Shown here: one piece after another, positions 1-64,000 of the stretch
Numbering within the stretch: position 1 is the first letter of the stretch
How the letters are laid out: the number at the start of each line of letters is the position of its first letter
From: Ensifer sp. Root278
GTDB lineage: Bacteria > Pseudomonadota > Alphaproteobacteria > Rhizobiales > Rhizobiaceae
Length of the DNA: 64,000 bases
Assembly: GCF_001429285.1 (NCBI RefSeq)
Contig: NZ_LMJJ01000012.1
Location: forward strand, 186,530 to 250,529
Direction of reading: 5' to 3'
The notes under the pieces: generated by a model
What the model was told of the DNA's origin: nothing
The model's input: the letters and a program-made list of their open reading frames with translations, nothing else
Databases searched by the model: none
Program-made: the position numbers and the translations under genes

Positions 1-400
1 CGACCAGCGGGAAGATGTGGCCCGGGCGAACGAAGTCCGTCGGCCCGACATTGGGGTTGGCGAGGTTGCGCACCGTCAACGTACGGTCATCGGCGGAAAT
101 GCCGGTCGTGGTGCCGTGCTTGAAATCGACCGAGACGGTGAAGGCCGTCGTATGGGCAGAATCGTTTTCAGCAACCATGGCATTGAGGTTGAGGCGTTTC
201 GCCTCCTCGCGCGGCATCGGCGTGCAGACGATGCCCGACGTGTGGCGCACGATGAAGGCCATCTTCTCCGGCGTGCAATGCACCGCGGCGACGATCAAAT
301 CGCCCTCGTTCTCGCGGCCGTCATCATCGGTCACGACAACGATTTCGCCGGCCTCGAAGGCGCGGATGGCGTCGACGACACGCTTCTGGTCATAGGACAT
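1..400 (-). CDS. ribB: 3,4-dihydroxy-2-butanone 4-phosphate synthase (partial)
   Basis: Converts ribulose 5-phosphate to the four-carbon precursor of riboflavin. The reverse strand reads from ATG at 400 as MSYDQKRVVDAIRAFEAGEI and continues without a stop to the window edge, so the C-terminus is missing. The family signatures are visible: VVTDDDGRENEGDLI near residues 20-35 (acidic metal and substrate site), HTSGIVCTPM near 55, and the stretch around TAFTVSVDF and RPGHIFPL. It lies downstream of aroC on the same strand, separated by a palindromic repeat. No FMN riboswitch is visible in the 126-base gap. A fused RibA domain cannot be ruled out because the end is missing. Confidence 0.93.
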   Translation of the reverse strand, partial: MSYDQKRVVDAIRAFEAGEIVVVTDDDGRENEGDLIVAAVHCTPEKMAFIVRHTSGIVCTPMPREEAKRLNLNAMVAENDSAHTTAFTVSVDFKHGTTTGISADDRTLTVRNLANPNVGPTDFVRPGHIFPLV

Positions 401-431
401 GGTGCTCTTCCCGAAATAGAGGGCGAATTAC

Positions 432-537
432 TTACAGCGCCGCGCGTCTCGTAGACGAGCAAAGGTCGCTGTAACACTTTAAGTTGCTGCATAATTTTGT
501 CCTTAAATCGATTCCGATTTAAGGAATTATGCAGTAA
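432..537. repeat. Interspersed double-hairpin repeat, family A copy 1
   Basis: This is a compound palindrome. The first arm runs from TACAGCG to CGCTGTA (about 433-473). The second arm is a 20-bp stem from CTGCATAATT/CCTTAAATCG (487-510, with a TTGT bulge) to its complement at 515-534, closed by an ATTC loop. Closely related copies lie at 46526-46628 and, internally deleted, at 57072-57130. The right end reaches into the 3' end of aroC. Confidence 0.85.
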
Positions 538-1627
538 GCCGGCCGGTCTGGCCGCGGTCACGCAGGTAGTGATCGGCGATCGTGCAGGCAAGCATCGCCT
601 CGCCGATCGGCACGGCGCGGATGCCGACGCAGGGGTCGTGGCGGCCCTTGGTGCGGACATCGACTTCTTTGCCATCGCTGTCGACCGAGCGGCGCTCGGT
701 GAGGATCGACGACGTCGGCTTGATGGCAAAACGCGCGATCACGGGTTCGCCGGTGGCGATGCCGCCGAGAATACCGCCGGCATGATTGGAGAGGAAGACC
801 GGCTTGCCGTCGACGCCGATGCGCATCTCGTCGGCGTTCTCCTCACCGGTGATCTCGGCCGCACCGAAGCCGTTGCCGATCTCGACGCCTTTGACGGCGT
901 TGATCGACATCAGGTTGGAGGCAATGTCCTGATCGAGCTTGGCATAGATCGGCGCGCCGATGCCGGCGGGCACGCCCTCGGCGACCACTTCGACGACGGC
1001 GCCGATCGAGGAGCCGGCCTTGCGGATGCCGTCGAGATATTCCTCCCAAACCGGCACGATCTCCGGATCCGGCGCGAAGAAGGGGTTGTTGCCCACCTCG
1101 GCCCAATCCCAGTTGGCCCGGTTGATCTTGTGCTTGCCGATCTGGACGAGGGCGCCGCGCACGACGAGCCCCGGAACGACCTTGCGGGCGATGCCGCCGG
1201 CGGCAACGCGCGCCGCGGTCTCGCGCGCCGAGGAACGGCCGCCGCCGCGATAGTCGCGGATGCCGTATTTCAGATCATAGGTGTAGTCGGCGTGGCCAGG
1301 ACGGTAACGCTTGGCGATCTCGGAATAGTCCTTCGAACGCTGGTCGGTGTTCTCGATCAGCATGGAGATCGGCGTCCCGGTCGAGATCATCGTCTCGCCG
1401 TCCTCGTCGAACATCACGCCGGAGAGCACCTTGACGAGATCATCCTCGCGGCGCTGCGTCACGAAACGCGACTGCCCGGGCTTGCGCTTGTCGAGCCAGG
1501 CCTGAAGTTCGGCGAGCGTGAAACGGACGCCGGGCGGGCAACCATCCACCACGCAGCCAAGCGCCGGGCCGTGGCTTTCGCCCCAGGTGGTGACGCGGAA
1601 GAGGTGACCGAAAGTGTTATGCGACAT
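527..1627 (-). CDS. aroC: Chorismate synthase
   Basis: Catalyses the last step of the shikimate pathway, 5-enolpyruvylshikimate 3-phosphate to chorismate, using reduced FMN. The 366-residue product is full length for the family. Visible signatures are [18 protein letters not shown] at residues 16-33, the [14 protein letters not shown] region near 107, [18 protein letters not shown] near 125-143, and a C-terminal [18 protein letters not shown]. The ATG at 1627 fits the family N-terminus [10 protein letters not shown]. The last few codons and the TAA lie inside the family A repeat, so the tail after GRDRGQTG is repeat-derived. The gene reads toward ribB on the same strand. Confidence 0.98.
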
Positions 1628-1742
1628 GAAGGCTACCGGACCTTAAGCAAGCAACGGCCGTACGTTTTTCGTACACGGATGCCCTCTCTTAGTGGAAAGC
1701 CGGGGACGGGGAAAGACTTTTGCGCCTGCCGCCGTCGCTTCG

Positions 1743-4700
1743 TCACGATGCCAGGCGCAGGCCGCGGTCGGTCGCAAAGGCGAGGAACTTCTCCGCGCTC
1801 AACGGCCGGGAGAAGGCATAGCCCTGCAGGACGTCGCAGCCGAGGATGCCGAGCATCTCCGCATGTGCCATCGTCTCGACACCTTCGGCAACGGTCTCGA
1901 TGTTGAGCGAGCGGGCGATCTCGATGATCGAACGGACCAGGGCCTGCTCCCGCCGCGCGCTCAGAACCGGAACGACGAGCTGCCGATCGATCTTCAGCCG
2001 CTTCGGCTTGATCTTCAGCAGGCTGACGATCGAGGTATGACCGGTGCCGAAGTCATCGAGCTCGATATCGATGCCGAGTTTCTTGATACCTTCGATGTTG
2101 GTGGCAACGATGTCGTCGCTCTCGTCGAGGAAGATCGATTCCACCAGTTCGAAACAGATCTGGCCGGGCGCGATGCTCAAGCCTTCGAGCGAGGACAGCA
2201 GATCATCCTCCTGAAGCCGCTTCGCCGAAACGTTGACGGAGATCTTGGGAACTCTGAGGCCGGCGGCCGCCCAGCGCATGTGGTCGATCAGCGATTTCTC
2301 CAGCACGAGGCGATCAAGCGCCGCCATGACATTCAATTCCTCCGCGATGCCAAGGAAACGATCCGGCGTCAGGATGCCCTCACGCGGGTGGTTCCAACGC
2401 ACCAGCGCCTCCACCCCGCACAGCGCAAGCGTGGTCGCGTCGAACTGTGGCTGATACCAGGGTTCGAACTCGTCCCGTTCGATGCCTTCGAGGATCTCGT
2501 CGGCGATCCGCTTGGCCGTCACCACTTCGGCCTGCAACACCTCGGTGAAGAACTGATAACGATTACGGCCCGCCTCCTTGGCCCGGTAGAGCGCGATATC
2601 GGCATTGACGAGCAGCTTGCGCGCATCGATCTCCGCGCCACGGCCCACCGCCACACCGATGCTGACACCGAAGCGGCAGGGAAAACCGTTGTAATCGACC
2701 GGCTGGCGCATCGCGGCGATGATCCGGTCACAGCGCACCGCCAGCGCCGCCTCGCCCGGCGCACCGGTGACCGCGACCACGAACTCATCACCACCGATGC
2801 GGGCGATGATATCGCCGGGCCGGATATTTGCCCGGAGGATTTCGGAAGCGTGGATCAGCATGGCGTCCCCGGCTGCGTGGCCGAGCGTGTCATTGATCTG
2901 CTTGAAACGGTCGAGATCGATATGGAGGATGGCGATATCCTCGAGATCACCGGCCCTCGCCAGCCGCTCCAGCGCCTTGTCGAGCATGCGGCGATTTCCA
3001 AGACCGGTCAGGGGATCGTGCAGGGCGTTGTGCTCGATCCGTACCCGCGCCTGCTCCAGCTCGGCGTTCTTCGCATCCGCCATCGCCTTGGCTGCCCGCA
3101 ACTGCTCGGTCATCAGCACGTCTTCGGTGACGTCGAGCGCCATGCCGACGAATTTGCGTGCACCATCCGGCGCCACATGAAGCTTGCCGACCGACCGGAT
3201 GTGGCGGACGCCGCCAGCCGGCAGAAACACGCGCGCCTGGTGCACATAGGTCTCGTCCGCCGCGATTGCGCGGTTGACCGCGTCCAGCGCCGGCGCCCGA
3301 TCATCGGGATGAAGCGCGGTGAGCCATGTCTCCTCGTTGGTGGTCCCATCGGTGTAGACGAGGCCGTAGAGCTGGTGCATGCGGTCGTCCCAATAGGTCA
3401 GTCCGCTATCGAGGTCCGCCTCCCACATGCCGCATCGATAGGAATCGAGTGCCAGGTCGAGCCGGCGTGAAAGCAGTTCAAGATCCTGCTCACGCTCGTA
3501 AAGACCTTTCAGTGCCTGTTCGAGCTCGAGGTTCTGTTGATCGACCTGGGCCTTGGCCGCAGTCAGCCGCTCGGTCTTCATAACGTCGTCTGTGACGTCC
3601 CAACTGATGCCGGTGACCTTTGCGCGCCCATCGGCGCCGCGGTGGCTGGATCCGACGTTGCGGATGTGGCGCAAAGTTCCGTCAGACAGCACGACCCGGT
3701 ATTGCGAGCGATATTCCAGGCCGTCGTCCAGGCTGCGGAACAGCGCGTTGGCGGCGATGCCGATGTCCTCCGGATGCACTGTTGCGCGCCACTCCTCATA
3801 GGTCGGTTCCTCCAGATGGACCTCCAGCCCATGCAGGTGGAACATGCGATCGTCCCAGGAGCGCTGCTGCGTTTCGACGTCGATCTCCCAGACGCCGATC
3901 TTGGACGCGTCGAGCGCGAGGTTCAGCCGGTGGGAGAGCGTCATCACCTCCCCTTCCCGCGCTTTCAGCTTGGCAATGTTGCGCTGCCGTTCGTTGAAGA
4001 GCCCGCCGGTCAAGAGGATCGGGATTACCACGATTGCGACAGCGGCGGCGATCGCCAAGCGAATGGCATCGATGTTTTCGGGAAGCTGGTCCCACTCGCC
4101 AACCGGCATGGCTGCGAGCTCCCAAGCGCCACCCGCCAGATCCAGCCGACGCGTCACCGGTGCCTTGCGGAAAAGCGCGTCGTCGCCGAAGAACGCATCC
4201 TGGATCCGCTCCTGCTCGGAGATATCCCTGATCGCGAGGTGAACGTCGACGTAGCGATGATCCTTCGTCAGTTCCGGCGTTTCGCTGCCCGCCTCCAAGA
4301 GGCGCGCGGCGCGATAGAGCGCCCTTTCATCGATGATGGCCTCGACATAGCCCCAGCGCTCCATCCGTCCCTGGATCTTGGAAAAGACAGGCAAGAAAAG
4401 CTCGAAGCCGTTGCGGCCGCTCGGCAAGCGAATGGGGCCGATCATCACGGGTCTCACCGTCGACGATGCGCGTTCTATCGCGTGCCTTGTCGCGCCGAAC
4501 CTGTTGAAATCGGTGCCGACGAACCATTGCTGGCTTTCACGCGGAAAGGCGATCCGCACAACACCGGCGGGCGCAGCCGAAGCGCGCACCATCTGCGGGT
4601 TCTGGAGAAGAAGCTTCGTTGCCATGACGGTAAAATCGTCAGGCGTCATCGCCGGGTGCACGCCGATGCTGTTGGCAAATCCGTTCAGCGCGGCGATGTT

Positions 4701-4916
4701 GGTGTTTATCTCCGATTGCAACCGGTTGGCGATGAGGTTCAGTTCGTTCTCGACATCGATCCTGAGGTCACTCTGGAAGTTTTCGCGATTCTGCCGCTCA
4801 TAGACGTACCCGCCGGCAAACACGACGAGGCCGGCGATCGCCGCTGGTATGAGCGATGGTTTCGCAAATCTGGCTGCCGCCCGAATGCGCTGGCGCAGAA
4901 CGTCGATGATCTTCAA
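1743..4916 (-). CDS. CHASE-PAS-PAS-GGDEF-EAL cyclic-di-GMP protein
   Basis: A membrane-bound bifunctional c-di-GMP enzyme of about 1060 residues. Order: a transmembrane helix near residues 17-40, a periplasmic CHASE-type sensor to about 280, a second helix near 285-305, PAS near 325-445, PAS near 480-600, GGDEF near 635-790 and EAL from about 810. The cyclase motif RIGGDEF is intact, and an RPGD inhibitory-site motif lies at the correct spacing before it. The phosphodiesterase side keeps EALVRW, LDDFGTG, a lysine in LKIDRQL, AEGVET and LQGY, so both halves could be active. The start is uncertain: 4937 is TTG, while TTG at 4916 has a good AGGGGA six bases upstream and was chosen. The ligand is unknown. 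Confidence 0.9.
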   Translation of the reverse strand: MKIIDVLRQRIRAAARFAKPSLIPAAIAGLVVFAGGYVYERQNRENFQSDLRIDVENELNLIANRLQSEINTNIAALNGFANSIGVHPAMTPDDFTVMATKLLLQNPQMVRASAAPAGVVRIAFPRESQQWFVGTDFNRFGATRHAIERASSTVRPVMIGPIRLPSGRNGFELFLPVFSKIQGRMERWGYVEAIIDERALYRAARLLEAGSETPELTKDHRYVDVHLAIRDISEQERIQDAFFGDDALFRKAPVTRRLDLAGGAWELAAMPVGEWDQLPENIDAIRLAIAAAVAIVVIPILLTGGLFNERQRNIAKLKAREGEVMTLSHRLNLALDASKIGVWEIDVETQQRSWDDRMFHLHGLEVHLEEPTYEEWRATVHPEDIGIAANALFRSLDDGLEYRSQYRVVLSDGTLRHIRNVGSSHRGADGRAKVTGISWDVTDDVMKTERLTAAKAQVDQQNLELEQALKGLYEREQDLELLSRRLDLALDSYRCGMWEADLDSGLTYWDDRMHQLYGLVYTDGTTNEETWLTALHPDDRAPALDAVNRAIAADETYVHQARVFLPAGGVRHIRSVGKLHVAPDGARKFVGMALDVTEDVLMTEQLRAAKAMADAKNAELEQARVRIEHNALHDPLTGLGNRRMLDKALERLARAGDLEDIAILHIDLDRFKQINDTLGHAAGDAMLIHASEILRANIRPGDIIARIGGDEFVVAVTGAPGEAALAVRCDRIIAAMRQPVDYNGFPCRFGVSIGVAVGRGAEIDARKLLVNADIALYRAKEAGRNRYQFFTEVLQAEVVTAKRIADEILEGIERDEFEPWYQPQFDATTLALCGVEALVRWNHPREGILTPDRFLGIAEELNVMAALDRLVLEKSLIDHMRWAAAGLRVPKISVNVSAKRLQEDDLLSSLEGLSIAPGQICFELVESIFLDESDDIVATNIEGIKKLGIDIELDDFGTGHTSIVSLLKIKPKRLKIDRQLVVPVLSARREQALVRSIIEIARSLNIETVAEGVETMAHAEMLGILGCDVLQGYAFSRPLSAEKFLAFATDRGLRLAS

Positions 4917-5211
4917 TCTTTTCCCCTCGATCCCCAACCAAAGGTAGCGAGCGAACCTTAAGATTGGCTTTCGTCACAAATCCTTGGAAAACCCTATGAT
5001 TCATGGGGAAATCAATATTCCGCCTCCCCTACTTCGACGCTCCCCCGCTTGAAAAAAACGATGTCGCCGTCCAGTCTTGCGGCGTCGGACAGGCCATCAA
5101 AAAACCGGGGCCTGACGGCCAAAAGCCAAGTTACAAGGCAATTTTTGCCACAATCGGGGACCAAGGGTGATGACAAGAATGTTCGCAGAATCGTTGAAAA
5201 GGGCAAGAAAG

Positions 5212-5472
5212 ATGCGTTTTGTCATTGCCGCGCTCATGGCCGCCGCCGGCTTGCTTTCGCCTTTGTCCGCTCTTGCGGAAAGCGCCGACGTGGAAGCGAC
5301 CATTACGGGTGTCGACACCGAACGTCTCAGCCTGCAGCTCGATGACGGCAAGAGCTACCAGGCACCCGAAGAATTCAATTTCGAGGGCCTGAAGGAGGGC
5401 GTGAAGGTGCTGGTCTTCTATACCGAAGTCGATGGCAAGCGGGTCATCAACGACCTCGAAATCGTACAGTAA
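5212..5472 (+). CDS. Small secreted DUF1344-type protein
   Basis: An 86-residue exported protein of unknown function. The ATG at 5212 gives a clean signal peptide (MRFVIAALMAAAGLLSPLSA, cleavage after ALA-E). The reading frame is open back to a GTG at 5167, but that start would bury the signal behind 15 charged residues. The mature part (ATITGVDTERLSLQLDDGK, then a short VLVFYTEVDGKRVI segment) resembles small rhizobial DUF1344 proteins that look like a single beta-barrel unit. It is transcribed divergently from the c-di-GMP enzyme. Confidence 0.8.
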   Translation: MRFVIAALMAAAGLLSPLSALAESADVEATITGVDTERLSLQLDDGKSYQAPEEFNFEGLKEGVKVLVFYTEVDGKRVINDLEIVQ

Positions 5473-5495
5473 GCAGCGACCCGTCCCTCAGATCA

Positions 5496-5545
5496 CGCAA
5501 TTCCGGACGGGAAACCGTTCCATACTTTTCCTGGCATTGCTTTGG
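5496..5545. repeat. Short interspersed repeat, family B copy 1
   Basis: The core runs GCAATTCCGGACGGGAAACC, then a CTTTTCCTGGCATTGCTTT half. The GCAAT/ATTGC ends and the CGGA..GGGAAACCG centre recur at 19943-19992 and 61934-61983. The element lies just beyond the DUF1344 gene, between two convergent genes. Confidence 0.65.
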
Positions 5546-5566
5546 GGCGGGTTATCGTTCCGGCCG

Positions 5567-6151
5567 TCAGATCCAGCCGCTGGCACCGCCGGAAATGCGC
5601 AGAAGGCGATCCTGCGGGATCGCCGCAGACGCAGCCTCTTCGGCCTCCATTTCTCCAAAGAGCTTGAAAAGCGATCGGATGACACCGCCGTGGCTGACGC
5701 AGACGGTCGGCTTCGTCACGTCCTTTAGCCAGGCGGCAACACGCCAGGACAGGATTTCGTAACTCTCGGCATCAGGTCCCGGCGGAATGAAGTCCCACTT
5801 CACCGCGCGCCGTTCGGCGATCCTTTGCGGCGCCGAGCGCTTGAGCTCGGGAAGCGTGTGCCCTTCCCAGTCACCGAAGGATACCTCCTTCAGCCGTTCG
5901 TCGGTACGGTAGGCGGCGGGATCGAGCCCCATCGCCAGCCTCACGCGCTCCATGGTCTCGCGCGTGCGGCCAAGCGGGCTCGCGACGAAATCGAAATGCG
6001 CGGCGTCGGTGCCGAGGATACCGGCGAGTGCTGCGCCATTGCCGGTCGCCTGCTGGCGACCGAAATCATTGAGCGGGATGTCCTTCTGCCCCTGGAGCCG
6101 GCTTTCGGCATTCCAGTCGGTCTGTCCGTGACGGATCACATAGATCAGCAC
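5567..6151 (-). CDS. Histidine phosphatase family protein (phosphoglycerate mutase-like)
   Basis: A 194-residue member of the histidine phosphatase superfamily. The catalytic RHGQTDWN box is at residues 7-14, the second arginine is in SPLGRTRETM near 58-67, the acidic general acid is in EVSFGDWEG near 90, and the second histidine is in VSHGGVIRSL near 152. These residues support a phosphohistidine mechanism. The substrate cannot be read from sequence; the family covers cofactor-dependent mutases, sugar phosphatases and alpha-ribazole phosphatases. It lies 47 bases downstream of fabI on the same strand, so they may be co-transcribed. Confidence 0.88.
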   Translation of the reverse strand: MLIYVIRHGQTDWNAESRLQGQKDIPLNDFGRQQATGNGAALAGILGTDAAHFDFVASPLGRTRETMERVRLAMGLDPAAYRTDERLKEVSFGDWEGHTLPELKRSAPQRIAERRAVKWDFIPPGPDAESYEILSWRVAAWLKDVTKPTVCVSHGGVIRSLFKLFGEMEAEEAASAAIPQDRLLRISGGASGWI

Positions 6152-6198
6152 AACATGTCTCCGGGCAGCGGGGCCGTCGAACCGGCAAGCCGTGCCGA

Positions 6199-7017
6199 TC
6201 AGTCCTTGAGCACGGAGATATCGGGCGCGTCCACCGCCTTCATGCCGACGACATGGTAACCGCTGTCGGCGTGGTGGACTTCACCGGTGACCGAACGCGA
6301 CAGGTCGGAGAGCATGTAGAGGCCGACGTCGCCGACTTCCTCGATCGTCACGGTGCGGCGCAGCGGCGCGTTGTACTCGTTCCACTTGAGGATATAGCGG
6401 AAGTCGCCGATGCCGGAGGCAGCCAGCGTCTTGATCGGGCCGGCGGAGATGGCATTGACGCGAATGTTCTTCGGGCCGAGGTCGACCGCGAGGTACTTCA
6501 CGCTGGCTTCGAGCGCAGCCTTGGCCACACCCATAACGTTGTAGTTCGGCATGACCTTTTCGGCGCCGTAGTAGGTCAGGGTCAGCATCGAGCCGCCATC
6601 GGTCATCAGCTTTTCAGCGCGACGGGCAACCGCGGTGAACGAGTAGACCGAAATCTGCATCGTCTTGGCGAAGTTCTCGGGCGAGGTATCGACGTAGCGG
6701 CCGGTGAGTTCGTCCTTGTCGGAGAAACCGATCGCGTGCACCACGAAATCGATCTTGCCCCATTGCTTTTCGAGCGTATCGAAGACGGCGTCGATGCTGG
6801 CTTCGTCGCTAACGTCGCAATGGCCGGCCATGAAGCCGTCGATCTCGGCGAGCAGCGGCTCGACGCGCTTCTTGAGCGCATCGCCCTGATAGGTCAACGC
6901 AACTTCACCACCCTGCGCGTGGATGGCCTTGGCAATGCCCCATGCGATGGAACGGTTGTTTGCAACGCCCATAATGACGCCGCGTTTGCCCTTCATCAGA
7001 CCGGATGCCTGAGCCAT
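6199..7017 (-). CDS. fabI: Enoyl-[acyl-carrier-protein] reductase (NADH)
   Basis: Reduces trans-2-enoyl-ACP in the last step of each fatty acid elongation cycle. The 272-residue protein is full length for FabI. It has the NADH-binding start GVANNRSIAWGIAKAI, and the catalytic region TLTYYGAEKVMPNYN followed by VMGVAKAALEA supplies the two tyrosines and the lysine of the family active site. ISAGPIKTLAASGI matches the flexible substrate and triclosan-binding region. Rhizobia often carry more than one FabI, so this could be the main or the accessory copy. Confidence 0.96.
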   Translation of the reverse strand: MAQASGLMKGKRGVIMGVANNRSIAWGIAKAIHAQGGEVALTYQGDALKKRVEPLLAEIDGFMAGHCDVSDEASIDAVFDTLEKQWGKIDFVVHAIGFSDKDELTGRYVDTSPENFAKTMQISVYSFTAVARRAEKLMTDGGSMLTLTYYGAEKVMPNYNVMGVAKAALEASVKYLAVDLGPKNIRVNAISAGPIKTLAASGIGDFRYILKWNEYNAPLRRTVTIEEVGDVGLYMLSDLSRSVTGEVHHADSGYHVVGMKAVDAPDISVLKD

Positions 7018-7225
7018 GGTAAGTCCCCAATACTATTTCCAGCAACGGCCGGCGCCGGTGCCAAAGTTCACAAATGTCATAGACACCCCACCGAACGGGT
7101 GCGGCAAATTGTCGAGAATTGCCTATGGCATAGTGGCAAGGGTGGTTCAAGCGCGCCTGAGATCAGGAACTGTTAGTCCCCGTAATATTGGTTCAAAGTG
7201 TCAGCGAACTGTCACAAATCGACCG

Positions 7226-8332
7226 TCACAGATAGAATCCGTCGCGCTGCGACTTCATCAGATCGGTCACCTTCTCATCCGGCGTGTCTTTCAGGACCAG
7301 CCGCAGCTCCACCAGGAGATCGCCATGGGTCCCGTAGGTTCCGGGCAGGCCCTGGCCTGCGAGACGGATGATCTTGTCCGAACCGGACCAGGCCGGCACG
7401 ACGACGGTGACCGGACCAACCGGCGTCTCGATGCGCTCCTCGCAGCCGAGGACAGCACCCTGCAGATCGATCGGTAGGGTCGTGAGCAGGTCAAGGCCAC
7501 GGGTGCGGAAGGTGCCGCTCTGATCGACCCTGAGCGTGACGACGACATCGCCGCGACTCATGCCGGTGACGCGATAACCCTGTTCCGCCAGGCGAATGGT
7601 CTGCCCATCGACGGCACCCGGGGGAATTTGAACCTTCAGGCTCTCGCCATCCGGAAGTTCGACAGTCAGGCGCTGGCGATTGATCAGGTCCCGGATGCTG
7701 ACAGCCAGATCGACGGTAAGGTCGGGCACCTTCTCGGCGGTCTTTGCTGCGCGGCCGCGGATGCGCCGGACGATGGCTGCGACGAGTTCGGCTGCGGGCG
7801 CTGCGGCGCGCTGCATGAGCGGCGTATCCGTCCTGGCGACGGCTTCCGGCTGCGCCTCGGCCGCGGGTTCAGGCTTTACCTCGGCAGCTTGAGCCGTGCG
7901 TTCCGGCTCCTTGGCCGCTGTCGGTTTCGGCGCGGGCTTGGGCGATGGGTTCGCCGCCGGCTTCGGCGATGGCCGGGCCGACTTGGCACGTGCTTCGGCG
8001 CCGAAGATCTGCGAGATGGCGTCCTCGGCGGTCTCCGCGTCGACGGGCGCCTCCTCCTGCACATTGCCACGCATCTTTGCCTTCATCGCCTCCATGCGAC
8101 GAAGCTCGGCCTCGCGGCGCGCATAGTCGTAGCGACTCCTGAGCTTCGGATCGCGCAGAAGCTCATAGGCCTTGCCTGCCTCGGCAAAGCGCTCGGCGGC
8201 AGTGGGGTCGTCCTGGTTATGGTCCGGATGCACGGCCTTTGCCAGCGAACGCCAGGCCGCCTTGATTTCGTCCTGCCCGGCGTTGCGCCGGACACCGAGG
8301 ATCGCATAGGGATCACGCATGGCTTCTACCAT
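7226..8332 (-). CDS. DnaJ/CbpA-type co-chaperone
   Basis: A J-domain protein of 368 residues. The J domain (about 6-70: DPYAILGVRRNAGQDEIKAA) has an intact HPD motif (AVHPDHNQ), so it should stimulate an Hsp70 such as DnaK. A low-complexity Lys/Pro/Ala linker (about 120-190) follows, and then a C-terminal DnaJ-type peptide-binding region (QIPPGAVDGQTIRLAEQG, later IIRLAGQGLPGTYGTHGDLLV). There is no zinc-finger domain, so it is closer to CbpA (type II) than to DnaJ. An alternative ATG at 8320 would remove four residues. It lies downstream of fabI's start region on the same strand. Confidence 0.88.
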   Translation of the reverse strand: MVEAMRDPYAILGVRRNAGQDEIKAAWRSLAKAVHPDHNQDDPTAAERFAEAGKAYELLRDPKLRSRYDYARREAELRRMEAMKAKMRGNVQEEAPVDAETAEDAISQIFGAEARAKSARPSPKPAANPSPKPAPKPTAAKEPERTAQAAEVKPEPAAEAQPEAVARTDTPLMQRAAAPAAELVAAIVRRIRGRAAKTAEKVPDLTVDLAVSIRDLINRQRLTVELPDGESLKVQIPPGAVDGQTIRLAEQGYRVTGMSRGDVVVTLRVDQSGTFRTRGLDLLTTLPIDLQGAVLGCEERIETPVGPVTVVVPAWSGSDKIIRLAGQGLPGTYGTHGDLLVELRLVLKDTPDEKVTDLMKSQRDGFYL

Positions 8333-8540
8333 CTTCTCTGATCGGCGGCCTCTCCTTGATGCCCGCCTTATGCCCCGAATGAAGGCGTCATTGTCGCCCG
8401 TCCACTGAGCATCGATGATCTGGAGAACTTGCTAAATAGTGGTTAGCCGCAACGGCGCCACCGGCTCTGGAATGAGCGTCGCGGACGATCGTTCGCACTT
8501 TTAGAGAATTGTGGTTAATCGCGAATTTCCGAGCGCTATC

Positions 8541-8993
8541 TCAGGCGCGCGGGCCGAAGCTCGTCAGATACCAGGCGCCATCGCCGCCCTGGCACGTGCT
8601 GCCGTCGAACTTTGCGATGCCCTCGTAGGAATGGCGCGTCGTGGTGAAGCGGCGGCAGAGCATGCCGCTCGCGCGGTCTTCCTGAATGATGCTGATGACA
8701 CCGGCGCTGCCAGAAGTCGCGTTGGCCCAAGGGATCGGGTTGATGCTACCGCCACCGAGTTCGGCCGATGTCACGGCATTGCGGACCATCACGGCGTCGG
8801 AGAGGCCATCGGAGGTCTTGGCGACGGGAACGGTACCCGTCGCGACCGTGCGGTCGACGCCGCTGCCAAAGAAATCGAGGCCCGCGCCCATGCAGCCAGA
8901 AAGCACCAGGACCGGCAGGCAAATTGCCGCGCTACGCAGCAAGGCGAAGGAATACCCCTTCTTGGTATCGATCCACTTTGCTATGTCTTGCAC
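8541..8993 (-). CDS. Surface lipoprotein of the RT0821/17-kDa antigen type
   Basis: A predicted outer-membrane lipoprotein of 150 residues. The N-terminal hydrophobic stretch ends in LPVLVLSGC, a good lipobox, with the acylated cysteine near residue 34. The C-terminal half (SGSAGVISIIQ, then GMLCRRFTTTRHSYEG and a GGDGAWYL ending) matches the alphaproteobacterial surface-antigen family. Function is unknown. The start is GTG at 8993 with AGGATT five bases upstream. It is divergent from pdxH, and the 141 bases between them must hold both promoters. Confidence 0.8.
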   Translation of the reverse strand: MQDIAKWIDTKKGYSFALLRSAAICLPVLVLSGCMGAGLDFFGSGVDRTVATGTVPVAKTSDGLSDAVMVRNAVTSAELGGGSINPIPWANATSGSAGVISIIQEDRASGMLCRRFTTTRHSYEGIAKFDGSTCQGGDGAWYLTSFGPRA

Positions 8994-9134
8994 GGCAATC
9001 CTGTCAGACTCGCTGGAGCCGCACGCTGCTCGAGAAGGTCAACGTACAGGCTCCGACATTTTTGATGCGGAAACACCGGTCGGGTTCATCCCGAAGCATT
9101 TCCGCGCCAGACATCACGGCATTGGAAGGCAATA

Positions 9135-9755
9135 ATGGCGGCGAATGAGTTAACAAGCGGTGACTTCACCGAATCAAATGAGCCCTTTTCCCTGTTTGGC
9201 ACATGGCTGAAGGACGCGGAAGGCAGCGAAATCAACGACCCGAACGCGGTCGCGCTTGCCACCGTCGACAGCGACGGATTGCCGAACGTCCGCATGGTCT
9301 TGCTGAAGGGATTCGACGAACGCGGCTTCGTTTTCTACACGAATTTCGAGAGCCAGAAGGGCCAGGAAATCCTTGGCGCCCGCAAGGCAGCCATGTGCTT
9401 CCACTGGAAATCCCTGAGGCGTCAGGTGCGCGTGCGCGGTCCGGTCGAGATCGTGACCGACGAAGAGGCAGACGAATACTTCAAGAGCCGGCCGCGCGGC
9501 AGCCGCATCGGCGCCTGGGCATCGAAACAGTCACGCCCGCTAGAAGGCCGCTTCGCACTGGAAAAGGCCGTCGCCGAATACACCGCCCGCCACGCACTCG
9601 GCGAGATCCCGCGCCCGAGCTATTGGTCCGGCTTCCGCATCCGCCCGACCTCGATCGAATTCTGGCACGACCGCCCGTTCCGGCTGCATGACCGGATGGA
9701 GTTCCGTCGCGCAACACCCGAAGGCGGCTGGGAAAAGGTGCGCATGTACCCTTAA
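9135..9755 (+). CDS. pdxH: Pyridoxamine/pyridoxine 5'-phosphate oxidase
   Basis: FMN-dependent oxidation of pyridoxine or pyridoxamine 5'-phosphate to pyridoxal 5'-phosphate. The 206-residue length is typical. Family landmarks are [39 protein letters not shown] (FMN and substrate binding), [14 protein letters not shown], and the RPTSIEFW segment that precedes the C-terminal W-x-K-V-R-x-x-P signature (ends WEKVRMYP). The ATG is preceded by GGAAGG. The gene stands alone, with a convergent deacetylase 11 bases after its stop. Confidence 0.97.
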
Positions 9756-9766
9756 TTGGCGGCCGT

Positions 9767-10819
9767 TCAGGCGCCCGCCAAGCGGAATGGGATGCCGGAC
9801 GCCAGCGCCGAGACGTAACGTGCCCGCTGGAAATGACCATTCAGCGAAATGCGCGGCAACGCATGAAGGCTGAATTTCGCGCGTTCGACGAGCGTGCCGG
9901 GCTGGGTGGTGACCGCGAGGGAAAAACCGAGATCGGCGACGATGCGATGATCGCGTGCCGAGACGGCTGGTGCGTCGCCATAGGGATAGGCGAAGGCCAG
10001 AGGCTGCCGGCCGGTAATGGCCTCGACACGCTCCGCCGACTGGCGAATTTCTCGCCTTGCGTCGTCGCCGCTCAGGCGCGCGATTGAGCGATGGCTGATC
10101 GTGTGCGCGCCGAGGCTGGCCAGCGGGCTTTCGATCAACCGCCGAAGCCCTGTCTGATCCAAAGTCAGCCGTTCGGTAATCGCCAGCGGATCGATGCCGT
10201 GTTCGATCGCTACGGCGTTCAGCAATGCAATGGCCGTCGCTTCATCGCGGCTATGAACGACCGCCGCGACACGATTGAAGGCCGTCTGCTTGTCCGCAGT
10301 CGTATGCGTTGGCAGCGTCTCGACACCGTGACCGAAGTCGAACCGCAGCGTCTCCTTCGTCGCGAGCACGTCGGCGAGCGTTTCCCACCAGAGCGTATGG
10401 GTTCGATCGATGAAGCCCCCAGTGACAAACACGGTGAAGGGTGCGGCATGGCGCTCGAACACGGGCAGCGCATGCACGAGATTGTTCCGGTAGCCGTCAT
10501 CAAGCGTAAGACAGGCGATCGGCCCGCCTCCGGCGGCCAGCGCATCCGGCAACTGTTCGAGCGGGACGAAGCGATAGCCGTCACGCTTCAGTGTCGTCAA
10601 AGCTGCGTCGAGGAATTCCGGCGTGATCTCCAGATGGGCGTTGGGATCGAAGGCACGCGCAAGCCTCGGCCGGACATGGTGCAGCGTGAAGATCGCCCCC
10701 TTGCCGCGCGCACCACCCATCAGCCCGACGCGGCTCAGCCCTCCGGCGACCTCCAGTCCGCCGGCGATGGCGGCGCGGCGAACAATTGTCGCGATCGTGC
10801 TCTTGATGTTCGGCCCCAT
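9767..10819 (-). CDS. Polysaccharide deacetylase family protein (NodB fold)
   Basis: A probable carbohydrate esterase family 4 enzyme of 350 residues. Motif 1 is TLDDGYRN (catalytic and metal-binding aspartates, Leu replacing the usual Phe). Motif 2 is LGAHTISHRSI with the H-x3-H metal pair. FAYPYGD resembles motif 3. No signal peptide is seen, so substrate and location are unclear; it may act on a cell-envelope polysaccharide intermediate. The frame is open to 10894, but ATG at 10819 has GGGGAA just upstream and gives MGPNIKST, which is preferred. It is divergent from the carboxypeptidase gene. Confidence 0.85.
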   Translation of the reverse strand: MGPNIKSTIATIVRRAAIAGGLEVAGGLSRVGLMGGARGKGAIFTLHHVRPRLARAFDPNAHLEITPEFLDAALTTLKRDGYRFVPLEQLPDALAAGGGPIACLTLDDGYRNNLVHALPVFERHAAPFTVFVTGGFIDRTHTLWWETLADVLATKETLRFDFGHGVETLPTHTTADKQTAFNRVAAVVHSRDEATAIALLNAVAIEHGIDPLAITERLTLDQTGLRRLIESPLASLGAHTISHRSIARLSGDDARREIRQSAERVEAITGRQPLAFAYPYGDAPAVSARDHRIVADLGFSLAVTTQPGTLVERAKFSLHALPRISLNGHFQRARYVSALASGIPFRLAGA

Positions 10820-11028
10820 GTTTCCCCGCGGCATACAGGCCTGGAAAGTTAACGGCGAGGGCGTTAAACCTTGTTGAACGGAGAGGACATTCATTGGCCA
10901 TTTACCACGGCCCCGAAAACAGGGCGGGACGCCACATTCCGCCCTAAAGTTGCAACAAAGACACGCACCTTGTCACAAAACGAAACAGCTTTGCGCCCGG
11001 CCGACGGCGCTTTCCGACGGGGATCGAC

Positions 11029-12297
11029 ATGAAAACTTTGCGCTGCCTCCTGCTTGCGATCTTCGCTTTCGCGCTTGGGTCCGCAACGGCAATCGCCGGA
11101 ACCGCCTCGCTGGTACTGGATGCGCGCACCGGCAAAGTCCTCTCGGCCGAAAACCCTGACGTGCTCAACCATCCGGCCTCGCTGACCAAGATGATGACGG
11201 TCTACATGACCTTCGAGGCGCTGCGGCGCGGCGAACTTTCGTGGGACAGCAAAATCAAGGTCTCGAAGGCAGCCGCCGCCAAGCCACCGATGCGCCTCGG
11301 CCTCAAGTCCGGCATGACTATCACGGTTCGCGAGGCCGTGCTCGGCATGATCGTGCGCTCAGGCAACGACGCGGCGACGGCGATGGCGGAAAGGCTCGGA
11401 GGCTCCGAGGCCAACTTCGCCCGGATGATGACCGCCAAGGCGCGGCAGCTCGGCATGCGCAAGACGGTCTTCACCAACGCCTCCGGCTTGCCGGCCAGCC
11501 AGCAGGTGACGACAGCGCGTGAGATGGCGACGCTTGCCGTCGCGCTGATGCGCGACTTTCCCAGGGAATACCGGCTGTTTGCCACCGAGAGCTTCAGCTT
11601 CCGCGGCCGCAAGGTCCGCGGCCACAACAATCTGATGTATCGCTACGAGGGCATGGACGGCATCAAGACCGGCTATACCAACGCTTCCGGCTTCAATCTC
11701 GTCAGCGCCGTCAAGGACGGCAATCGCCGGGTGGTCGGCGTCGTGCTCGGTGGGCGGTCGGCGCGCAGCCGCGATGCCAAGATGGCGGCACTTCTCGATC
11801 GCCATGTCGGCAAGGCTTCGACTAAGATCGGGCGGCAGCTGGTCGCGTCCACCCGCGGCGGGAAGGTGGTCGAGGTGACGTCGGCCGCGACATTGGACGT
11901 TCCAATGCCCTTTGCCGCGCCCCAGCGGACGAAGCAGGATTCCGTTGCCGCTTTGATTGCGGCAACATCCACAGCCGCTATACCTGCGGAACGTCCCACC
12001 GAGGTGGCTGAGATCGAAACGACGGCGGCGGCACCGGCTGCAGCTGGCGGTTGGCAGATCCAGATTTCAGCGGCACCGTCTGCCGAGGCAGCCCGCATGC
12101 TGCTCGCTCAGGCACGCTCCGAAGCCGGCGCTCCCCTCGCCGGAGCCACACCCTACACTGAAGCTGTCGGCAAGGGCGCCAATGCCATCTACCGCGCCCG
12201 CTTCGTCGGGTTCTCGAGCCGTGATGCGGCAGCGGCCGCCTGCGATGCGCTCAAGCAGCGCTCCTATGATTGCATGATGCTGCCGTCACGCGGGTGA
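11029..12297 (+). CDS. D-alanyl-D-alanine carboxypeptidase with C-terminal SPOR domain
   Basis: A periplasmic penicillin-binding protein (S11 family) that trims the terminal D-Ala of peptidoglycan stem peptides. The signal peptide is MKTLRCLLLAIFAFALGSAT. The serine nucleophile motif is SLTK near residue 51, the second motif is SGN near 112, and the third motif KTG lies in DGIKTGYTNASG near 212. The last 75 residues (GGWQIQISAAPSAEAAR to DCMMLPS) form a SPOR domain, which binds denuded glycan strands and would target the enzyme to the division septum. An Ala/Thr-rich linker separates the two domains. Confidence 0.93.
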   Translation: MKTLRCLLLAIFAFALGSATAIAGTASLVLDARTGKVLSAENPDVLNHPASLTKMMTVYMTFEALRRGELSWDSKIKVSKAAAAKPPMRLGLKSGMTITVREAVLGMIVRSGNDAATAMAERLGGSEANFARMMTAKARQLGMRKTVFTNASGLPASQQVTTAREMATLAVALMRDFPREYRLFATESFSFRGRKVRGHNNLMYRYEGMDGIKTGYTNASGFNLVSAVKDGNRRVVGVVLGGRSARSRDAKMAALLDRHVGKASTKIGRQLVASTRGGKVVEVTSAATLDVPMPFAAPQRTKQDSVAALIAATSTAAIPAERPTEVAEIETTAAAPAAAGGWQIQISAAPSAEAARMLLAQARSEAGAPLAGATPYTEAVGKGANAIYRARFVGFSSRDAAAAACDALKQRSYDCMMLPSRG

Positions 12298-12325
12298 GCG
12301 GAGGCGGCGACAGAGGCAGCCTTCG

Positions 12326-12524
12326 TCATGTTTCCGCGATGATCCTGCGGAAACGATTGGCGGGCCACCAGTCACATTGCTCCTCGGTGTAGCCAAGGAG
12401 CAATCCCTCCTCGCGCTCATCTTCCGCGGCGCCGCACGATCTCGCCAGCATCCCCGTTGAACCTGAGTTCGTGGCTTGGCGTGGCGGTCTCCGGCGACGG
12501 AAATGACAGCTTGAAGACCGCCAT
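12326..12524 (-). pseudogene. Frameshifted small gene downstream of tldD
   Basis: Two abutting reading frames of one apparent small protein. From ATG at 12524, six bases after the tldD stop, the first frame encodes MAVFKLSFPSPETATPSHEL to a TGA at 12419-12417. The frame shifted by one base near 12430 continues as AAEDEREEGLLLGYTEEQCD, then WWPANRFRRIIAET and a TGA at 12328-12326. Both halves have strong GC3 bias typical of genes here. The break lies at the palindrome GCGGCGCCGC. Together they would make about 66 residues. I do not recognise the family. It may be a real frameshift mutation, a sequencing error, or programmed frameshifting. Confidence 0.5.
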
Positions 12525-12530
12525 GCAATC

Positions 12531-13946
12531 TTACGCCTGCGTGCCGCCGACCGTGATTTGATCCATGCGCAGATGCGGCTGGCCGACGCCGACTGGCACC
12601 CACTGGCCGGCCTTGCCGCAATTGCCGATGCCGGTGTCGAGCTTGGTGTCGTTACCGACCATGGTCACGCGCTTCATCGCGTCCGGACCGTTGCCGATCA
12701 GCATGGCGCCTTTCACGGGCGCGCCGATCTTGCCGTTCTCGATCAGGTAGGCCTCGGTGCAGCCGAAGACGAACTTGCCGGAGGTGATGTCCACCTGGCC
12801 GCCGCCGAAGGAAACGGCATAGATGCCCTTCTTGACCGAGGCGATGATTTCCTCCGGCGTCCTCTCGCCTGACAGCATGTAGGTATTGGTCATGCGCGGC
12901 ATCGGCACATGGGCGTAGCCCTGGCGGCGGCCATTGCCGGTGGGCGTCATGCCCATCAGCCGGGCGTTCTGCCGGTCCTGCATGTAGCCGACGAGCTTGC
13001 CGTCCTCGATCAGCACGTTGTAGCCGGACGGCGTACCCTCGTCGTCGATCGAGATCGAACCACGGCGCGCCTCGATGGTGCCATCGTCGACGACGGTGAC
13101 ACCCTTGGCGGCGACCTGCTCGCCCATCAGGCCGGCAAAGGCCGACGTCTTCTTGCGATTGAAATCGCCTTCGAGGCCGTGGCCGACGGCTTCGTGCAGC
13201 ATGACGCCCGGCCAACCGGAGGCAAGCACCACGTCCATGGTGCCGGCCGGCGCATCGATCGCTTCGAGATTGACAAGCGCCTGGCGCAGCGCCTCATCGG
13301 CGCCCGTCTTCCAGTTTTCCTCGGTGACGAAATCGCCGAAGCCGCGACGCCCGCCGGTGCCGAAGGAACCACTTTCCTGGCGATCGCCGTCACCGGTGAC
13401 GACGGAGATGTTGATGCGGGTCATCGGCCTGACGTCATGCACGCGGTGGCCGTCGGCGCGGAGGATGTCGACAACCTGCCAGCTTGCCGCGATCGACGCC
13501 GTCACCTGCCGAACCTTGGGATCCTTGGCGCGCAGATAGGCGTCGATCTCCTGCAGCAGGGCAACCTTCGCCTCGAAGCTCGGCTCGCCGATCGGGTTCT
13601 CGTCGCCATAGAGCTTTTTGTTGGTGCGCTGCGGCGCGGCCGCATAGGAGCCGGCATAGCCGCGGGTGACCTGCGCCACCGCATCCGAGGCGCGGCGAAG
13701 CGCCGACAGCGAAAGCTCGCCTGAATGGGCGTAGCCGACCGCTTCTCCGGCGACGGCACGAAGACCGAAACCCTGGTCGGTGTTGAAGCTGCCGCCCTTC
13801 AGACGGCCGTTGTCGAAGGACAGCACCTCGGCTTGCGCATGTTCAAGAAAGAGCTCGCCGTCGTCGGCGCCGGCGAGCGTCTCCGAGAGAACCTTGCGGA
13901 TCGTTGCCTCGTCGGCATCGAAGAGGCTCATCAGATCGGTGTTCAT
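12531..13946 (-). CDS. tldD: Metalloprotease TldD
   Basis: The larger subunit of the TldD/TldE (PmbA) zinc protease, which trims unfolded peptides, processes microcin-type peptides and degrades the CcdA antitoxin in enterobacteria. At 471 residues it is full length. The metal-binding signature HEAVGHGLEGD (H-E-x3-H) is near residue 250. SIDDEGTPSGYNVLIEDG and the C-terminal GNCGKAGQWVPVGVGQPHL (N-C/S-G-K-x-GQ) are family hallmarks. A partner tldE is not in this window; in many alphaproteobacteria it lies elsewhere. A small frameshifted gene follows six bases after the stop. Confidence 0.96.
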   Translation of the reverse strand: MNTDLMSLFDADEATIRKVLSETLAGADDGELFLEHAQAEVLSFDNGRLKGGSFNTDQGFGLRAVAGEAVGYAHSGELSLSALRRASDAVAQVTRGYAGSYAAAPQRTNKKLYGDENPIGEPSFEAKVALLQEIDAYLRAKDPKVRQVTASIAASWQVVDILRADGHRVHDVRPMTRINISVVTGDGDRQESGSFGTGGRRGFGDFVTEENWKTGADEALRQALVNLEAIDAPAGTMDVVLASGWPGVMLHEAVGHGLEGDFNRKKTSAFAGLMGEQVAAKGVTVVDDGTIEARRGSISIDDEGTPSGYNVLIEDGKLVGYMQDRQNARLMGMTPTGNGRRQGYAHVPMPRMTNTYMLSGERTPEEIIASVKKGIYAVSFGGGQVDITSGKFVFGCTEAYLIENGKIGAPVKGAMLIGNGPDAMKRVTMVGNDTKLDTGIGNCGKAGQWVPVGVGQPHLRMDQITVGGTQA

Positions 13947-14020
13947 GGTGGTGCGCTCCCGCGTCGAGAAATTCTATCGCCTCCATTTAGGAAGGCCGCG
14001 GGTTCAAGCCAAGGAAAATA

Positions 14021-15220
14021 TCACGTAAGCGATGCGTCCCAGCCTTCGAGGCGCTCCACTTTTTCGACGCCGGCAAAACGGGCAACACGCTCGAGCTCCG
14101 CATCGATGCGCTCCAGGCGGCCTGCCGACGCGCGGACGCCCGTCTCGAGCCAGAGCTTGCGCACGTCGAGGCTGCCGCGCTTGCGGTCCGCCTTCATGTC
14201 GATGCGGCCAATCATCCGGTCACCTTCGATCAGTGGAAAGACATAGTAGCCGTATTCGCGCTTGGCCTCGGGCACGAAGATCTCGATGCGATAGAAGAAG
14301 CCGAACAGCCGCTCCGTGCGGTTGCGGTCGCGCAGCAGCGGGTCGAAGGGGCTGAGCACCCGGACACGGCCCGGCGGTTCGGGAATATTGCCGAGCGCTT
14401 GCGGAAAACCGGTGAAGGCGAAGGCGGCGCGCGGGCGGCCACCATCGATCGCCTCGATCAACACTTCGCAAAGTTCATCGCGATGCTCGGCAACCCAGGT
14501 CTTCGCCTCGTCGGGGGATACGAGATCCCAGAAGGCGGCGATCTCGCCGTGGGTGGCAAAGCCCAGGCGTTCGAGCGCACTGCGGCAAGCCCAATCGATG
14601 AATTCCTGGTGGCTGACGTCGCCATCCTGATGATGCGGCGGGATCACCCGCTCGGTCAGATCATAGACCTTCTGGAAATTCTCACGCCGCGCGATCGCCA
14701 GTTTTCCGGTGCGCCAGAGCACTTCGAGTGCGGTCTTCGAGGGGTGCCAGTTCCACCAGCCACCGGATTCGTGCTCGGCTTCCTTGAGGTCGCGCGCCAG
14801 CACCGGTCCGCCCTCGGCGATGCGCTGATAGGCCTCGTCACAGCCCTTCTCGAAGCCCTCGCCGCGCCATTTTTGCCAGCGCTCGACGATCGTCTCGCCT
14901 TCCCATTTGAAGCGGTGCTTCCAGTAGCGGAAGAAGCTGCTCGGAATGATCGAGGCGTCGTGCGTCCAGTGCTCGAACAGGTCTCGATCATCTTCCAGAA
15001 GCGCCGTCAGATGTTCGCGGCGATAGGTCTGGTTGCGAGCAAACAGGATCTGGTGATGGGCGCGCTCGACCGTGGCGATGCTGTCCACCTGCACGAAGCC
15101 GATGTCGTGGATGAGCTTCAGCAGCCCCTCCTTGCCGAGCGCGCGGTTCGGAGCGCCGGAAAGGCCCTGCTTGGCGAGGAAGATGCGACGGGCGTCGCTG
15201 TTGGAAAGGCGAATCGTCAT
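14021..15220 (-). CDS. YcaQ-type winged-helix DNA glycosylase
   Basis: A 399-residue member of the HTH_42 family, which includes E. coli YcaQ (interstrand crosslink glycosylase) and Streptomyces AlkZ. Repeated winged-helix folds are expected. The catalytic-type motif is visible in IGFVQVDSIATVERAHHQI near residues 40-58, in the Q-x-D form of the YcaQ branch rather than the Q-x-Q form of AlkZ. LFEHWTHDASIIP and the C-terminal FPLIEGDRMIGRIDMKADRK are also typical. It probably removes bulky or crosslinked alkylated bases. It is divergent from bioM. Confidence 0.85.
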   Translation of the reverse strand: MTIRLSNSDARRIFLAKQGLSGAPNRALGKEGLLKLIHDIGFVQVDSIATVERAHHQILFARNQTYRREHLTALLEDDRDLFEHWTHDASIIPSSFFRYWKHRFKWEGETIVERWQKWRGEGFEKGCDEAYQRIAEGGPVLARDLKEAEHESGGWWNWHPSKTALEVLWRTGKLAIARRENFQKVYDLTERVIPPHHQDGDVSHQEFIDWACRSALERLGFATHGEIAAFWDLVSPDEAKTWVAEHRDELCEVLIEAIDGGRPRAAFAFTGFPQALGNIPEPPGRVRVLSPFDPLLRDRNRTERLFGFFYRIEIFVPEAKREYGYYVFPLIEGDRMIGRIDMKADRKRGSLDVRKLWLETGVRASAGRLERIDAELERVARFAGVEKVERLEGWDASLT

Positions 15221-15320
15221 GGCGATAAGAATAGGCTTTTATTCCCATAATTCAAACTGGAGCAGGATGAGGAAATGTATGCGCCGTGTTCCGCCCGCAT
15301 CTCGGTCCCGCGCCACCGCA

Positions 15321-15350
15321 TTGCCCTTGTTGCCGGACTTGGCCTATAGA
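15321..15350 (+). promoter_or_regulatory. Candidate sigma-70 promoter for bioMNY
   Basis: TTGCCC at 15321-15326 and TATAGA at 15345-15350 are separated by 18 bases and lie 43 bases before the bioM start, in the divergent ycaQ-bioM gap. The match to housekeeping promoters is fair. No convincing BioR operator (TTATMKATAA) was seen. Confidence 0.4.
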
Positions 15351-15392
15351 GCACCCCGAAAACGGCGCGGGCCGAAGATAGCGAGGGACGGA

Positions 15393-16073
15393 ATGGACAT
15401 CCGCTTTACCGATTGCGCGGTCCGCTTCGGCGAGCGGGTGGCCTTGCACCCGTTGAACTTGGCGCTCAGTGAAAAGCGCGTCGGTATCATCGGTCTCAAC
15501 GGTTCCGGCAAGACCACTTTCGCCCGGCTGATCAATGGCCTGGTCAAGCCTTCCTCGGGTCGAGTGACGGTCAACGGGCTGAACACGGTCGAAGACGATC
15601 GCGCCGTGCTTTCCGAAGCCGGCTTTATCTTCCAGAATCCGCAGCACCAGCTGATCATGCCCATCGTTGCCGAGGACATCGCCTTCGGCTTGAAGAACCG
15701 CGGGCTTCCTCGCGAGGAAATCGACCGCCGCATGCAAGGCGCGCTGTCGCGCTTCGGTATCGAACATCTGGCACGACGGCGTGTGCACGAGCTTTCGGGC
15801 GGCGAGACGCAGCTCGTCGCCATGGCAAGCGTCGTCGTCACCGATCCGAAAATCCTCATCCTCGATGAGCCGACGAACCAGCTCGACCTGCGCAATCGAC
15901 GCCGCGTCGCCGAAACGATCGAGGGGCTGCCGGAGGATACGGTGGTGATCACCCACGATCTTGCACTCGTCGAAAACGTCGACCGGCTGCTGCTCTTCCA
16001 CGAGGGGCGGCTTGCGGCCGACGGCGACCCGCGCGAGACGATCCGCCGCTACCATGAGATCGCCGGATGCTGA
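15393..16073 (+). CDS. bioM: Biotin ECF transporter ATPase
   Basis: The ATP-binding subunit of the tripartite biotin uptake system BioMNY. The 226-residue product has Walker A GLNGSGKTTF near residue 35, the Q-loop FIFQNPQHQL, the ABC signature LSGGETQLV near 135, Walker B ILILDEPTNQLDL near 155, and the switch histidine ITHDLALV. The frame is open far upstream, but ATG at 15393, preceded by GAGGGACGGA, gives the family N-terminus. It overlaps bioN by seven bases, so the two are translationally coupled. Confidence 0.95.
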   Translation: MDIRFTDCAVRFGERVALHPLNLALSEKRVGIIGLNGSGKTTFARLINGLVKPSSGRVTVNGLNTVEDDRAVLSEAGFIFQNPQHQLIMPIVAEDIAFGLKNRGLPREEIDRRMQGALSRFGIEHLARRRVHELSGGETQLVAMASVVVTDPKILILDEPTNQLDLRNRRRVAETIEGLPEDTVVITHDLALVENVDRLLLFHEGRLAADGDPRETIRRYHEIAGC

Positions 16074-16672
16074 CGAGCCTGCACATCGAAGGCGACAGCC
16101 TGCTGCACCGCCTGCCGGTGAGAGTGAAGCTCATTGCACTCGTAGCCCTAAGCATCGTCCTCTTCCTCAGCGGTTCACTGGTGCTGCAGGCGATCGCCTT
16201 CGTCCTTGCCGCCGGCCTCTATCTTTCCGTCGGGCTCCCCCTGAAGGAGGCAATCGCGCGCGTCGGCATCGTCTTCCTGACGATCTTCTTTCTGGCCGCG
16301 GTCAACCTTTTTCTGCTGCCGGTCGGCGAGGTCGCGACCCTGACGCTGAGGCTGATGGCCCTGGTGCTGTTTGCGGCCGCCGTCACGGCGACGACGACGA
16401 TCAGCGCCTTCATGGACGAGATCACTGTACTCTTGACCCCTTTCGAACGGCTGGGTTGGCTGCGGGCGGCCGATGTCAGCCTGGCGCTCGGGCTGGTGCT
16501 GCGCTTCGTGCCCGACATCTTCGCGCGCTACGAGGCGATCCGCGAGGCGCACCGCGCCCGCGGCCTGCCGATCCGACCGTTGACGATCATCGGGCCGCTG
16601 ATCATCCTGACGCTCAAAGATGCCGATACCATCGCTGCGGCAATTGACGCGCGCGGATTTCGTCGCCAATAG
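16067..16672 (+). CDS. bioN: Biotin ECF transporter transmembrane protein
   Basis: The energy-coupling (T) subunit linking the BioM ATPase to the BioY substrate-binding protein in the inner membrane. At 201 residues, it has about five hydrophobic segments. The two A-R-G coupling motifs typical of EcfT proteins are visible near the C-terminus: HRARGLPIRP near residue 165 and AIDARGFRR at the end. It starts inside bioM and is followed 35 bases later by bioY. Confidence 0.93.
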   Translation: MLTSLHIEGDSLLHRLPVRVKLIALVALSIVLFLSGSLVLQAIAFVLAAGLYLSVGLPLKEAIARVGIVFLTIFFLAAVNLFLLPVGEVATLTLRLMALVLFAAAVTATTTISAFMDEITVLLTPFERLGWLRAADVSLALGLVLRFVPDIFARYEAIREAHRARGLPIRPLTIIGPLIILTLKDADTIAAAIDARGFRRQ

Positions 16673-16707
16673 ATGCGAAAAATCTAATACACAGGGAACC
16701 GAACGTC

Positions 16708-17271
16708 ATGAACACCAGAGATCTCGTCCTCATCGCCCTCTTCGCCGCGATCGTCGTCGTGCTCGGCCTCATTCCGCCGATCACGCTCGGCTTCATTCCG
16801 GTACCGATCACCGCCCAGTCGATGGGCGTGATGCTCGCCGGGTGCATTCTCGGCGCCAAGCGCGGCGCACTCGCCTTTCTGCTGTTCCTGCTTTTGGTCG
16901 CCATCGGCCTGCCGGTGCTCTCGGGCGGTCGCGGCGGTCTTGCCGTGTTGGCCGGCCCGTCCGGCGGCTTCATCATCGGCTGGGTCGTCGCCACCTTCGT
17001 TACCGGCCTGATTGCCGAGCGCGCGGTGCGCGAGGGCCAGGCGGAAACGCGCCAGTTCATCGGCTTCTTCCTCGCCTCCGTCCTCGGCGGCATCGTCGTG
17101 CTTTATGCAATCGGCATGCCCTGGGTTTCGGCGGTTACCGGCACGCCGCTCCTGACCGTCGCCACCGGTTCGCTCGCCTTCATCCCGGGCGACCTCTTGA
17201 AGGCAGCGATCGCAACGCTGGCAGCCCGCGCCGTCTACGCCGGCTATCCGCTGCTGCCGGCACGCGCCTGA
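16708..17271 (+). CDS. bioY: Biotin transporter substrate-binding subunit
   Basis: The membrane-embedded biotin-binding protein of the transporter. It has 187 residues with six predicted membrane helices. The family region PVPITAQSMGVMLAGCILGA near residues 31-50 and GLPVLSGGRGGLAVLAGPSG near 68-88 correspond to the biotin-binding loops of BioY. Solitary BioY can work alone, but here all three subunits are present. The next gene, an acyl-CoA ligase, begins four bases after its stop, so this operon extends beyond transport. Confidence 0.95.
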   Translation: MNTRDLVLIALFAAIVVVLGLIPPITLGFIPVPITAQSMGVMLAGCILGAKRGALAFLLFLLLVAIGLPVLSGGRGGLAVLAGPSGGFIIGWVVATFVTGLIAERAVREGQAETRQFIGFFLASVLGGIVVLYAIGMPWVSAVTGTPLLTVATGSLAFIPGDLLKAAIATLAARAVYAGYPLLPARA

Positions 17272-17275
17272 GCCG

Positions 17276-18778
17276 ATGCCGTTTGCCGCCGCGATCCATA
17301 GCCACGCGGACGAACATCCGTATGCCCCGGCCTTCCGTATGGAGGGCCGGGTTTTCACTTTCGATGAGCTGAAGCGCTTCGCCGGACAGCTCGTTGCGGC
17401 ATTCGACGATTTGGCGGGGGTTGCCGGGCACCGCAGCGTGCTTGGCGCCCGCGCATGCCTGATCGTACTTGAGGCCGGCAATCATCCACTCTTCGCCGCC
17501 GCCTTTCTCGCCGCCACCAGCCAAGGTAACTGTGTCGCGCTCATCGACCCGCATCTGCCGGCCGCAACCCGCCAGGCCATGCGCGATCGTCTGTCTCCCG
17601 ATCTCATCGTCAGCGCCAATGGCGCGGACTTGTCTCTTCACGCTCCGGCAAGCGGCGAGACGCGATCCTTCCGCGAGAGCGACGGCAAAGAGCGAGCGCC
17701 ACTCGCAGCCGGCAAAGAAAGCGAGCCGTTTCTGGTCGTTTTCACCTCGGGAACGACCGGCGCGCCGAAAGCGATCATCCGTGATCGCGGCTCGTGGCGC
17801 AGGAGCCTGGCCACCGGCGCGCGCTTTTTCGGCATCGACCATGGCACCCGCACCTTTGCTCCCGGTCCGCTAGCGCACGGGCTGACGCTCTACGCGCTCG
17901 CCGAAACGCTCTGCGCCGGCGCCGAATTCATCGGGGCGGCTCATTTCGACGCAGCGCGAGCGCTGACCATCATCGAGACGGAGAAAGTGCAACGCCTGGT
18001 GCTGGTACCGACGATGCTGCGGCGGCTCTGCGCAGCGGCCGCGAACAGACCGCAGGCCTGCGTCACACATATCACGGTCGCCGGCGCCAAACTGACGGCG
18101 AGTGACCGCGCTGTCGCCGCACTCGCTTTTCCGAAGGCGGAGGTCATCGAATATTACGGCGCCTCGGAACTGGGCTTCATCAGCGTCGCAACAAAGGACG
18201 ACACCGCTTCGGCCACCGCCGTCGGCAGCGCCTTTCCCGGCGTTGCGCTAAGCATTCGCAATGACACAGGGGATGAAGTGCCCATGGGCGAAACGGGGAC
18301 GATCTTCGTTGACAGCGCCCTCATCTCCGACGGTTATGTCGGGCAAAGCGATGGCGCCGGCTTCCGTCGTCTTGGCGAGCTTGCGACGGTGGGCGATATT
18401 GGCTTCCTCGACGACGACGGTACGCTTCATCTTCTCGGGCGCGCCGGCGGCATGGTTCTGTCGGGCGGCAACAACATCTACCCGCAGGAAGTGGAGGCGA
18501 CACTTGTCGCCTACCCTGACGTTCACGCTGCGCTCGTCCTCGGGCTCGATCATCCGGACCTCGGCAGCGAACTCGTCGCCGTCATCGAGCCGGAGGGCAG
18601 CATATTTGACCGAGACGCACTTGAGCGTCATCTCGCTGCCCATCTGCCGCGCTACAAACATCCGCGCCGCATCTGGCTCTGCCCGAAGATGCCAATGACG
18701 CAGTCGGGCAAGGTGGCGGCGGGCACGCTCAGGCAATGGATCGCGGATGGAAACGATGCTCTCGAACTCATCGACTGA
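17276..18778 (+). CDS. Class I adenylate-forming acyl-CoA ligase
   Basis: An ANL-superfamily enzyme of 500 residues that should activate a carboxylic acid through an acyl-adenylate to its CoA thioester. Conserved motifs are intact: the P-loop FTSGTTGAPKAI near residue 160, YYGASELG near 290, GDIGFLDDDGTLHLLGRAGG near 375-395, and the C-terminal catalytic lysine in MTQSGKVAAGTL. The acid is not evident from sequence. Its position four bases after bioY and overlap with the following thiolase suggest co-expression with biotin uptake, so a biotin-precursor or dicarboxylate role is possible but unproven. Confidence 0.85.
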   Translation: MPFAAAIHSHADEHPYAPAFRMEGRVFTFDELKRFAGQLVAAFDDLAGVAGHRSVLGARACLIVLEAGNHPLFAAAFLAATSQGNCVALIDPHLPAATRQAMRDRLSPDLIVSANGADLSLHAPASGETRSFRESDGKERAPLAAGKESEPFLVVFTSGTTGAPKAIIRDRGSWRRSLATGARFFGIDHGTRTFAPGPLAHGLTLYALAETLCAGAEFIGAAHFDAARALTIIETEKVQRLVLVPTMLRRLCAAAANRPQACVTHITVAGAKLTASDRAVAALAFPKAEVIEYYGASELGFISVATKDDTASATAVGSAFPGVALSIRNDTGDEVPMGETGTIFVDSALISDGYVGQSDGAGFRRLGELATVGDIGFLDDDGTLHLLGRAGGMVLSGGNNIYPQEVEATLVAYPDVHAALVLGLDHPDLGSELVAVIEPEGSIFDRDALERHLAAHLPRYKHPRRIWLCPKMPMTQSGKVAAGTLRQWIADGNDALELID

Positions 18779-19937
18779 GCCGGCACGCATACCGGTGATC
18801 ATCGCCGCGCTCCGGACGCCAATCGGCCGGGTCAACGGCACGCTTCGCGATATCGAACCGTCGCAGCTGGCAGCACCGCTGATCGCCCGTATTCTCGGCG
18901 ACGTCGGGCTTGAAGCGACCGAGATCGACGACGTCATTCTCGGCAATGCCGCAAACAGCGCCGGCAATCTCGCCCGGCTCGCAGCGCTCGAAGCAGGCCT
19001 GCCGGTCTCGACGCCGGGCGTGACCGTCGATCGGCAATGCGGCTCCGGGCTGGAGGCGATCGCGCTCGCGGCGCGGATGATCCAGGCGGGTGCCGGCCGC
19101 TTCTACCTGGCCGGCGGGACCGAGAGCGCCAGCCGCGCGCATATCCGTCTGAGGCCGCCGCTGGAGCGCGGCGGCGAGCTCGCGCCCGTCAAGCGCGCCC
19201 GCATGGCGCCGGACGAGATCGGCGATCCGGACATGGGCGTCGCCGCCGAAAACGTCGCGACCGCCTGTAGGATCTCTCGCGAACGGCAGGATACCTTTGC
19301 GCTTCAAAGCCATCGCCGCGCCGTTGAAGCCGAGCTTGCCGGCCGTTTCGTCCGCGAGATCGTGCCGATCGAGACGGCGGCGGGCTTTGTGTCTCGCGAT
19401 GAGTGCCCGCGTCCGAACGCGTCGATGGAAACACTGCAGCGGCTAAAGCCGGTCTTCGTCGAGGGTGGCACGGTGACCGCCGGCAATGCCTGCCCGATCA
19501 ATGATGGCGCGGCCGTGGTGCTGGTGACCAGCCTTGCCGAGGCCCAGCGACTTCACGTTCCCTTCATGCTCGAATTCGTCGATGCCGCGACGGCCGGCGT
19601 CCATCCCAATCTCCTCGGTCTCGGCCCCGTGCCGGCTATACAGAAGCTGAAAGTGCGGCAACCCGCGCTCGATCCGGCCAAGGTCGATTTCATCGAATTC
19701 AACGAGGCCTTCGCTTCACAGGTGCTTGGCAGTCTCGACCAGCTCGATATTGCGGAGGAAAGGGTCAATCTCGATGGCGGCGCCATCGCGCTCGGCCATC
19801 CCTATGGCGCATCAGGAGCAATCCTTGCGGTCCGGCTTTTCTCGCAAATGTCGACCGCGCCCGCCGACACCGAAGGACTGGCGATGATGGGCGTTGGCGG
19901 CGGCATGGGCATCGTCGCCCTGTTTCGCGCGGTTTGA
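18756..19937 (+). CDS. Thiolase family protein lacking the second active-site cysteine
   Basis: A thiolase-fold protein of about 393 residues. The nucleophile cysteine is present (VDRQCGSGLEA near residue 88). NEAFA and the catalytic histidine in GGAIALGHPYGASGA are also intact. At the C-terminus, the usual C-x-G-G-G-x-G box reads GVGGGMG, placing glycine where the proton-shuttling cysteine should be. It may therefore be a specialised or reduced-activity thiolase. It overlaps the ligase gene; ATG at 18756 was chosen over 18747 because GGATGGAA precedes it. It is shorter than many housekeeping thiolases only by loops. Confidence 0.85.
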   Translation: MLSNSSTEPARIPVIIAALRTPIGRVNGTLRDIEPSQLAAPLIARILGDVGLEATEIDDVILGNAANSAGNLARLAALEAGLPVSTPGVTVDRQCGSGLEAIALAARMIQAGAGRFYLAGGTESASRAHIRLRPPLERGGELAPVKRARMAPDEIGDPDMGVAAENVATACRISRERQDTFALQSHRRAVEAELAGRFVREIVPIETAAGFVSRDECPRPNASMETLQRLKPVFVEGGTVTAGNACPINDGAAVVLVTSLAEAQRLHVPFMLEFVDAATAGVHPNLLGLGPVPAIQKLKVRQPALDPAKVDFIEFNEAFASQVLGSLDQLDIAEERVNLDGGAIALGHPYGASGAILAVRLFSQMSTAPADTEGLAMMGVGGGMGIVALFRAV

Positions 19938-19942
19938 GCGCG

Positions 19943-19992
19943 CGCAATTGCGGACGGAAAACCGCTTCGCACTTTTCCTGCAATTGCTTTGG
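19943..19992. repeat. Short interspersed repeat, family B copy 2
   Basis: GCAATTGCGGACGGAAAACC followed by a CTTTTCCTGCAATTGCTTT half. The GCAATTGC ends are inverted and the GCGGA..AAAACCGC centre is palindromic. It lies between the convergent thiolase and thioesterase genes and closely matches copies at 5496 and 61934. Confidence 0.7.
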
Positions 19993-19993
19993 T

Positions 19994-20395
19994 TCAGACC
20001 GTATAGGCCGCCAGCCATTCCCGTGTCGCGGTCGGCAGCGGCAGTGGGGTGTGGCGTTGCGGATCGACCGCCACCCAGACGACCTCCACTTCCGCCACAA
20101 GTTGGCCGCGCGCCTCGACCTTGACGGCGAAGCTGATCGAGCTGCCGCCGATCTTTGTTACGTTGACAGTGAAGCGGGCCGGTTCGTCGTAGCGCAGGCC
20201 GCGGTGATAGACGCAGGCCGAGCGGCGCACGAGATAGCTCGGCTCGTTCACCACATGCGGGCGGTGGCGCCAGAGACTGGAAAGGGCTGCTTCCGCATGG
20301 GCATAATAGGCGGCATTGTGCATATGGCCGTGCATGTCTATATCCCGAAACGGAATACGGATTTCCGTAACGTTCTCCAGCTCCCTGCCGTCCAT
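19994..20395 (-). CDS. Acyl-CoA thioesterase, hotdog (YbgC/4HBT) type
   Basis: A 133-residue hotdog-fold thioesterase. The family active-site segment FRDIDMHGHMHNAAYYAHAE is near residues 13-32, with the D-x-x-x-H-x-x-N arrangement of 4-hydroxybenzoyl-CoA/YbgC thioesterases. It would hydrolyse an acyl-CoA. ATG at 20395, preceded by GGGGAG, gives a product matching the family length; the open frame continues to 20548, but that upstream part is antisense to the next gene. Its start is only 16 bases from the divergent start at 20412. Confidence 0.85.
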   Translation of the reverse strand: MDGRELENVTEIRIPFRDIDMHGHMHNAAYYAHAEAALSSLWRHRPHVVNEPSYLVRRSACVYHRGLRYDEPARFTVNVTKIGGSSISFAVKVEARGQLVAEVEVVWVAVDPQRHTPLPLPTATREWLAAYTV

Positions 20396-20411
20396 GCGAG
20401 GCTCCCCGACG

Positions 20412-21383
20412 ATGCGCTCCACCCTCGTTAGACAGTTCGGCGACCCCCGGCAAGTGATTGCGGTCGTCGATCGGGAACGCGTCGCACCGGGACCGGGCGA
20501 CGTCGAAGTAGCGCTGTCGCTTGCCGCCATCAACCCGTCCGATCTCATCCCGGTGACCGGCGCCTACAGCGCCCGCACCACCCTGCCCTTCGTTCCGGGC
20601 TTCGAGGGCTTCGGTACGGTGACGCGCGTCGGCGGCGGCGTGACTTCGCTGAAACCCGGCGACCGCGTGGTACCGATCGGCGCCAGCGGCCTCTGGCAGG
20701 AGTATCTGCTGCGACCGGCCGAATGGTGTTTCACACTGCCCGACGACATCCGTGAGACCGATGCGGCCACCTGCTACGTCAATCCGCTGACCGCACTGCA
20801 ACTGGTCGAGGCGCTGCGCGCGCATTTCGGCGCGCTCGACCGGCGCCGCATCGGCGTCACGGCGGCAGGGTCCGCGATCGGCGGGATGCTGATGAAGCTG
20901 CTTGCCGGCGAAGGGGCGAAGGCCATTGGCATCGTTCGCAGACAACGCAGCGCCGAGCGGCTTGCAAGCGAGGTTCCCGGCCACGTCGTTCTTGGCGACG
21001 AGAGCCGCATACCCGAACTCCGGCTCGACGCGATCATCGACGCCGTCGGCGGTCCGTTTGCCGGCGATCTCATTCTTCGCACCCTCGAACCCGGCGGCGC
21101 CTTCATCCAGTACGGGGCGCTGAGCGGCGTGCCGGTATCTCAGGCAGTGATCCAGTCGCGGCCGGATATCCGCTTCTCGTTCCTGTGGCTGCGCACATGG
21201 GTACATTCGGCCGGGCGACCGGCGATTGAAGCGGCTTTTGCGAGAAGTTTCGACGGCTTGCGATCAGGCCTCTTCTCCAGCCGGATCGCGGAGATCTATC
21301 CATTGAGCCAGCTCGGCGCGGCGCTTGCGCATCAGGCAGATGCGGGCCGCGACGGCAAACTGCTGCTCGATCCGCGCTGTTGA
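20412..21383 (+). CDS. MDR-family quinone/enoyl reductase-like oxidoreductase
   Basis: A medium-chain dehydrogenase/reductase of 323 residues, of the zinc-free type annotated as zinc-dependent alcohol dehydrogenase family. SLAAINPSDLIPVTGAY and the GFEGFGTVTRVGGGVTSLKPGDRVV segment form the catalytic domain. The nucleotide-binding domain shows TAAGSAIGGMLMKLLAGEGAKAI instead of the usual AxxGxVG. No catalytic zinc cysteine is seen, so it more likely reduces an enoyl or quinone substrate. ATG at 20412 was chosen because it gives the family N-terminus MRSTLVRQFG. It lies next to an acyl-CoA thioesterase, thiolase and ligase, suggesting acyl-CoA chemistry. Confidence 0.8.
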   Translation: MRSTLVRQFGDPRQVIAVVDRERVAPGPGDVEVALSLAAINPSDLIPVTGAYSARTTLPFVPGFEGFGTVTRVGGGVTSLKPGDRVVPIGASGLWQEYLLRPAEWCFTLPDDIRETDAATCYVNPLTALQLVEALRAHFGALDRRRIGVTAAGSAIGGMLMKLLAGEGAKAIGIVRRQRSAERLASEVPGHVVLGDESRIPELRLDAIIDAVGGPFAGDLILRTLEPGGAFIQYGALSGVPVSQAVIQSRPDIRFSFLWLRTWVHSAGRPAIEAAFARSFDGLRSGLFSSRIAEIYPLSQLGAALAHQADAGRDGKLLLDPRC

Positions 21384-21446
21384 AAATTCCGCCTTTCGAC
21401 TGCCTCGCCATGGACCTTGCAGGGTGACAGCACTAGGTTTCGCGAC

Positions 21447-22376
21447 ATGACCACGTTCCTCTATGAAAATCCGGTCTTTCTGGAACACGAGGTTCCGGAG
21501 GGGCATCCCGAACGGCCGGACCGGCTGAAGGCGCTGAACCTTGCGCTCGAACATCCGAACTTCGCCGATCTCAAGCGGATCGAGGCGAAGAAGGCGAGCG
21601 AAGATCTCGTTCTGCTCGTTCACCCGGAAGAACACCTGCGTAACGTCAAGCGCGCCATCCCGGAGGAAGGCCTCAACCATTTCGAGGCGGATACCTATGC
21701 CAGCCCCTTAAGCCTCGACGCCGCCTTAACGGGCATCGGCGGGGCGACTGCGGCGGTCGACGCGGTCTTTTCCGGCGAGGCCGACAACGCCTTCATCGCG
21801 GCGCGCCCGCCGGGACACCACGCCGAGAAAAACAAGGCGATGGGCTTCTGCCTGTTCAACACGGTGGCGATTGCCGCCCGGTACGCCCAGAAGGCCCATG
21901 GCGCCGAGCGCGTCGCGATCGTCGACTGGGACGTGCACCACGGCAACGGCACGCAGGACATTTTCTGGAACGATCCGTCCGTGCTCTTCTGCTCGACGCA
22001 CCAGATGCCGCTTTATCCCGGCACCGGCGCCAAGGACGAGACGGGCGTCAAGGGCAACATCGTCAACGCGCCGCTGTCGCCGAACATGGGCAGCGAGCAA
22101 TTCCGCGAGGCGTTCCGCAGCCGCGTGCTTGCGGCGCTCACCAATTTCCGGCCGGACTTCATCCTGATTTCCGCCGGCTTCGACGCCCATCACCGCGATC
22201 CGCTGGCGCAGATCAACCTCGTCGCCGAGGATTTCGACTGGGCGACGGGACGCCTGCACGAGATCGCCGACCGCAGCGCCGGCAACCGCATGGTCAGCCT
22301 GCTCGAAGGCGGCTATGACCTTCAGGGCCTGGCCGAATCGGCCGGCCTGCACATCTCAAGACTGATGAGAGGGTAA
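21447..22376 (+). CDS. Histone deacetylase-like amidohydrolase
   Basis: A zinc-dependent deacetylase of the class II HDAC/acetylpolyamine amidohydrolase type, 309 residues. Active-site segments are intact: [19 protein letters not shown] (catalytic histidine pair), [11 protein letters not shown] (zinc Asp and His) and [13 protein letters not shown] (second zinc Asp). Bacterial members deacetylate lysines, polyamines or other acetylated amines; the substrate here cannot be read. xseB follows two bases after the stop, so the two are co-transcribed. The start at 21447 gives the family N-terminus; earlier in-frame codons are not conserved-looking. Confidence 0.92.
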
Positions 22377-22378
22377 CC

Positions 22379-22630
22379 ATGAACAACACCACGCAACCGG
22401 ACGTTTCCGCGCTCTCCTTCGAGCAGGCCGTAGAGGAACTGGAGCGGATCGTCTCGGCGCTGGAGCGCGGCGACGTCGCCCTCGACAAGTCGATCGAGAT
22501 TTACGAGCGTGGCGAAGCGCTGAAGAAGCATTGCGAGGCGCTGCTGAAGGCTGCCGAAGACCGCATCGAAAAGATCCGCCTCGACCGGGCCGGCAAGCCG
22601 CAGGGCGTGGAGCCGCTCGACGCCGATTGA
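22379..22630 (+). CDS. xseB: Exodeoxyribonuclease VII small subunit
   Basis: An 83-residue small subunit of exonuclease VII, which degrades single-stranded DNA. The family core [20 protein letters not shown], then [20 protein letters not shown], is clear and predicted helical. It begins two bases after the deacetylase stop. The large subunit xseA is not in the window, as usual for rhizobia. Confidence 0.95.
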
Positions 22631-22631
22631 G

Positions 22632-22704
22632 AAGCGGATTGATTGCTCCGCGGAAACGCTTCGTATCGGATTGGTCCCTAGCCGCCTCAGCGCGCAGGCG
22701 CTAG
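22632..22704. other. Hairpins between xseB and the pirin gene
   Basis: Two stems follow xseB. GAAGCG at 22631 pairs with CGCTTC near 22657. A stronger one, CTAGCCGCCT (22678) against AGGCGCTAG (ending 22704), has one bulged base. A diverged copy of the family B repeat is possible in the first half. The hairpins may end the deacetylase-xseB transcript, but there is no clear U-run. Confidence 0.4.
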
Positions 22705-22740
22705 TTATTGATATGACAGCAAGAAACGGGAGCACGCGCC

Positions 22741-23664
22741 ATGTCTTTCTTTCCAGGCCCCGATCCGCTCGCCGGCGACAAACCCGCCTGTGACGCCATC
22801 GAACATCTGATCGTTCCGCGCACCAGCGATATCGGCGGGCTGCAGGTTCGCCGCGCCCTGCCGTCGGCGAAGCGGCGCCTGGTCGGTCCCTTCATCTTCT
22901 TCGACCGCATGGGCCCGGCGCTGCTGCGCGCCGGCGAGGCGATCGACGTGCGCCCGCATCCGCATATCGGGCTTTCGACCGTCACCTATCTCTTCGACGG
23001 CGAAATCAAGCATCGCGACAGCCTCGGCACCGAGATGGTGATCCGCCCCGGCGACGTGAACCTGATGACCGCCGGCCGCGGCATCGTGCATTCCGAGCGC
23101 TCGCCCGAAAACCAGCGCGGCCACGCCCGCTCGATCTCCGGCTTGCAAACTTGGCTGGCACTACCCGACCACAAGGAAGAAATCGACCCGATTTTCAGCC
23201 ACACCGAGGAGCGCATGCTGCCGCATATGAGCGATGACGGCATCAAGGCGCGGGTGGTCCTCGGCAATTTCGAAGGCGCGAAGTCGCCCGTCTCGGTCTT
23301 CACCGACACCATCTATGTCGACCTCAACATCGCTCCGGGCAAAAGCGCCCCCTTTGCCGCACAGTGGGAAGAACGCGCGCTCTATATTCTCTCCGGAGAG
23401 GCGATCATCGCCGGCGACCACTTTGCCGACAACCAACTGCTCGTCTTCCGTCCGGGCGACGAGATCACGGTGACCGCCGGGCCTGAGGGCTGTCACGTCA
23501 TGCTCTTCGGCGGTGCAGCACTTGGCTCCGCCCGCCACATCTGGTGGAACTTCGTCTCCTCCTCCAAGGAGCGCATCGAGAAGGCCAAGGAAGAGTGGCG
23601 CACCGGCCGCTTCGACATCGTGCCCGGCGACGAGGAAGAATTTGTTCCGCTGCCCGAAAGCTGA
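22741..23664 (+). CDS. Pirin family protein
   Basis: A 307-residue bicupin of the pirin family. The N-terminal metal site is intact: RPHPHIGLSTVTYLFDGEI carries the H-x-H pair, and GRGIVHSERSP gives the third histidine and the glutamate. Bacterial pirins have been reported as quercetinases, redox regulators or partners of metabolic enzymes; the role here is unknown. It stands alone between xseB and a repeat preceding dxs. Confidence 0.92.
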   Translation: MSFFPGPDPLAGDKPACDAIEHLIVPRTSDIGGLQVRRALPSAKRRLVGPFIFFDRMGPALLRAGEAIDVRPHPHIGLSTVTYLFDGEIKHRDSLGTEMVIRPGDVNLMTAGRGIVHSERSPENQRGHARSISGLQTWLALPDHKEEIDPIFSHTEERMLPHMSDDGIKARVVLGNFEGAKSPVSVFTDTIYVDLNIAPGKSAPFAAQWEERALYILSGEAIIAGDHFADNQLLVFRPGDEITVTAGPEGCHVMLFGGAALGSARHIWWNFVSSSKERIEKAKEEWRTGRFDIVPGDEEEFVPLPES

Positions 23665-23689
23665 TCTCGACCGCAAGTAGAACGGCATG

Positions 23690-23759
23690 AGCGCATAAAA
23701 CCGCGCAACATTGCCTCATGGCGCTTGAATCGATTTCGATTCACAGAATCATGCGCTAG
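23690..23759. repeat. Palindromic intergenic repeat, third type
   Basis: AGCGCAT at 23690 pairs with ATGCGCT at 23751, and an inner GAATCG/CGATTC hairpin sits near 23728-23742. The layout and the CGATTTCGATTC centre resemble the distal hairpin of the family A repeats, but the outer arms differ. It lies between the pirin gene and dxs. Confidence 0.6.
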
Positions 23760-23884
23760 TCTCTTGGTTGACGACGCAGGAACGCCTAATTTTGCATTCA
23801 GCAACGATTGCGTCTAAAGAGCCGCTTCGACGGTACCACCAACTATCGCGCGCCTGACCCCACGGCGCGCATGAGGCATGCAGC

Positions 23885-25822
23885 GTGACACAACTGCCAA
23901 CCAATCCGATGCCGGCTACTCCCTTGCTCGACAAGGTGACTTTCCCCGACGATCTGAAGAAGATCGACGACAAGGATCTGCCGCAGCTTGCCGGTGAGGT
24001 CCGAGCGGAAATGATCGACGCGGTGTCGCGCACCGGCGGCCATCTCGGCGCCGGCCTCGGCGTTGTCGAACTGACGATTGCCATCCACAAGGTCTTCAAC
24101 ACGCCGGATGACCGGCTGATCTTCGACGTCGGCCACCAGTGCTATCCGCACAAGATCCTGACCGGCCGTCGCGACCGCATCCGGACGCTGCGCCAGGAAG
24201 GCGGCCTTTCCGGCTTCACCCGCCGTGCCGAGAGCGAGTACGACCCCTTCGGCGCCGCCCACTCCTCGACCTCGATTTCTGCCGGCCTCGGCATGGCGGT
24301 CGCCGCCGATCTCGACGGCAAGAACCGCAACGTCATCGCCGTCATCGGCGACGGCGCGCTTTCGGCCGGCATGGCCTATGAGGCGCTCAACAATGCCGGC
24401 GCGCTCGATGCCCGACTGATCGTCATCCTCAACGACAACGACATGTCGATTGCGCCGCCGACCGGCGCGATGAGCGCCTATCTGGCACGCCTTGCCTCGG
24501 GCCGCACCTATATGGGCATCCGCGAGGTTGGTAAGAAGCTGACCGCCTATCTCGGCAAGACCGTCGACCGGGCGATCACCCGCGCTGTCGAGCATGCCCG
24601 CGGCTACGTCACCGGCGGCACGCTCTTCGAAGAGATGGGCTTCTACCATATCGGCCCGATCGATGGGCACTCCTTCGACCATCTCCTGCCGGTGCTGCGC
24701 AATGTGCGCGACAATGCCAAGGGTCCGGTGCTGATCCATGTGGTGACGCAGAAGGGCAAGGGCTATCCGCCGGCGGAAGCCGCGGCCGACAAGTATCACG
24801 GGGTCAACAAGTTCGACGTCATCACCGGCGCCCAGGCGAAGGCCAAGCCGAATGCCCCGGCCTATACCTCGGTCTTTGCCGATGCGCTGACGCAGGAAGC
24901 CGGTTTCGACGACAAGATCGTCGCCGTCACCGCCGCAATGCCGTCCGGCACCGGTCTCGACAAATTCGCCAAGGTCCATCCGTCGCGCTGCTTCGACGTC
25001 GGCATTGCCGAGCAGCACGCCGTAACCTTTGCCGCCGGTCTTGCTTCCGAAGGCTACAAGCCCTTTGCAGCGCTTTACTCCACCTTCCTCCAGCGTGGCT
25101 ACGACCAGGTGGTGCACGACGTGGCGATCCAGGGGCTGCCCGTGCGCTTCCCGATCGACCGCGCCGGCTTCGTCGGCGCCGACGGTCCGACCCATGCAGG
25201 CTCCTTCGACACGACCTATCTCGCCACACTCCCCGGCTTCGTCGTGATGGCCGCCGCCGACGAGGCGGAATTGAAACACATGGTGCGCACTGCCGCCGCC
25301 TATGATGCCGGGCCGATTTCGTTCCGCTACCCGCGCGGCGAGGGCGTCGGCGTCGAAATGCCGGAGCGCGGCCAGATCCTCGAGATCGGCAAGGGCCGCG
25401 TCGTCAAGCAGGGATCGAAGGTGGCGCTGCTCTCCTTCGGCACGCGCCTTGCCGACTGTCTGCTGGCCGCAGAAGACCTCGATGCCGCCGGCCTTTCGAC
25501 GACCGTTGCCGACGCCCGCTTCGCCAAGCCGCTTGACCATGACCTCATCCGCCAGTTGGCCCGTAACCATGAGGTGCTGATCACCATCGAGGAAGGCGCC
25601 GTCGGCGGCTTCGCCAGCCATGTGCTGCAGTTTCTCGCTGAAGACGGCCTGCTCGACGGCGGCCTCAAGGTCCGCCCGATGGTCATGCCCGACATCTGGA
25701 TGGAGCAGGCCAAGCCCGAAGCGATGTATGCCGCCGCCGGTCTCGACCGTGCCGGCATCGTCTCTACTGTTTTCAAGGCGCTCGGCCAGAAGCAGGATAT
25801 CGGCATCGGCGCTGCCGGCTGA
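23885..25822 (+). CDS. dxs: 1-deoxy-D-xylulose-5-phosphate synthase
   Basis: The thiamine-diphosphate enzyme that condenses pyruvate with glyceraldehyde 3-phosphate, the first step of the MEP isoprenoid pathway, also feeding thiamine and pyridoxal synthesis. The 645 residues are full length. The ThDP motif runs [18 protein letters not shown] to NDNDMSI near residues 155-190. [16 protein letters not shown] near 82 and [15 protein letters not shown] near 370 are family hallmarks. The start is GTG at 23885. A strong terminator follows. It stands alone rather than in an operon with ispA. Confidence 0.97.
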
Positions 25823-25841
25823 CACGAACGGCGCCCCGTTT

Positions 25842-25881
25842 AAAAGCAAAACCCCGGCTCTGGTCGGGGTTTTGCTTTTTG
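25842..25881 (+). terminator. Intrinsic terminator after dxs
   Basis: A stem of AAGCAAAACCCCG with CGGGGTTTTGCTT (about 25844-25878) around a short GCTCTGGT loop, ending in a T-run. It is nearly symmetric, so it could act in both directions. Confidence 0.9.
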
Positions 25882-26105
25882 TGGATACCGTCGGAGTTCC
25901 CGTCTGCGCCATCGCTGTGTTCCCACGAGACAAAGATCTGCGGGGTTGAACCACTCGGCGGAGGCAACTGGTGTAGCGTGGCGCAGGCGGCGGACGGTAA
26001 GTATTCCCCGATTTCTTGGGTTTCCTAGCTGTTAAGCCCAAAGCGGGTCATCGCTCCGAGCGCGAGGGGCTTGCCATTGGGGCGGCAAGTCGCCATGAGA
26101 AGCAC

Positions 26106-26876
26106 ATGTCAGAAGAACGCCAGAATGAAGAACACAGAAACAGGGTGCGCCTGGATCAGTTGCTGCTCAACACGGGTCTGGTTGCCAGCCGCGCCCGCGC
26201 CCGAGACGCGATCCAGCGCGGCACCGTCAAGGTCGATGGCCGCACGGTCACCAAGCCGTCATTGATGTTCGCCGAAAGCGTGACGATCACCATTGATGAC
26301 CCGGCGCAGGACTATGTCTCCCGCGCGGCGCTGAAACTTGTCGCGGCACTCGATCATTTCGCCCTCGATCCCTCGGGCGAAAGCTGTCTCGATATCGGTG
26401 CCTCGACCGGCGGCTTCACCGAAGTGCTGTTGAAGCGCGGGGCAGAGCACGTGGTTGCCATCGACGTCGGTCACGGCCAGATCCATCCGCGCATCGAAGG
26501 TGACCCGCGCGTCACCAGCATCGAGGGCCTCAATGCCCGCGCGATGACTGAGGACGACGTCGACAACCGAGAAGTCACCTTCGTCGTCTCGGACGTCTCG
26601 TTCATCTCGCTGAAGCTCGCCCTCCCCCCGGCGCTCGAGATGGCGCTTCCCGGCGCGCACTGCATCCTGCTGGTCAAGCCGCAGTTCGAGGCCGGCCGCG
26701 ATGCAATCAGCAAGGCGGGGCTGCTCAAGGACCCCGACAGCGCGCCGGCCGTTGCTGCCGAACTGGAACATTGGCTTGTGGAGGACATGGGCTGGCAGAG
26801 CCTCGGCCTTATCCCCTCGCCGATTGCCGGCGGCGACGGCAATGTCGAATTCCTGCTGGCGGGCAGGAAGCCATGA
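26106..26876 (+). CDS. tlyA: TlyA-type rRNA 2'-O-methyltransferase
   Basis: A 256-residue S4-domain/FtsJ-type methyltransferase. The N-terminal S4 RNA-binding domain is RVRLDQLLLNTGLVASRARA to about residue 70. The SAM-binding site is CLDIGASTGGFTEVLLKRGA near 95-115. In actinobacteria TlyA methylates 16S and 23S rRNA; related proteins are also annotated as hemolysins, probably wrongly. The frame is open to 26016, but ATG at 26106 gives MSEERQNEE directly before the S4 domain. The stop overlaps the next start as ATGA. Confidence 0.9.
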   Translation: MSEERQNEEHRNRVRLDQLLLNTGLVASRARARDAIQRGTVKVDGRTVTKPSLMFAESVTITIDDPAQDYVSRAALKLVAALDHFALDPSGESCLDIGASTGGFTEVLLKRGAEHVVAIDVGHGQIHPRIEGDPRVTSIEGLNARAMTEDDVDNREVTFVVSDVSFISLKLALPPALEMALPGAHCILLVKPQFEAGRDAISKAGLLKDPDSAPAVAAELEHWLVEDMGWQSLGLIPSPIAGGDGNVEFLLAGRKP

Positions 26877-28123
26877 GCACCGAGACCGTCACCATCAACC
26901 GGCTCGGCGCCCAGGGCGACGGTATTGCAGAAGGCCCTGACGGGCCGATCTATGCGCCCTTCACGCTGCCCGGCGAAAGTGTGGCGCTCGCGGTCAACAA
27001 GTCGCACGGCACGCTGATCTCGCTGAGGGAACCGTCACCCGAGCGCATCGAGCCGCACTGTCGGCATTTCGGGCCCGATGGTGTCAACGGCACCTGCGGC
27101 GGCTGCACGCTGCAGCATGCGTCGGACACGCTCTATCACGGCTTCAAGCGCGATCTGGTGATCGCCGCCCTGAAGTCGAAAGGGCTCACACCCGAGGTGG
27201 CGCCGCTCATCACCGCCGAGCCCGGCCAGCGCCGCCGCGCGGTCTTCACCGCCCGCAAGACCGAGAAGGATCTGCTTCTCGGCTTCAACCAGGCGGAAAG
27301 CCACCATATCGTCGCGATCTCGGAATGTCCGATCGCGAGCCCGGGTATCGTCTCGAAGCTCGCCACCATTGCCAAAGTCGGCGCGGCCATGGCCGTCAAT
27401 GCCGAGCCGTTCCGCATCACCGTGCTCGAAACGCTCTCCGGCCTCGACCTCTCGGTCGATGGCATCAAGAAGCTCGACGACCGCGAGCGCCGCCGCACGG
27501 TCGAAGCCGTGCTCGGCGAGCGCGGCATCGCCCGCGTCAGCCTCAATGGCGAGATCATTGTCGAGCCGGTGAGACCGGTGATCGATTTCGGCGGTGTTTC
27601 CGTTTCGCCACCGCCCGGCAGCTTCACCCAGGCGACGGCGCAGGCCGAAGAGACAATGGCGAAGCTGGTGCTCGACCATCTCGGCAAGTCCAAGCGCGTC
27701 GCCGATCTCTTTGCCGGCTGCGGCACCTTCGCTCTGCGCATCGCTCGCAAGGCGCGCGTCCATGCGGTCGAGGGCGAGGACAAGGCGCTGAAGGCGCTCG
27801 ATTTCGCCGCGCGCAACACGCAAGGGCTGAAGCCCGTGACGATCGAAAAGCGCGACCTCTTCCGCCGCCCGGTCATGGCGCAGGAGTTGAAGGTCTTTGA
27901 CGCGATCGTCTTCGACCCGCCGCGCGCCGGCGCAGAGACGCAATGTCACGAGATCGCCCGCTCCGGCGTCAAGAAGATCGTGGCCGTTTCCTGCAATCCG
28001 GTCACGCTTGCGCGCGACCTCTCGATCCTGACAATTGCCGGCTACCGCATCACCTCGGTGACGCCGATCGACCAGTTCCTCTGGTCGTCTCATGTCGAGG
28101 CGGTGGCAACACTGGAGAAATAA
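26873..28123 (+). CDS. TrmA/RlmD-type RNA (uracil-C5)-methyltransferase
   Basis: A 416-residue class I SAM-dependent RNA m5U methyltransferase. The N-terminal TRAM-like segment (TVTINRLGAQGDGIAEGPDG) is followed by Fe-S cluster cysteines in CRHFGPDGVNGTCGGC, with a further cysteine in ISECPIASP. The SAM site is VADLFAGCGTFALRIA, and the nucleophile is the cysteine of VAVSCNPVTLARDL. RlmD methylates 23S rRNA U1939 in E. coli; the exact target here is not certain. It overlaps tlyA by four bases, so the two are translationally coupled and both modify rRNA. A terminator follows. Confidence 0.9.
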   Translation: MSTETVTINRLGAQGDGIAEGPDGPIYAPFTLPGESVALAVNKSHGTLISLREPSPERIEPHCRHFGPDGVNGTCGGCTLQHASDTLYHGFKRDLVIAALKSKGLTPEVAPLITAEPGQRRRAVFTARKTEKDLLLGFNQAESHHIVAISECPIASPGIVSKLATIAKVGAAMAVNAEPFRITVLETLSGLDLSVDGIKKLDDRERRRTVEAVLGERGIARVSLNGEIIVEPVRPVIDFGGVSVSPPPGSFTQATAQAEETMAKLVLDHLGKSKRVADLFAGCGTFALRIARKARVHAVEGEDKALKALDFAARNTQGLKPVTIEKRDLFRRPVMAQELKVFDAIVFDPPRAGAETQCHEIARSGVKKIVAVSCNPVTLARDLSILTIAGYRITSVTPIDQFLWSSHVEAVATLEK

Positions 28124-28165
28124 GACAAGGCCGAGAAGTCGGCGGACGGCGTCAAGAACACCCCA

Positions 28166-28199
28166 ATGACAAGGGCCCGGTTTCCCGGGCCTTTGTCAT
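28166..28199. terminator. Bidirectional terminator
   Basis: ATGACAAGGGCCCGG pairs with CCCGGGCCTTTGTCAT around a TTT loop. It lies between two convergent genes, the methyltransferase on the plus strand and the chemoreceptor on the minus strand, and can serve both. Confidence 0.8.
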
Positions 28200-28292
28200 G
28201 TCAGGCTTGAAGCACTTGCGACACCGATTCACGACAGTGGTCTTATCGCTTTGTTATTGCAGCGTTCTGTCGATGGCCACGCTGAGCTCCGC

Positions 28293-30380
28293 TCAAGCCG
28301 CGCGACGACGGCCACCACTTACCGTCGGCACTTCGCCGAGGTTGAACTGGGCGAGCAGCGCATTGAGCGAAGCGGCTTCGGAGGCGAGACCATGGCTTGC
28401 CGCCGTCTGCTCTTCCACCATCGCCGCGTTCTGCTGGGTGCCCTGGTCCATGGTGTTGACGGCCGTGTTGATCTCCTGAAGACCCGTCGACTGTTCGCGC
28501 GTCGCCGTGACGATTGCGCTCACGTGCTTGTTGATCTCCTGGACTTCGGCGACGATCGTCTCCAACGCCTTGCCGGTATCGCCGACGAGCGTCACGCCGT
28601 TGCGCACCTGGTTGCCCGAGGTGGTGATCAGCGCCTTGATCTCCTTGGCGGCATTGGCCGAACGCTGGGCGAGTTCGCGCACTTCCTGGGCGACGACGGC
28701 GAAACCCTTGCCGGCCTCGCCGGCACGGGCCGCTTCGACGCCGGCGTTCAGCGCCAGCAGGTTCGTCTGGAAGGCGATGTCGTCGATGACGCCGATGATG
28801 TTGGAGATTTCGCCCGAAGACTTCTCGATCGCGTGCATCGCCTCGACAGCGTTCGCAACGACTTCGCCTGATTTCTCGGCGCCGGCACGGGTGCGGGCAA
28901 CGAGAGCGCCGACTTCCTCGGCCCGGCGGGCGGAATCCTTGACGGTCGTGGTGATCTCTTCCAGAGCAGCAGCAGTCTCTTCGACCGAGGCTGCCTGCTG
29001 CTCGGTGCGGCGGGCAAGATCGTCGGCGGCCGAGCGGATTTCCGTTGCACCGGCATCGATGCCTCGGGCGTTGGCGCCGACAGCGCGGAGCGTGTCGTGC
29101 AGCTTGGCGACCGAGTTGTTGAAGTCGGCCCTTAGACGGTCAAGGCGATCGGCAAACGGGTTGTCGATCCGGTAAGCGAGATCGCCTTCGGCCAGGCGGC
29201 CGAGGCCGGACGCCAGACCATCGACAGCCTGCTGGATTTCCGCCGCATCCCGCGCCTTCTGCGCCTCGCGCTCCAGACGTTCACGTTCCGACAGCGAACG
29301 GTTCGCATCCGCTTCGCTTTCGAGACGGGCACGCTCGACGGCATTCGCCTTGAAGATGGCGACGGCCGCGGCCATCGAGCCGATCTGGTCGGTACGCTCT
29401 TCGCCGGGAATTTCGACGTTGTGGTTGCCCGAAGCGAGCTTCTCCATCGCGCCGGTCATCTCCGTCACCGGACGGATGACCAGACGGTTGAGGAAGGTCG
29501 CAAGGAAGACCAGCATCACGCCGACGGCCAGGATGGTGGCGATGGTGGCGGCGATGCGGAACTGGTCGATCGCCGAGTAGGCGGCGTCGGCATCAATGAC
29601 GAAGCCGACATACCATTCGACCGACGGCAGACCCTGGACCGGAACGAAGCTCACCAGCATCGGCTTGCCGCCGAGCTCGGTGTTCATGATGCCGGAGCCG
29701 ATCGTCGGCGTGTCGATCGGGAAGGCGTCGGTGAGCGACTTTGTGACGAGCTTGGCATCCGGATGCACGAGGATCTGGCCGTCCTTGCTGGCGAGGAAGG
29801 CGAAGCCTTCACCGCCGACATCGACGCCCTTGATCATTGCCACCAGCGTATCGAGCGAAAAGTCGCTGGCCGCAACGCCATAGAGCTTGCCATCACGCTT
29901 GACCGGGACGGCGGCGCTGATGATCAGCGCGCCACTGGAGGCGTCGACATAGGGCTCGGTCAAGACGCGGGCGTCGGCCTTGACGGCCTGCTGGTACCAG
30001 GGGCGCTGGCGCGGATCGTAGCCGGCCGGCATCGGATTGTCCGGCCAGGTGATGAACTTGCCGCTTTCATTGCCGACATAGGTCGACATGAACTCGCTGG
30101 TCAGAACGTCGTTCTTCAGGATCGGCTGGATGGCGCTATCGTCCGCGACGTTGCCGGTGGCATCGGCCACCATCGCAGTCAGCGTGACGCGGCCGTTCAG
30201 CCACTTGGCGACGCTCTGGGCGGCCTGCGTGCCGGATGAGGCAATGTTCTCCTCGACGGCCTTGGTCGTGGTGCCACGCTGCAGCGTGTCGATGTAAACG
30301 GAAAAGCCGGCAAAGGCGCCGACGACGACACAGGACGCGGCAACCAGGATCCGCGTCATGAGGTTCGATCGCTTGGACAA
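28293..30380 (-). CDS. mcpU: Methyl-accepting chemotaxis protein, amino-acid type dCache
   Basis: A transmembrane chemoreceptor of about 695 residues. Order: a helix near 8-30, periplasmic dCache domain to about 285, second helix near 290-315, HAMP near 315-370, and the long cytoplasmic signalling coiled coil ending GGRRRAA. The dCache has the amino-acid-binding pattern: [17 protein letters not shown] and GVAASD. The hairpin tip ([20 protein letters not shown]) is intact. The layout and ligand motif match Sinorhizobium McpU, which senses proline and other amino acids; the name is given on that basis. The start is TTG at 30380, with GGGAG upstream; ATG at 30359 is an alternative. Confidence 0.75.
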
Positions 30381-30555
30381 GATGGGCTCCCAATGGGGTG
30401 CCGGCGGCTCCCGCCGGACATGAGCTCTCGATGATCTTCGCGCAGCATCCTTCGTCCGCCGGAGGGACGGAGCGCAGACGCCTGCGGGAAAACGTTGAAC
30501 ATGCCAGAAGGCGGAGCCAGCCATGCTTCATGCGGCTGGGGCCTCTCGAAGTGAG

Positions 30556-30590
30556 GATAGGCCTATCGCGCCCCACGCTAGCGATCGCTA
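30556..30590. promoter_or_regulatory. Two perfect 12-bp palindromes upstream of the chemoreceptor
   Basis: GATAGGCCTATC at 30556-30567 and TAGCGATCGCTA at 30579-30590 are both perfectly self-complementary, with centres 23 bp apart. They sit about 190 bases before the mcpU start, in a 360-base gap that also holds the terminator of the preceding operon. The half-sites differ, so two different proteins, or none, may bind. Confidence 0.4.
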
Positions 30591-30684
30591 TTTAAGAACA
30601 AATTAAAATTGATCTATGCAAGTTCGCGATGCCGACGGCAACACGATCTTTACCGTGCGGCGGCTAGAACACCGCCCCCGAAAG

Positions 30685-30713
30685 CAAAAACGGGTGCACT
30701 GCGGCACCCGTTC
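30685..30713 (-). terminator. Intrinsic terminator after the crotonase gene
   Basis: On the minus strand AACGGGTGC pairs with GCACCCGTT around CGCAGT, followed by TTTGC. It ends the acyl-CoA dehydrogenase-crotonase operon and would insulate the chemoreceptor gene. Confidence 0.8.
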
Positions 30714-30740
30714 TCCCACTCGCAAAAGCCTGGAGACTGC

Positions 30741-31493
30741 TTAGCGGCGCATGAAGGCCTCGAAGGCTGCACGCGCTTCGGCGCTCTTCAACTGCGCCGC
30801 GAAATGCTTGGCTTCCTCGTCGATGCGCGCCAGAACGTCGCTGCGGTCGCCACGGACGAGGTCGCGGGCGATGCGAAGCGCTTCCGGCGGCTTTTTGGCG
30901 AGACGGGCGGCGAGTGCCAGCGTTTCTTCTTCCACCGCGTCCTGGCCGACGATCTTCCAGATCAGCCCTGCGTCCAACGCACCTTTGGCATCGAGCGGCT
31001 CGCCCGCCGCAAGCAAGGCGAAAGCCCGCTGATGGCCCATGATGCGCGGCGCTATCAGGCTCGACGCGGCTTCCGGCACCAGCGCCAGATCGACGAAGGG
31101 CGTCTTGAACAGCGAACGTTCAGAGGAGATCGTCAGGTCGCAATGCAGATGGATCGTCGTGCCGATGCCGATCGCCAGGCCATCGACGCCCGAGACGATG
31201 GGTTTGGTTGCGGTCGCCAGCGCCTTCAGAAACTCGATCACCTCCATGCCCATGGAGCCACCCATGGCGAAGGCGAGAAAATCGGCCATGTCGTTGCCGG
31301 CGGAGAAACAACCATCGGTGCCCAGGAAGGCGGTGGCGCGCACGGCCGGATCGCTTGAGGCAACCGTCAGCGCATTGGTCATCTTCGCGTACATGTCGCG
31401 GGTGATGGCGTTCTTCTTTTCCGGCCGGTTGAAGCGGATCACCTGGACGCCGGGATAGGCTTCCGGCCGCTCGATGAGCACGTGGTCGGTCAT
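30741..31493 (-). CDS. Enoyl-CoA hydratase/isomerase (crotonase) family protein
   Basis: A 250-residue crotonase-fold protein. FNRPEKKNAITRDMYAKM, the oxyanion region (FLGTDGCFSAGNDMADFL) and GVDGLAIGIGTTIHLHCDL (second oxyanion peptide) are clear. The usual catalytic Glu pair of enoyl-CoA hydratase is not obvious, so the substrate is uncertain. The gene lies 11 bases downstream of an acyl-CoA dehydrogenase on the same strand, consistent with a beta-oxidation-type pathway. ATG at 31493, preceded by AGAGGAA, was chosen over 31508. Confidence 0.85.
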   Translation of the reverse strand: MTDHVLIERPEAYPGVQVIRFNRPEKKNAITRDMYAKMTNALTVASSDPAVRATAFLGTDGCFSAGNDMADFLAFAMGGSMGMEVIEFLKALATATKPIVSGVDGLAIGIGTTIHLHCDLTISSERSLFKTPFVDLALVPEAASSLIAPRIMGHQRAFALLAAGEPLDAKGALDAGLIWKIVGQDAVEEETLALAARLAKKPPEALRIARDLVRGDRSDVLARIDEEAKHFAAQLKSAEARAAFEAFMRR

Positions 31494-31504
31494 GACAATT
31501 CCTC

Positions 31505-33286
31505 TCAAGCCAGAACGGCGCGGGCGACGGCCAGGCTGTCGGCGCCGTTGACGACACGATCCTTCAGGGCGGTCGTTTCCGCCAGGAGGTTTTCGGCGGT
31601 GAAGCGGCAGAGTGCGATGCGCTGGTCTTCCTTGCCGTCAGCCACTTCGGCCAGACCGCCCTTCGCCAGATAGGCGCCGCTCAGCGTCAGGCCGAACAGG
31701 CGCTGATAGGCCGTCGCGCCAGCGAGCGCTTCGGCGAGCTTGCCGCCGGCGACGGCCGCGATCAGCCACTCCGTCGCAGCCGAAAGATCATCCAGTGCCG
31801 CATCAAGGCGCGCCGCCGTCTCGCCGAAACCATTCCGGTTCGAGGCGCGCACGGCCTGCGCGATCTCGCGCAGTTCGCCGATGAAGCCGCGCACATGCGC
31901 GCCGTCGGAGAGCGGCAGCTTGCGGGTGACGAGATCGATCGCCTGGATGCCGTTGGTGCCCTCGTAGATCGGGGCGATGCGGGCGTCCCGCAGGTAGCGG
32001 GCGGCACCGGTTTCCTCGATAAAGCCCATGCCGCCATGCACCTGGATGCCCATCGAGGCGACGTCGACGCCGGCGTCGGTCGAGAAGGACTTGGCAATCG
32101 GCGTCAGCAGGCTGGAGCGCTCCTGCCAGTATTTTGCTTTTTCGCCTTCAGCCGCATGCGCCATGTCGACGGCGTGGGCACAGGCATAGGAGATCGCGCG
32201 CGACCCTTGCGTCAGCGCCTTCATCGTCAGAAGCGTGCGGGCGACATCGGGATGCTCGATGATCGGGCTCATGCCCTGCCCCGTCCAGCCGGGCGCTTTG
32301 CCCTGGGTGCGTTCCTTGGCAAAGGCGATCGCCTTCTGGGTGGCGGCGTCTGCGATGGCGACGCCCTGCATGCCGACGGCGAGACGCGCATTGTTCATCA
32401 TGGTGAACATGCAGGCGAGACCGCGGTTTTCCTCGCCGATCAGATAGCCGATCGCGCCCTTCTCTGCGCCGAACTTGCCGTCGCCGTAGATCATCGTGCA
32501 GGTCGGCGAACCGTGGATGCCGAGCTTGTGTTCGAGCGAATGGCAGAAGAGGTCGTTGCGTTCGCCGAGCGAACCGTCATCCTTGACCAGGAACTTCGGC
32601 ACCAGGAAGAGCGAAATACCCCTCGTCCCCGCCGGCGCGTCGGGAAGCCGGGCGAGCACCAGATGGACGATGTTGTCGGTGAAGTCGTGTTCGCCCCAGG
32701 TGATGAAGATCTTCTGGCCGAAGATGCGGTAGGTGCCGTCGTCGCGGCGCTCGGCGCGGGTCTTCAGCACGCCGAGATCGGAGCCGGCATGCGGCTCCGT
32801 CAGGTTCATCGTGCCGGTCCATTCGCCGGAAACCATCTTCGGCAGATAGGTGGCTTTGAGCGCTTCCGAGCCGTGCTTTTCCAGCGCCTCGACGGCGCCC
32901 ATGGTGAGTGTCGGACCAAGCGCGAATGCCATGGAGCCGGCGTTCCACATCTCCATGGCGGCGACATGCAGCATGTGCGGCAGGTTCTGGCCGCCGAATT
33001 CTTCCGGAGCCGTCAGCCCGTTCCAGCCGCCAGCGATCCAATTGTGATAGAGGTCACGCCAGCCATCCGGCGTCTCGACCTTGCCTTCGACGAGACGCGA
33101 GCCCTGGCGGTCGCCGACGTCACCGAGGGGCGCCACCTCCTCCGTCGCGAATCGGCCCGCTTCCGACAGGATGGCATCGACCAGATCTTCGCCGAGGTCG
33201 CCGAGCGCACCCGATTGCAGCGCGTCGCCCATGCCTGCCACGTGTTTCAGCGTAAACGCGATCTCGTCGACGGGTGCCTTGTACAT
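31505..33286 (-). CDS. Acyl-CoA dehydrogenase, DmdC/long C-terminal type
   Basis: A FAD-dependent acyl-CoA dehydrogenase of 593 residues, longer than the 380-residue core family because of a C-terminal extension, as in the DmdC/AidB-related branch. Landmarks: MNLTEPHAGSDLGVLKTRAE and IFGQKIFITWGEHD (FAD binding), HKLGIHGSPTCTM (acyl pocket), and IYEGTNGIQAIDLVTRKLPL, whose glutamate is the expected catalytic base. It is annotated in relatives as a 3-methylmercaptopropionyl-CoA or long-chain acyl-CoA dehydrogenase; the real substrate is unknown. It is the first gene of an operon with the crotonase. Confidence 0.9.
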   Translation of the reverse strand: MYKAPVDEIAFTLKHVAGMGDALQSGALGDLGEDLVDAILSEAGRFATEEVAPLGDVGDRQGSRLVEGKVETPDGWRDLYHNWIAGGWNGLTAPEEFGGQNLPHMLHVAAMEMWNAGSMAFALGPTLTMGAVEALEKHGSEALKATYLPKMVSGEWTGTMNLTEPHAGSDLGVLKTRAERRDDGTYRIFGQKIFITWGEHDFTDNIVHLVLARLPDAPAGTRGISLFLVPKFLVKDDGSLGERNDLFCHSLEHKLGIHGSPTCTMIYGDGKFGAEKGAIGYLIGEENRGLACMFTMMNNARLAVGMQGVAIADAATQKAIAFAKERTQGKAPGWTGQGMSPIIEHPDVARTLLTMKALTQGSRAISYACAHAVDMAHAAEGEKAKYWQERSSLLTPIAKSFSTDAGVDVASMGIQVHGGMGFIEETGAARYLRDARIAPIYEGTNGIQAIDLVTRKLPLSDGAHVRGFIGELREIAQAVRASNRNGFGETAARLDAALDDLSAATEWLIAAVAGGKLAEALAGATAYQRLFGLTLSGAYLAKGGLAEVADGKEDQRIALCRFTAENLLAETTALKDRVVNGADSLAVARAVLA

Positions 33287-33350
33287 GATGATCCTCCCAG
33301 ATAGTCAGGTCGCGCAGGGCGCATCCTCGTTGCGCCGAACACTATTGATT

Positions 33351-33372
33351 TTTACGTAAACGTCAACGTCAA
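33351..33372. promoter_or_regulatory. Palindromic site upstream of the acyl-CoA dehydrogenase
   Basis: TTTACGTAAACGTCAA (33351-33366) is an imperfect inverted repeat (TTkACG-TAAA-CGTmAA), and ACGTCAA is repeated directly after it. It lies about 65-85 bases before the dehydrogenase start. This resembles the style of LiuR or FadP-type operators in other proteobacteria, but the regulator is not in the window. Confidence 0.45.
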
Positions 33373-33473
33373 TCCCGCACTCCTTGATGAACGCGGGGCG
33401 CTTCCAACTGTAACAAAACTGTCATCAACGGCGCATAGAAGCCAAGGCATAAGGCTTTTGCCAAGGCGTTCAG

Positions 33474-34463
33474 ATGAACCTGATTTCCCCCGAAATACCC
33501 GGCATCGTCTGGGCCTATCGTTTCCTGCCAGGCGAAAGCCGCTGCCAGCGCATCGCCACCGACGCTTCGGTCGACAGCCTGCTGACTGGCGAAGGATGGG
33601 TCTGGGTTCATCTGGCGCTCTCCGATGCACGCACGCCTGCCCTCATCGAGCGGATCGGCAACCTTCCGCCACTCGCGGTCACCGCGCTGACCAGCCACGA
33701 CACGCAGGCCGCGATTACGGTTTCGGATGATATCGTACACGGCACACTCGTCGACTTCGAGCGCACCTTCGATGCCGTGACCAAGACGATCGGCTGGCTG
33801 CATTTCGCCGTCAGCGACCGGATCATCATCACCACACGCCTGCATCCGCTGCGCAGCATCGACCGCGTCAAGGCGGCGGTGGAGAAGAGCACGAAATGTG
33901 CCCGCCCGATCGACCTCTTCGAGATGATCGTGATCGAGTTCCAGCGCACATTGATCTCGCTGGTTCTGGAATTGACCGAGGAACTGAACGTCATCGAGGA
34001 TCATGTCTATGGCGCCGCCGGACATCGCCAGCAGCCGGGGCTTGCGCCGCTCCGCCGCACGGTGGTGCGGCTTCATCGGCATCTGCGCACGATCCTGGCT
34101 TTGCTGAGGCGGGCGGCCGCCTCGGATGAAGACGAGGTGCCCCCCGGTTTCATCGACGTTGCCGAGCGGCTTTCCGACCGGCTCGAGGCGGTCGACCGCG
34201 ACGTCTTCGCTTTGCAGGAACGGGCACGACTGCTGCACGAAGAAATCGACAGCAAGATCTCCTCGGAAACCAACCGCCACCTCTACATCCTGTCGCTGAT
34301 GACCGCATTCCTGCTGCCGCCGACGCTCGTGACCGGTTTCTTCGGCATGAACACCGGGGCGCTCCCCTTCGCCGATGGCAGCGGCACGCTCTATGCCGCG
34401 CTGTTCATCGCGTTTTCCATGGGCTTTGCCTGGTGGATCCTCAGGCGGATCGGGATTCTTTGA
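33474..34463 (+). CDS. CorA/ZntB-type divalent cation transporter
   Basis: A 329-residue member of the CorA superfamily. A long cytoplasmic, mostly helical part precedes two C-terminal membrane helices (LMTAFLLPPTLVTGFFG and LYAALFIAFSMGFAWWIL). The signature GMN is present (FFGMNTGALPF). The loop after GMN and the size fit the ZntB branch, which moves zinc, more than the magnesium channel CorA. The direction of transport is not visible from sequence. The gene is divergent from the acyl-CoA dehydrogenase. Confidence 0.88.
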   Translation: MNLISPEIPGIVWAYRFLPGESRCQRIATDASVDSLLTGEGWVWVHLALSDARTPALIERIGNLPPLAVTALTSHDTQAAITVSDDIVHGTLVDFERTFDAVTKTIGWLHFAVSDRIIITTRLHPLRSIDRVKAAVEKSTKCARPIDLFEMIVIEFQRTLISLVLELTEELNVIEDHVYGAAGHRQQPGLAPLRRTVVRLHRHLRTILALLRRAAASDEDEVPPGFIDVAERLSDRLEAVDRDVFALQERARLLHEEIDSKISSETNRHLYILSLMTAFLLPPTLVTGFFGMNTGALPFADGSGTLYAALFIAFSMGFAWWILRRIGIL

Positions 34464-34510
34464 ATGTCAGAGAAGAGGCCGGCGGCGAAAGCCCCCGGCC
34501 CTGCTCACCC

Positions 34511-34963
34511 TTAGCTATAGGGCGAATAGCACTGCTGGCGCGGGCCGCCATAGGGCTGATAAGTATTGTCATAGGCCCTGTAGGACCGGTACCGGTTGGC
34601 GCACCATTGCACATGGCGGCTGCCATAGACGGGAGCCGGACGCTCGTAGCGCGGAGGCTGGGCGATTGCCCCGCCGATGATCACGCCGGTGCCGAAGGCG
34701 GCCATCGGGTACCACCAACCGTTATAGTAACGGTATCCCGGACGGCGGTAGTTATAACCGCGGTAGCCATTGTAGTAGTAATAGTTGCCGCGGCGTTCAT
34801 ACCCCGGCCTGCGATACTGAACGTTCGTCGCGTCGTTCTGCCGCTCGACGCGCGGCGGCGTCGGCATGAACGCCTGCGACGGGGCCGCGGACGTCATCAG
34901 GACTGCCACGGCAATGATCGAAGAAAACCACCGGCTCTTCCCGGTCTTCAGCAAAGTCTTCAT
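34511..34963 (-). CDS. BA14K family secreted protein
   Basis: A 150-residue exported protein of the BA14K family, first described as a Brucella immunoreactive antigen and common in Rhizobiales. The signal peptide covers about residues 1-35 (IIAVAVLMTSAAPSQA). The middle is Tyr/Arg/Gly-rich (YNGYRGYNYRRPGYRYYNGW), followed by a short hydrophobic segment AAFGTGVIIGGAIA and the family ending WCANRYRSYRAYDNTYQPYG with GPRQQC. ATG at 34963 is preceded by GGAGG at ideal spacing; the frame is open to 35020. Its precise role is not known. Confidence 0.85.
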   Translation of the reverse strand: MKTLLKTGKSRWFSSIIAVAVLMTSAAPSQAFMPTPPRVERQNDATNVQYRRPGYERRGNYYYYNGYRGYNYRRPGYRYYNGWWYPMAAFGTGVIIGGAIAQPPRYERPAPVYGSRHVQWCANRYRSYRAYDNTYQPYGGPRQQCYSPYS

Positions 34964-35134
34964 CAAAACCTCCATAACCGAATCCACGCTCCGCAGGGTG
35001 CCGAAAAATCGGGCAACCACGGGAACTTCAGCCTCTGCGTGATTTCACCCGGTTCGCTGCAAACCGGGGATGACCCTCAGCCGGGAAATCCGAAGCCAAC
35101 CAGCAACGCATAAGTCACCGGTTTTGTTCCATCT

Positions 35135-35266
35135 TCAGGCATCGCGGCTGCTGCGGATCAGCAGCTGCAGATCGGCAGCAGTGACGGCTTTGGCGCATTC
35201 GTTCATCCGCCTGTCGGCGTCGAAGGCATCACGCGACACACCAATATTATGCAAGGCATTGCTCAT
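35135..35266 (-). CDS. Possible 43-residue small protein
   Basis: Within the 406-base gap between the BA14K gene and the GH25 gene, the minus strand encodes MSNALHNIGVSRDAFDADRR and then MNECAKAVTAADLQLLIRSS. The C-terminal half is helical-looking and uses GC-rich codons; the N-terminal half does not. There is no strong ribosome binding site. I do not recognise it. The rest of the gap shows only AT-rich promoter-like sequence before 35370. Confidence 0.3.
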   Translation of the reverse strand: MSNALHNIGVSRDAFDADRRMNECAKAVTAADLQLLIRSSRDA

Positions 35267-35369
35267 ATACAGCCGGAGGTCGGTATACTTTCGCGCGCCG
35301 CTCCAGCACAGTCCGCCTCGGGGGCTGGGATTTACGATACATTAACGATACTGTCGGCAATCTCAGAGA

Positions 35370-36521
35370 ATGGCAAAGCGGTATATCTCCACCACAGGGA
35401 TGATTCTGCGCCTCGCGACCTTTCTAGGTCTGGCTTTCGCGGCGGCGATCGCACGCGCCGGTGAACTGGAGCCCTGGAAGACCAAGTCCAACGCCATCAT
35501 CGTCGATGCCTATGAGATGAACAGCATCGACTGGGAAACGATGCTTGCGGACAAGCGCATCTCCGGCTTCATCGCCAAGGCCTCCGACGGCCTGCCCGAA
35601 AGCTTCTCCTGCACCGGCGACCACAACGGCGACACCTTCAACCACTGCAAGACCATGTGGCGCAAATACGCAGTCAGCCGCGAGCTCTACCAGACCCGAC
35701 GCATGATCGCCCGCACGCACGGGCTGCTGTGGGGTGCCTACCATCTCGCCCGTCCCGGCAATCCCGTCGACCAAGCAAACCATTTCCTCGACTACGCCGA
35801 GCCGCGCGACGACGAGTTGATGGTTCTCGATCTCGAGGGCATCGATGCCGAGAAATACATGTCGCTAGAGGATGCCGCGATCTTCGCCGGCCACGTCAAG
35901 ACCCGCACCGGACGTTATCCGATCCTCTATACCAACCACATCACGGCCAAATATATCGCCGCGCACCGCGCCAAGCACCGGCTGCTGTCGCGCCTGCCGC
36001 TCTGGTACGCGCGCTACAAGCCGGATATCCGCCAGGTCTTCCCGATGGGCAATTGGGAAAGCTATGCGTTGTGGCAGTTCTCGTCCGGCATCAATTGCGG
36101 CAAGCGGCGTTGCCCCTACCGGGTGCCGGGGACGCTCGACGATATCGACGTGAATGTCGCTGCAATGTCGCCGCTGGCGCTGAAAGCGATTTGGGCGCAG
36201 GGTGCCTTGCTGCCTGAAAAGCCATTGCCGCTCGCCCTCGTCGCTCAAGCCGAGCAAGGGACGGGCATGCACGCGGTCGCACGGGCGACCGCAACGCTTA
36301 GCGAGCCGCTGCTTGTCAGCCGTGCCGGTGCCACGAGCGGCGCCGGCAGCGGCGTCGACATGTTGGTGACAGGCTCGATCGACTTCGCTCGCCACGAGCG
36401 CGCCCTACAGGTGGCGGTCGCCGCCGATGACGCGGCACAGGGCGGTTGTGGCAGCGCAGTTGCCAATGCCGACACGCTACGGCGCGTTGCAATCAAGCCT
36501 GCGCCCTGCAACACGCCCTGA
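35370..36521 (+). CDS. Glycoside hydrolase family 25 (lysozyme-like) protein
   Basis: A secreted 383-residue protein. An N-terminal signal (MILRLATFLGLAFAAAIARA) precedes the GH25 domain, about residues 35-265. GH25 enzymes cleave peptidoglycan between MurNAc and GlcNAc. The family acidic pair is present: the strand-end VLDLEGID gives Asp-x-Glu, and GAYHLARPGNPVDQANHFLD is typical. LPLWYARYKP and WQFSSG match conserved late strands. A C-terminal extension of about 110 residues, Ala-rich, has no recognisable domain. ATG at 35370 was kept; 35400 would also give a signal peptide. Confidence 0.85.
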   Translation: MAKRYISTTGMILRLATFLGLAFAAAIARAGELEPWKTKSNAIIVDAYEMNSIDWETMLADKRISGFIAKASDGLPESFSCTGDHNGDTFNHCKTMWRKYAVSRELYQTRRMIARTHGLLWGAYHLARPGNPVDQANHFLDYAEPRDDELMVLDLEGIDAEKYMSLEDAAIFAGHVKTRTGRYPILYTNHITAKYIAAHRAKHRLLSRLPLWYARYKPDIRQVFPMGNWESYALWQFSSGINCGKRRCPYRVPGTLDDIDVNVAAMSPLALKAIWAQGALLPEKPLPLALVAQAEQGTGMHAVARATATLSEPLLVSRAGATSGAGSGVDMLVTGSIDFARHERALQVAVAADDAAQGGCGSAVANADTLRRVAIKPAPCNTP

Positions 36522-36525
36522 TCCT

Positions 36526-37620
36526 TCAGGCTTCGATCTGGACATCTCCCAGCGGCCGCGAGCAGCAGGCGAGGATGTAGCCCTCGTCGATCTCGTCATC
36601 GAGAATACCGCCATTGTGGTTCATCTCGACCTCGCCCGCGACCTTCATCACCCGGCAGGTGCCGCAGATACCGCCCTCGCAGGCAGCGCCGATCCTCACA
36701 CCATTGGCACGCGCCGTCTGCAGGATCGTTTGGCCGGGTTTCGCCTCGACCTCCTTGCCGCTCATGGTGAAGGCGACCTTGGCCGCCTGAACCTCACCAT
36801 CATCGCCGGCACCGGCGCGCACGGCGATCTCTTCCGCGGCAGGTGCTGCCGCCGGCTGGAAGCTCTCCTCGTGATAGCGGGCCATGTCGAAGCCGGCTGC
36901 CTTCAGCATCTCGCGCACACCGCGCATGAACGGTTCCGGACCGCAGCAGAACACCGTGCGCTCCTGGAAGTCGGGAGCGAGCAACGGTAGCTTGGCACCG
37001 TCGATGCGGCCGCGCAGGCCATGCCAGCCGTGACGCGCCTCGTGCCCCTCGACGATGAAGCCGAGGTTCAGCCCGGACATCTGTGTCGCCAGAACCTCGA
37101 GCTCCGAGCGAAACAGAAGGTCGTCCGGCCGGCGAGCACAGGAGATGAAGGTGACATCGGTCTCCGGCACGCAGTCGGCCATCCAGCGCGTCATCGACAT
37201 CATCGGGGTGATGCCGGATCCGGCGGAGATAAACAGGTACTTTTCGCCGGGATGACGGACGAAGCTGAAATCTCCGAGCGGTCCAAAAGCCCGGAGCTTC
37301 ATGCCCGGCTTCAGGTGATCGAACATCCAGCGGGTGCCGACGCTGTCGGCCTGCGCCTTCACCGTGACGGCAATTGACAGCGGTCGCGATGGCGTCGACG
37401 ACAGGGTGTAGGTGCGCATGACCGGTTCGTCGGCGACCGGCAATTCGAGGGTGACGAACTGGCCGGGCAGATAACGAAACCAGGCGGGCTTCTCCGCACG
37501 GAAGGTGAAGGTCATGACATCGGCGGTTTCGACAACCGCCGATGTGCATTCGAGCATCTGCTGCCGGTCGATCCAGACATGCAGTTCGTCGAAATGATGG
37601 AAGGAGGACGCCATCTGCAT
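36526..37620 (-). CDS. gbcB: Ferredoxin reductase subunit of a betaine-type Rieske oxygenase
   Basis: A 364-residue reductase that passes electrons from NADH to the Rieske oxygenase encoded just upstream. It has an FAD domain (MRTYTLSSTPSRPL), an NAD domain (ISAGSGITPMMSMTRWM, then FCCGPEPFMRGVREM) and a C-terminal plant-type 2Fe-2S ferredoxin domain with cysteines in CEGGICGTCR and CCSRPLGD. This order matches GbcB of glycine betaine demethylation. Its ATG is one base from the gbcA stop, so translation is coupled. Both genes lie under the cobalamin riboswitch leader. Confidence 0.85.
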   Translation of the reverse strand: MQMASSFHHFDELHVWIDRQQMLECTSAVVETADVMTFTFRAEKPAWFRYLPGQFVTLELPVADEPVMRTYTLSSTPSRPLSIAVTVKAQADSVGTRWMFDHLKPGMKLRAFGPLGDFSFVRHPGEKYLFISAGSGITPMMSMTRWMADCVPETDVTFISCARRPDDLLFRSELEVLATQMSGLNLGFIVEGHEARHGWHGLRGRIDGAKLPLLAPDFQERTVFCCGPEPFMRGVREMLKAAGFDMARYHEESFQPAAAPAAEEIAVRAGAGDDGEVQAAKVAFTMSGKEVEAKPGQTILQTARANGVRIGAACEGGICGTCRVMKVAGEVEMNHNGGILDDEIDEGYILACCSRPLGDVQIEA

Positions 37621-37621
37621 G

Positions 37622-38866
37622 TCAGGCGACCTTTGAGAGCGGAGCCGCATCGCCCTGCAGGCGCTGCTCCATGAACTTGCAGTACCATTCGACGAACTGC
37701 ATCACGCCACCCTCGTGCTCCGGCGAATACGGACCGGGCTCATAGGCCGGCGAGCGGATGCCGAAGGCATTTTCCTCGACGATCTGGCGATCCTGGTCGT
37801 TGGTCTCGGTCCAGACATGAGTCAGATCCTCGAGCGTGTAGTCGACACCTTCGACCGCGTCCTTGTGGACCAGCCACTTCGTTGTCACCTGCGTGAGTTC
37901 CGGCCCCAGCGGCAACACGCGGAAGGTGATGGCGTGATCCGAAAGCACGTGGTTCCAGGTCGTGGGGTAATGGAACATCAGGAGCGTGCCGATCTGCTTC
38001 TGCCTGACATCGGCCGACAGCGCCCTTTTTACGGCGGGCGCACCCGACATGGTGTAGCTTTCGGCATTATCGACCAGCGGCATGCGCGCGGCGCGGAACT
38101 GGCCGGTCGGCGACATCCGGAACTCGCTCGGCAGGCCCTCGGCCTCGCACTTCGCCCAATGGGCGGCAATCACCGGATCGTCCTTGGCGCCCTGCACCCC
38201 GGTCGCGGTCGGCGCTTCCGGATAGGTCCGGCAGAGTTCGGGGTGATTGGCGGCGCAGTGGTAGCACTCGCGGTTGTTCTCCCAGACGAGCTTCCAGTTG
38301 CCCTTTTCGATGATGGTGCTTTCGAAGGCGACCTTGGTCTCTCCCAGCCGGTGCGGCGCGAGGTAGGGGAATGCCAGCTCGCGGAAGGCGGCGAAATCCG
38401 CCGGCGTCTCCGACAGGTTGATGAAGATGTAGCCGCCGACCGTTTCGCAATGGATCTGCTTCAGGCTGTGGGCTGCCTTGTCGAAGTCTTCGCCCATCTG
38501 GCGTGCGAAGAGCAGCGAGCCGTCGAGCTCGTAGGTCCATTGATGATAGGGACAGACGAGCTTTGCCGAAGAGCCCTTGTGCTGCGTGCAGACGCGGGAG
38601 CCGCGGTGGCGGCAGGAGTTGTGGAGCGCGCGGATCGTGCCCTGGCGATCGCGGGTGATGACGACCGGATAGTCGCCGACCTGGACGGTGAAATAGTTGC
38701 CGGCCCGCGGGATTTCGCAATCGTGGCCGATGAACAGCCAATCCCGATACCAGATGTTTTCCAGGTCCTGCCGGTAATAGTCGGGGTCGATGTAGAAGGC
38801 CCGATCGAGGCTGTAGCCGTCACGCCGGCCCTTCAGCTTGCGAAGCATATCGGTCTTGGTATCCAT
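37622..38866 (-). CDS. gbcA: Rieske oxygenase subunit, glycine betaine demethylase type
   Basis: The catalytic subunit of a Rieske non-haem iron monooxygenase, 414 residues. The Rieske cluster ligands are CRHRGS near residue 85 and CPYHQW near 105. The mononuclear iron site is NNRECYHCAANHPELC near 198-213. In Pseudomonas, GbcA and GbcB demethylate glycine betaine to dimethylglycine with release of formaldehyde; related enzymes act on stachydrine or carnitine derivatives, so the substrate is a family inference. The ATG at 38866 follows AGGACAGGAC, which is complementary to a segment upstream. It is the first gene after a cobalamin riboswitch. Confidence 0.87.
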   Translation of the reverse strand: MDTKTDMLRKLKGRRDGYSLDRAFYIDPDYYRQDLENIWYRDWLFIGHDCEIPRAGNYFTVQVGDYPVVITRDRQGTIRALHNSCRHRGSRVCTQHKGSSAKLVCPYHQWTYELDGSLLFARQMGEDFDKAAHSLKQIHCETVGGYIFINLSETPADFAAFRELAFPYLAPHRLGETKVAFESTIIEKGNWKLVWENNRECYHCAANHPELCRTYPEAPTATGVQGAKDDPVIAAHWAKCEAEGLPSEFRMSPTGQFRAARMPLVDNAESYTMSGAPAVKRALSADVRQKQIGTLLMFHYPTTWNHVLSDHAITFRVLPLGPELTQVTTKWLVHKDAVEGVDYTLEDLTHVWTETNDQDRQIVEENAFGIRSPAYEPGPYSPEHEGGVMQFVEWYCKFMEQRLQGDAAPLSKVA

Positions 38867-38984
38867 GTCCTGTCCTCATGCGCCATGTTTCGGAGAGGCA
38901 GGACAGGAACCCGCATGGGCGCACGCCCATGCGTTTTAGGCTCCGATCCGGCTGCCCGCCGCAACCCGTTACGGTTATGTCTGT
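38867..38984 (-). promoter_or_regulatory. Expression platform of the gbcA cobalamin riboswitch
   Basis: The leader between aptamer and gbcA has three notable pieces. The segment at 38952-38965 is complementary to the riboswitch core at 39093-39106 (GTTGCGGG with CCCGCAAC, plus GCAG with CTGC). A perfect 22-base palindrome lies at 38912-38933. TCCTGTCCT, transcribed from 38900-38908, is the exact complement of AGGACAGGA, transcribed from 38868-38876, which contains the ribosome binding site one base from the ATG. No U-run follows on this strand, so translational control is more likely than termination. Confidence 0.6.
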
Positions 38985-39165
38985 CAAGGCTGGTTTCCGG
39001 GCTCAGGAGCCGTCCTTCGAAGGACCAGCCCGGCGCCTTCCCGGACGGAAAACCGTCCAGTGGCCTTTTGCCGAGGCTTTCGCTCCACCACCGTTGCGGG
39101 GGCAGCGCCGGGATTTGACCGGCTTCCCAATTCTCCGCCTTCCCCTTTGGAAGACGACACCTTGA
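38985..39165 (-). promoter_or_regulatory. Cobalamin (B12) riboswitch
   Basis: On the minus strand the aptamer hallmarks appear in order: TTGGGAAGCCGGTCAAATCC, then GCTGCCCCCGCAAC, AAAGGCCACTGG, GGGAAGGCGCC, and the closing GAGCCCGGAAACCAGCC. These match the cobalamin riboswitch consensus (GGGAA..AATCC, CTGCCCCCGCAAC, GCCACTG, GGGAAGG, GAGCCxGGAxACCxGCC). gbcA is the first gene downstream on the same strand, 119 bases on. Cobalamin riboswitches normally precede B12 synthesis or uptake genes or B12-independent isozymes. Confidence 0.92.
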
Positions 39166-39492
39166 GTAAGGATATGTAAGCGCGGAAGGCGCCTCGGCAG
39201 GCGCCGGATAGCGACATTCAATTCCAGAATGACGACACGATCGAAACCGCCTTTTGGAAACGGATGCGAGAATTTTTCACTTTATAAACATATAGATAGA
39301 TCAAAAATTGGGCAGATGCCGTCTTTTGTGACTGACATGACGCAGACACAGGAAGGCTTCGCCCGTTTGCGACATTCCCATGAATGTGCAGGGGCATCTT
39401 CCGCGAACGAAAGGAAATCCTTCATTAACCATAAGCCACTAGGCTTGCCGGCGGACGAAGATGTCCGGCAGGCAGATGGCACACTGACGATC

Positions 39493-40092
39493 ATGGCAAA
39501 GTTCAGATATTACGACGCTGCGGCCGAGAAGCCGCCGGCGGTCATGCCGAAGACGGCCGTTCACACCGAGTTTCTGCGCACCGGCAGGATCAACCGCCGG
39601 CAATGGCTGCCGAGCGAGCGACGGTATCTGAGCTACGAAGAAGTCGCGGACAGGACCGGCAAGAAGCTCGCGACCGCCGGTGACACGACGCACAAGCGGA
39701 TCAACGGCTTTCATGCCTCGATCCAGTTTCCCAAGCTGATTTTTCACCGCACGCTCGTCGGCAAGCCGCATCTCGGCTATTGCCATGTGACGGCGGCGCG
39801 GACGGCGGTCACGCCTTCCAAGGACATCACCTGGTCGTTCTACTTCGCCAATTTCTTCAGCGACCTTGGTGATGAGACGCATTTCTTCGACCGTATCCAG
39901 AGCGGCTATTCCCGCATGTATTTCGCGGTCGCGATCGAGCCGAACGCCGAAGACGGACAGATGGTCATCAACCGCAACGTCCGCGACAACGGGCTCCTCT
40001 TCCGCACGGACGACCCCAAGGTTGCTCTCAAGAACGTGCTGATGCTGGGTGCCCGGGACTCCGCGCTGCGCCGCATTATCCGCAGTCTCTGA
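39493..40092 (+). CDS. Conserved rhizobial hypothetical protein (DUF6656-like)
   Basis: A 199-residue protein with no signal peptide or membrane segment. I recognise only a resemblance to a Rhizobiaceae family annotated DUF6656; function is unknown. It is rich in aromatic residues (DITWSFYFANFFSDLGDETH, then FFDRIQSGYSRMYFAVAIEP). The frame is open back to 39229, but ATG at 39493 gives MAKFRYYDAAAEKPP and codon use changes there; the upstream 260 bases are AT-rich and look like a promoter region. The gap 38867-39492 otherwise holds the riboswitch leader of the divergent gbcA gene. Confidence 0.75.
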   Translation: MAKFRYYDAAAEKPPAVMPKTAVHTEFLRTGRINRRQWLPSERRYLSYEEVADRTGKKLATAGDTTHKRINGFHASIQFPKLIFHRTLVGKPHLGYCHVTAARTAVTPSKDITWSFYFANFFSDLGDETHFFDRIQSGYSRMYFAVAIEPNAEDGQMVINRNVRDNGLLFRTDDPKVALKNVLMLGARDSALRRIIRSL

Positions 40093-40171
40093 GGCAGCAA
40101 CCGAACGCCCCCAAAAAAATCGTTCTGTTTTCCCGGCACGTCCGTTAAGGAAGCGTCGGAAAGGAAACGGC

Positions 40172-41146
40172 ATGGCAGAGATCATCGACACAGGCAGGGA
40201 ACCGGACCGGGCGATCGAACGCGCCTGCGCCGTTCTTGCCGAAGGCGAACCGGTCGCCATTCCCACCGAAACCGTCTATGGCCTTGCCGCCGACGCCACC
40301 AATCCCGATGCGATCAGCCGCATCTACGAGATGAAGGGCCGGCCGCGCTTCAATCCGCTGATCTCGCATGTCTCCGACATGGCGATGGCCGAGGCCCATG
40401 TGCGCTTCGACCCGATTTCCCGACGCCTGGCGGAAACCTTCTGGCCCGGACCCCTGACGCTGATCTTGCCGCAGCGGCCCGATAGCAGCGTGCATGCGCT
40501 GGCCTCGGCCGGCCTCGACACGCTTGGCATCCGCATGCCCGACGGCTTTTCGCGCCGGGTGATCGCCCGCTTCGGGCGGCCGCTCGCAGCGCCCAGCGCC
40601 AACACCTCGGGCAAGATCAGCCCGACCAGTGCGGTCCATGTCGATGCGGATCTCGGCGAAAAGCTGAAACTGATCCTCGACGCAGGCCCGGCCGAAATCG
40701 GCTTGGAGTCCACGATCATCAAGGTCGATGGCGACGAGATCCGGCTGCTCCGCCCCGGCGGCCTCGATGCCGCAGAAATCGAGCGCCTGCTCGATCGTCC
40801 GGTGATCCGACCGGAAACGGCGGGAGCAACGATCGAGGCGCCGGGCATGCTGGCCTCCCACTACGCGCCCGGCGCGGCCGTCAGGCTCGATGTTGCCGAT
40901 GTGCGTGCGGGCGAGGCCTTGATCCGCTACGGCGGCGGCCGGATCGCCGGCGAGGAACAGGCGGCCATCGTTCTCGATCTCAGCCCGACCGGAAATCTTC
41001 ACGAAGCGGCAGCCAATCTCTTCGACTACATGAAGCGGGCCGACGCCAGCGGCGCTGCGACGATCGCCTTCGGGCCGATCCCTTCGGAAGGATTGGGAGA
41101 AGCGATCATCGACCGGCTGCAGCGTGCGGCGGCGCCGCGAGGGTGA
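40172..41146 (+). CDS. L-threonylcarbamoyladenylate synthase (Sua5 type)
   Basis: Makes threonylcarbamoyl-AMP from threonine, bicarbonate and ATP, the first step of tRNA t6A37 synthesis. The 324 residues include the TsaC/YrdC domain (PTETVYGLAADATNP near residue 31, MKGRPRFNPLISH near 56, APSANTSGKISPTS near 145) and a C-terminal Sua5 domain (SHYAPGAAVRLDVAD onward), which marks the longer Sua5 form. ATG at 40172, with GGAAAGGAAA upstream, gives MAEIIDTGRE. It stands ahead of a flavin dehydrogenase gene, 144 bases away. Confidence 0.93.
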   Translation: MAEIIDTGREPDRAIERACAVLAEGEPVAIPTETVYGLAADATNPDAISRIYEMKGRPRFNPLISHVSDMAMAEAHVRFDPISRRLAETFWPGPLTLILPQRPDSSVHALASAGLDTLGIRMPDGFSRRVIARFGRPLAAPSANTSGKISPTSAVHVDADLGEKLKLILDAGPAEIGLESTIIKVDGDEIRLLRPGGLDAAEIERLLDRPVIRPETAGATIEAPGMLASHYAPGAAVRLDVADVRAGEALIRYGGGRIAGEEQAAIVLDLSPTGNLHEAAANLFDYMKRADASGAATIAFGPIPSEGLGEAIIDRLQRAAAPRG

Positions 41147-41290
41147 GATCGCGTGCGGCTTCTCCTCCGCACCCCGCCCTCACCGGACGGCCGCGATTGC
41201 GGTTATGATCGCAGCCGATAGGAACCGAGGATCGTGTCTTCAGATCGACCGATCCGATAGCGCGCTCAAGCGCAGTGCGAAGGCAGACTC

Positions 41291-42724
41291 ATGACGACCC
41301 TTCCCTCTCCTGAACTCATCGCCTCCTTCGTCGAGATCGTCGGCAGCGCCAATGCGCTCACCGCCGAAGCGGACAAGGCGCGCTATCTCGTCGAATCCCG
41401 CGGGCTCTTTCGCGGCACGACGCCGATGGTGCTTCGCCCCGGTTCGGTCGACGAAGTCTCTCGCATCATGAAACTCGCCAGCGCGACCCGCACCGCGATC
41501 GTACCGCAGGGCGGCAACACCGGCCACGTGGCCGGACAGATCCCGCGGGAAGGCAAAGCGGACATCGTGCTTTCGCTCGAACGGCTGAACCGGATTCGCG
41601 ACGTGGATCCGGTCGGCAACGTGATCGTCGCGGACGCCGGATGCATTCTCGCCGACATCCAGAAGGCGGCGGACGATCACAATCGCCTGTTCCCGCTGTC
41701 GCTCGGATCGGAAGGCTCCGCGCGTATCGGCGGCAATCTCTCCACCAATGCCGGCGGCACGGCGGTGCTCGCCTATGGCAACATGCGCCAGCTCTGCCTC
41801 GGCCTCGAGGTCGTGTTGCCAACCGGCGAAATTTGGGACGGGCTGCGCCGGCTGAAGAAGGACAATACCGGCTACGACCTGCGCGACCTCTTCATCGGCG
41901 CCGAGGGCACGCTCGGCGTCATCACCGGCGCGGTGCTCAAGCTATTCCCGAAACCGCTTGGACATCAGGTAGCCTTCGCCGGTGTCGGCAGTGTGGAGCA
42001 TGCGCTCGCTCTCTTCGAAAAGGCCGCCAGCCTTTGCGGGCCGGCGCTGACCGGCTTCGAGCTGATGCCGCGCCTCGGCGTCGAATTCACGACGAAACAT
42101 ATTCCCGGCGTTCGCGACCCGATGGACACCGTCCATCCTTGGTACGCGCTGATCGACATCTCGACCTCGGATTCGGCCGAAAGCGCCGAGCGCATGGTCA
42201 ACGACCTCCTGGAACAGGGCTTTGCCGCCGGTCTCGTCGAAAACGCCGTGATCGCCGCCAACGAGACGCAAGGCAAGGCGCTGTGGCATATGCGCGAAAG
42301 CATGTCGCCGGCGCAGAAACCCGAGGGCGGCTCGATCAAGCACGACGTCTCAGTGCCCGTTTCCAGCATTCCTGCCTTTATGAAGGAGGCGGACGCCGCC
42401 GTCATGAAGGCGATCCCAGGCGCGCGCATCTGCTCTTTCGGCCACATGGGCGACGGCAACATCCACTACAACATTTCGCAGCCGGTCGGCGCCGACAAGC
42501 AGGCCTTCCTCGATCGCTGGCGCGAGATCAACGCGATCGTGCACGGTATCGTTCTGAGATATAACGGCTCGATCTCGGCCGAACACGGCATAGGCCAGCT
42601 GAAGCGCGACGAGCTCGCAGAAATCCGCGCACCGATCGAGATCGAGCTGATGCAACGGATCAAGCACGCCTTCGATCCGGCGGGCATCATGAACCCTGAC
42701 AAGGTGCTGCGCGCCGACCGGTGA
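41291..42724 (+). CDS. FAD-linked 2-hydroxyacid dehydrogenase
   Basis: A 477-residue VAO-fold flavoprotein of the D-lactate/D-2-hydroxyglutarate dehydrogenase family. FAD-binding segments are clear: VPQGGNTGHVAGQI near residue 76, GSARIGGNLSTNAGGTAVLA near 141, and IGAEGTLGVITGAVLKLFP near 202. The C-terminal substrate region has SFGHMGDGNIHYNI and SAEHGIGQLKRDEL. The exact hydroxyacid is not certain; close relatives are annotated as D-2-hydroxyglutarate dehydrogenase or putative D-lactate oxidase. It is a soluble protein feeding electrons onward. Confidence 0.9.
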   Translation: MTTLPSPELIASFVEIVGSANALTAEADKARYLVESRGLFRGTTPMVLRPGSVDEVSRIMKLASATRTAIVPQGGNTGHVAGQIPREGKADIVLSLERLNRIRDVDPVGNVIVADAGCILADIQKAADDHNRLFPLSLGSEGSARIGGNLSTNAGGTAVLAYGNMRQLCLGLEVVLPTGEIWDGLRRLKKDNTGYDLRDLFIGAEGTLGVITGAVLKLFPKPLGHQVAFAGVGSVEHALALFEKAASLCGPALTGFELMPRLGVEFTTKHIPGVRDPMDTVHPWYALIDISTSDSAESAERMVNDLLEQGFAAGLVENAVIAANETQGKALWHMRESMSPAQKPEGGSIKHDVSVPVSSIPAFMKEADAAVMKAIPGARICSFGHMGDGNIHYNISQPVGADKQAFLDRWREINAIVHGIVLRYNGSISAEHGIGQLKRDELAEIRAPIEIELMQRIKHAFDPAGIMNPDKVLRADR

Positions 42725-42794
42725 AGCGGGCAGTCTTCTGCGGCAGGCTTAAGCACCTGCCGCAAAGGGCTCGCTGCACTTTACGCAACCTGAC

Positions 42795-45269
42795 TCAGCG
42801 ACCGCCTGCGCGCAACTGCGAGAGAGACAGGAGCGTCTCGGCGCTGACGCCGCCTCCGCCGCTACCGCTGAGGATCGCCAGCCCCGGTGATACGTCCGTG
42901 TTGTTTTCGACGTCATAAAGTGCCGTGAACCGCTGCAGGAGCTTCTCGAGCTTCCCGGGATCCTGCAGATCCTTGATGTTGACGACGCGCTCGATATAGG
43001 CGGCCTGCGCCTCGATCTTGGCGTTCTGCAGCCCCTCCGGCATGCTGTAGGCCGTCTTGATAACCTGGAACAGGGCGGTCTCGGCCAGGATGTCGTAAGC
43101 CGTGTTGATCTCCGGGGCCTTGCGCTTGAAATAGAGCGCCAGGCGAACGCCGCCGTTGTCGGCGCCTTCGGACTCCTCGAGCGACTGATTGAGATAGAGG
43201 TCGACCGTGGTGATCAATCCGCGCCGGGTCTGGATCTGGCCGGCCTCGCCCCGGACGATCTTGCCGTCTGTGTCGAAGTTGAAGGAGGCGACGATCCCGC
43301 GGTACTTCAGCCCGTTCGGATCGGTATTGATGAAGCTCTTGGGATCGTCCAGGTTGGACGTGAACATGTCCTTGAGGTATTCGGTCTTGACCGTTCCCGG
43401 ATCGATGCCGGACCCGACGAGCACGAAATCGACCAGCCGCCGGTTCGCCAGGAAGGCGTCGAGCGTCTCGATCTTCTCGATCTCGGCCGTGTAGTACTTG
43501 GCTTCCTCCTGCGCCTTGACCTTGGCGACCTTCTTCTCTTCATCCGTGCCGAACCGGGACTTGGCGATCACATAGGCCTTGGCCGTATTCATGATGTCGG
43601 CTTCGCTCTGCGCCAACTTTGGTGCGCCGAGCGTGCCGTCCGGATTGAAGTTGAATGCCTTTACCAGCTTGACGTAGCGCTCATCGCGCAGCGTGTTGGC
43701 ATAGCTTCTGGGATCGTTGAGGTCGCTGGTCAGAATCCGCTTCAGCGTTCGGCTGCTCAGATCCTCATTATCGAGGCCGAAGGCGCGCAGCATGAATTTC
43801 TTCATGTCATTGTTGGCGAGCAACTCGTCGACCGATTTCATCGTGCCGATCAGGAGTTTGAAGCGTTTGACCAGCGCTTCGTCCTCGGCATCACTCTTGT
43901 CGTTGTAGCGCACCATGTAGCCGTCGGACGTCGTCTTCATCTGGTCCGCATCCTGCGCGGTCTTGCCGGCTGGCAGCGTACCGTCAGTCTGGAAGTTGAA
44001 GGCGGCAAGCATCTTCTTGTAGGCGGCGTTGTATTCGCCGCCATATTTGTTGACGTAGCTCTCCGGGTCGTTGATGTCGCTGGTGAGGATGTTTTCGACC
44101 GTAGAGGGCATCGTCGTCGCGGACGGCAAGCCGAAGGCGGTGATGATGTAGTTGAGCAGGCGGTTATCGGCGATCAGGTCCGAGACCTTGGTAATGCTGC
44201 CGATCTTCTGTTCGTAGTATTCCTTGTTGAGCAGCGCCCCGGCGCCGGTCAATCGTGCAGCGCCCGACGGTGTGACGCCGGGCCGCAGGAAGACATAGGC
44301 CTCGTTGAGCAGCGCCTTCTGTTCGTCGCTGATCGCCTTCTCACCGGCAGGCACGCTGCCGTCGGCATTGAAATTGAATGTCGAGGCGAGCTGGATATAG
44401 ATATCGAGACTGCTGATCTGCCTGGCAAGCGTGTTCACCTCCAGGGAGAGCTGCGTCTTCAGCGCCGGCGCCTGGTCGCGCGGCGGCAGCCGTGCATCGA
44501 GGTCGGTGACAATCGCGTTCTGCTCGTCGATCTTCGTCTGGATGGCAGGCTTGTCGGCATCGGGCGCCGCGGCCAGTTGGGCTGTCAGGCTGACGATCTG
44601 GGCCAGGGCCGTGTCGCGCGCGCCGAGATCCGTCAGCTGCTTGTTCGCTTCGGTCAACCGCGTCTTGGCTGCCGTCTGGCTGGCGGTCAAGGTCGCGGGA
44701 TCGCTGGTCAACGCATTGCGAACTTCCGTGTACGAAAAGGTCTTCGGGTTCAGTCCGAACACGGTGAAGGCAAAGGAGCGCAGCTTTTCGTTGCCCAGGA
44801 ACTGGTCGACATCGGTGACCAGATCCATGGCCGCGCCAAAATAGGCCATCTCTTGCCGCATGACTGTATCGAGATCGTTGATGCGGTCGTTGTAGAGGCC
44901 GATCAGCGCATCCTGCTGTGCGCTGGTTTGAGCCACCGCGGTTGCCGAACTGAAGTTGAAGGCCTGCGCAAAATTGCGGTAGCGTTCATCCGTGAGACGG
45001 TTGGCAAAACTGTTATCGTCCTTCAGGTCACTTTCCAGAACCTTGCGCATGAAGGCCTTGGCATAGGTCATGTCCTCCAGGCCATGCGCCTTCATCGCGT
45101 AGGAGTAGAGCCGGTAGTCGTCGAGGAACGCCTCGACGGTTTTCACGCGGTCGATGTTTTCCCGGTAATATTGGGCCTCGCGCGCGATCTGCGGCTGCTG
45201 GGCAACACGATTGAGGCTGCTGCGCAAATCACGCGTGATGCGACTATAGTCGAGATAGGTCGATACCAT
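42795..45269 (-). CDS. Multi-repeat DUF1217 protein
   Basis: An 824-residue protein built from about five copies of a roughly 100-residue helical unit. Each unit follows the pattern VxxLLxNxRLxxFxLxAFGL, LTSDLxDPxSYxN, RYxxLxxAFNFxxDG. Examples: near residues 42-115 (VEAFLDDYRLYSYAMKAHGL), near 155 with a long coiled-coil insertion, near 355 (VSDLIADNRLLNYIITAFGL), near 480 (VDELLANNDMKKFMLRAFGL) and near 605 (LDAFLANRRLVDFVLVGSGI). DUF1217 proteins are often found by flagellar genes in rhizobia, but none are here. No signal peptide. Function unknown. Confidence 0.85.
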   Translation of the reverse strand: MVSTYLDYSRITRDLRSSLNRVAQQPQIAREAQYYRENIDRVKTVEAFLDDYRLYSYAMKAHGLEDMTYAKAFMRKVLESDLKDDNSFANRLTDERYRNFAQAFNFSSATAVAQTSAQQDALIGLYNDRINDLDTVMRQEMAYFGAAMDLVTDVDQFLGNEKLRSFAFTVFGLNPKTFSYTEVRNALTSDPATLTASQTAAKTRLTEANKQLTDLGARDTALAQIVSLTAQLAAAPDADKPAIQTKIDEQNAIVTDLDARLPPRDQAPALKTQLSLEVNTLARQISSLDIYIQLASTFNFNADGSVPAGEKAISDEQKALLNEAYVFLRPGVTPSGAARLTGAGALLNKEYYEQKIGSITKVSDLIADNRLLNYIITAFGLPSATTMPSTVENILTSDINDPESYVNKYGGEYNAAYKKMLAAFNFQTDGTLPAGKTAQDADQMKTTSDGYMVRYNDKSDAEDEALVKRFKLLIGTMKSVDELLANNDMKKFMLRAFGLDNEDLSSRTLKRILTSDLNDPRSYANTLRDERYVKLVKAFNFNPDGTLGAPKLAQSEADIMNTAKAYVIAKSRFGTDEEKKVAKVKAQEEAKYYTAEIEKIETLDAFLANRRLVDFVLVGSGIDPGTVKTEYLKDMFTSNLDDPKSFINTDPNGLKYRGIVASFNFDTDGKIVRGEAGQIQTRRGLITTVDLYLNQSLEESEGADNGGVRLALYFKRKAPEINTAYDILAETALFQVIKTAYSMPEGLQNAKIEAQAAYIERVVNIKDLQDPGKLEKLLQRFTALYDVENNTDVSPGLAILSGSGGGGVSAETLLSLSQLRAGGR

Positions 45270-45603
45270 GCCTGGCCCCGTCGGTTACCCATGGGGCGGC
45301 CGAACCAACCCCGAAACAGAATTCTGACGCGTCATGATTGCAGCACTGGCTTGTGTGTGGCTTTTCGCCGGCCGCCGGCAGGCCGCTTGTTGCGTCCGAT
45401 CGGAACAAGACCGTCCGACCCGTTGACGAAACGGAAACCCTGAGCGGTCGGCTTTTGCTAACCATCGAAAAACGCAAAGTTTTCTTAACCGCGATTCTTA
45501 AGCCGTTCGGAAAGGGGGGCGCCTATTCTCAGCCCATAGAGGACGAAAAGGTCCCGACGAGAAGACCGGAAACGGCTCTCAAGGAAAAACAAGGGCGATT
45601 GAA
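45270..45603. other. Divergent intergenic region without recognised genes
   Basis: A 334-base gap between the DUF1217 start (minus) and the DUF6101 start (plus). It holds the two divergent promoters but no clear -35/-10 pair, no terminator and no credible small ORF. A short GC-rich GCCGGCCGCCGGC run is at about 45368-45380. Confidence 0.4.
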
Positions 45604-46170
45604 ATGCGCAACACACTCTCTCAACCCGCATGGGTCGAAAACACGCTCCGTCTTGATCCGAAGCGCTTTCCACAGCAGGCAAGCTACGCCTTGCGCGGTC
45701 ACACGGGGAATGTCACGATCAGCCTGGACGAGCGTGGCGCAGTTCTGCGCAAGGTGCTACCATCGAGCGGCCTGCCGCTTTCGATCGCACTGCCGGCGCG
45801 GGCATTCAAAGGGGTCGCGGCTCGCGCGATCGATCACGGCGACGGAGACGTTACAGTGACGCTGGAACTTCATCACGACGACCCGGACCTCTGCGTTCCG
45901 CTGCTCGTCGCACACGACCTGTCCGACATCGCGGCCGACTGGCGCGCCTGGGCGGAGGCCTATCGCATTCCCATGCTGATGGTCGAAGCGGATGGCGTCG
46001 CAAGGCCGCTCGAAGAGCATCTCGGCGATGTGCGCACCGCGCCGGTCAAGCCGCGGCGCCGCCACTCCTTCTTCGCCGAGCGCCGGCCGCGTTTCCTCGT
46101 GCGCCGTTCCACCGGCACGCTTGGCGTTCACATGAAGATCGACGGGCGCGAGATCATCGCCCGCAGCTAA
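45604..46170 (+). CDS. DUF6101 family protein
   Basis: A 188-residue cytoplasmic protein, conserved in Rhizobiales and annotated DUF6101. No catalytic motif is recognisable. The N-terminal half (RLDPKRFPQQASYALRGHTG) is followed by a beta-rich region (VTVTLELHHDDPDLCVPLLV), and the C-terminus is basic (KPRRRHSFFAERRPRFLVRR). Function is unknown. ATG follows CAAGGGCGATTGAA, a good ribosome site. It stands alone. Confidence 0.85.
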   Translation: MRNTLSQPAWVENTLRLDPKRFPQQASYALRGHTGNVTISLDERGAVLRKVLPSSGLPLSIALPARAFKGVAARAIDHGDGDVTVTLELHHDDPDLCVPLLVAHDLSDIAADWRAWAEAYRIPMLMVEADGVARPLEEHLGDVRTAPVKPRRRHSFFAERRPRFLVRRSTGTLGVHMKIDGREIIARS

Positions 46171-46266
46171 TCCGCAGCAGCACCTCCAGCGCGACAGCCG
46201 GCCGTTCCCTGCGGCCGGCTGTTGTCGTTTGATCTCCGCGCTGGCGATTTTGGGGCTGCCGATTTT

Positions 46267-46318
46267 GGGATGCCGTTGCGGACGGCAAGCCATTTCACAG
46301 GTTTTCTGGGATTGCTCG
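46267..46318. repeat. Diverged family B repeat
   Basis: GGGATGCCGTTGCGGACGGC aligns by eye with the GCAATTCCGGACGGGAAACC half of family B, and the following TTTTCTGGGATTGCT aligns with TTTTCCTGGCATTGCT. Several substitutions make it a degenerate copy. Confidence 0.45.
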
Positions 46319-46402
46319 AGATGTTCCCACGGAAACAGCTCCGCCGCCTTCTTCGTGCCATATCGGGTTCATAGCCAAGATCACGAAAGAAGGAGAAACC
46401 TG

Positions 46403-46507
46403 ATGCGCAAGCATATCGTCGCCGCCGTTGCTGTCATCCTGTCCAGCTTCCGTGCGCGTCACGAGGCGAAGGAGCGCAAGGCCGCCCGCGAGATCAGCTG
46501 GGCCTGA
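46403..46507 (+). CDS. 34-residue basic small protein
   Basis: A very short reading frame with an excellent ribosome binding site (AAGGAG, seven bases before ATG). It encodes MRKHIVAAVAVILSSFRARH followed by EAKERKAAREISWA. The first half is a hydrophobic segment that could be a signal or membrane helix; the second half is a charged, probably helical tail. Codons are GC3-rich, like real genes here. I do not recognise a family. It lies between two interspersed repeats in the 512-base gap before ubiA. Confidence 0.55.
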   Translation: MRKHIVAAVAVILSSFRARHEAKERKAAREISWA

Positions 46508-46525
46508 AGCTTCTGCGGCCCGCCA

Positions 46526-46628
46526 CTACAGCGCCGCGCGTCTTTTCAGACGCGCAAAGGTCGCTGTAGCACTTTCAGGGCTGCATGTTTTTACCCTTAA
46601 ACCGGCTAGGATTTAAGGAAACATGCAG
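46526..46628. repeat. Interspersed double-hairpin repeat, family A copy 2
   Basis: Same order as the copy at 432-537: a CTACAGCGCC..CGCTGTAG hairpin, an ACTTT spacer, then CTGCATGTTT..CCTTAAA pairing with TTTAAGG..AAACATGCAG. The arms vary in base but keep pairing (for example GTTT/AAAC in place of AATT/AATT), which is compensatory change. Confidence 0.8.
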
Positions 46629-46682
46629 AAGCGGGACGGACCGAATGCATGAAGAGGATCCTCCGCCGCGACGGAGGATTTT

Positions 46683-47642
46683 TCATATCAGGCGAACAAG
46701 AAACGCCAGCACCAGGCCGACAAAGATGATCAGGCCCACGACCCCGTTGAACTTGAACAGCGCCAGGCACTGTGCCGGATCGTGGATGTTCAACACCAGG
46801 ATCTGATAGGTCAGCATCGCCGCGGCAATCAGAAGTCCGATATAGGCAATGGTGCCGGCACCGGCAGCCACGAAGGACAGCAGCAACAGCAGCGTCGCGA
46901 TGCCATAAAGGCCGATCAGCCACGGTCGCGGATTTTCGCCGAACCGCCTTGCCGTCGAACGCACGCCGATCAGCTCGTCGTCCTCTCTGTCCTGGTAGGC
47001 GTAGATCGTGTCATAGCCGATCGTCCAGGCAATGGCCGCACCGTAGAGCAGCACGGCTGCCAGCGACAGCGTGCCGAACGCGGCTGCCCAACCCATCAGC
47101 GCGCCCCAGGAGAAGGCGAGGCCCAGGAAGAATTGCGGCCAATCGGTAAACCGCTTAGCAAAGGGGTAGATCGCGACGATCGCCAGCGACAGGATGCCGA
47201 GCACGATCGAGAACGTGTTGAACTGCAGCAACACGACAAGGCCGACGAGCGCCTGCAGCACCATGAACACTTTCGCCTGAAGACGCGAAACGCGCCCCGA
47301 CGGAAGCGGCCGCGAGCGGGTGCGCGCAACCTCCATATCGATGTCGTGGTCGACGATGTCGTTGTAGGTGCACCCCGCGCCGCGCATGGCAATCGCGCCG
47401 GCGGTGAACAGGAAGCAATGATACAGGAAGCGGCCGAACGAGAATTCTTCGGTGCCCGCCGCTGCGCCCGTCGCCAGCGCCACGGACCAGAGGCAGGGCA
47501 ACAGCAGCAATTGCCAGCCGATCGGACGGTCCCAACGGGCAAGCTGGGCATAGGGCCAGAGCGCGCGCGGCAGGACGCGATAAACCCAATTGTTGGACGG
47601 CGCGTCGTGGACGCGGCCGGAATCGGCGGAAAACGTGTTCAT
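46683..47642 (-). CDS. ubiA: 4-hydroxybenzoate polyprenyltransferase
   Basis: Attaches the polyprenyl tail to 4-hydroxybenzoate in ubiquinone synthesis, in the inner membrane. At 319 residues with about eight membrane helices, it is full length. The two Asp-rich magnesium-pyrophosphate motifs are present: YNDIVDHDIDMEVARTRSRP near residue 93 and YAYQDREDDELIGVRSTARR near 215. ATG at 47642 gives MNTFSADSGRVHDAP. Other ubi genes are not nearby. A family A repeat follows the stop. Confidence 0.96.
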   Translation of the reverse strand: MNTFSADSGRVHDAPSNNWVYRVLPRALWPYAQLARWDRPIGWQLLLLPCLWSVALATGAAAGTEEFSFGRFLYHCFLFTAGAIAMRGAGCTYNDIVDHDIDMEVARTRSRPLPSGRVSRLQAKVFMVLQALVGLVVLLQFNTFSIVLGILSLAIVAIYPFAKRFTDWPQFFLGLAFSWGALMGWAAAFGTLSLAAVLLYGAAIAWTIGYDTIYAYQDREDDELIGVRSTARRFGENPRPWLIGLYGIATLLLLLSFVAAGAGTIAYIGLLIAAAMLTYQILVLNIHDPAQCLALFKFNGVVGLIIFVGLVLAFLVRLI

Positions 47643-47711
47643 GCCCCTGTTTGACGCCGCAGGTCCGGCCGGTCAAGCGGCGAGATCGCCGCGGCGCCCA
47701 ACCAGCGAACG

Positions 47712-48518
47712 TCAGGGAAGAGTGAAGTCGAAGCGGTAGGTCGCCGACAGACCGACCAGGACCTGGTTGCGGCTCCCGCGCTCTTGAACGAGGCTGGAAT
47801 CGGCAGCAGGGCCAAGCAAGCGCCGATACTCGGCATAGGCACTCGTCTCAAGCTTCTCCGTTGCCTGCCAGGTGATCGCGGCACCGACGCCGGCGGATCC
47901 GACGCCGCCATGTGGACTGTAGGTGCTGAGCCCGGATGCAGCCGACTCGCGATCGTTTACGCCGTAGTAGGCCGAGTAGTAGCCGCTCGTGGCCGCACTC
48001 AGGCGCGGGCCGCCGGAGATGCGGACATTGCTGCTGACATCGGTGAAGGCGTCGGCCGCGACGTCTGCGACGACGCCGTGGTGGCTGCGAATGCCCTGGC
48101 GGACTTCGGCGCGCACCCGCAGCCAGTCCGTCGGATAGACCTCCGCAAAGCCGCCGACTTCACCGCCGAACTTGATCGGATCGAGGCCCTTCAGGTCGCT
48201 GGAGGTGCTGGCGTCGCGCTCGAAGATCAGCTTGCCGACGAGACCGGCACGGAAACTTCCCTGGTCGACGAGCGCATAGGACATGTTGTCGTTGCGCGAG
48301 GAGAAGCGGACCGAGCTGCCGGCCTTGCCGAGCGAGATCAGGGGCGCGGCCTGGAACATGCGCTTCGAGGCGCCTTCATACTTCGGGCCGAGGAAGCCGG
48401 TGGCACCGACCTTCAGATACCAGTCGCCGGACCAGAAATACTGGCCGTCAGCGGCAGAGGCGGCGTTGGCCGACAGCAAAAGGGTTCCAGAAAGGAGGAC
48501 GAGAGAACGGATACGCAA
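47712..48518 (-). CDS. MipA/OmpV family outer membrane protein
   Basis: A 268-residue exported beta-barrel of the MipA/OmpV family. The signal peptide ends SANAASA. YWSGDWYLKVGATGFLGPKY and the final SATYRFDF, ending in phenylalanine near the C-terminus, are typical of outer membrane barrels. Alternating hydrophobic strands run throughout. In enterobacteria MipA is a scaffold for murein enzymes; the role here is unclear. It is downstream of the AraC regulator gene on the same strand, 172 bases away, and may or may not be controlled by it. Confidence 0.85.
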   Translation of the reverse strand: MRIRSLVLLSGTLLLSANAASAADGQYFWSGDWYLKVGATGFLGPKYEGASKRMFQAAPLISLGKAGSSVRFSSRNDNMSYALVDQGSFRAGLVGKLIFERDASTSSDLKGLDPIKFGGEVGGFAEVYPTDWLRVRAEVRQGIRSHHGVVADVAADAFTDVSSNVRISGGPRLSAATSGYYSAYYGVNDRESAASGLSTYSPHGGVGSAGVGAAITWQATEKLETSAYAEYRRLLGPAADSSLVQERGSRNQVLVGLSATYRFDFTLP

Positions 48519-48690
48519 GAAACAACTCCGGAAGAATCATTCGCCGGGGCGAAGTTTGACCGTGCCGCTGCGCCGAAGGAGGGAGGTGGGCAGGAACGAC
48601 ACGAGGGCGGTTTATTGCGGCTTGTTCCTACGATTCCGTTAACCAGGTCAATTCAACCTTCCTTTGCCATACCCGGTTGGCGAACCCCGG

Positions 48691-49506
48691 TCACTGGCCA
48701 AGATAGGTCTTGAGATAGACGCTCGGCGGGCTGCCGAGCATGCGGCGAAACATGGTGGTGAAGGCCGCGACATTCTCATAGCCGGCATCAAGGGCCACAT
48801 TGGTGATTGGCTCGCCATCGGCAAGGAGCGGCAAGGAAGCGAAGATACAGGCCTGTTGGCGCCAGGTGACAAAGCTAACGCCCGTCTCCTTGCGGAAGAA
48901 CCGCGTGAATGATCGCCGGCTGAGGCGCATGCGATCCGCCCACTGGTCGATGCTCGCTGCCGCCGATGGCGCCTGCAGGAACTGTCGGCACAGCGCCGCG
49001 AGCTTCTCGTCGCGCGGAAACGGCAGGCCGAGCGGGCGTTCCTGCAGTCGGCCGATTTCTTCCAGAAGCAGATCCGTGACCAGTTGTTCGCGCCGCTCCG
49101 ACATCGTCTCGTTCTCGACGCTGACGAGCGCATCGACAAGGCTGCCGGCGAGCGGATTGATTTCCATGACCATCGGCCGTTCGGCGCGCAGCAGTTCCGG
49201 CGCGAAGTAGATCGAGTGCATGCGCACGTCACTGATCATCTCGGCCGAGTGCTCCATACCGGCCGGGATCAGCAGGGCATGGCCGGGCGGAACCATCCAC
49301 CGCCCGCGCTCGGTGCGCATCAGCACGACGCCGCCACGCGCCCACCAGAGCTGCGTGCGCGTATGGCTGTGGAAGGGAACCAGAAGACCGGCGCTATAGT
49401 CTCGTCCGAGCGCCAGCACCGGGGCGTTTCCCGTCTCGACCCAATCGAGGTTCCGGAAGTGATCGTCATCGGGAAGCTGCGGCAAGGGATATCGGCGGAT
49501 CGGCAT
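48691..49506 (-). CDS. AraC family transcriptional regulator
   Basis: A 271-residue regulator with an N-terminal cupin-like sensor (HSHTRTQLWWARGGVVLMRT near residue 45) and a C-terminal pair of helix-turn-helix motifs (IDQWADRMRLSRRSFTRFFR and ITNVALDAGYENVAAFTTMF). The inducer is unknown. It is divergent from a major-facilitator pump at 49616, a common arrangement in which such regulators control the adjacent transporter. ATG at 49506 is preferred over GTG at 49515. Confidence 0.88.
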   Translation of the reverse strand: MPIRRYPLPQLPDDDHFRNLDWVETGNAPVLALGRDYSAGLLVPFHSHTRTQLWWARGGVVLMRTERGRWMVPPGHALLIPAGMEHSAEMISDVRMHSIYFAPELLRAERPMVMEINPLAGSLVDALVSVENETMSERREQLVTDLLLEEIGRLQERPLGLPFPRDEKLAALCRQFLQAPSAAASIDQWADRMRLSRRSFTRFFRKETGVSFVTWRQQACIFASLPLLADGEPITNVALDAGYENVAAFTTMFRRMLGSPPSVYLKTYLGQ

Positions 49507-49615
49507 TTGGCCCACTCACGAAAGAAATCGACCAGATCACAAAAGCAGGCCAATCGCAACCTCAGTACAGATAGCCCTTGCCGCATACAACCTTCGAGAC
49601 GGCAAGGAATCACCC

Positions 49616-50812
49616 ATGTCTACCGTGACCTCAACTTCCGGGATTTCGCCGGAAAAGACGGCTTTCTCCGTCATCCTGGCCGTCAGCTTCTGCCATATGC
49701 TGAACGACATCATGCAGTCGCTGCTGACCGCGCTTTATCCGCTGCTCAAGGCGAACTATTCGCTCGATTTCGTGCAGATCGGCCTCTTGACCTTTACCTT
49801 CCAGCTGACGGCGTCGATGCTGCAGCCGGCCGTCGGCATCATCACCGACCGCTGGGCGCTGCCCTATTCGCTGCCGCTCGCCATGCTTTCGACCTGCAGC
49901 GGCCTGATCCTGCTGGCAAATGCGCATGACTTCTGGGTCCTGCTGGTGGCAGCGAGCCTGATCGGCATCGGTTCGGCGATCTTCCATCCGGAATCGTCCC
50001 GCATCGCCCGCCTCGCCTCCGGCGGTCGCCACGGATTGGCGCAATCGCTGTTCCAGGTGGGCGGCAATGCCGGCAGCGCCATGGGTCCGCTGCTTGCCGC
50101 CTTCATCGTCATTCCCTTCGGTCAGGGAAGCCTCAGCTGGTTCTCGATCGTCGCGATCATCGGCTTCTTCGTGCTCTCCTGGGTCAGCACCTGGCATGTG
50201 CGCCATCGCCGCACCACGATGAGCCGGCCGGCGCCGAGCCGCGCCCTTCCGCTGCCGAAGGGGCGGGTCATGTGGGCGGTCGCCGTGCTCGTGCTCCTGA
50301 CCGCCACCAAGAACGTCTACATGGCGAGCATCTCCAGCTACTTCACCTTCTTCGTCATCGAGAAGTTCGGCATCGACGTGCAGCAGGCGCAGCTCATGCT
50401 GTTCCTGTTCCTCGGCGCGGCCGCGGCCGGAACCTTCCTCGGCGGTCCGATCGGCGACCGTTACGGCGCCCGCTTCGTCATCTGGTTCTCGATCCTTGGC
50501 GTCATCCCCTTCGCCTTGCTGCTGCCCTATGCGAACCTCTTCTGGACCGGCGTCCTGTCGATCATCATCGGCCTGATCTTCTCCTCGGCCTTCTCGGCGA
50601 TCGTCGTCTTCGCCCAGGAGCTGGTGCCGGGCCGAGTGGGGCTGATCGCCGGCGTCTTCTTCGGTTTCGCCTTCGGCTTCGGCGGCATGGGCGCGGCCGT
50701 GCTCGGCATCTTTGCCGACCGGCAGGGCATCGAGTTCGTCTACACCATCTGCTCCTATCTGCCGCTGCTTGGCATCCTCACGATCCTGCTGCCGAAGATC
50801 CCCGCGCGATAG
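49616..50812 (+). CDS. MFS transporter, fosmidomycin resistance (Fsr) type
   Basis: A 398-residue, 12-helix major facilitator of the Fsr branch. The N-terminal helix SVILAVSFCHMLNDIMQSLL, with ASMLQPAVGIITDRWALPYS and SAIFHPESSRIARLASGGRH, is characteristic of this group. E. coli Fsr exports fosmidomycin, an inhibitor of the MEP pathway. The natural substrate here is unknown. It is divergent from an AraC regulator and followed by a strong terminator. Confidence 0.88.
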   Translation: MSTVTSTSGISPEKTAFSVILAVSFCHMLNDIMQSLLTALYPLLKANYSLDFVQIGLLTFTFQLTASMLQPAVGIITDRWALPYSLPLAMLSTCSGLILLANAHDFWVLLVAASLIGIGSAIFHPESSRIARLASGGRHGLAQSLFQVGGNAGSAMGPLLAAFIVIPFGQGSLSWFSIVAIIGFFVLSWVSTWHVRHRRTTMSRPAPSRALPLPKGRVMWAVAVLVLLTATKNVYMASISSYFTFFVIEKFGIDVQQAQLMLFLFLGAAAAGTFLGGPIGDRYGARFVIWFSILGVIPFALLLPYANLFWTGVLSIIIGLIFSSAFSAIVVFAQELVPGRVGLIAGVFFGFAFGFGGMGAAVLGIFADRQGIEFVYTICSYLPLLGILTILLPKIPAR

Positions 50813-50842
50813 GCTCTTCGCGCCGAAATCGCTTCCGTTTTC

Positions 50843-50878
50843 ACCGGGCGCCGCCATGCGGCGCCCGGTTTTCGTCTT
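50843..50878 (+). terminator. Intrinsic terminator after the Fsr-type transporter
   Basis: ACCGGGCGCCGC pairs with GCGGCGCCCGGT around CAT (50843-50869), followed by TTTCGTCTT. A very stable 12-bp GC-rich stem. Confidence 0.85.
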
Positions 50879-50984
50879 GCGCCACAAGCAGCACGCGACA
50901 CCCCATCCCCGTCGCAGCCCCACGTAATCATTCATCAATTTTTGCGCGCTACGGTCGTCTGACGGGCTTGGGCAGGGGTATAGA

Positions 50985-52025
50985 ATGCAGGGGCGAACGG
51001 CGATTCCGGCCTTTCTGGCGACGTTGCTATTTGCAACGGCGGCACCGGCCGAGACCCTGAACCTGCTGATCTGGGAATCCTATATCGACCAGAAGATCCT
51101 TGATCGCTGGACGTCGATAACAGGCGTCGCGGTGCACCAGGTCTATTACGATAGCGGCGACACCCGCGACGAGGTGCTGGCCGACCCGAACAGCCGCGTC
51201 GACCTGGTGGTAACCGGCGAAAACAGCGCCGCCCTCTTCGGTCGCAAGGGCGTGCTCGAAAAGCTCGACGAGACCAACGTCGCCTCGCTGCGGGACTATG
51301 ACGAAAGCTGGCGCAAGCGCTGCTCGGGCCGAGGCCTGCCCTATCTTTGGGGCACGATGGGCATCCTCTACCGATCGGACGTCGTTCGGGAGGCGCCGGC
51401 CTCCTGGCAGGATCTCATGCGTCCAGCCCCGGCGCTCGCGAAGCATGTCGCCATGTACGACGACCACAACGAGGCCTTCGTCGCGCCGCTGATGCTGCTC
51501 GGCCAATCGATCAACACCAACGACAGCGCCACCTTGAAGGCCGCCTTCGACCTGATGAAGGAACAGGCGCCCTCGGTGCTCACCTACGAATATATCATCA
51601 GCTCGATCCAGAACCCGACGGTCAGCAAGGACATCTATATGGCGCTGGGCTATAGCGGCGACCAGCACGTGCTGAACGACAAGGCAGGTACGCCCGGCGT
51701 CTGGCGCTACGCCGTTCCCAAGGAAGGCACGCTTTCCTGGCTCGATTGCATGTCGGTCGTCGCCAAATCGCCGAACAAGGACCGCGCGCTCGCTCTCCTC
51801 GACTATCTCGGTTCGCCGGGCAGTGCTGCCGCGAACGCGCTGGCGCTCAACATGCCGACGGCAAGCCGGGCAGCCTATGCGCTCCTGCCGGAAGAAGTCC
51901 GCGCCGACCCCGCCATCTACCCCTCACCCGACATCCTGGCCAAGAGCCAGTATCAACAGGAACTGTCCACAGAGTCGGTGCAATTGCGCCGACGCATCAT
52001 CAGCACATTGGCGAACTTCCAGTGA
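50985..52025 (+). CDS. nspS: Periplasmic polyamine-binding protein (NspS/PotD-like)
   Basis: A 346-residue exported substrate-binding protein of the PotD/PotF type. The signal peptide is MQGRTAIPAFLATLLFATAA. NLLIWESYIDQKILDRW and YYDSGDTRDEVLA match the polyamine-binding family, as do GVPYLWGTMGI-like GLPYLWGTMGILYRSDVV and the SWLDCMSVV region. No permease or ATPase genes follow; instead the stop overlaps (GTGA) a membrane GGDEF-EAL gene. This is the NspS-MbaA arrangement, where the binding protein signals through the c-di-GMP enzyme rather than importing. The exact ligand (norspermidine, spermidine or another polyamine) is not known. Confidence 0.8.
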   Translation: MQGRTAIPAFLATLLFATAAPAETLNLLIWESYIDQKILDRWTSITGVAVHQVYYDSGDTRDEVLADPNSRVDLVVTGENSAALFGRKGVLEKLDETNVASLRDYDESWRKRCSGRGLPYLWGTMGILYRSDVVREAPASWQDLMRPAPALAKHVAMYDDHNEAFVAPLMLLGQSINTNDSATLKAAFDLMKEQAPSVLTYEYIISSIQNPTVSKDIYMALGYSGDQHVLNDKAGTPGVWRYAVPKEGTLSWLDCMSVVAKSPNKDRALALLDYLGSPGSAAANALALNMPTASRAAYALLPEEVRADPAIYPSPDILAKSQYQQELSTESVQLRRRIISTLANFQ

Positions 52026-54391
52026 ATCTCGGCAAACGCGCGCTCATCCTGATCTTCCCCGTCGTTCTCGCTGGCTACCTGCTGGCGGCAGTCTCGGTCC
52101 ACGTCACGCAGAGCCGCTCCATCCGCGCGCTCGAACACGCCAAACTGTCGCAGCGCCTGGAACATGCGGCCGCCGTGTTCCAGAACGAGATCGGCCGCAG
52201 CAAGGGCTTCCTCAATGCGCTCTTGAACGGCAACTCGCTGCGCCAGTATGTGTCCGAAACGGATGAGAACTACCGCGCCAATGCGCTTGGTGTCAGGCTG
52301 CAGGAAAGCATCAAATCACTCCTGGACGACCCGACGGGCTACGTGTCGCTGGCGCTGCTGACTTCCGATCTGAAGACGGACTACTATTTCGAAAACAGCT
52401 GGGACCCCTTCGCCCAGATCGACGAGGCCCAGCTCAACCTCGCCCGCCGCTTGATCCGCGAAGACACGCTCGCCGACTGGACCTATCTTTACGAAGCGGG
52501 ACAAAGACCACGCATCGTTTATTCCTTCTTCCTCGATCCGGTCGCCTTCACCCGGCCGCTGCCGAGCAAGAAATCGAGCGCTCTGCTCGTCCAGGTCGCG
52601 ATCCAGCCGGACCGCTTCCTCGACATGCAGCAGGCACTGAAGAAGGAATACGGCTCCGACATCGTGCTCCAGCCCTGGCCGCTGGCGATTACCGAAGACC
52701 TTTCGGCAAGCGTTCATCTCGGGCCCTCGCTCTATGCGACGCTCACGGTTTCGAGCGAACATTTCGATGCGCTGTTGGCCAGGCAGAAGATCCTGCTGGC
52801 GCTCGGCGCCGTGGCGATGAGCCTGTTCTCGATCTGGCTGATCATCATGCTGATCCGCCGCTTCATTACCGACCCGATCGCAAGCCTCGACGCCAACGTG
52901 ATGGCGGTGATGGTGGGCGCGCGCGACGAGATCCGCGACATGGAGGAGAAAGGCGAGATCGGGCGGCTGACGGAAAATATCCGCGAATTGCATCGGCAGT
53001 CGGTGCAATCGCTGAAACTCGTGCAACGCAGTTCCTGGACCGACACCCTGACCGGCATCAGCAACCGCGGCCATTTCAACGCACTTGCCGCCGGCGCCGT
53101 GCGCGAGGCAATCGCCGCCGGCGAGAAGTGCAGCCTGCTGTTTATCGACATCGACAACTTCAAGTTCGTCAATGACAAGCACGGCCACGAGATCGGCGAC
53201 GAGCTCCTGAAGACGCTGTCCGTCCGTATCGGCGAGCGCGTCGATGCGATCACCGAGCGGCGCGGCCAGAAGCCGGCCATTCTTGCCCGCCTCTCCGGCG
53301 ACGAATTCGCCGTTTTCGTGCGATCGCGACCCGGCGACGGAACGGTCCGGGAAATTTCGGCCGCCATTCTGGGATTGTTCGAGGACGGCTTCGAAGTCTC
53401 CGACAAGCGCTACCCGGTGACCGCAAGCATCGGCGCGGCGATCTGCCCGGACGATGCGACCAACCTTGCCGAGCTGATTTCGAATGCCGATGCCGCGATG
53501 TATCAGGCGAAGACCAGCGGCAAGAACCGTTCGGCCCGTTTCTCGCGCGCGCTTCACGATAAGCGCACGCGGCTGCGCCAGATCCAGGACGAGCTGCGCG
53601 CGCTCGATCCGGACGAACAGTTCCATCTCGTCTACATGCCGATGGTCGACACCGAAGGCCGCGTCACCGGCTGCGAAGCGCTGCTGCGCTGGTACTCGCC
53701 CGTCCTCGGCAATGTTACCCCGGATGAATTCGTGCCGATCGCCGAAAGCTCCGGTCTCTTCACCAAGATCGACTGGTGGGTGATCAACAAGGCGATGTCC
53801 GATTGCCGGCAGCTCAAGGCGCTGTTCGGCCCGGAAACGGTGCTGGCAATCAACATCTCCTCGGCCGAACTGCACTCCAAGGCGATTGCCGACCATTTCT
53901 CTGACTGCCTGGAGCGACATGGGCTGGAGGCGCGTTCGATCGAGATCGAGCTCACCGAAACCTTCGCCGTCAAGTTCAGCGACCAGCTTCGCCGCAACAT
54001 CGACGCCCTGCGCCAGAATGGCTTCCGCCTTTCGATCGACGATTTCGGCGCCGGCTACACGTCCGTGCAGCAGATCATCGAATACACGGCCGATACTATC
54101 AAGCTCGACCGGGCGCTGGTCTCGAACCTCACCGCGTCGCAGTCGCTGCCGGTGCTCAAGGCGCTCATCGCGCTCTGCCACGCCAAGGACGTCGCCGTCG
54201 TCGGCGAAGGCATCGACACGCCAGAGAAGCTCTCGATGCTGACTGCAGCCGGTTGCGATCTGTTCCAGGGCTATCTCATCAGCAAGCCGCTGCCGATTGA
54301 AGATCTCGGCATCTGGGCGCTGACGCGCACCGCCCGCTACGCGCACGACGAAGGGCTGGATGACGTACAAACTCGGCAGGCCATCGCCTGA
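52022..54391 (+). CDS. mbaA: Membrane GGDEF-EAL protein (MbaA-like)
   Basis: A 789-residue c-di-GMP protein. Helix 1 is near residues 5-27, a periplasmic sensor spans about 28-255, helix 2 is near 258-283, then come HAMP-like, GGDEF (345-510) and EAL (525-770) domains. The GGDEF signature reads SGDEF (near 425) and lacks the RxxD inhibitory site, so cyclase activity may be weak. The EAL side keeps EALLRW, IDDFGAG, TIKLDRAL, GEGID and FQGY, so a phosphodiesterase is likely. It starts at GTG 52022, overlapping the nspS stop. As in Vibrio MbaA, the partner periplasmic protein probably sets the balance of the two activities. Confidence 0.82.
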   Translation: MNLGKRALILIFPVVLAGYLLAAVSVHVTQSRSIRALEHAKLSQRLEHAAAVFQNEIGRSKGFLNALLNGNSLRQYVSETDENYRANALGVRLQESIKSLLDDPTGYVSLALLTSDLKTDYYFENSWDPFAQIDEAQLNLARRLIREDTLADWTYLYEAGQRPRIVYSFFLDPVAFTRPLPSKKSSALLVQVAIQPDRFLDMQQALKKEYGSDIVLQPWPLAITEDLSASVHLGPSLYATLTVSSEHFDALLARQKILLALGAVAMSLFSIWLIIMLIRRFITDPIASLDANVMAVMVGARDEIRDMEEKGEIGRLTENIRELHRQSVQSLKLVQRSSWTDTLTGISNRGHFNALAAGAVREAIAAGEKCSLLFIDIDNFKFVNDKHGHEIGDELLKTLSVRIGERVDAITERRGQKPAILARLSGDEFAVFVRSRPGDGTVREISAAILGLFEDGFEVSDKRYPVTASIGAAICPDDATNLAELISNADAAMYQAKTSGKNRSARFSRALHDKRTRLRQIQDELRALDPDEQFHLVYMPMVDTEGRVTGCEALLRWYSPVLGNVTPDEFVPIAESSGLFTKIDWWVINKAMSDCRQLKALFGPETVLAINISSAELHSKAIADHFSDCLERHGLEARSIEIELTETFAVKFSDQLRRNIDALRQNGFRLSIDDFGAGYTSVQQIIEYTADTIKLDRALVSNLTASQSLPVLKALIALCHAKDVAVVGEGIDTPEKLSMLTAAGCDLFQGYLISKPLPIEDLGIWALTRTARYAHDEGLDDVQTRQAIA

Positions 54392-54435
54392 ACGGTGGCG
54401 ATTGCGGGAATCGCTGCCTGGACTCCCATTTTCCC

Positions 54436-54464
54436 TTGACCTTGCCGCCCTGCCGTCCTAACCG
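54436..54464 (+). promoter_or_regulatory. Candidate promoter for purD
   Basis: TTGACC at 54436-54441 and TAACCG at 54459-54464 are 17 bases apart, 33 bases before the purD ATG. The -35 matches the CTTGAC element common in Sinorhizobium; the -10 is poor. Confidence 0.3.
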
Positions 54465-54497
54465 CAGCGCAGCAATTTCGGGATATCGGGGGCTGCA

Positions 54498-55769
54498 ATG
54501 AAGGTTCTTCTCATCGGATCGGGTGGGCGCGAGCACGCCCTTGCATGGAAGATTGCGCAGTCTCCCAAACTGACGAAGCTCTATGCGGCACCGGGCAATC
54601 CCGGCATCGCCGAAGAAGCCGTCATCGTCGCGCTCGACACGGACGATCATGCGGCCGTCGCCGATTTTTGCCGCAAGGAAGCGATCGATTTCGTCGTGGT
54701 CGGTCCTGAGGGCCCGTTGGTCGCCGGTCTCGCCGACGTCCTGCGCGCAGCCGGCATCGCCGTCTTCGGCCCGTCTGCCGCCGCCGCCCAGCTCGAAGGC
54801 TCCAAGGGCTTCACCAAGGATCTTTGCGCCCGCTATGACATTCCGACCGGCGCCTATGGCCGCTTCACCGATGCCGAAAGCGCCAAGGCCTATGTGCGCG
54901 CCCAGGGCGCGCCCATCGTGATCAAGGCCGATGGCCTGGCAGCCGGCAAGGGTGTCACCGTCGCCATGGCGCTCGATGAGGCGCTCGCTGCCGTCGACGA
55001 TTGTTTTGCCGGCGCCTTTGGTGCTGCCGGCGCCGAAGTGGTGGTCGAGGCCTATCTCGATGGTGAGGAAGCAAGCTTCTTCTGCCTGTGCGACGGCAAG
55101 ACCGCGCTGGCGCTTGCCTCCGCGCAGGATCACAAGCGCGTCGGCGACGGCGATACCGGGCCGAATACCGGCGGCATGGGCGCCTACTCGCCCGCTCCGG
55201 TCATGACGGCCGAGATGATCGAGCGCACGATGAAGGAGATCATCGAGCCGACGATGCGCGGCATGGCGGAAAGCGGCCATCCCTTTTCCGGCGTCTTCTT
55301 TGCCGGCCTGATGATCACCGCCAAGGGCCCGGAGCTAATCGAATACAATGTCCGCTTCGGCGACCCGGAATGCCAGGTGCTGATGATGCGGATGAAGAGC
55401 GATCTGCTGCCGCTGCTCTATGCCGCGGCGACCGGCACGCTCGCCGGCATGGTGGCCGATTGGCGCGAGGAGACGGCGCTGACCGTCGTGATGGCCTCCA
55501 AGGGCTATCCTGGCAGCTACGCCAAGAACACGCCGATCACCGCCCTGCCCGTGGCCTCGGCCACCACCAAGGTGTTCCACGCTGGCACAGCGATGAAGGA
55601 TGGCGCCCTGGTCGCGACCGGTGGCCGCGTGCTCAACATCACCGCAACAGGCGCAAATGCAGGCACGGCCAAGGACAGAGCCTATGCGGCGGTCTCGGCC
55701 GTTTCCTGGGACAACGGCTTCTACCGGCACGATATCGGCTGGCGTGCGGTTGCACGCGAGAAAGCGTGA
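54498..55769 (+). CDS. purD: Phosphoribosylamine-glycine ligase
   Basis: Joins glycine to phosphoribosylamine with ATP in de novo purine synthesis. The 423-residue ATP-grasp protein is full length. Landmarks: the N-terminal [18 protein letters not shown], the ATP-grasp segment [16 protein letters not shown] near residue 142, [20 protein letters not shown] near 215, and [16 protein letters not shown] near 285. ATG at 54498 begins the family N-terminus. A hairpin spans its stop codon. Confidence 0.97.
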
Positions 55770-55808
55770 TCCGGAGCGGAACTCATTTCCGGATCATTCT
55801 ATTTTTAC
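55767..55808 (+). terminator. Terminator overlapping the purD stop
   Basis: TGATCCGGA, which includes the purD TGA, pairs with TCCGGATCA at 55788-55796 around an 11-base loop. TTCTATTTTT follows. A nine-bp stem with a T-rich tail supports an intrinsic terminator. Confidence 0.65.
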
Positions 55809-55876
55809 CAATTCTCCTGACGGGAAAGTAAGGGAGTGCGCATATTCTCGCCGCTAACAATTGCGGGAGAAAGCGT

Positions 55877-56404
55877 ATGCGCCTGTTGCTGATCACCACC
55901 GTCCTCGGGCTTGCCGCCGGCAACGCAGAGGCGTCGTCGATCGAGGCGCTCGCGTCGCGCACGACCGACAACGCCAGTGTCGCCACCGTCTCCTGCGCCG
56001 CGTGCCCGCCGCTGCAGTCGAAGAAGAAGGTGACCTATGTGGTACCCACGATCGCTGCGGGCGACGAAACGGTCGAGCTCAAGAAAATCAACGGCGAGAT
56101 GAAGATGGTGCGCACCGAAGCCTGGCTCGGTGGCTCCCCGGTCGTCTTTGTCAGCAAGCCTTCGCAGGAGATCATCAAGGCGGCTTCCGCCGACAGTGAT
56201 GCCTCCCCGACGGTCGTCGTCTCGACGAATGCGGACGACCAGAACCCGGTGGCGGACGACGCGAAGATGATCGCGATCGACCAGACCGCAAAGACCGCCG
56301 CGGTCACGCCGATCGGTGCCTCCATGGGCGGCTCAGTTGCACCGCCGACCGAAGACGGCTCACAGCAATTTGATCCGTCCACCCTCGAACTTCGGCTAGA
56401 CTGA
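55877..56404 (+). CDS. Small secreted protein of unknown function (HPE1-like)
   Basis: A 175-residue exported protein. The signal peptide is MRLLLITTVLGLAAGNAEAS. The mature part has a single CxxC pair (VSCAACPP near residue 38), a basic stretch QSKKKVTYVV, and an acidic, Ser/Ala-rich C-terminal half without obvious domains. It resembles rhizobial proteins annotated as plant virulence effector HPE1-like, but that label is weak and function is unknown. ATG follows GGGAGAAAGCGT. A terminator follows the gene. Confidence 0.75.
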   Translation: MRLLLITTVLGLAAGNAEASSIEALASRTTDNASVATVSCAACPPLQSKKKVTYVVPTIAAGDETVELKKINGEMKMVRTEAWLGGSPVVFVSKPSQEIIKAASADSDASPTVVVSTNADDQNPVADDAKMIAIDQTAKTAAVTPIGASMGGSVAPPTEDGSQQFDPSTLELRLD

Positions 56405-56484
56405 TCTCCTATCGGGAAAGTTCCCTGCCCCGCTCAGCTGTCCCCTGCATGCAAGGCTGACGGGCGTTTCGCTGCACAGCGAGA

Positions 56485-56522
56485 GATTGCGCCCCTGAGA
56501 GAAGCAGGGGCGCAATCTTTTA
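56485..56522. terminator. Intrinsic terminator between convergent genes
   Basis: GATTGCGCCCCTG (56485) pairs with CAGGGGCGCAATC (ending 56517) around AGAGAAG, with TTTTA after it. It ends the secreted-protein gene and abuts the stop of the convergent DUF523 gene. Confidence 0.88.
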
Positions 56523-57023
56523 TTATGGGCCTTCCAATCCTTCGATCCGCGCGACCAGCGCCTCGATCTGCCTGTCCGAATAGACTTCGATGCCATTGCC
56601 GGCGAGCAATGCTGCCGTCACACCCTCGCCCGGATGGCGAGCGCCGGAAAAGCTGCCGTCATAGACGAAGCCGGATCCGCAGGACGGGCTGCCATCAATC
56701 AGCAGCGCAAAACGACAGCCGGTTTCCTTCGCCAGCGAAAGCGCGTTTTCGGCGGCCCGCACGAAGTCTTCGGTCACGTCGCGGCCGGTGATCTCCACCA
56801 CCCTCGCCTCGCCTTCGAGCACATCCTTGCCGACGGCGCCTGAAGCAATTTCCGCTGGCGGGCGCGGCACCGGCATGCCGGCAGACATTTCCGGACAGAT
56901 GGTCACGAGACGGCCTTCGGCGCGCCAGCGATCGATCGCCGGATGAAGGAGCGGTTTCGACTGACCGTCATAACGGACGGCATGGCCCATGAGACAGGCG
57001 CTGACGAGGATCTTTGCGGGCAT
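56523..57023 (-). CDS. DUF523 family protein
   Basis: A 166-residue protein of the DUF523 family. The conserved parts are ILVSACLMGHAVRYDGQSKP near residues 5-24, CPEMSAGMPVPRPPAEI near 43, and LLIDGSPSCGSGFVYDGSFS near 107, which contains the conserved cysteines. The biochemical role is not established. It is convergent with the secreted-protein gene at its 3' end and separated from the cupin gene by a family A repeat on the other side. Confidence 0.9.
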   Translation of the reverse strand: MPAKILVSACLMGHAVRYDGQSKPLLHPAIDRWRAEGRLVTICPEMSAGMPVPRPPAEIASGAVGKDVLEGEARVVEITGRDVTEDFVRAAENALSLAKETGCRFALLIDGSPSCGSGFVYDGSFSGARHPGEGVTAALLAGNGIEVYSDRQIEALVARIEGLEGP

Positions 57024-57071
57024 ATGCCTTCCTACTCCGAGGCGGGATGGTCATCAAGCGCGATCCCGACC

Positions 57072-57130
57072 CTACAGCGCCGCGCTGCATGAATTCGTCC
57101 TCAAATCGAGGTCGATTTGAGACATGCAGT
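57072..57130. repeat. Interspersed repeat, family A copy 3 (internally deleted)
   Basis: Starts with CCTACAGCGCCGCGC as in the other copies, then jumps directly into the distal hairpin CTGCATGAATTCGTCCTCAA, pairing with TTGAGACATGCAG. About 45 bases, including the second half of the proximal hairpin, are missing relative to copies at 432 and 46526. Confidence 0.75.
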
Positions 57131-57145
57131 GAGCAGCCACGCGCG

Positions 57146-57526
57146 TCAGATCCAGCGATCGTTTTCCGCCGTGCGTTCGCCGCCCTCATGGCCGGTGTTG
57201 AGGGTGCCGCGCGGCTCGATCAGCAGCATCTTCACCTCGCGCTCCGCATAGGGCTTGTGCTCGACGCCCTTCGGCACGACGTACATCTCTCCTGGCCCAA
57301 GCGTCACCGACCCGTCGTGGAAATCGATGCGCAGTGTACCTTCAAGCACGATGAACGCCTCGTCGGTATCCTTGTGATCATGCCAGATGAAGTCGCCCTC
57401 GATACGCACGATCTTGAACTGATAATCATTGAGTTCGGCAATGACGCGCGGCTGCCACTGATCCCTGAAGAGCGAGAGTTTTTCGGCGAAATTGATCGGC
57501 TTGTGGGTCCTCGTCGCGGTATCCAT
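57146..57526 (-). CDS. Single-domain cupin protein
   Basis: A 126-residue cupin. The metal-binding motif is WHDHKDTDEAFIVLEGTLRI near residues 50-69 (H-x-H and Glu), and the second motif is LGPGEMYVVPKGVEHKPYAE near 78. Function is not evident; small cupins of this type are often sugar-binding, dioxygenase-like or regulatory. ATG at 57526 is preceded by GGAGACAG. Confidence 0.85.
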   Translation of the reverse strand: MDTATRTHKPINFAEKLSLFRDQWQPRVIAELNDYQFKIVRIEGDFIWHDHKDTDEAFIVLEGTLRIDFHDGSVTLGPGEMYVVPKGVEHKPYAEREVKMLLIEPRGTLNTGHEGGERTAENDRWI

Positions 57527-57644
57527 CGGCTGTCTCCATCTGCGTGATGGAGACAGGTTATAGGTCGCCTCACGGCGACCCGCTTGAACGTTTGTGCGGG
57601 AGCAACAGCGGATGCTTCCGGAGCCGGCAGCCGACCTTTTCGCC

Positions 57645-59810
57645 TTAGCCTGCGATCTTGGAGAAGTCCGCGACAGTGCCGGTTGCCGAACGGATCAGGC
57701 CAAGCAGCGCCAGCCGGTTCGCTCGGATCGCGGCATCGTCATCATTGACCAGCACGTCGTTGAAGAACTGATCGACCGGCTCGCGCAGCCTTGCCAGCGC
57801 TTCCATCGCCGAACGGAAGTCTTCCTTGGCGATCGCGTTGCGCGCTTCGCCCGAACCGGTTTCGACCGCCTGGTGCAGCGCCTTTTCGGCATCGAGACGA
57901 AAGAGGCCGGCATCGACGGCGTCGGCGACAGTCGTTCCCTTCTTCTCTTCGGCCGCGAGAATCTGCGTTGCACGCTTGGTGCCGGCCAGGAGGTTGCGGC
58001 CTTCCTCGTCGGTGATGAAGGCCGTCAGCGCCTCGACGCGGCGGGCAATCATCAGTAGGTCGTCCGAATCCGACGTCAGAACCGCGTCGATCAGGTCGTG
58101 ACGGGCGCCGAGATCGCGCAGATAGACCTTGAGCCGGTCATGGAAGAAGGAGAGCAGATCGGCGGAAACGTCGCCTGCAAGCGCCGGCTTCTGTGCTCGG
58201 AGAGCAACGAGCGCGGCTTCGAAGGCCGGGAGCAACGCCAGGCGCGCCTTGCCTTCCAGGATCAGGCGGATAACGCCGAGTGCCGCGCGGCGCAGCGCAT
58301 AAGGGTCCTTCGAGCCGGTCGGCTTTTCGTCGATCGCCCAGAAGCCGACGAGCGTGTCGAGCTTGTCGGCAAGCGCGACGGTCACCGCCACCGGATCGGT
58401 CGGCACGCGATCGGACGGGCCCTGAGGCTTGTAGTGATCCTCGAGCGCATCGGCGACCGACTGCTCTTCGCCTTGAAGCAGCGCGTATTTGTGACCCATG
58501 ATGCCCTGAAGCTCGGGGAATTCACCGACCGCTTCGGTGCGCAGGTCCGCCTTGGCGAGCACCACGGCGCGGTCGACGAGCTTCTGATCCGCGCCGATCA
58601 CCTTGGCGAGTTCAGCGGCCAGCGCCCGGATGCGGGCGACGCGTTCGCCCTGCGTGCCGAGCTTGGCGTGGAAGGTGACGTTCAGCGCGTCGAGCTTGGC
58701 CATGCGCTGGTCGAGCGGCTTCTTGAGATCGAGAGCGAACTTTTCCGCGGACGCTTCCAGCGTTTCGAGATCCGGCAGGTTGCCCTGGTCGCGGTGCCAG
58801 AAATGGGCGGCGTCCGAAAGGCGGGCGCGCACGACCTTGCCGTTGCCGTGCACGATCTCTTTACCGCCGTCCTTCGCCTCGATGTTCGAAACGAGGATGA
58901 ACTTGTTGGAGAGCGTTTCGGCGCTAGGTGCGCGGGTGACGAAGCACTTCTGGTTGGTCTTGATGGTCAGACGGATGATTTCCGAGGGAATTTCGAGATA
59001 GGCATCCTCGAAGCTGCCCATCAGCACCTGCGGCCATTCGACGAGGCCGGAGACCTCTTCCAGGAGACCCTCGTCCTCGACGAGTTCCAGCCCGTTGGCG
59101 AAAGCGACGTTACGCGCATCGGCAAGGATCATTTCCTTGCGGCGCTCGCCATCGAGAACGACCTTCGCCTTTTCGAGCTTCTCAGCGTAGTCGGCAAAGC
59201 GCCGAACCGTAATCGCCTCAGGCGCGTGGAAACGGTGCCCATAGGTAACGTTCGAGGCGACGATGCCGTCGACTTCAAACGGGATCACATGGGTTTCCTC
59301 GGTTTCCGAGCCGAAGGTGCAGACGATCGACTGCAGCGGGCGGACCCAGCGAAGCGCACCGGGCTTTGCCGACGCCGCGCCGGAGCGCATCGGCTTCGGC
59401 CAGGGGAAATTGCGGATGATGCCGGGCATCGCCTCGGCGATGATCTCTTCGGCCGGACGGCCCGGCTTGACGATGTGAGCGACATAGAAATCGCCCTTCT
59501 TCGGATCGCTGTGGACATGCGCCTCGCTGATCGAGGAGAGACCGGCGCCACGCAGGAAGCCTTCGATCGCCTTCTCGTTGGCGTCGGTGCGAGGGCCCTT
59601 GCGCTCTTCGCGAATATCGGCGGAGCGGGCGTTGAGGCCACGGATATCGAGCGTCAGCCGGCGCGGCGTCCAGTATTCGCGCGCACCCTCATAGGTCAGG
59701 CCCGCCTCGACCAGGGCATCGGTCAGCAGCTTCTTGAGGTCGCCGGCCGCCTTGCGCTGCAGGCGGGCAGGAATTTCCTCGGAGCGGAGTTCGATAAGAA
59801 GATCGGGCAT
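57645..59810 (-). CDS. glyS: Glycine-tRNA ligase beta subunit
   Basis: The large subunit of the alpha2-beta2 bacterial glycyl-tRNA synthetase, contributing tRNA recognition. At 721 residues it is full length. The N-terminus [20 protein letters not shown] is a clear family mark; [12 protein letters not shown] and [20 protein letters not shown] follow. The C-terminal part has the helical anticodon-binding region. The frame is open to 59855, but ATG at 59810 gives the family start. The alpha subunit glyQ is not in this window; in rhizobia it is usually close by, so it may lie beyond the edge or be separated by the inserted genes. Confidence 0.96.
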
Positions 59811-59921
59811 GGGAGCGACTTTTTCTGTTCCTGACGGTTGCGGCGGACTTAGCAATCTCTGGCAAGAATGTCACCAAGCCCGTCGATGAATTTGGCGGGA
59901 TGCCTGCGTTTGGGGCCGGTT

Positions 59922-61871
59922 TCACCAGCCGCCACCGCCGCCACCGCCGCCACCGCCACCGGAGAAGCCGCCGCCGGTCGAAAAGCCTGACGATGACGAT
60001 TTGGGCGGGGGTGGCAGGGACGAGGTTATCGTGTCGGCCATCGAACCGGCAAATCCGCCGATACGGTCGCCGAAGGTGCTCGAGCCGAAGCCGTCGCCGT
60101 GATACCAGCTCGGTTGATAGGCGACCGCCGCCGCCGCTCCCGCCGCGGCGGCGAGCAGCCATCGATCGAAGGTCTCTGTCCACGGTTTCTCGACGCCGAG
60201 CGCTACCGCATAGGGCAGAAGCGTCTCGAAATGCCGGGGCGACATTTCAGGCGCGCCCTGCATGTTCATCCGGTCCTTTTCGGCGAGCGTCATGTACTGC
60301 CTAAGCCCGTCGATACCATCCATCATCCGCGTGCCGAGCGGCGTCGGCGCACCCATCAGGAAGAAGAACAACACGTTGACGAGGACGATGGCGCCGATCA
60401 CGAACAACAGCGGCAACTCATCGGTTTCGGCTGCCGAGTAGAAGACGGCTGCGAGGATCGCCGAGAAGATCGTGAAGGCCACGAAGCCGATGAAGGCGAC
60501 CACCACGATCGACATGATCCGGCTCATCAGGCTCTTCTCACGGCGCAGCGACTTGCCGAATGAGACGGCGAGGATCGACACGAAGAAGGCGATGAAGACG
60601 GGAACGATTACCAGCGGCAGGCTGTCTTCGCTGAGATCGCCGAAGAGGAAGACCGCCGCGACCGCCAGGACCGACAGGACGACCCCGGCGACGATGTAGC
60701 CGCTGTTTGCCAGGTAGTACTTGCCGCGATGCTCGCGCTCCATGGCATTGCGAAAATCCGCACCGGTCGCCTGCACTCGTGTGCCATGAGCGCGATCGAT
60801 CGTGAGCGTGCCGCCGGCCGCATTGACCGCCTTCATGACGGCCGCTTCGCCGGTCGGCAGTTTTTCGTTGCTTCCCTTGCCGGTGGCGGCGATGACGATG
60901 GCGTTCTTGAGATCTTCGAGAACCACGTGGCCCTTGACCGCGAGGTTGAGTGCTGCCGCCGACAGTGCGGTCCAGCCTTCGCCGGAAAAACCCTTGTTGT
61001 CGATGTAGTTGACCAGCGCCGGCGAGATGCCTTCCGGCGGATCCCAGCGCGGCACCATGACGCCGCGGTCCGGGTCACGCCCGACCCGCAACCAGGCCTG
61101 GCTGTAATAGATGAGGACGAGGACGAGCCCGGCACCGGCGATGACAAGCGCGAGGTGGTCACGCAGCCACCAGGCGTTCTCCTGGCTGGAGGACGGCCTG
61201 ATGATGCTGCCCTTCGGCATCTTGATGGCGATCGTCAGCCCTTCGCGCGGATCGAGACGGCGGGTGGTGGCGAAAAAGATCTCGCTGCCGTCCCGCGAGC
61301 CTCGGGCGTCCTTGCCGGTCGCGCCGTAGCCGCCGGTGAAGAAATCGAGTGCTTCCACCCTAACGCCTTCCGGCAGGGTCACCGTGGCGCTCGCCTCGTC
61401 GATCGGGAAGTCCCACTCCGTGCCGGTCACGTTCCAGTAGAGTTCGTCGTGATCGTCGAAGAAACGGATCTGCCGGCCGGTCTCGTAGGTGAACTGGAAG
61501 GTATGCTCACCCGGGTCCAGAAACACCTCGGCAGAACCGGTGTAGATGCGGACGCCGCCGCTGATCGACTCCGTGCGGTAGGGCTCCTCCTCGCCATCGC
61601 GCTCGACCGATAGCAGCTCGAAGTCGACCTTGCTGCGCTTGCCCTTCGCATCGGTGAAGGTCAAAGGCAGGTCGCGATAGATGCCGCGGCGGATCTTGTT
61701 GCCCTCGACCGTCGCCGTGATCGTCTCCGTCACGGTCATCGTGCCGTCCTTGGCGAGGTCGATGACGGAGCGATAGGCGGAGAAGACCTCCTCCGCCCGC
61801 CCGATGCCCGCCGTCGCCAGCAAAAGAACCAGAATGGCGAATGCGGCAGCGAGACGGGCCATGCGGATCAA
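59922..61871 (-). CDS. DUF2207 domain membrane protein
   Basis: A 649-residue membrane protein. Signal-anchor near residues 5-25, then the extracytoplasmic DUF2207 domain ([20 protein letters not shown] and [12 protein letters not shown]), a membrane helix near 235-255, and later two or more helices near 395-510. The C-terminus ends in a poly-glycine tail ([13 protein letters not shown]). Function unknown. Such proteins are commonly linked to lemA; here aroA lies between them. The start is TTG at 61871 by ribosome site (GGAAGAAAG), with ATG at 61862 as an alternative. Confidence 0.85.
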
Positions 61872-61933
61872 GCTTTCTTCCGGTTGAGGGTCAAGTTCCG
61901 GTTGGGGGTCAAGGCGCGGCGATTTGATAAGTT

Positions 61934-61983
61934 AGAGCGGGATGCGGGCGGAAAACCGCATACACTTTTCCTCATCCGCTCTC
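61934..61983. repeat. Short interspersed repeat, family B copy 3
   Basis: AGAGCGGGATGCGGGCGGAA, then AACCGCATACACTTTTCCTC and ATCCGCTCT. The outer AGAGCGG..CCGCTCT and inner TGCGG..CCGCA pair, giving nested hairpins. It sits between DUF2207 and the aroA-like gene and touches the latter's stop. Confidence 0.7.
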
Positions 61984-61985
61984 GA

Positions 61986-63257
61986 TCACGGCCGGTCGCC
62001 GGTGAATTCGACGCCGAGGGATGCGAGCGCGTCCCAATAGGCCGGATAGGTCTTGGCGACGCAGCCAGGGTCCTCGATGGTGATGCCGCGGATCTTCAGG
62101 CCGGCAAGCGCGAAGCTCATGGCGATGCGATGATCGGCAAAGGTGTCGATCGATGCCGGCAGGGTCTGGCCGGCAAGACCCGGGTCGGACGAGACGATGA
62201 GGTCGTCGCCTTCCTCATGCGCAAGACCCGGCCGGATCGCTGTCAGGCCCAGCGACAGCGCGCGCACGCGGTCGCATTCCTTGACGCGCAGATTGGCGAG
62301 ACCGACGAAGCGTACCGGCGTGTTGTTGAAGGCGGCGAGCACCGCAATCGTCGGGATCGCGTCTTGCATCTGCGAACCGTCGATGACAGCAGGCAGGTTC
62401 GGGAAGCTTGAGATCACTGCATGAGCGCGCGCATCTGGCTGGGAGAAGGCTGTTGCCGGGACGCCGAGATCGATGGCGCCGCCGGTCAGCACTTCCGCCG
62501 CCCAGAGATAGGTTGCAGCCGACGCGTCAGGCTCGATGACATAGTCCGCCGCACGATAGCCGGTCGGGGCGACCTGCCAGACGGACGGGCTCACCTGCTC
62601 GACTTCGGCCCCGAAGGCGCGCATGGCGGCAACCGTCAGGTCGATGTAACCACGCGCGCCGATCTCGTCGCCGGCAAGCTCGATGCTGACAGGCCCCTTG
62701 GCGCCCGGAGCCGCCATCAGCAAGGCAGAGACATACTGGCTGGAAAGGCCGGCATCGATGACGACGCGGCCGGCCGGAAAGCCGCCGGTGCCCTTGACGG
62801 TGACCGGCGGGCAGCCGGTCTCGGAGGTAACCTCGACGCCGAGGGCGCCGAGTGCTTCGACCAGCGGCTTGATCGGGCGCTTGCGCATATGCTGGTCGCC
62901 GTCGACGACGACTGTGCCATCGACGAGAGCGGCCGCCGCCGTCAGGAAGCGCGTCGCCGTTCCGGCATTGCCGAGGAACAGCGGTGCAGCCGGCGGGAGC
63001 AGCTTGCCCGTGCTGGTCACGACGAATGTGGTTTCATCCGGCTCGCTGACCTCGACACCCATCGCCCTGAGTGCATCCGCCATGTAGCGGGTGTCGTCGC
63101 TCTTCAAGGCACCCGTCAATCGGCTCGTGCCTTTCGCAAGGCCGGCCAGCAAAAGCGCGCGGTTGGTGATCGACTTCGAGCCCGGCGGGCGCACATGGCC
63201 GCGAAGCGGATGGTCGGTCGGCAGGATGGTCAGCTTCTTCATGGTATCGGTGGTCAT
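61986..63257 (-). CDS. 3-phosphoshikimate 1-carboxyvinyltransferase, class I-like second copy
   Basis: An EPSP synthase of 423 residues. RPPGSKSITNRALLLAGLA (shikimate-phosphate lysine and serine) near residue 23, LFLGNAGTATRFLTAAAAL near 95, and SLGVEFTGDR at the end are clear. Its sequence is of the class I type (GNAGTA, TGCPPVTVKGTGG, SSQYVSALLMAAP), unlike the class II Rhizobiaceae AroA with GNAATG. It is therefore probably a second paralogue; the housekeeping copy is expected elsewhere near cmk. At the position of E. coli Pro101 it has Phe. ATG at 63257 was chosen; ATG at 63242 is possible. Confidence 0.88.
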   Translation of the reverse strand: MTTDTMKKLTILPTDHPLRGHVRPPGSKSITNRALLLAGLAKGTSRLTGALKSDDTRYMADALRAMGVEVSEPDETTFVVTSTGKLLPPAAPLFLGNAGTATRFLTAAAALVDGTVVVDGDQHMRKRPIKPLVEALGALGVEVTSETGCPPVTVKGTGGFPAGRVVIDAGLSSQYVSALLMAAPGAKGPVSIELAGDEIGARGYIDLTVAAMRAFGAEVEQVSPSVWQVAPTGYRAADYVIEPDASAATYLWAAEVLTGGAIDLGVPATAFSQPDARAHAVISSFPNLPAVIDGSQMQDAIPTIAVLAAFNNTPVRFVGLANLRVKECDRVRALSLGLTAIRPGLAHEEGDDLIVSSDPGLAGQTLPASIDTFADHRIAMSFALAGLKIRGITIEDPGCVAKTYPAYWDALASLGVEFTGDRP

Positions 63258-63343
63258 CGAATAGGTCTCTTGATGCGAATGAGCTGCGGCGGGAGCCCGC
63301 GGCCGGGATGTTCGTGGCGATCGGAACCGCGGATGGGAAAAGC

Positions 63344-63892
63344 TCAGAACTTGACCTGCGGCACCGCGCGATCGGCTTCGTTGGTGATCTCGAAATAGCC
63401 GGCTTTGACGAAACGGAAGGCGTTGGCGATCAGGTTCGACGGGAAGCTCTCGACCTTGACGTTGAGATCGCGGGCAGCGCCGTTGTAATAGCGGCGCGAC
63501 ATCTGGATCTCGCCCTCGATCGTCTCCAGTGAGCGCTGCAGTTCGGCGAAATTCTCGTTGGCCTTCAGATCCGGATAGGCTTCGGCAAGCGCGAACAGCT
63601 TGCCGAGCGCCTGGGACAGCGCGCCTTCGGCCTGCGCTCGCCCCTCGACATCGCCTGCAGGCACCGCTTGCGCCCGGTTGCGCATGGCGATCACCTCTTC
63701 GAGAGTCGACTTCTCGTGCGCCGCGTAGCCCTTCACGGTTTCGATCAGGTTGGGGATGAGATCGGCACGACGCTTCAACTGCACATCGATGCCGGACCAG
63801 GCCTCCTCGGCGATCTGCCGCGCCTTGACGAGACCGTTATAGACGAAAACCAGATACAGGATCACGACGACGGCGATTGCCAGACCGATCAT
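63344..63892 (-). CDS. LemA family protein
   Basis: A 182-residue protein anchored by one N-terminal helix (GLAIAVVVILYLVFVYNGLV), with the helical LemA domain outside. The family pattern AWSGIDVQLKRRADLIPNLI, then ETVKGYAAHEKSTLEEV, is clear. LemA is found widely in bacteria and its function is uncertain; it is often next to a DUF2207 or HtpX-type gene. It lies upstream of the aroA-like gene on the same strand. Confidence 0.92.
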   Translation of the reverse strand: MIGLAIAVVVILYLVFVYNGLVKARQIAEEAWSGIDVQLKRRADLIPNLIETVKGYAAHEKSTLEEVIAMRNRAQAVPAGDVEGRAQAEGALSQALGKLFALAEAYPDLKANENFAELQRSLETIEGEIQMSRRYYNGAARDLNVKVESFPSNLIANAFRFVKAGYFEITNEADRAVPQVKF

Positions 63893-63958
63893 AGGGTGCC
63901 CTCCAAAATTGCCCGGCCGAGATTAGCACCGGCTTTCAAGCTGCAAAGGCCTTTCTAC

Positions 63959-64000
63959 CGCAATTGCGCGGAGAAACGCACTCCTCCCCAACTGTCGCTT
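63959..64000. repeat. Possible truncated family B repeat at the window edge
   Basis: CGCAATTGCGCGGAGAAACG shares the GCAATTGC end and the GGA..AAACG centre with copies at 19943 and 5496, but the element is cut by the window end. Confidence 0.3.

Follow-up and report, generated by a model that had tools for sequence, protein, structure and literature searches.

Riboswitch and leader

The window analyzed here, a stretch of 64,000 nucleotides from the Ensifer sp. Root278 genome, contains a cobalamin riboswitch followed by an operon made up of a betaine-demethylase-type gene pair and nothing else (Table 1). Scanning the whole window with cmscan returned RF00174 as the sole match at gathering level, scoring 110.4 bits against a gathering threshold of 31.5 (E 8.5e-27) and spanning the full length of the model. 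This Infernal match on the minus strand encloses the aptamer that the original prediction had placed at 38985-39165, and the Rieske oxygenase and reductase, with their Pfam domains, are the first genes after it and lie on the same strand, as had been claimed. Approximately 105 nt separate the aptamer from the oxygenase gene, the gene calls for the window place no gene between the two, and the upstream neighbors, a DUF6656 gene (from 39445) and tsaC, are oriented opposite to the riboswitch. Therefore, no target other than gbcAB fits, and the objection that a different gene might be the true target fails.

Downstream of the aptamer, a hairpin with a G-rich loop, which we take to be the usual loop-loop partner of the C-rich loop, matched its consensus in 97 of 112 stretches that include the aptamer 3' end, and its stem covaries; the expected contact between the two loops is thus predicted from sequence. 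The inferred OFF response to B12 would involve a block of translation, and sequestration of the ribosome-binding site is a possibility for which the support is mixed: complementarity of the leader to the ribosome-binding region exceeded that of shuffled sequences (z 5.9), whereas the predicted pairing of this region was below that of shuffles (0.47 vs 0.54, z -3.8).

Table 1. Features of the gbcAB locus in the Ensifer sp. Root278 window
Feature	Positions	Strand	Evidence
GbcB-type reductase, 364 aa	36526..37620	-	Pfam, NCBIfam; start from gene calls
GbcA-type Rieske oxygenase, 414 aa	37622..38866	-	Pfam, NCBIfam, PDB, active-site motif
Ribosome-binding region AGGACAGGA, upstream of the start codon (ATG at 38866)	38868..38876	-	read in sequence
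Possible sequestering arm TCCTGTCCT, complementary to the ribosome-binding region	38900..38908	-	near-identical leader L024; read in sequence; support mixed
Post-aptamer hairpin, G-rich loop GCGGCGGGC complementary to the C-rich loop	38948..38967	-	loop consensus, covarying stem
Cobalamin riboswitch aptamer	38971..39179	-	RF00174 110.4 bits, model 1-189/189
GCCACTG aptamer box	39058..39064	-	read in sequence; missing from the four degenerate copies
Conserved aptamer box GCTGCCCCCGCAAC with C-rich loop	39093..39106	-	read in sequence; exact in most relatives

Identity of the controlled genes

The oxygenase carries Rieske (64.2 bits) and Ring_hydroxyl_A (119.2 bits) domains, and the reductase, whose start was taken at 37620 although the longest open frame would begin at 37650, carries FAD_binding_6, NAD_binding_1, and Fer2. 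The best NCBIfam models were the equivalogs NF058607 and NF058606 for the glycine betaine monooxygenase components GbcA and GbcB, with scores of 511.8 bits (cut-off 670) and 393 bits (cut-off 500), respectively. As both proteins score under these cut-offs, they are labeled as GbcA-type and GbcB-type rather than filed as equivalogs. The Rieske and mononuclear-iron patterns (ENxRECYHC...H and C.H..C..H) occur in all 53 orthologues described below, and an Asn, read by eye from WENNRECYHC, occupies the position of CntA Tyr203. Asn in place of CntA Tyr203 is a marker of group Vb according to PMC7948474, and by the iron-binding motifs, the Cys pair, and this Asn the window proteins fall into group Vb, the betaine demethylase type. 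Glycine betaine is probably the substrate, an assignment weakened by the sub-threshold scores and by the GbcA model scoring the S. meliloti stachydrine demethylase Stc2 (498.3) nearly equal to the window oxygenase. Identity with stachydrine demethylase itself was rejected, as Stc2 in S. meliloti is a separate gene (56% identity) that lacks the riboswitch, but the two proteins are not distinguishable with the GbcA model. No betaine-catabolic genes adjoin gbcAB in the window; a 71% homologue in Paracoccus has a betaine-type gene context.

Conservation across Rhizobiaceae

In a draw of 151 Rhizobiaceae genomes, 53 held an orthologue at no less than 65% identity, a line set after seeing a gap between 65% and 57%, and the riboswitch stood upstream of 37 of them. 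Of the 80 named loci, 67 likewise had intact boxes ahead of the orthologue; the riboswitch before gbcA is thus conserved in the family. None of the 17 paralogues at 42–57% identity in the family draw had the riboswitch upstream. Among the 53 genomes, 23 positives were called by Rfam and 14 by exact boxes, and all 16 negatives by Rfam; in the named set, positives were called by exact boxes (L069 also by Rfam) and 8 negatives by Rfam. Four further copies were degenerate, one called by Rfam (57.9 bits) and three grouped with it by alignment. One genome entered both sets, counted as positive among the 53 (G094, 61.3 bits) and as degenerate in the named set (L081). A global loss of cobalamin riboswitches from the switch-less genomes was ruled out, since each of the 53 keeps at least one somewhere, and the mean number of other cobalamin riboswitches was 2.9 in switch-less genomes compared with 4.0 in those with the switch.

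The riboswitch also precedes the orthologue (82%) in S. meliloti Ak57. A cobalamin element before SMc00982 of S. meliloti appears as a list entry, without comment, in the relevant parts of PMC2245857 and PMC2573895, and PMC2848018 describes SMc00982 as "likely encoding a dioxygenase." Judging from position and annotation, SMc00982 would be the orthologue of the window gene, and its element is very likely the same as the one in the window. Our literature search found no published explanation for the S. meliloti element, and the reading developed below proposes a function for an element listed since 2007 without one.

Co-occurrence with MtgB and MtgC

The presence of the riboswitch closely followed that of the cobalamin-dependent methyltransferase MtgB, counted at 75% identity or more. 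MtgB occurred in 36 of the 37 genomes with the riboswitch and in 1 of the 16 without it (both 36, riboswitch alone 1, MtgB alone 1, neither 15; Fisher p 4e-11), and the corrinoid protein MtgC was found in 37 of the 53 genomes, exactly those with MtgB. A prediction of this coupling, stated beforehand, was then tried on 49 genomes drawn from the 80 named loci, leaving out L099 and 30 others: MtgB accompanied 36 of 36 intact switches, 0 of 4 degenerate ones, and 2 of 8 loci without a switch, with one further genome not assessable and the MtgB match of L093 covering residues 1–399 only. That further genome is L105, which offers 41 nt of upstream sequence and lacks MtgB; it was dropped. After removal of eight named loci as duplicates, the combined 93 genomes comprised 67 with an intact switch and MtgB, none with an intact switch and no MtgB, 3 with MtgB and no switch, and 23 with neither MtgB nor an intact switch (4 degenerate, 19 absent). 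The three genomes holding MtgB without the switch are G102 and the Ciceribacter-type L112 and L120, the latter two contradicting the prediction. Thus, in the Rhizobiaceae sampled, the switch is nearly always kept only alongside the B12-dependent MtgB system.

Because related genomes share both traits, the co-occurrence might reflect kinship without functional meaning, with the riboswitch controlling gbcAB for some other reason. The GbcA tree yields eight pairs on supported branches in which one member has MtgB and the other does not; the switch agreed in 7.5 of them on average and was never opposite (median p 0.016). With all 93 rows, 7.3 of 8 pairs agreed, or 7.8 when degenerate copies were scored as absent. 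Eight independent pairs on a gene tree leave kinship some room, but none of them is contrary, and cobH gives no signal on this tree. Moreover, the switch has been dismantled in mtgB-less relatives of switch-bearing strains. In R. freirei and R. lusitanum SEMIA 4060, both without MtgB, the aptamer core is excised while both flanks remain, whereas the MtgB-positive R. lusitanum Opo-234 retains the whole aptamer; the four degenerate copies, in which the GCCACTG box is gone, all belong to MtgB-less genomes. Kinship without function is accordingly extremely unlikely.

The MtgB-less genomes contained no MttB-family match at all at E 1e-80, and the link may therefore concern corrinoid methyl transfer in general, with the switch serving all MttB-type substrates and the balance of folate and methionine rather than a single demethylation step. 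The four MttB-family genes of Ensifer sp. Root278 would suit this broader role, as would the connection that MtgC makes between betaine use and methionine synthesis in Ruegeria pomeroyi (PMC12478193). However, the controlled operon consists of the betaine-demethylase-type pair alone, and in G028 and G042, switch-bearing genomes of different genera, the single MttB-family match at E 1e-80 is MtgB itself. We regard this broader role as unlikely.

B12 synthesis and the supply of glycine

The original prediction had given the switch a metabolic purpose, in which betaine breakdown, induced at low B12, provides the glycine and one-carbon units that ALA and corrin synthesis require. The use of betaine in B12 fermentations, where a passage of PMC8123684 states that it stimulates ALA supply, and the presence of cobH in the Ensifer sp. 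Root278 genome are compatible with such a purpose. The distribution of cobH, however, was unrelated to the switch: the gene occurs in 31 of the 37 genomes that carry the switch and in 13 of the 16 that lack it (Fisher p 1.0; independent pairs on the GbcA tree, median p 1), and six genomes without cobH retain the switch while thirteen with cobH do not have it. As the switch tracks mtgB/mtgC and not cobH, the glycine-to-ALA logic was set aside as the main explanation and is decidedly unlikely. What stood of the original interpretation was a full-length, conserved cobalamin riboswitch in a betaine-demethylase-type leader with gbcAB as its target; the purpose of feeding corrin synthesis did not. 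By analogy with the riboswitch family, low B12 likely switches gbcAB on.

A probable B12-independent backup

The retention of the switch almost exclusively where the B12-dependent system is present makes gbcAB look like a low-B12 backup, since the cell also has a B12-dependent route that probably acts on the same compound. We consider it quite probable that gbcAB is a riboswitch-controlled, B12-independent backup of the cobalamin-dependent demethylase MtgB/MtgC. When B12 is plentiful, the riboswitch in the leader would hold off the oxygen-dependent, B12-independent GbcAB, and demethylation would proceed through the methyltransferase MtgB and the corrinoid protein MtgC, which would pass the methyl group to folate; when B12 is scarce, GbcAB would be made. 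A lineage that loses mtgB and mtgC would depend on gbcAB as its sole route, and its switch would be lost or decay. Both features expected of a backup, a B12-dependent counterpart in the genome and loss of the switch together with that counterpart, were found.

The same logic would link gbcAB and MtgB/MtgC to metE and metH, and to nrdHIEF and nrdJ. Like gbcAB, metE is preceded by a B12-sensing leader and encodes a B12-independent enzyme for which a B12-dependent counterpart exists, and PMC5948670 places the metE element of Mesorhizobium loti in its category "B12-dependent or alternative metabolic pathways." The metE/metH pair belongs to biosynthesis, whereas gbcAB/mtgBC would serve osmolyte breakdown, with unrelated chemistries of oxygen and formaldehyde on one side and methyl transfer to folate on the other. 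The Ensifer sp. Root278 genome contains no metE N-terminal domain. It does contain nrdHIEF behind a cobalamin riboswitch, together with nrdJ, a pair with the same backup logic that differs in serving DNA-precursor synthesis rather than catabolism.

An MttB-family gene of this genome scores 1136 bits to structure 4yyc, presumably an S. meliloti protein, and adjoins genes for an MtgC-like corrinoid protein and a DUF1638 protein. These would be counterparts of the MtgBCDE genes of R. pomeroyi, a cobalamin-dependent methyltransferase route for glycine betaine. Glycine betaine use in R. pomeroyi requires MtgC and MtgD, GbcAB is named as the oxidative alternative route, and MttB-family enzymes vary in substrate (PMC12478193); the word "riboswitch" occurs once in the main text of that paper, in the title of a reference on a glycine riboswitch. 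The GbcAB of Pseudomonas and Chromohalobacter and the Stc2 of S. meliloti are likewise group Vb Rieske demethylases with a separate reductase. Unlike these, the window gbcAB stands behind a cobalamin riboswitch and scores below the NCBIfam cut-offs; in Pseudomonas, the regulator is a protein, GbdR.

On this backup model, betaine demethylation would join the processes in which a B12 riboswitch chooses between a B12-dependent and a B12-independent version, and B12 supply is predicted to decide which enzyme degrades a major osmolyte. The finding is also relevant to the second pathway for glycine betaine that, as recounted in PMC12478193, Barra et al. inferred in S. meliloti. The joint loss of the switch and the B12-dependent pathway would exemplify a regulator kept only while its choice exists.

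Other alphaproteobacterial families

While the MtgB coupling counts pertain to Rhizobiaceae, 7 of 11 related genes in other alphaproteobacterial families had a riboswitch directly ahead of them in the same orientation. This class draw was queried with a Phaeobacter protein, and the 11 rows are therefore GbcA/Stc2-like rather than proven orthologues. Ruegeria, Cereibacter, and Gemmobacter were picked for a DNA match to the Phaeobacter riboswitch and hence show recurrence, not frequency; the homologues of Paracoccus, Agrobacterium 1D1609, and Roseivivax, picked without a riboswitch criterion, had no riboswitch. The switch-bearing Phaeobacter protein is approximately 65% identical to S. meliloti Stc2-type proteins and 58% identical to the window protein, suggesting that the switched enzyme of Rhodobacterales may act on another betaine. 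With our confidence slightly lowered by this greater nearness to Stc2, we still lean toward a reading in which, across soil and sea Alphaproteobacteria, B12 selects through a riboswitch which of two chemically unrelated enzymes removes methyl groups from glycine betaine or a closely related compound. With B12, methyl groups would pass through the corrinoid route to folate and methionine; without it, oxygen-dependent demethylation would release formaldehyde. Selection would maintain the switch only as long as both routes are present, and the switch would be shed once the corrinoid route is gone. If this holds, the breakdown of an abundant osmolyte in the rhizosphere and the ocean would depend directly on B12 supply.

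The riboswitch and its target

An Rfam 15 scan of all 64 kb yielded a single match at gathering level, a cobalamin riboswitch (RF00174; 110.4 bits, E 8.5e-27) that covers the entire model and encloses the originally predicted aptamer (38985-39165). The riboswitch before gbcAB is real, and the sequence observation behind the prediction was right. Because the oxygenase start lies ~105 nt past the aptamer end and the next upstream genes, DUF6656 and tsaC, have the opposite orientation, its target is the oxygenase/reductase pair directly downstream, as had been proposed. S. meliloti and several further rhizobia have similar flanking genes; a comparison of seven gbcA loci placed tsaC and DUF6656 genes near gbcAB with or without the switch, in variable order. 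Downstream of the aptamer, 97 of the 112 stretches in which its 3' end could be recognised have a hairpin with a covarying stem and a G-rich loop that complements the C-rich loop of the aptamer; the 15 lacking the consensus hairpin include degenerate copies and one-letter variants. Repression by B12 is the usual mode of this riboswitch family, and B12 would by analogy repress gbcAB. A 9-nt stretch of the leader is complementary to the ribosome-binding region. Across 54 non-redundant leaders, complementarity to this region exceeded that of shuffles (z 5.9), but the region was less rather than more paired than in shuffles in predicted ensembles (z -3.8); the switch could possibly act at translation.

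Locations of the features discussed
Feature	Location	Strand	Remark
RF00174 match	window 38971-39179	-	
Rieske oxygenase	window, ATG 38866	-	414 aa; first gene after aptamer
Reductase	window 36526-37620	-	after Rieske oxygenase
DUF6656 gene and tsaC	window 39445-41146		divergent from gbcAB
MtgC match, genome G003 of the Rhizobiaceae draw	G003:C1:996221-996916		92% identity; one in-frame TGA
Second quaternary-amine-type cluster, Root278	L018:3197-11706		contig C40; in one run
Rfam PYLIS_3 match, Root278	L008:423-521		
MttB-family gene beside NADH:flavin oxidoreductase-like gene, Root278	L020:6403-10056		window's contig, ~60 kb from gbcAB; 55% to MtgB
Two cobalamin riboswitches	L218:2839-3362	opposite	back to back

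Substrate of the oxygenase

The predicted betaine demethylase identity held in part: GbcA and GbcB were the best NCBIfam models for the oxygenase and the reductase, but both scores fell under the cut-offs (511.8 against 670 bits; 393 against 500 bits). The best PDB sequences for the oxygenase were 3n0q (541 bits) and 3vca/4qup (528 bits), the latter being Stc2, the stachydrine demethylase of S. meliloti. The GbcA model cannot decide the substrate, because its scores for Stc2 (498.3 bits) and for the S. meliloti orthologue of the oxygenase (513.8 bits) are close. These two homologues share 56% and 82% identity with the window protein, respectively, and only the orthologue has a riboswitch (locus L133, versus L134 for Stc2). 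The oxygenase motif WENNRECYHC includes the Asn that PMC7948474 gives as the mark of clade Vb, which comprises glycine betaine and proline betaine demethylases. A Paracoccus versutus homologue (71% identity) adjoins genes for an AraC-type regulator, formaldehyde dehydrogenase, a BCCT carrier, folD, and an electron-transfer flavoprotein. Glycine betaine is the likely substrate.

Distribution of the switch and of cobalamin-dependent demethylation

GbcA matches at E 1e-100 were found in 67 of 151 Rhizobiaceae genomes. In this survey, which the original prediction had called for, the riboswitch lay upstream of 37/53 orthologues (at least 65% identity) versus 0/17 paralogues (42-57%); among 80 named loci, the best 80 of 588, its boxes were intact in 67, degenerate in 4, absent in 8, and cut off in 1. 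If gbcAB stands in for the cobalamin-dependent MtgB (methyltransferase) and MtgC (corrinoid protein), the switch should be kept only with that demethylase; if betaine breakdown at low B12 instead feeds glycine and ALA into corrin, as originally reasoned, the switch should follow B12 biosynthesis. MtgB (at least 75% identity) occurred in 37/53 genomes, MtgC in the identical set, and riboswitch and MtgB were both present in 36, riboswitch alone in 1, MtgB alone in 1, and neither in 15 (Fisher p 4e-11). The corrin-feeding logic found no such correspondence, the switch being independent of the B12-synthesis gene cobH (31/6/13/3 in the same order, p 1.0).

Which of the named genomes should lack MtgB was predicted in writing, and 49 named genomes were then searched. 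MtgB was present in 36/36 with an intact switch (the match at L093 covers residues 1-399 only), in 0/4 with a degenerate one, and, contrary to prediction, in 2/8 without one (L112 and L120); at L105 the switch was not assessable and MtgB was absent. Removal of eight duplicates left 40 new genomes (31/3/2/4) and 93 in total (67/4/3/19, all four switch-only cases being degenerate); counting degenerate as absent gave 67/0/3/23 (Fisher p 7e-19, uncorrected for kinship). MtgB without a riboswitch before gbcA was seen at L112, L120, and L202 (genome G102), the last with grouped pterin-binding, homocysteine S-methyltransferase, DUF1638, MtgC-like, and MtgB-like genes.

Kinship was addressed on a tree of GbcA proteins, a gene tree rather than a species tree. 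With 53 proteins, each trait changed at least 10 times, and of 8 supported-branch pairs differing in MtgB the riboswitch was concordant in 7.5 on average and opposite in none (median p 0.016, range 0.008-0.031); cobH was null (median p 1). The 93-row tree gave 7.3/8 (median p 0.016, range 0.008-0.063), or 7.8/8 with degenerate counted as absent (median p 0.008). Neither MtgB nor the aptamer core is present in R. freirei PRF 81 or R. lusitanum SEMIA 4060, though the sequence on either side of the core still aligns with that of R. lusitanum Opo-234, a strain that carries both MtgB and an intact switch. Four more strains without MtgB keep the 5' half of the aptamer and have lost the GCCACTG box and the core after it. 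The reading that these comparisons support best is that gbcAB would back up cobalamin-dependent betaine demethylation by a route that needs no B12, adding another case to a known kind of regulation; the comparative support for it is strong.

The Root278 genome holds six RF00174 matches, which by gene calls precede nrdHIEF, an ABC-transporter region, bluB, cbtA, a cobU-led cluster, and gbcAB (families checked for nrdH, nrdE, nrdF, bluB, cbtA, and cobU); the transporter substrate is probably a corrinoid. NrdEF is the B12-independent ribonucleotide reductase and NrdJ the B12-dependent one; NrdJ is also encoded (474 bits), and no metE N-terminal domain was found in this genome. One of its four MttB-family genes (1136 bits to PDB 4yyc) adjoins genes for an MtgC-like corrinoid protein and DUF1638, and PMC12478193 names such genes among the parts of the glycine betaine methyltransferase found in aerobic Alphaproteobacteria. 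The L018 cluster comprises two SoxA/GcvT-like proteins, an MttB-family gene, which by coordinates contains the PYLIS_3 match, and a Rieske paralogue (34% to the window oxygenase). The MttB-family gene at L020 adjoins a 687-aa NADH:flavin oxidoreductase-like gene.

Earlier records and other Alphaproteobacteria

In S. meliloti, the element preceding SMc00982 is on record as a cobalamin riboswitch (PMC2245857, PMC2573895), and SMc00982 is termed a likely dioxygenase (PMC2848018). Position and annotation, rather than the SMc00982 sequence, indicate that SMc00982 is the orthologue of the window oxygenase. The accessible portions of the open-licence literature yielded no link between a cobalamin riboswitch and a betaine demethylase or gbcA.

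With the Phaeobacter protein as query (E 1e-120), 12 of 385 alphaproteobacterial genomes matched, Root278 among them, and 7 of the 11 others had a riboswitch just upstream on the same strand. It also occurs, with different neighbor genes, in Phaeobacter gallaeciensis and in Ruegeria TM1040, Cereibacter azotoformans, and Gemmobacter fulvus, the last three chosen via riboswitch similarity; none was found at the homologues of Paracoccus versutus, Agrobacterium 1D1609, and Roseivivax. Since the Phaeobacter protein is closer to S. meliloti Stc2-type proteins (~65%) than to the window protein (58%), the substrate of this switch-bearing enzyme may differ. At locus L218, one of the two riboswitches precedes a GbcA-like gene.
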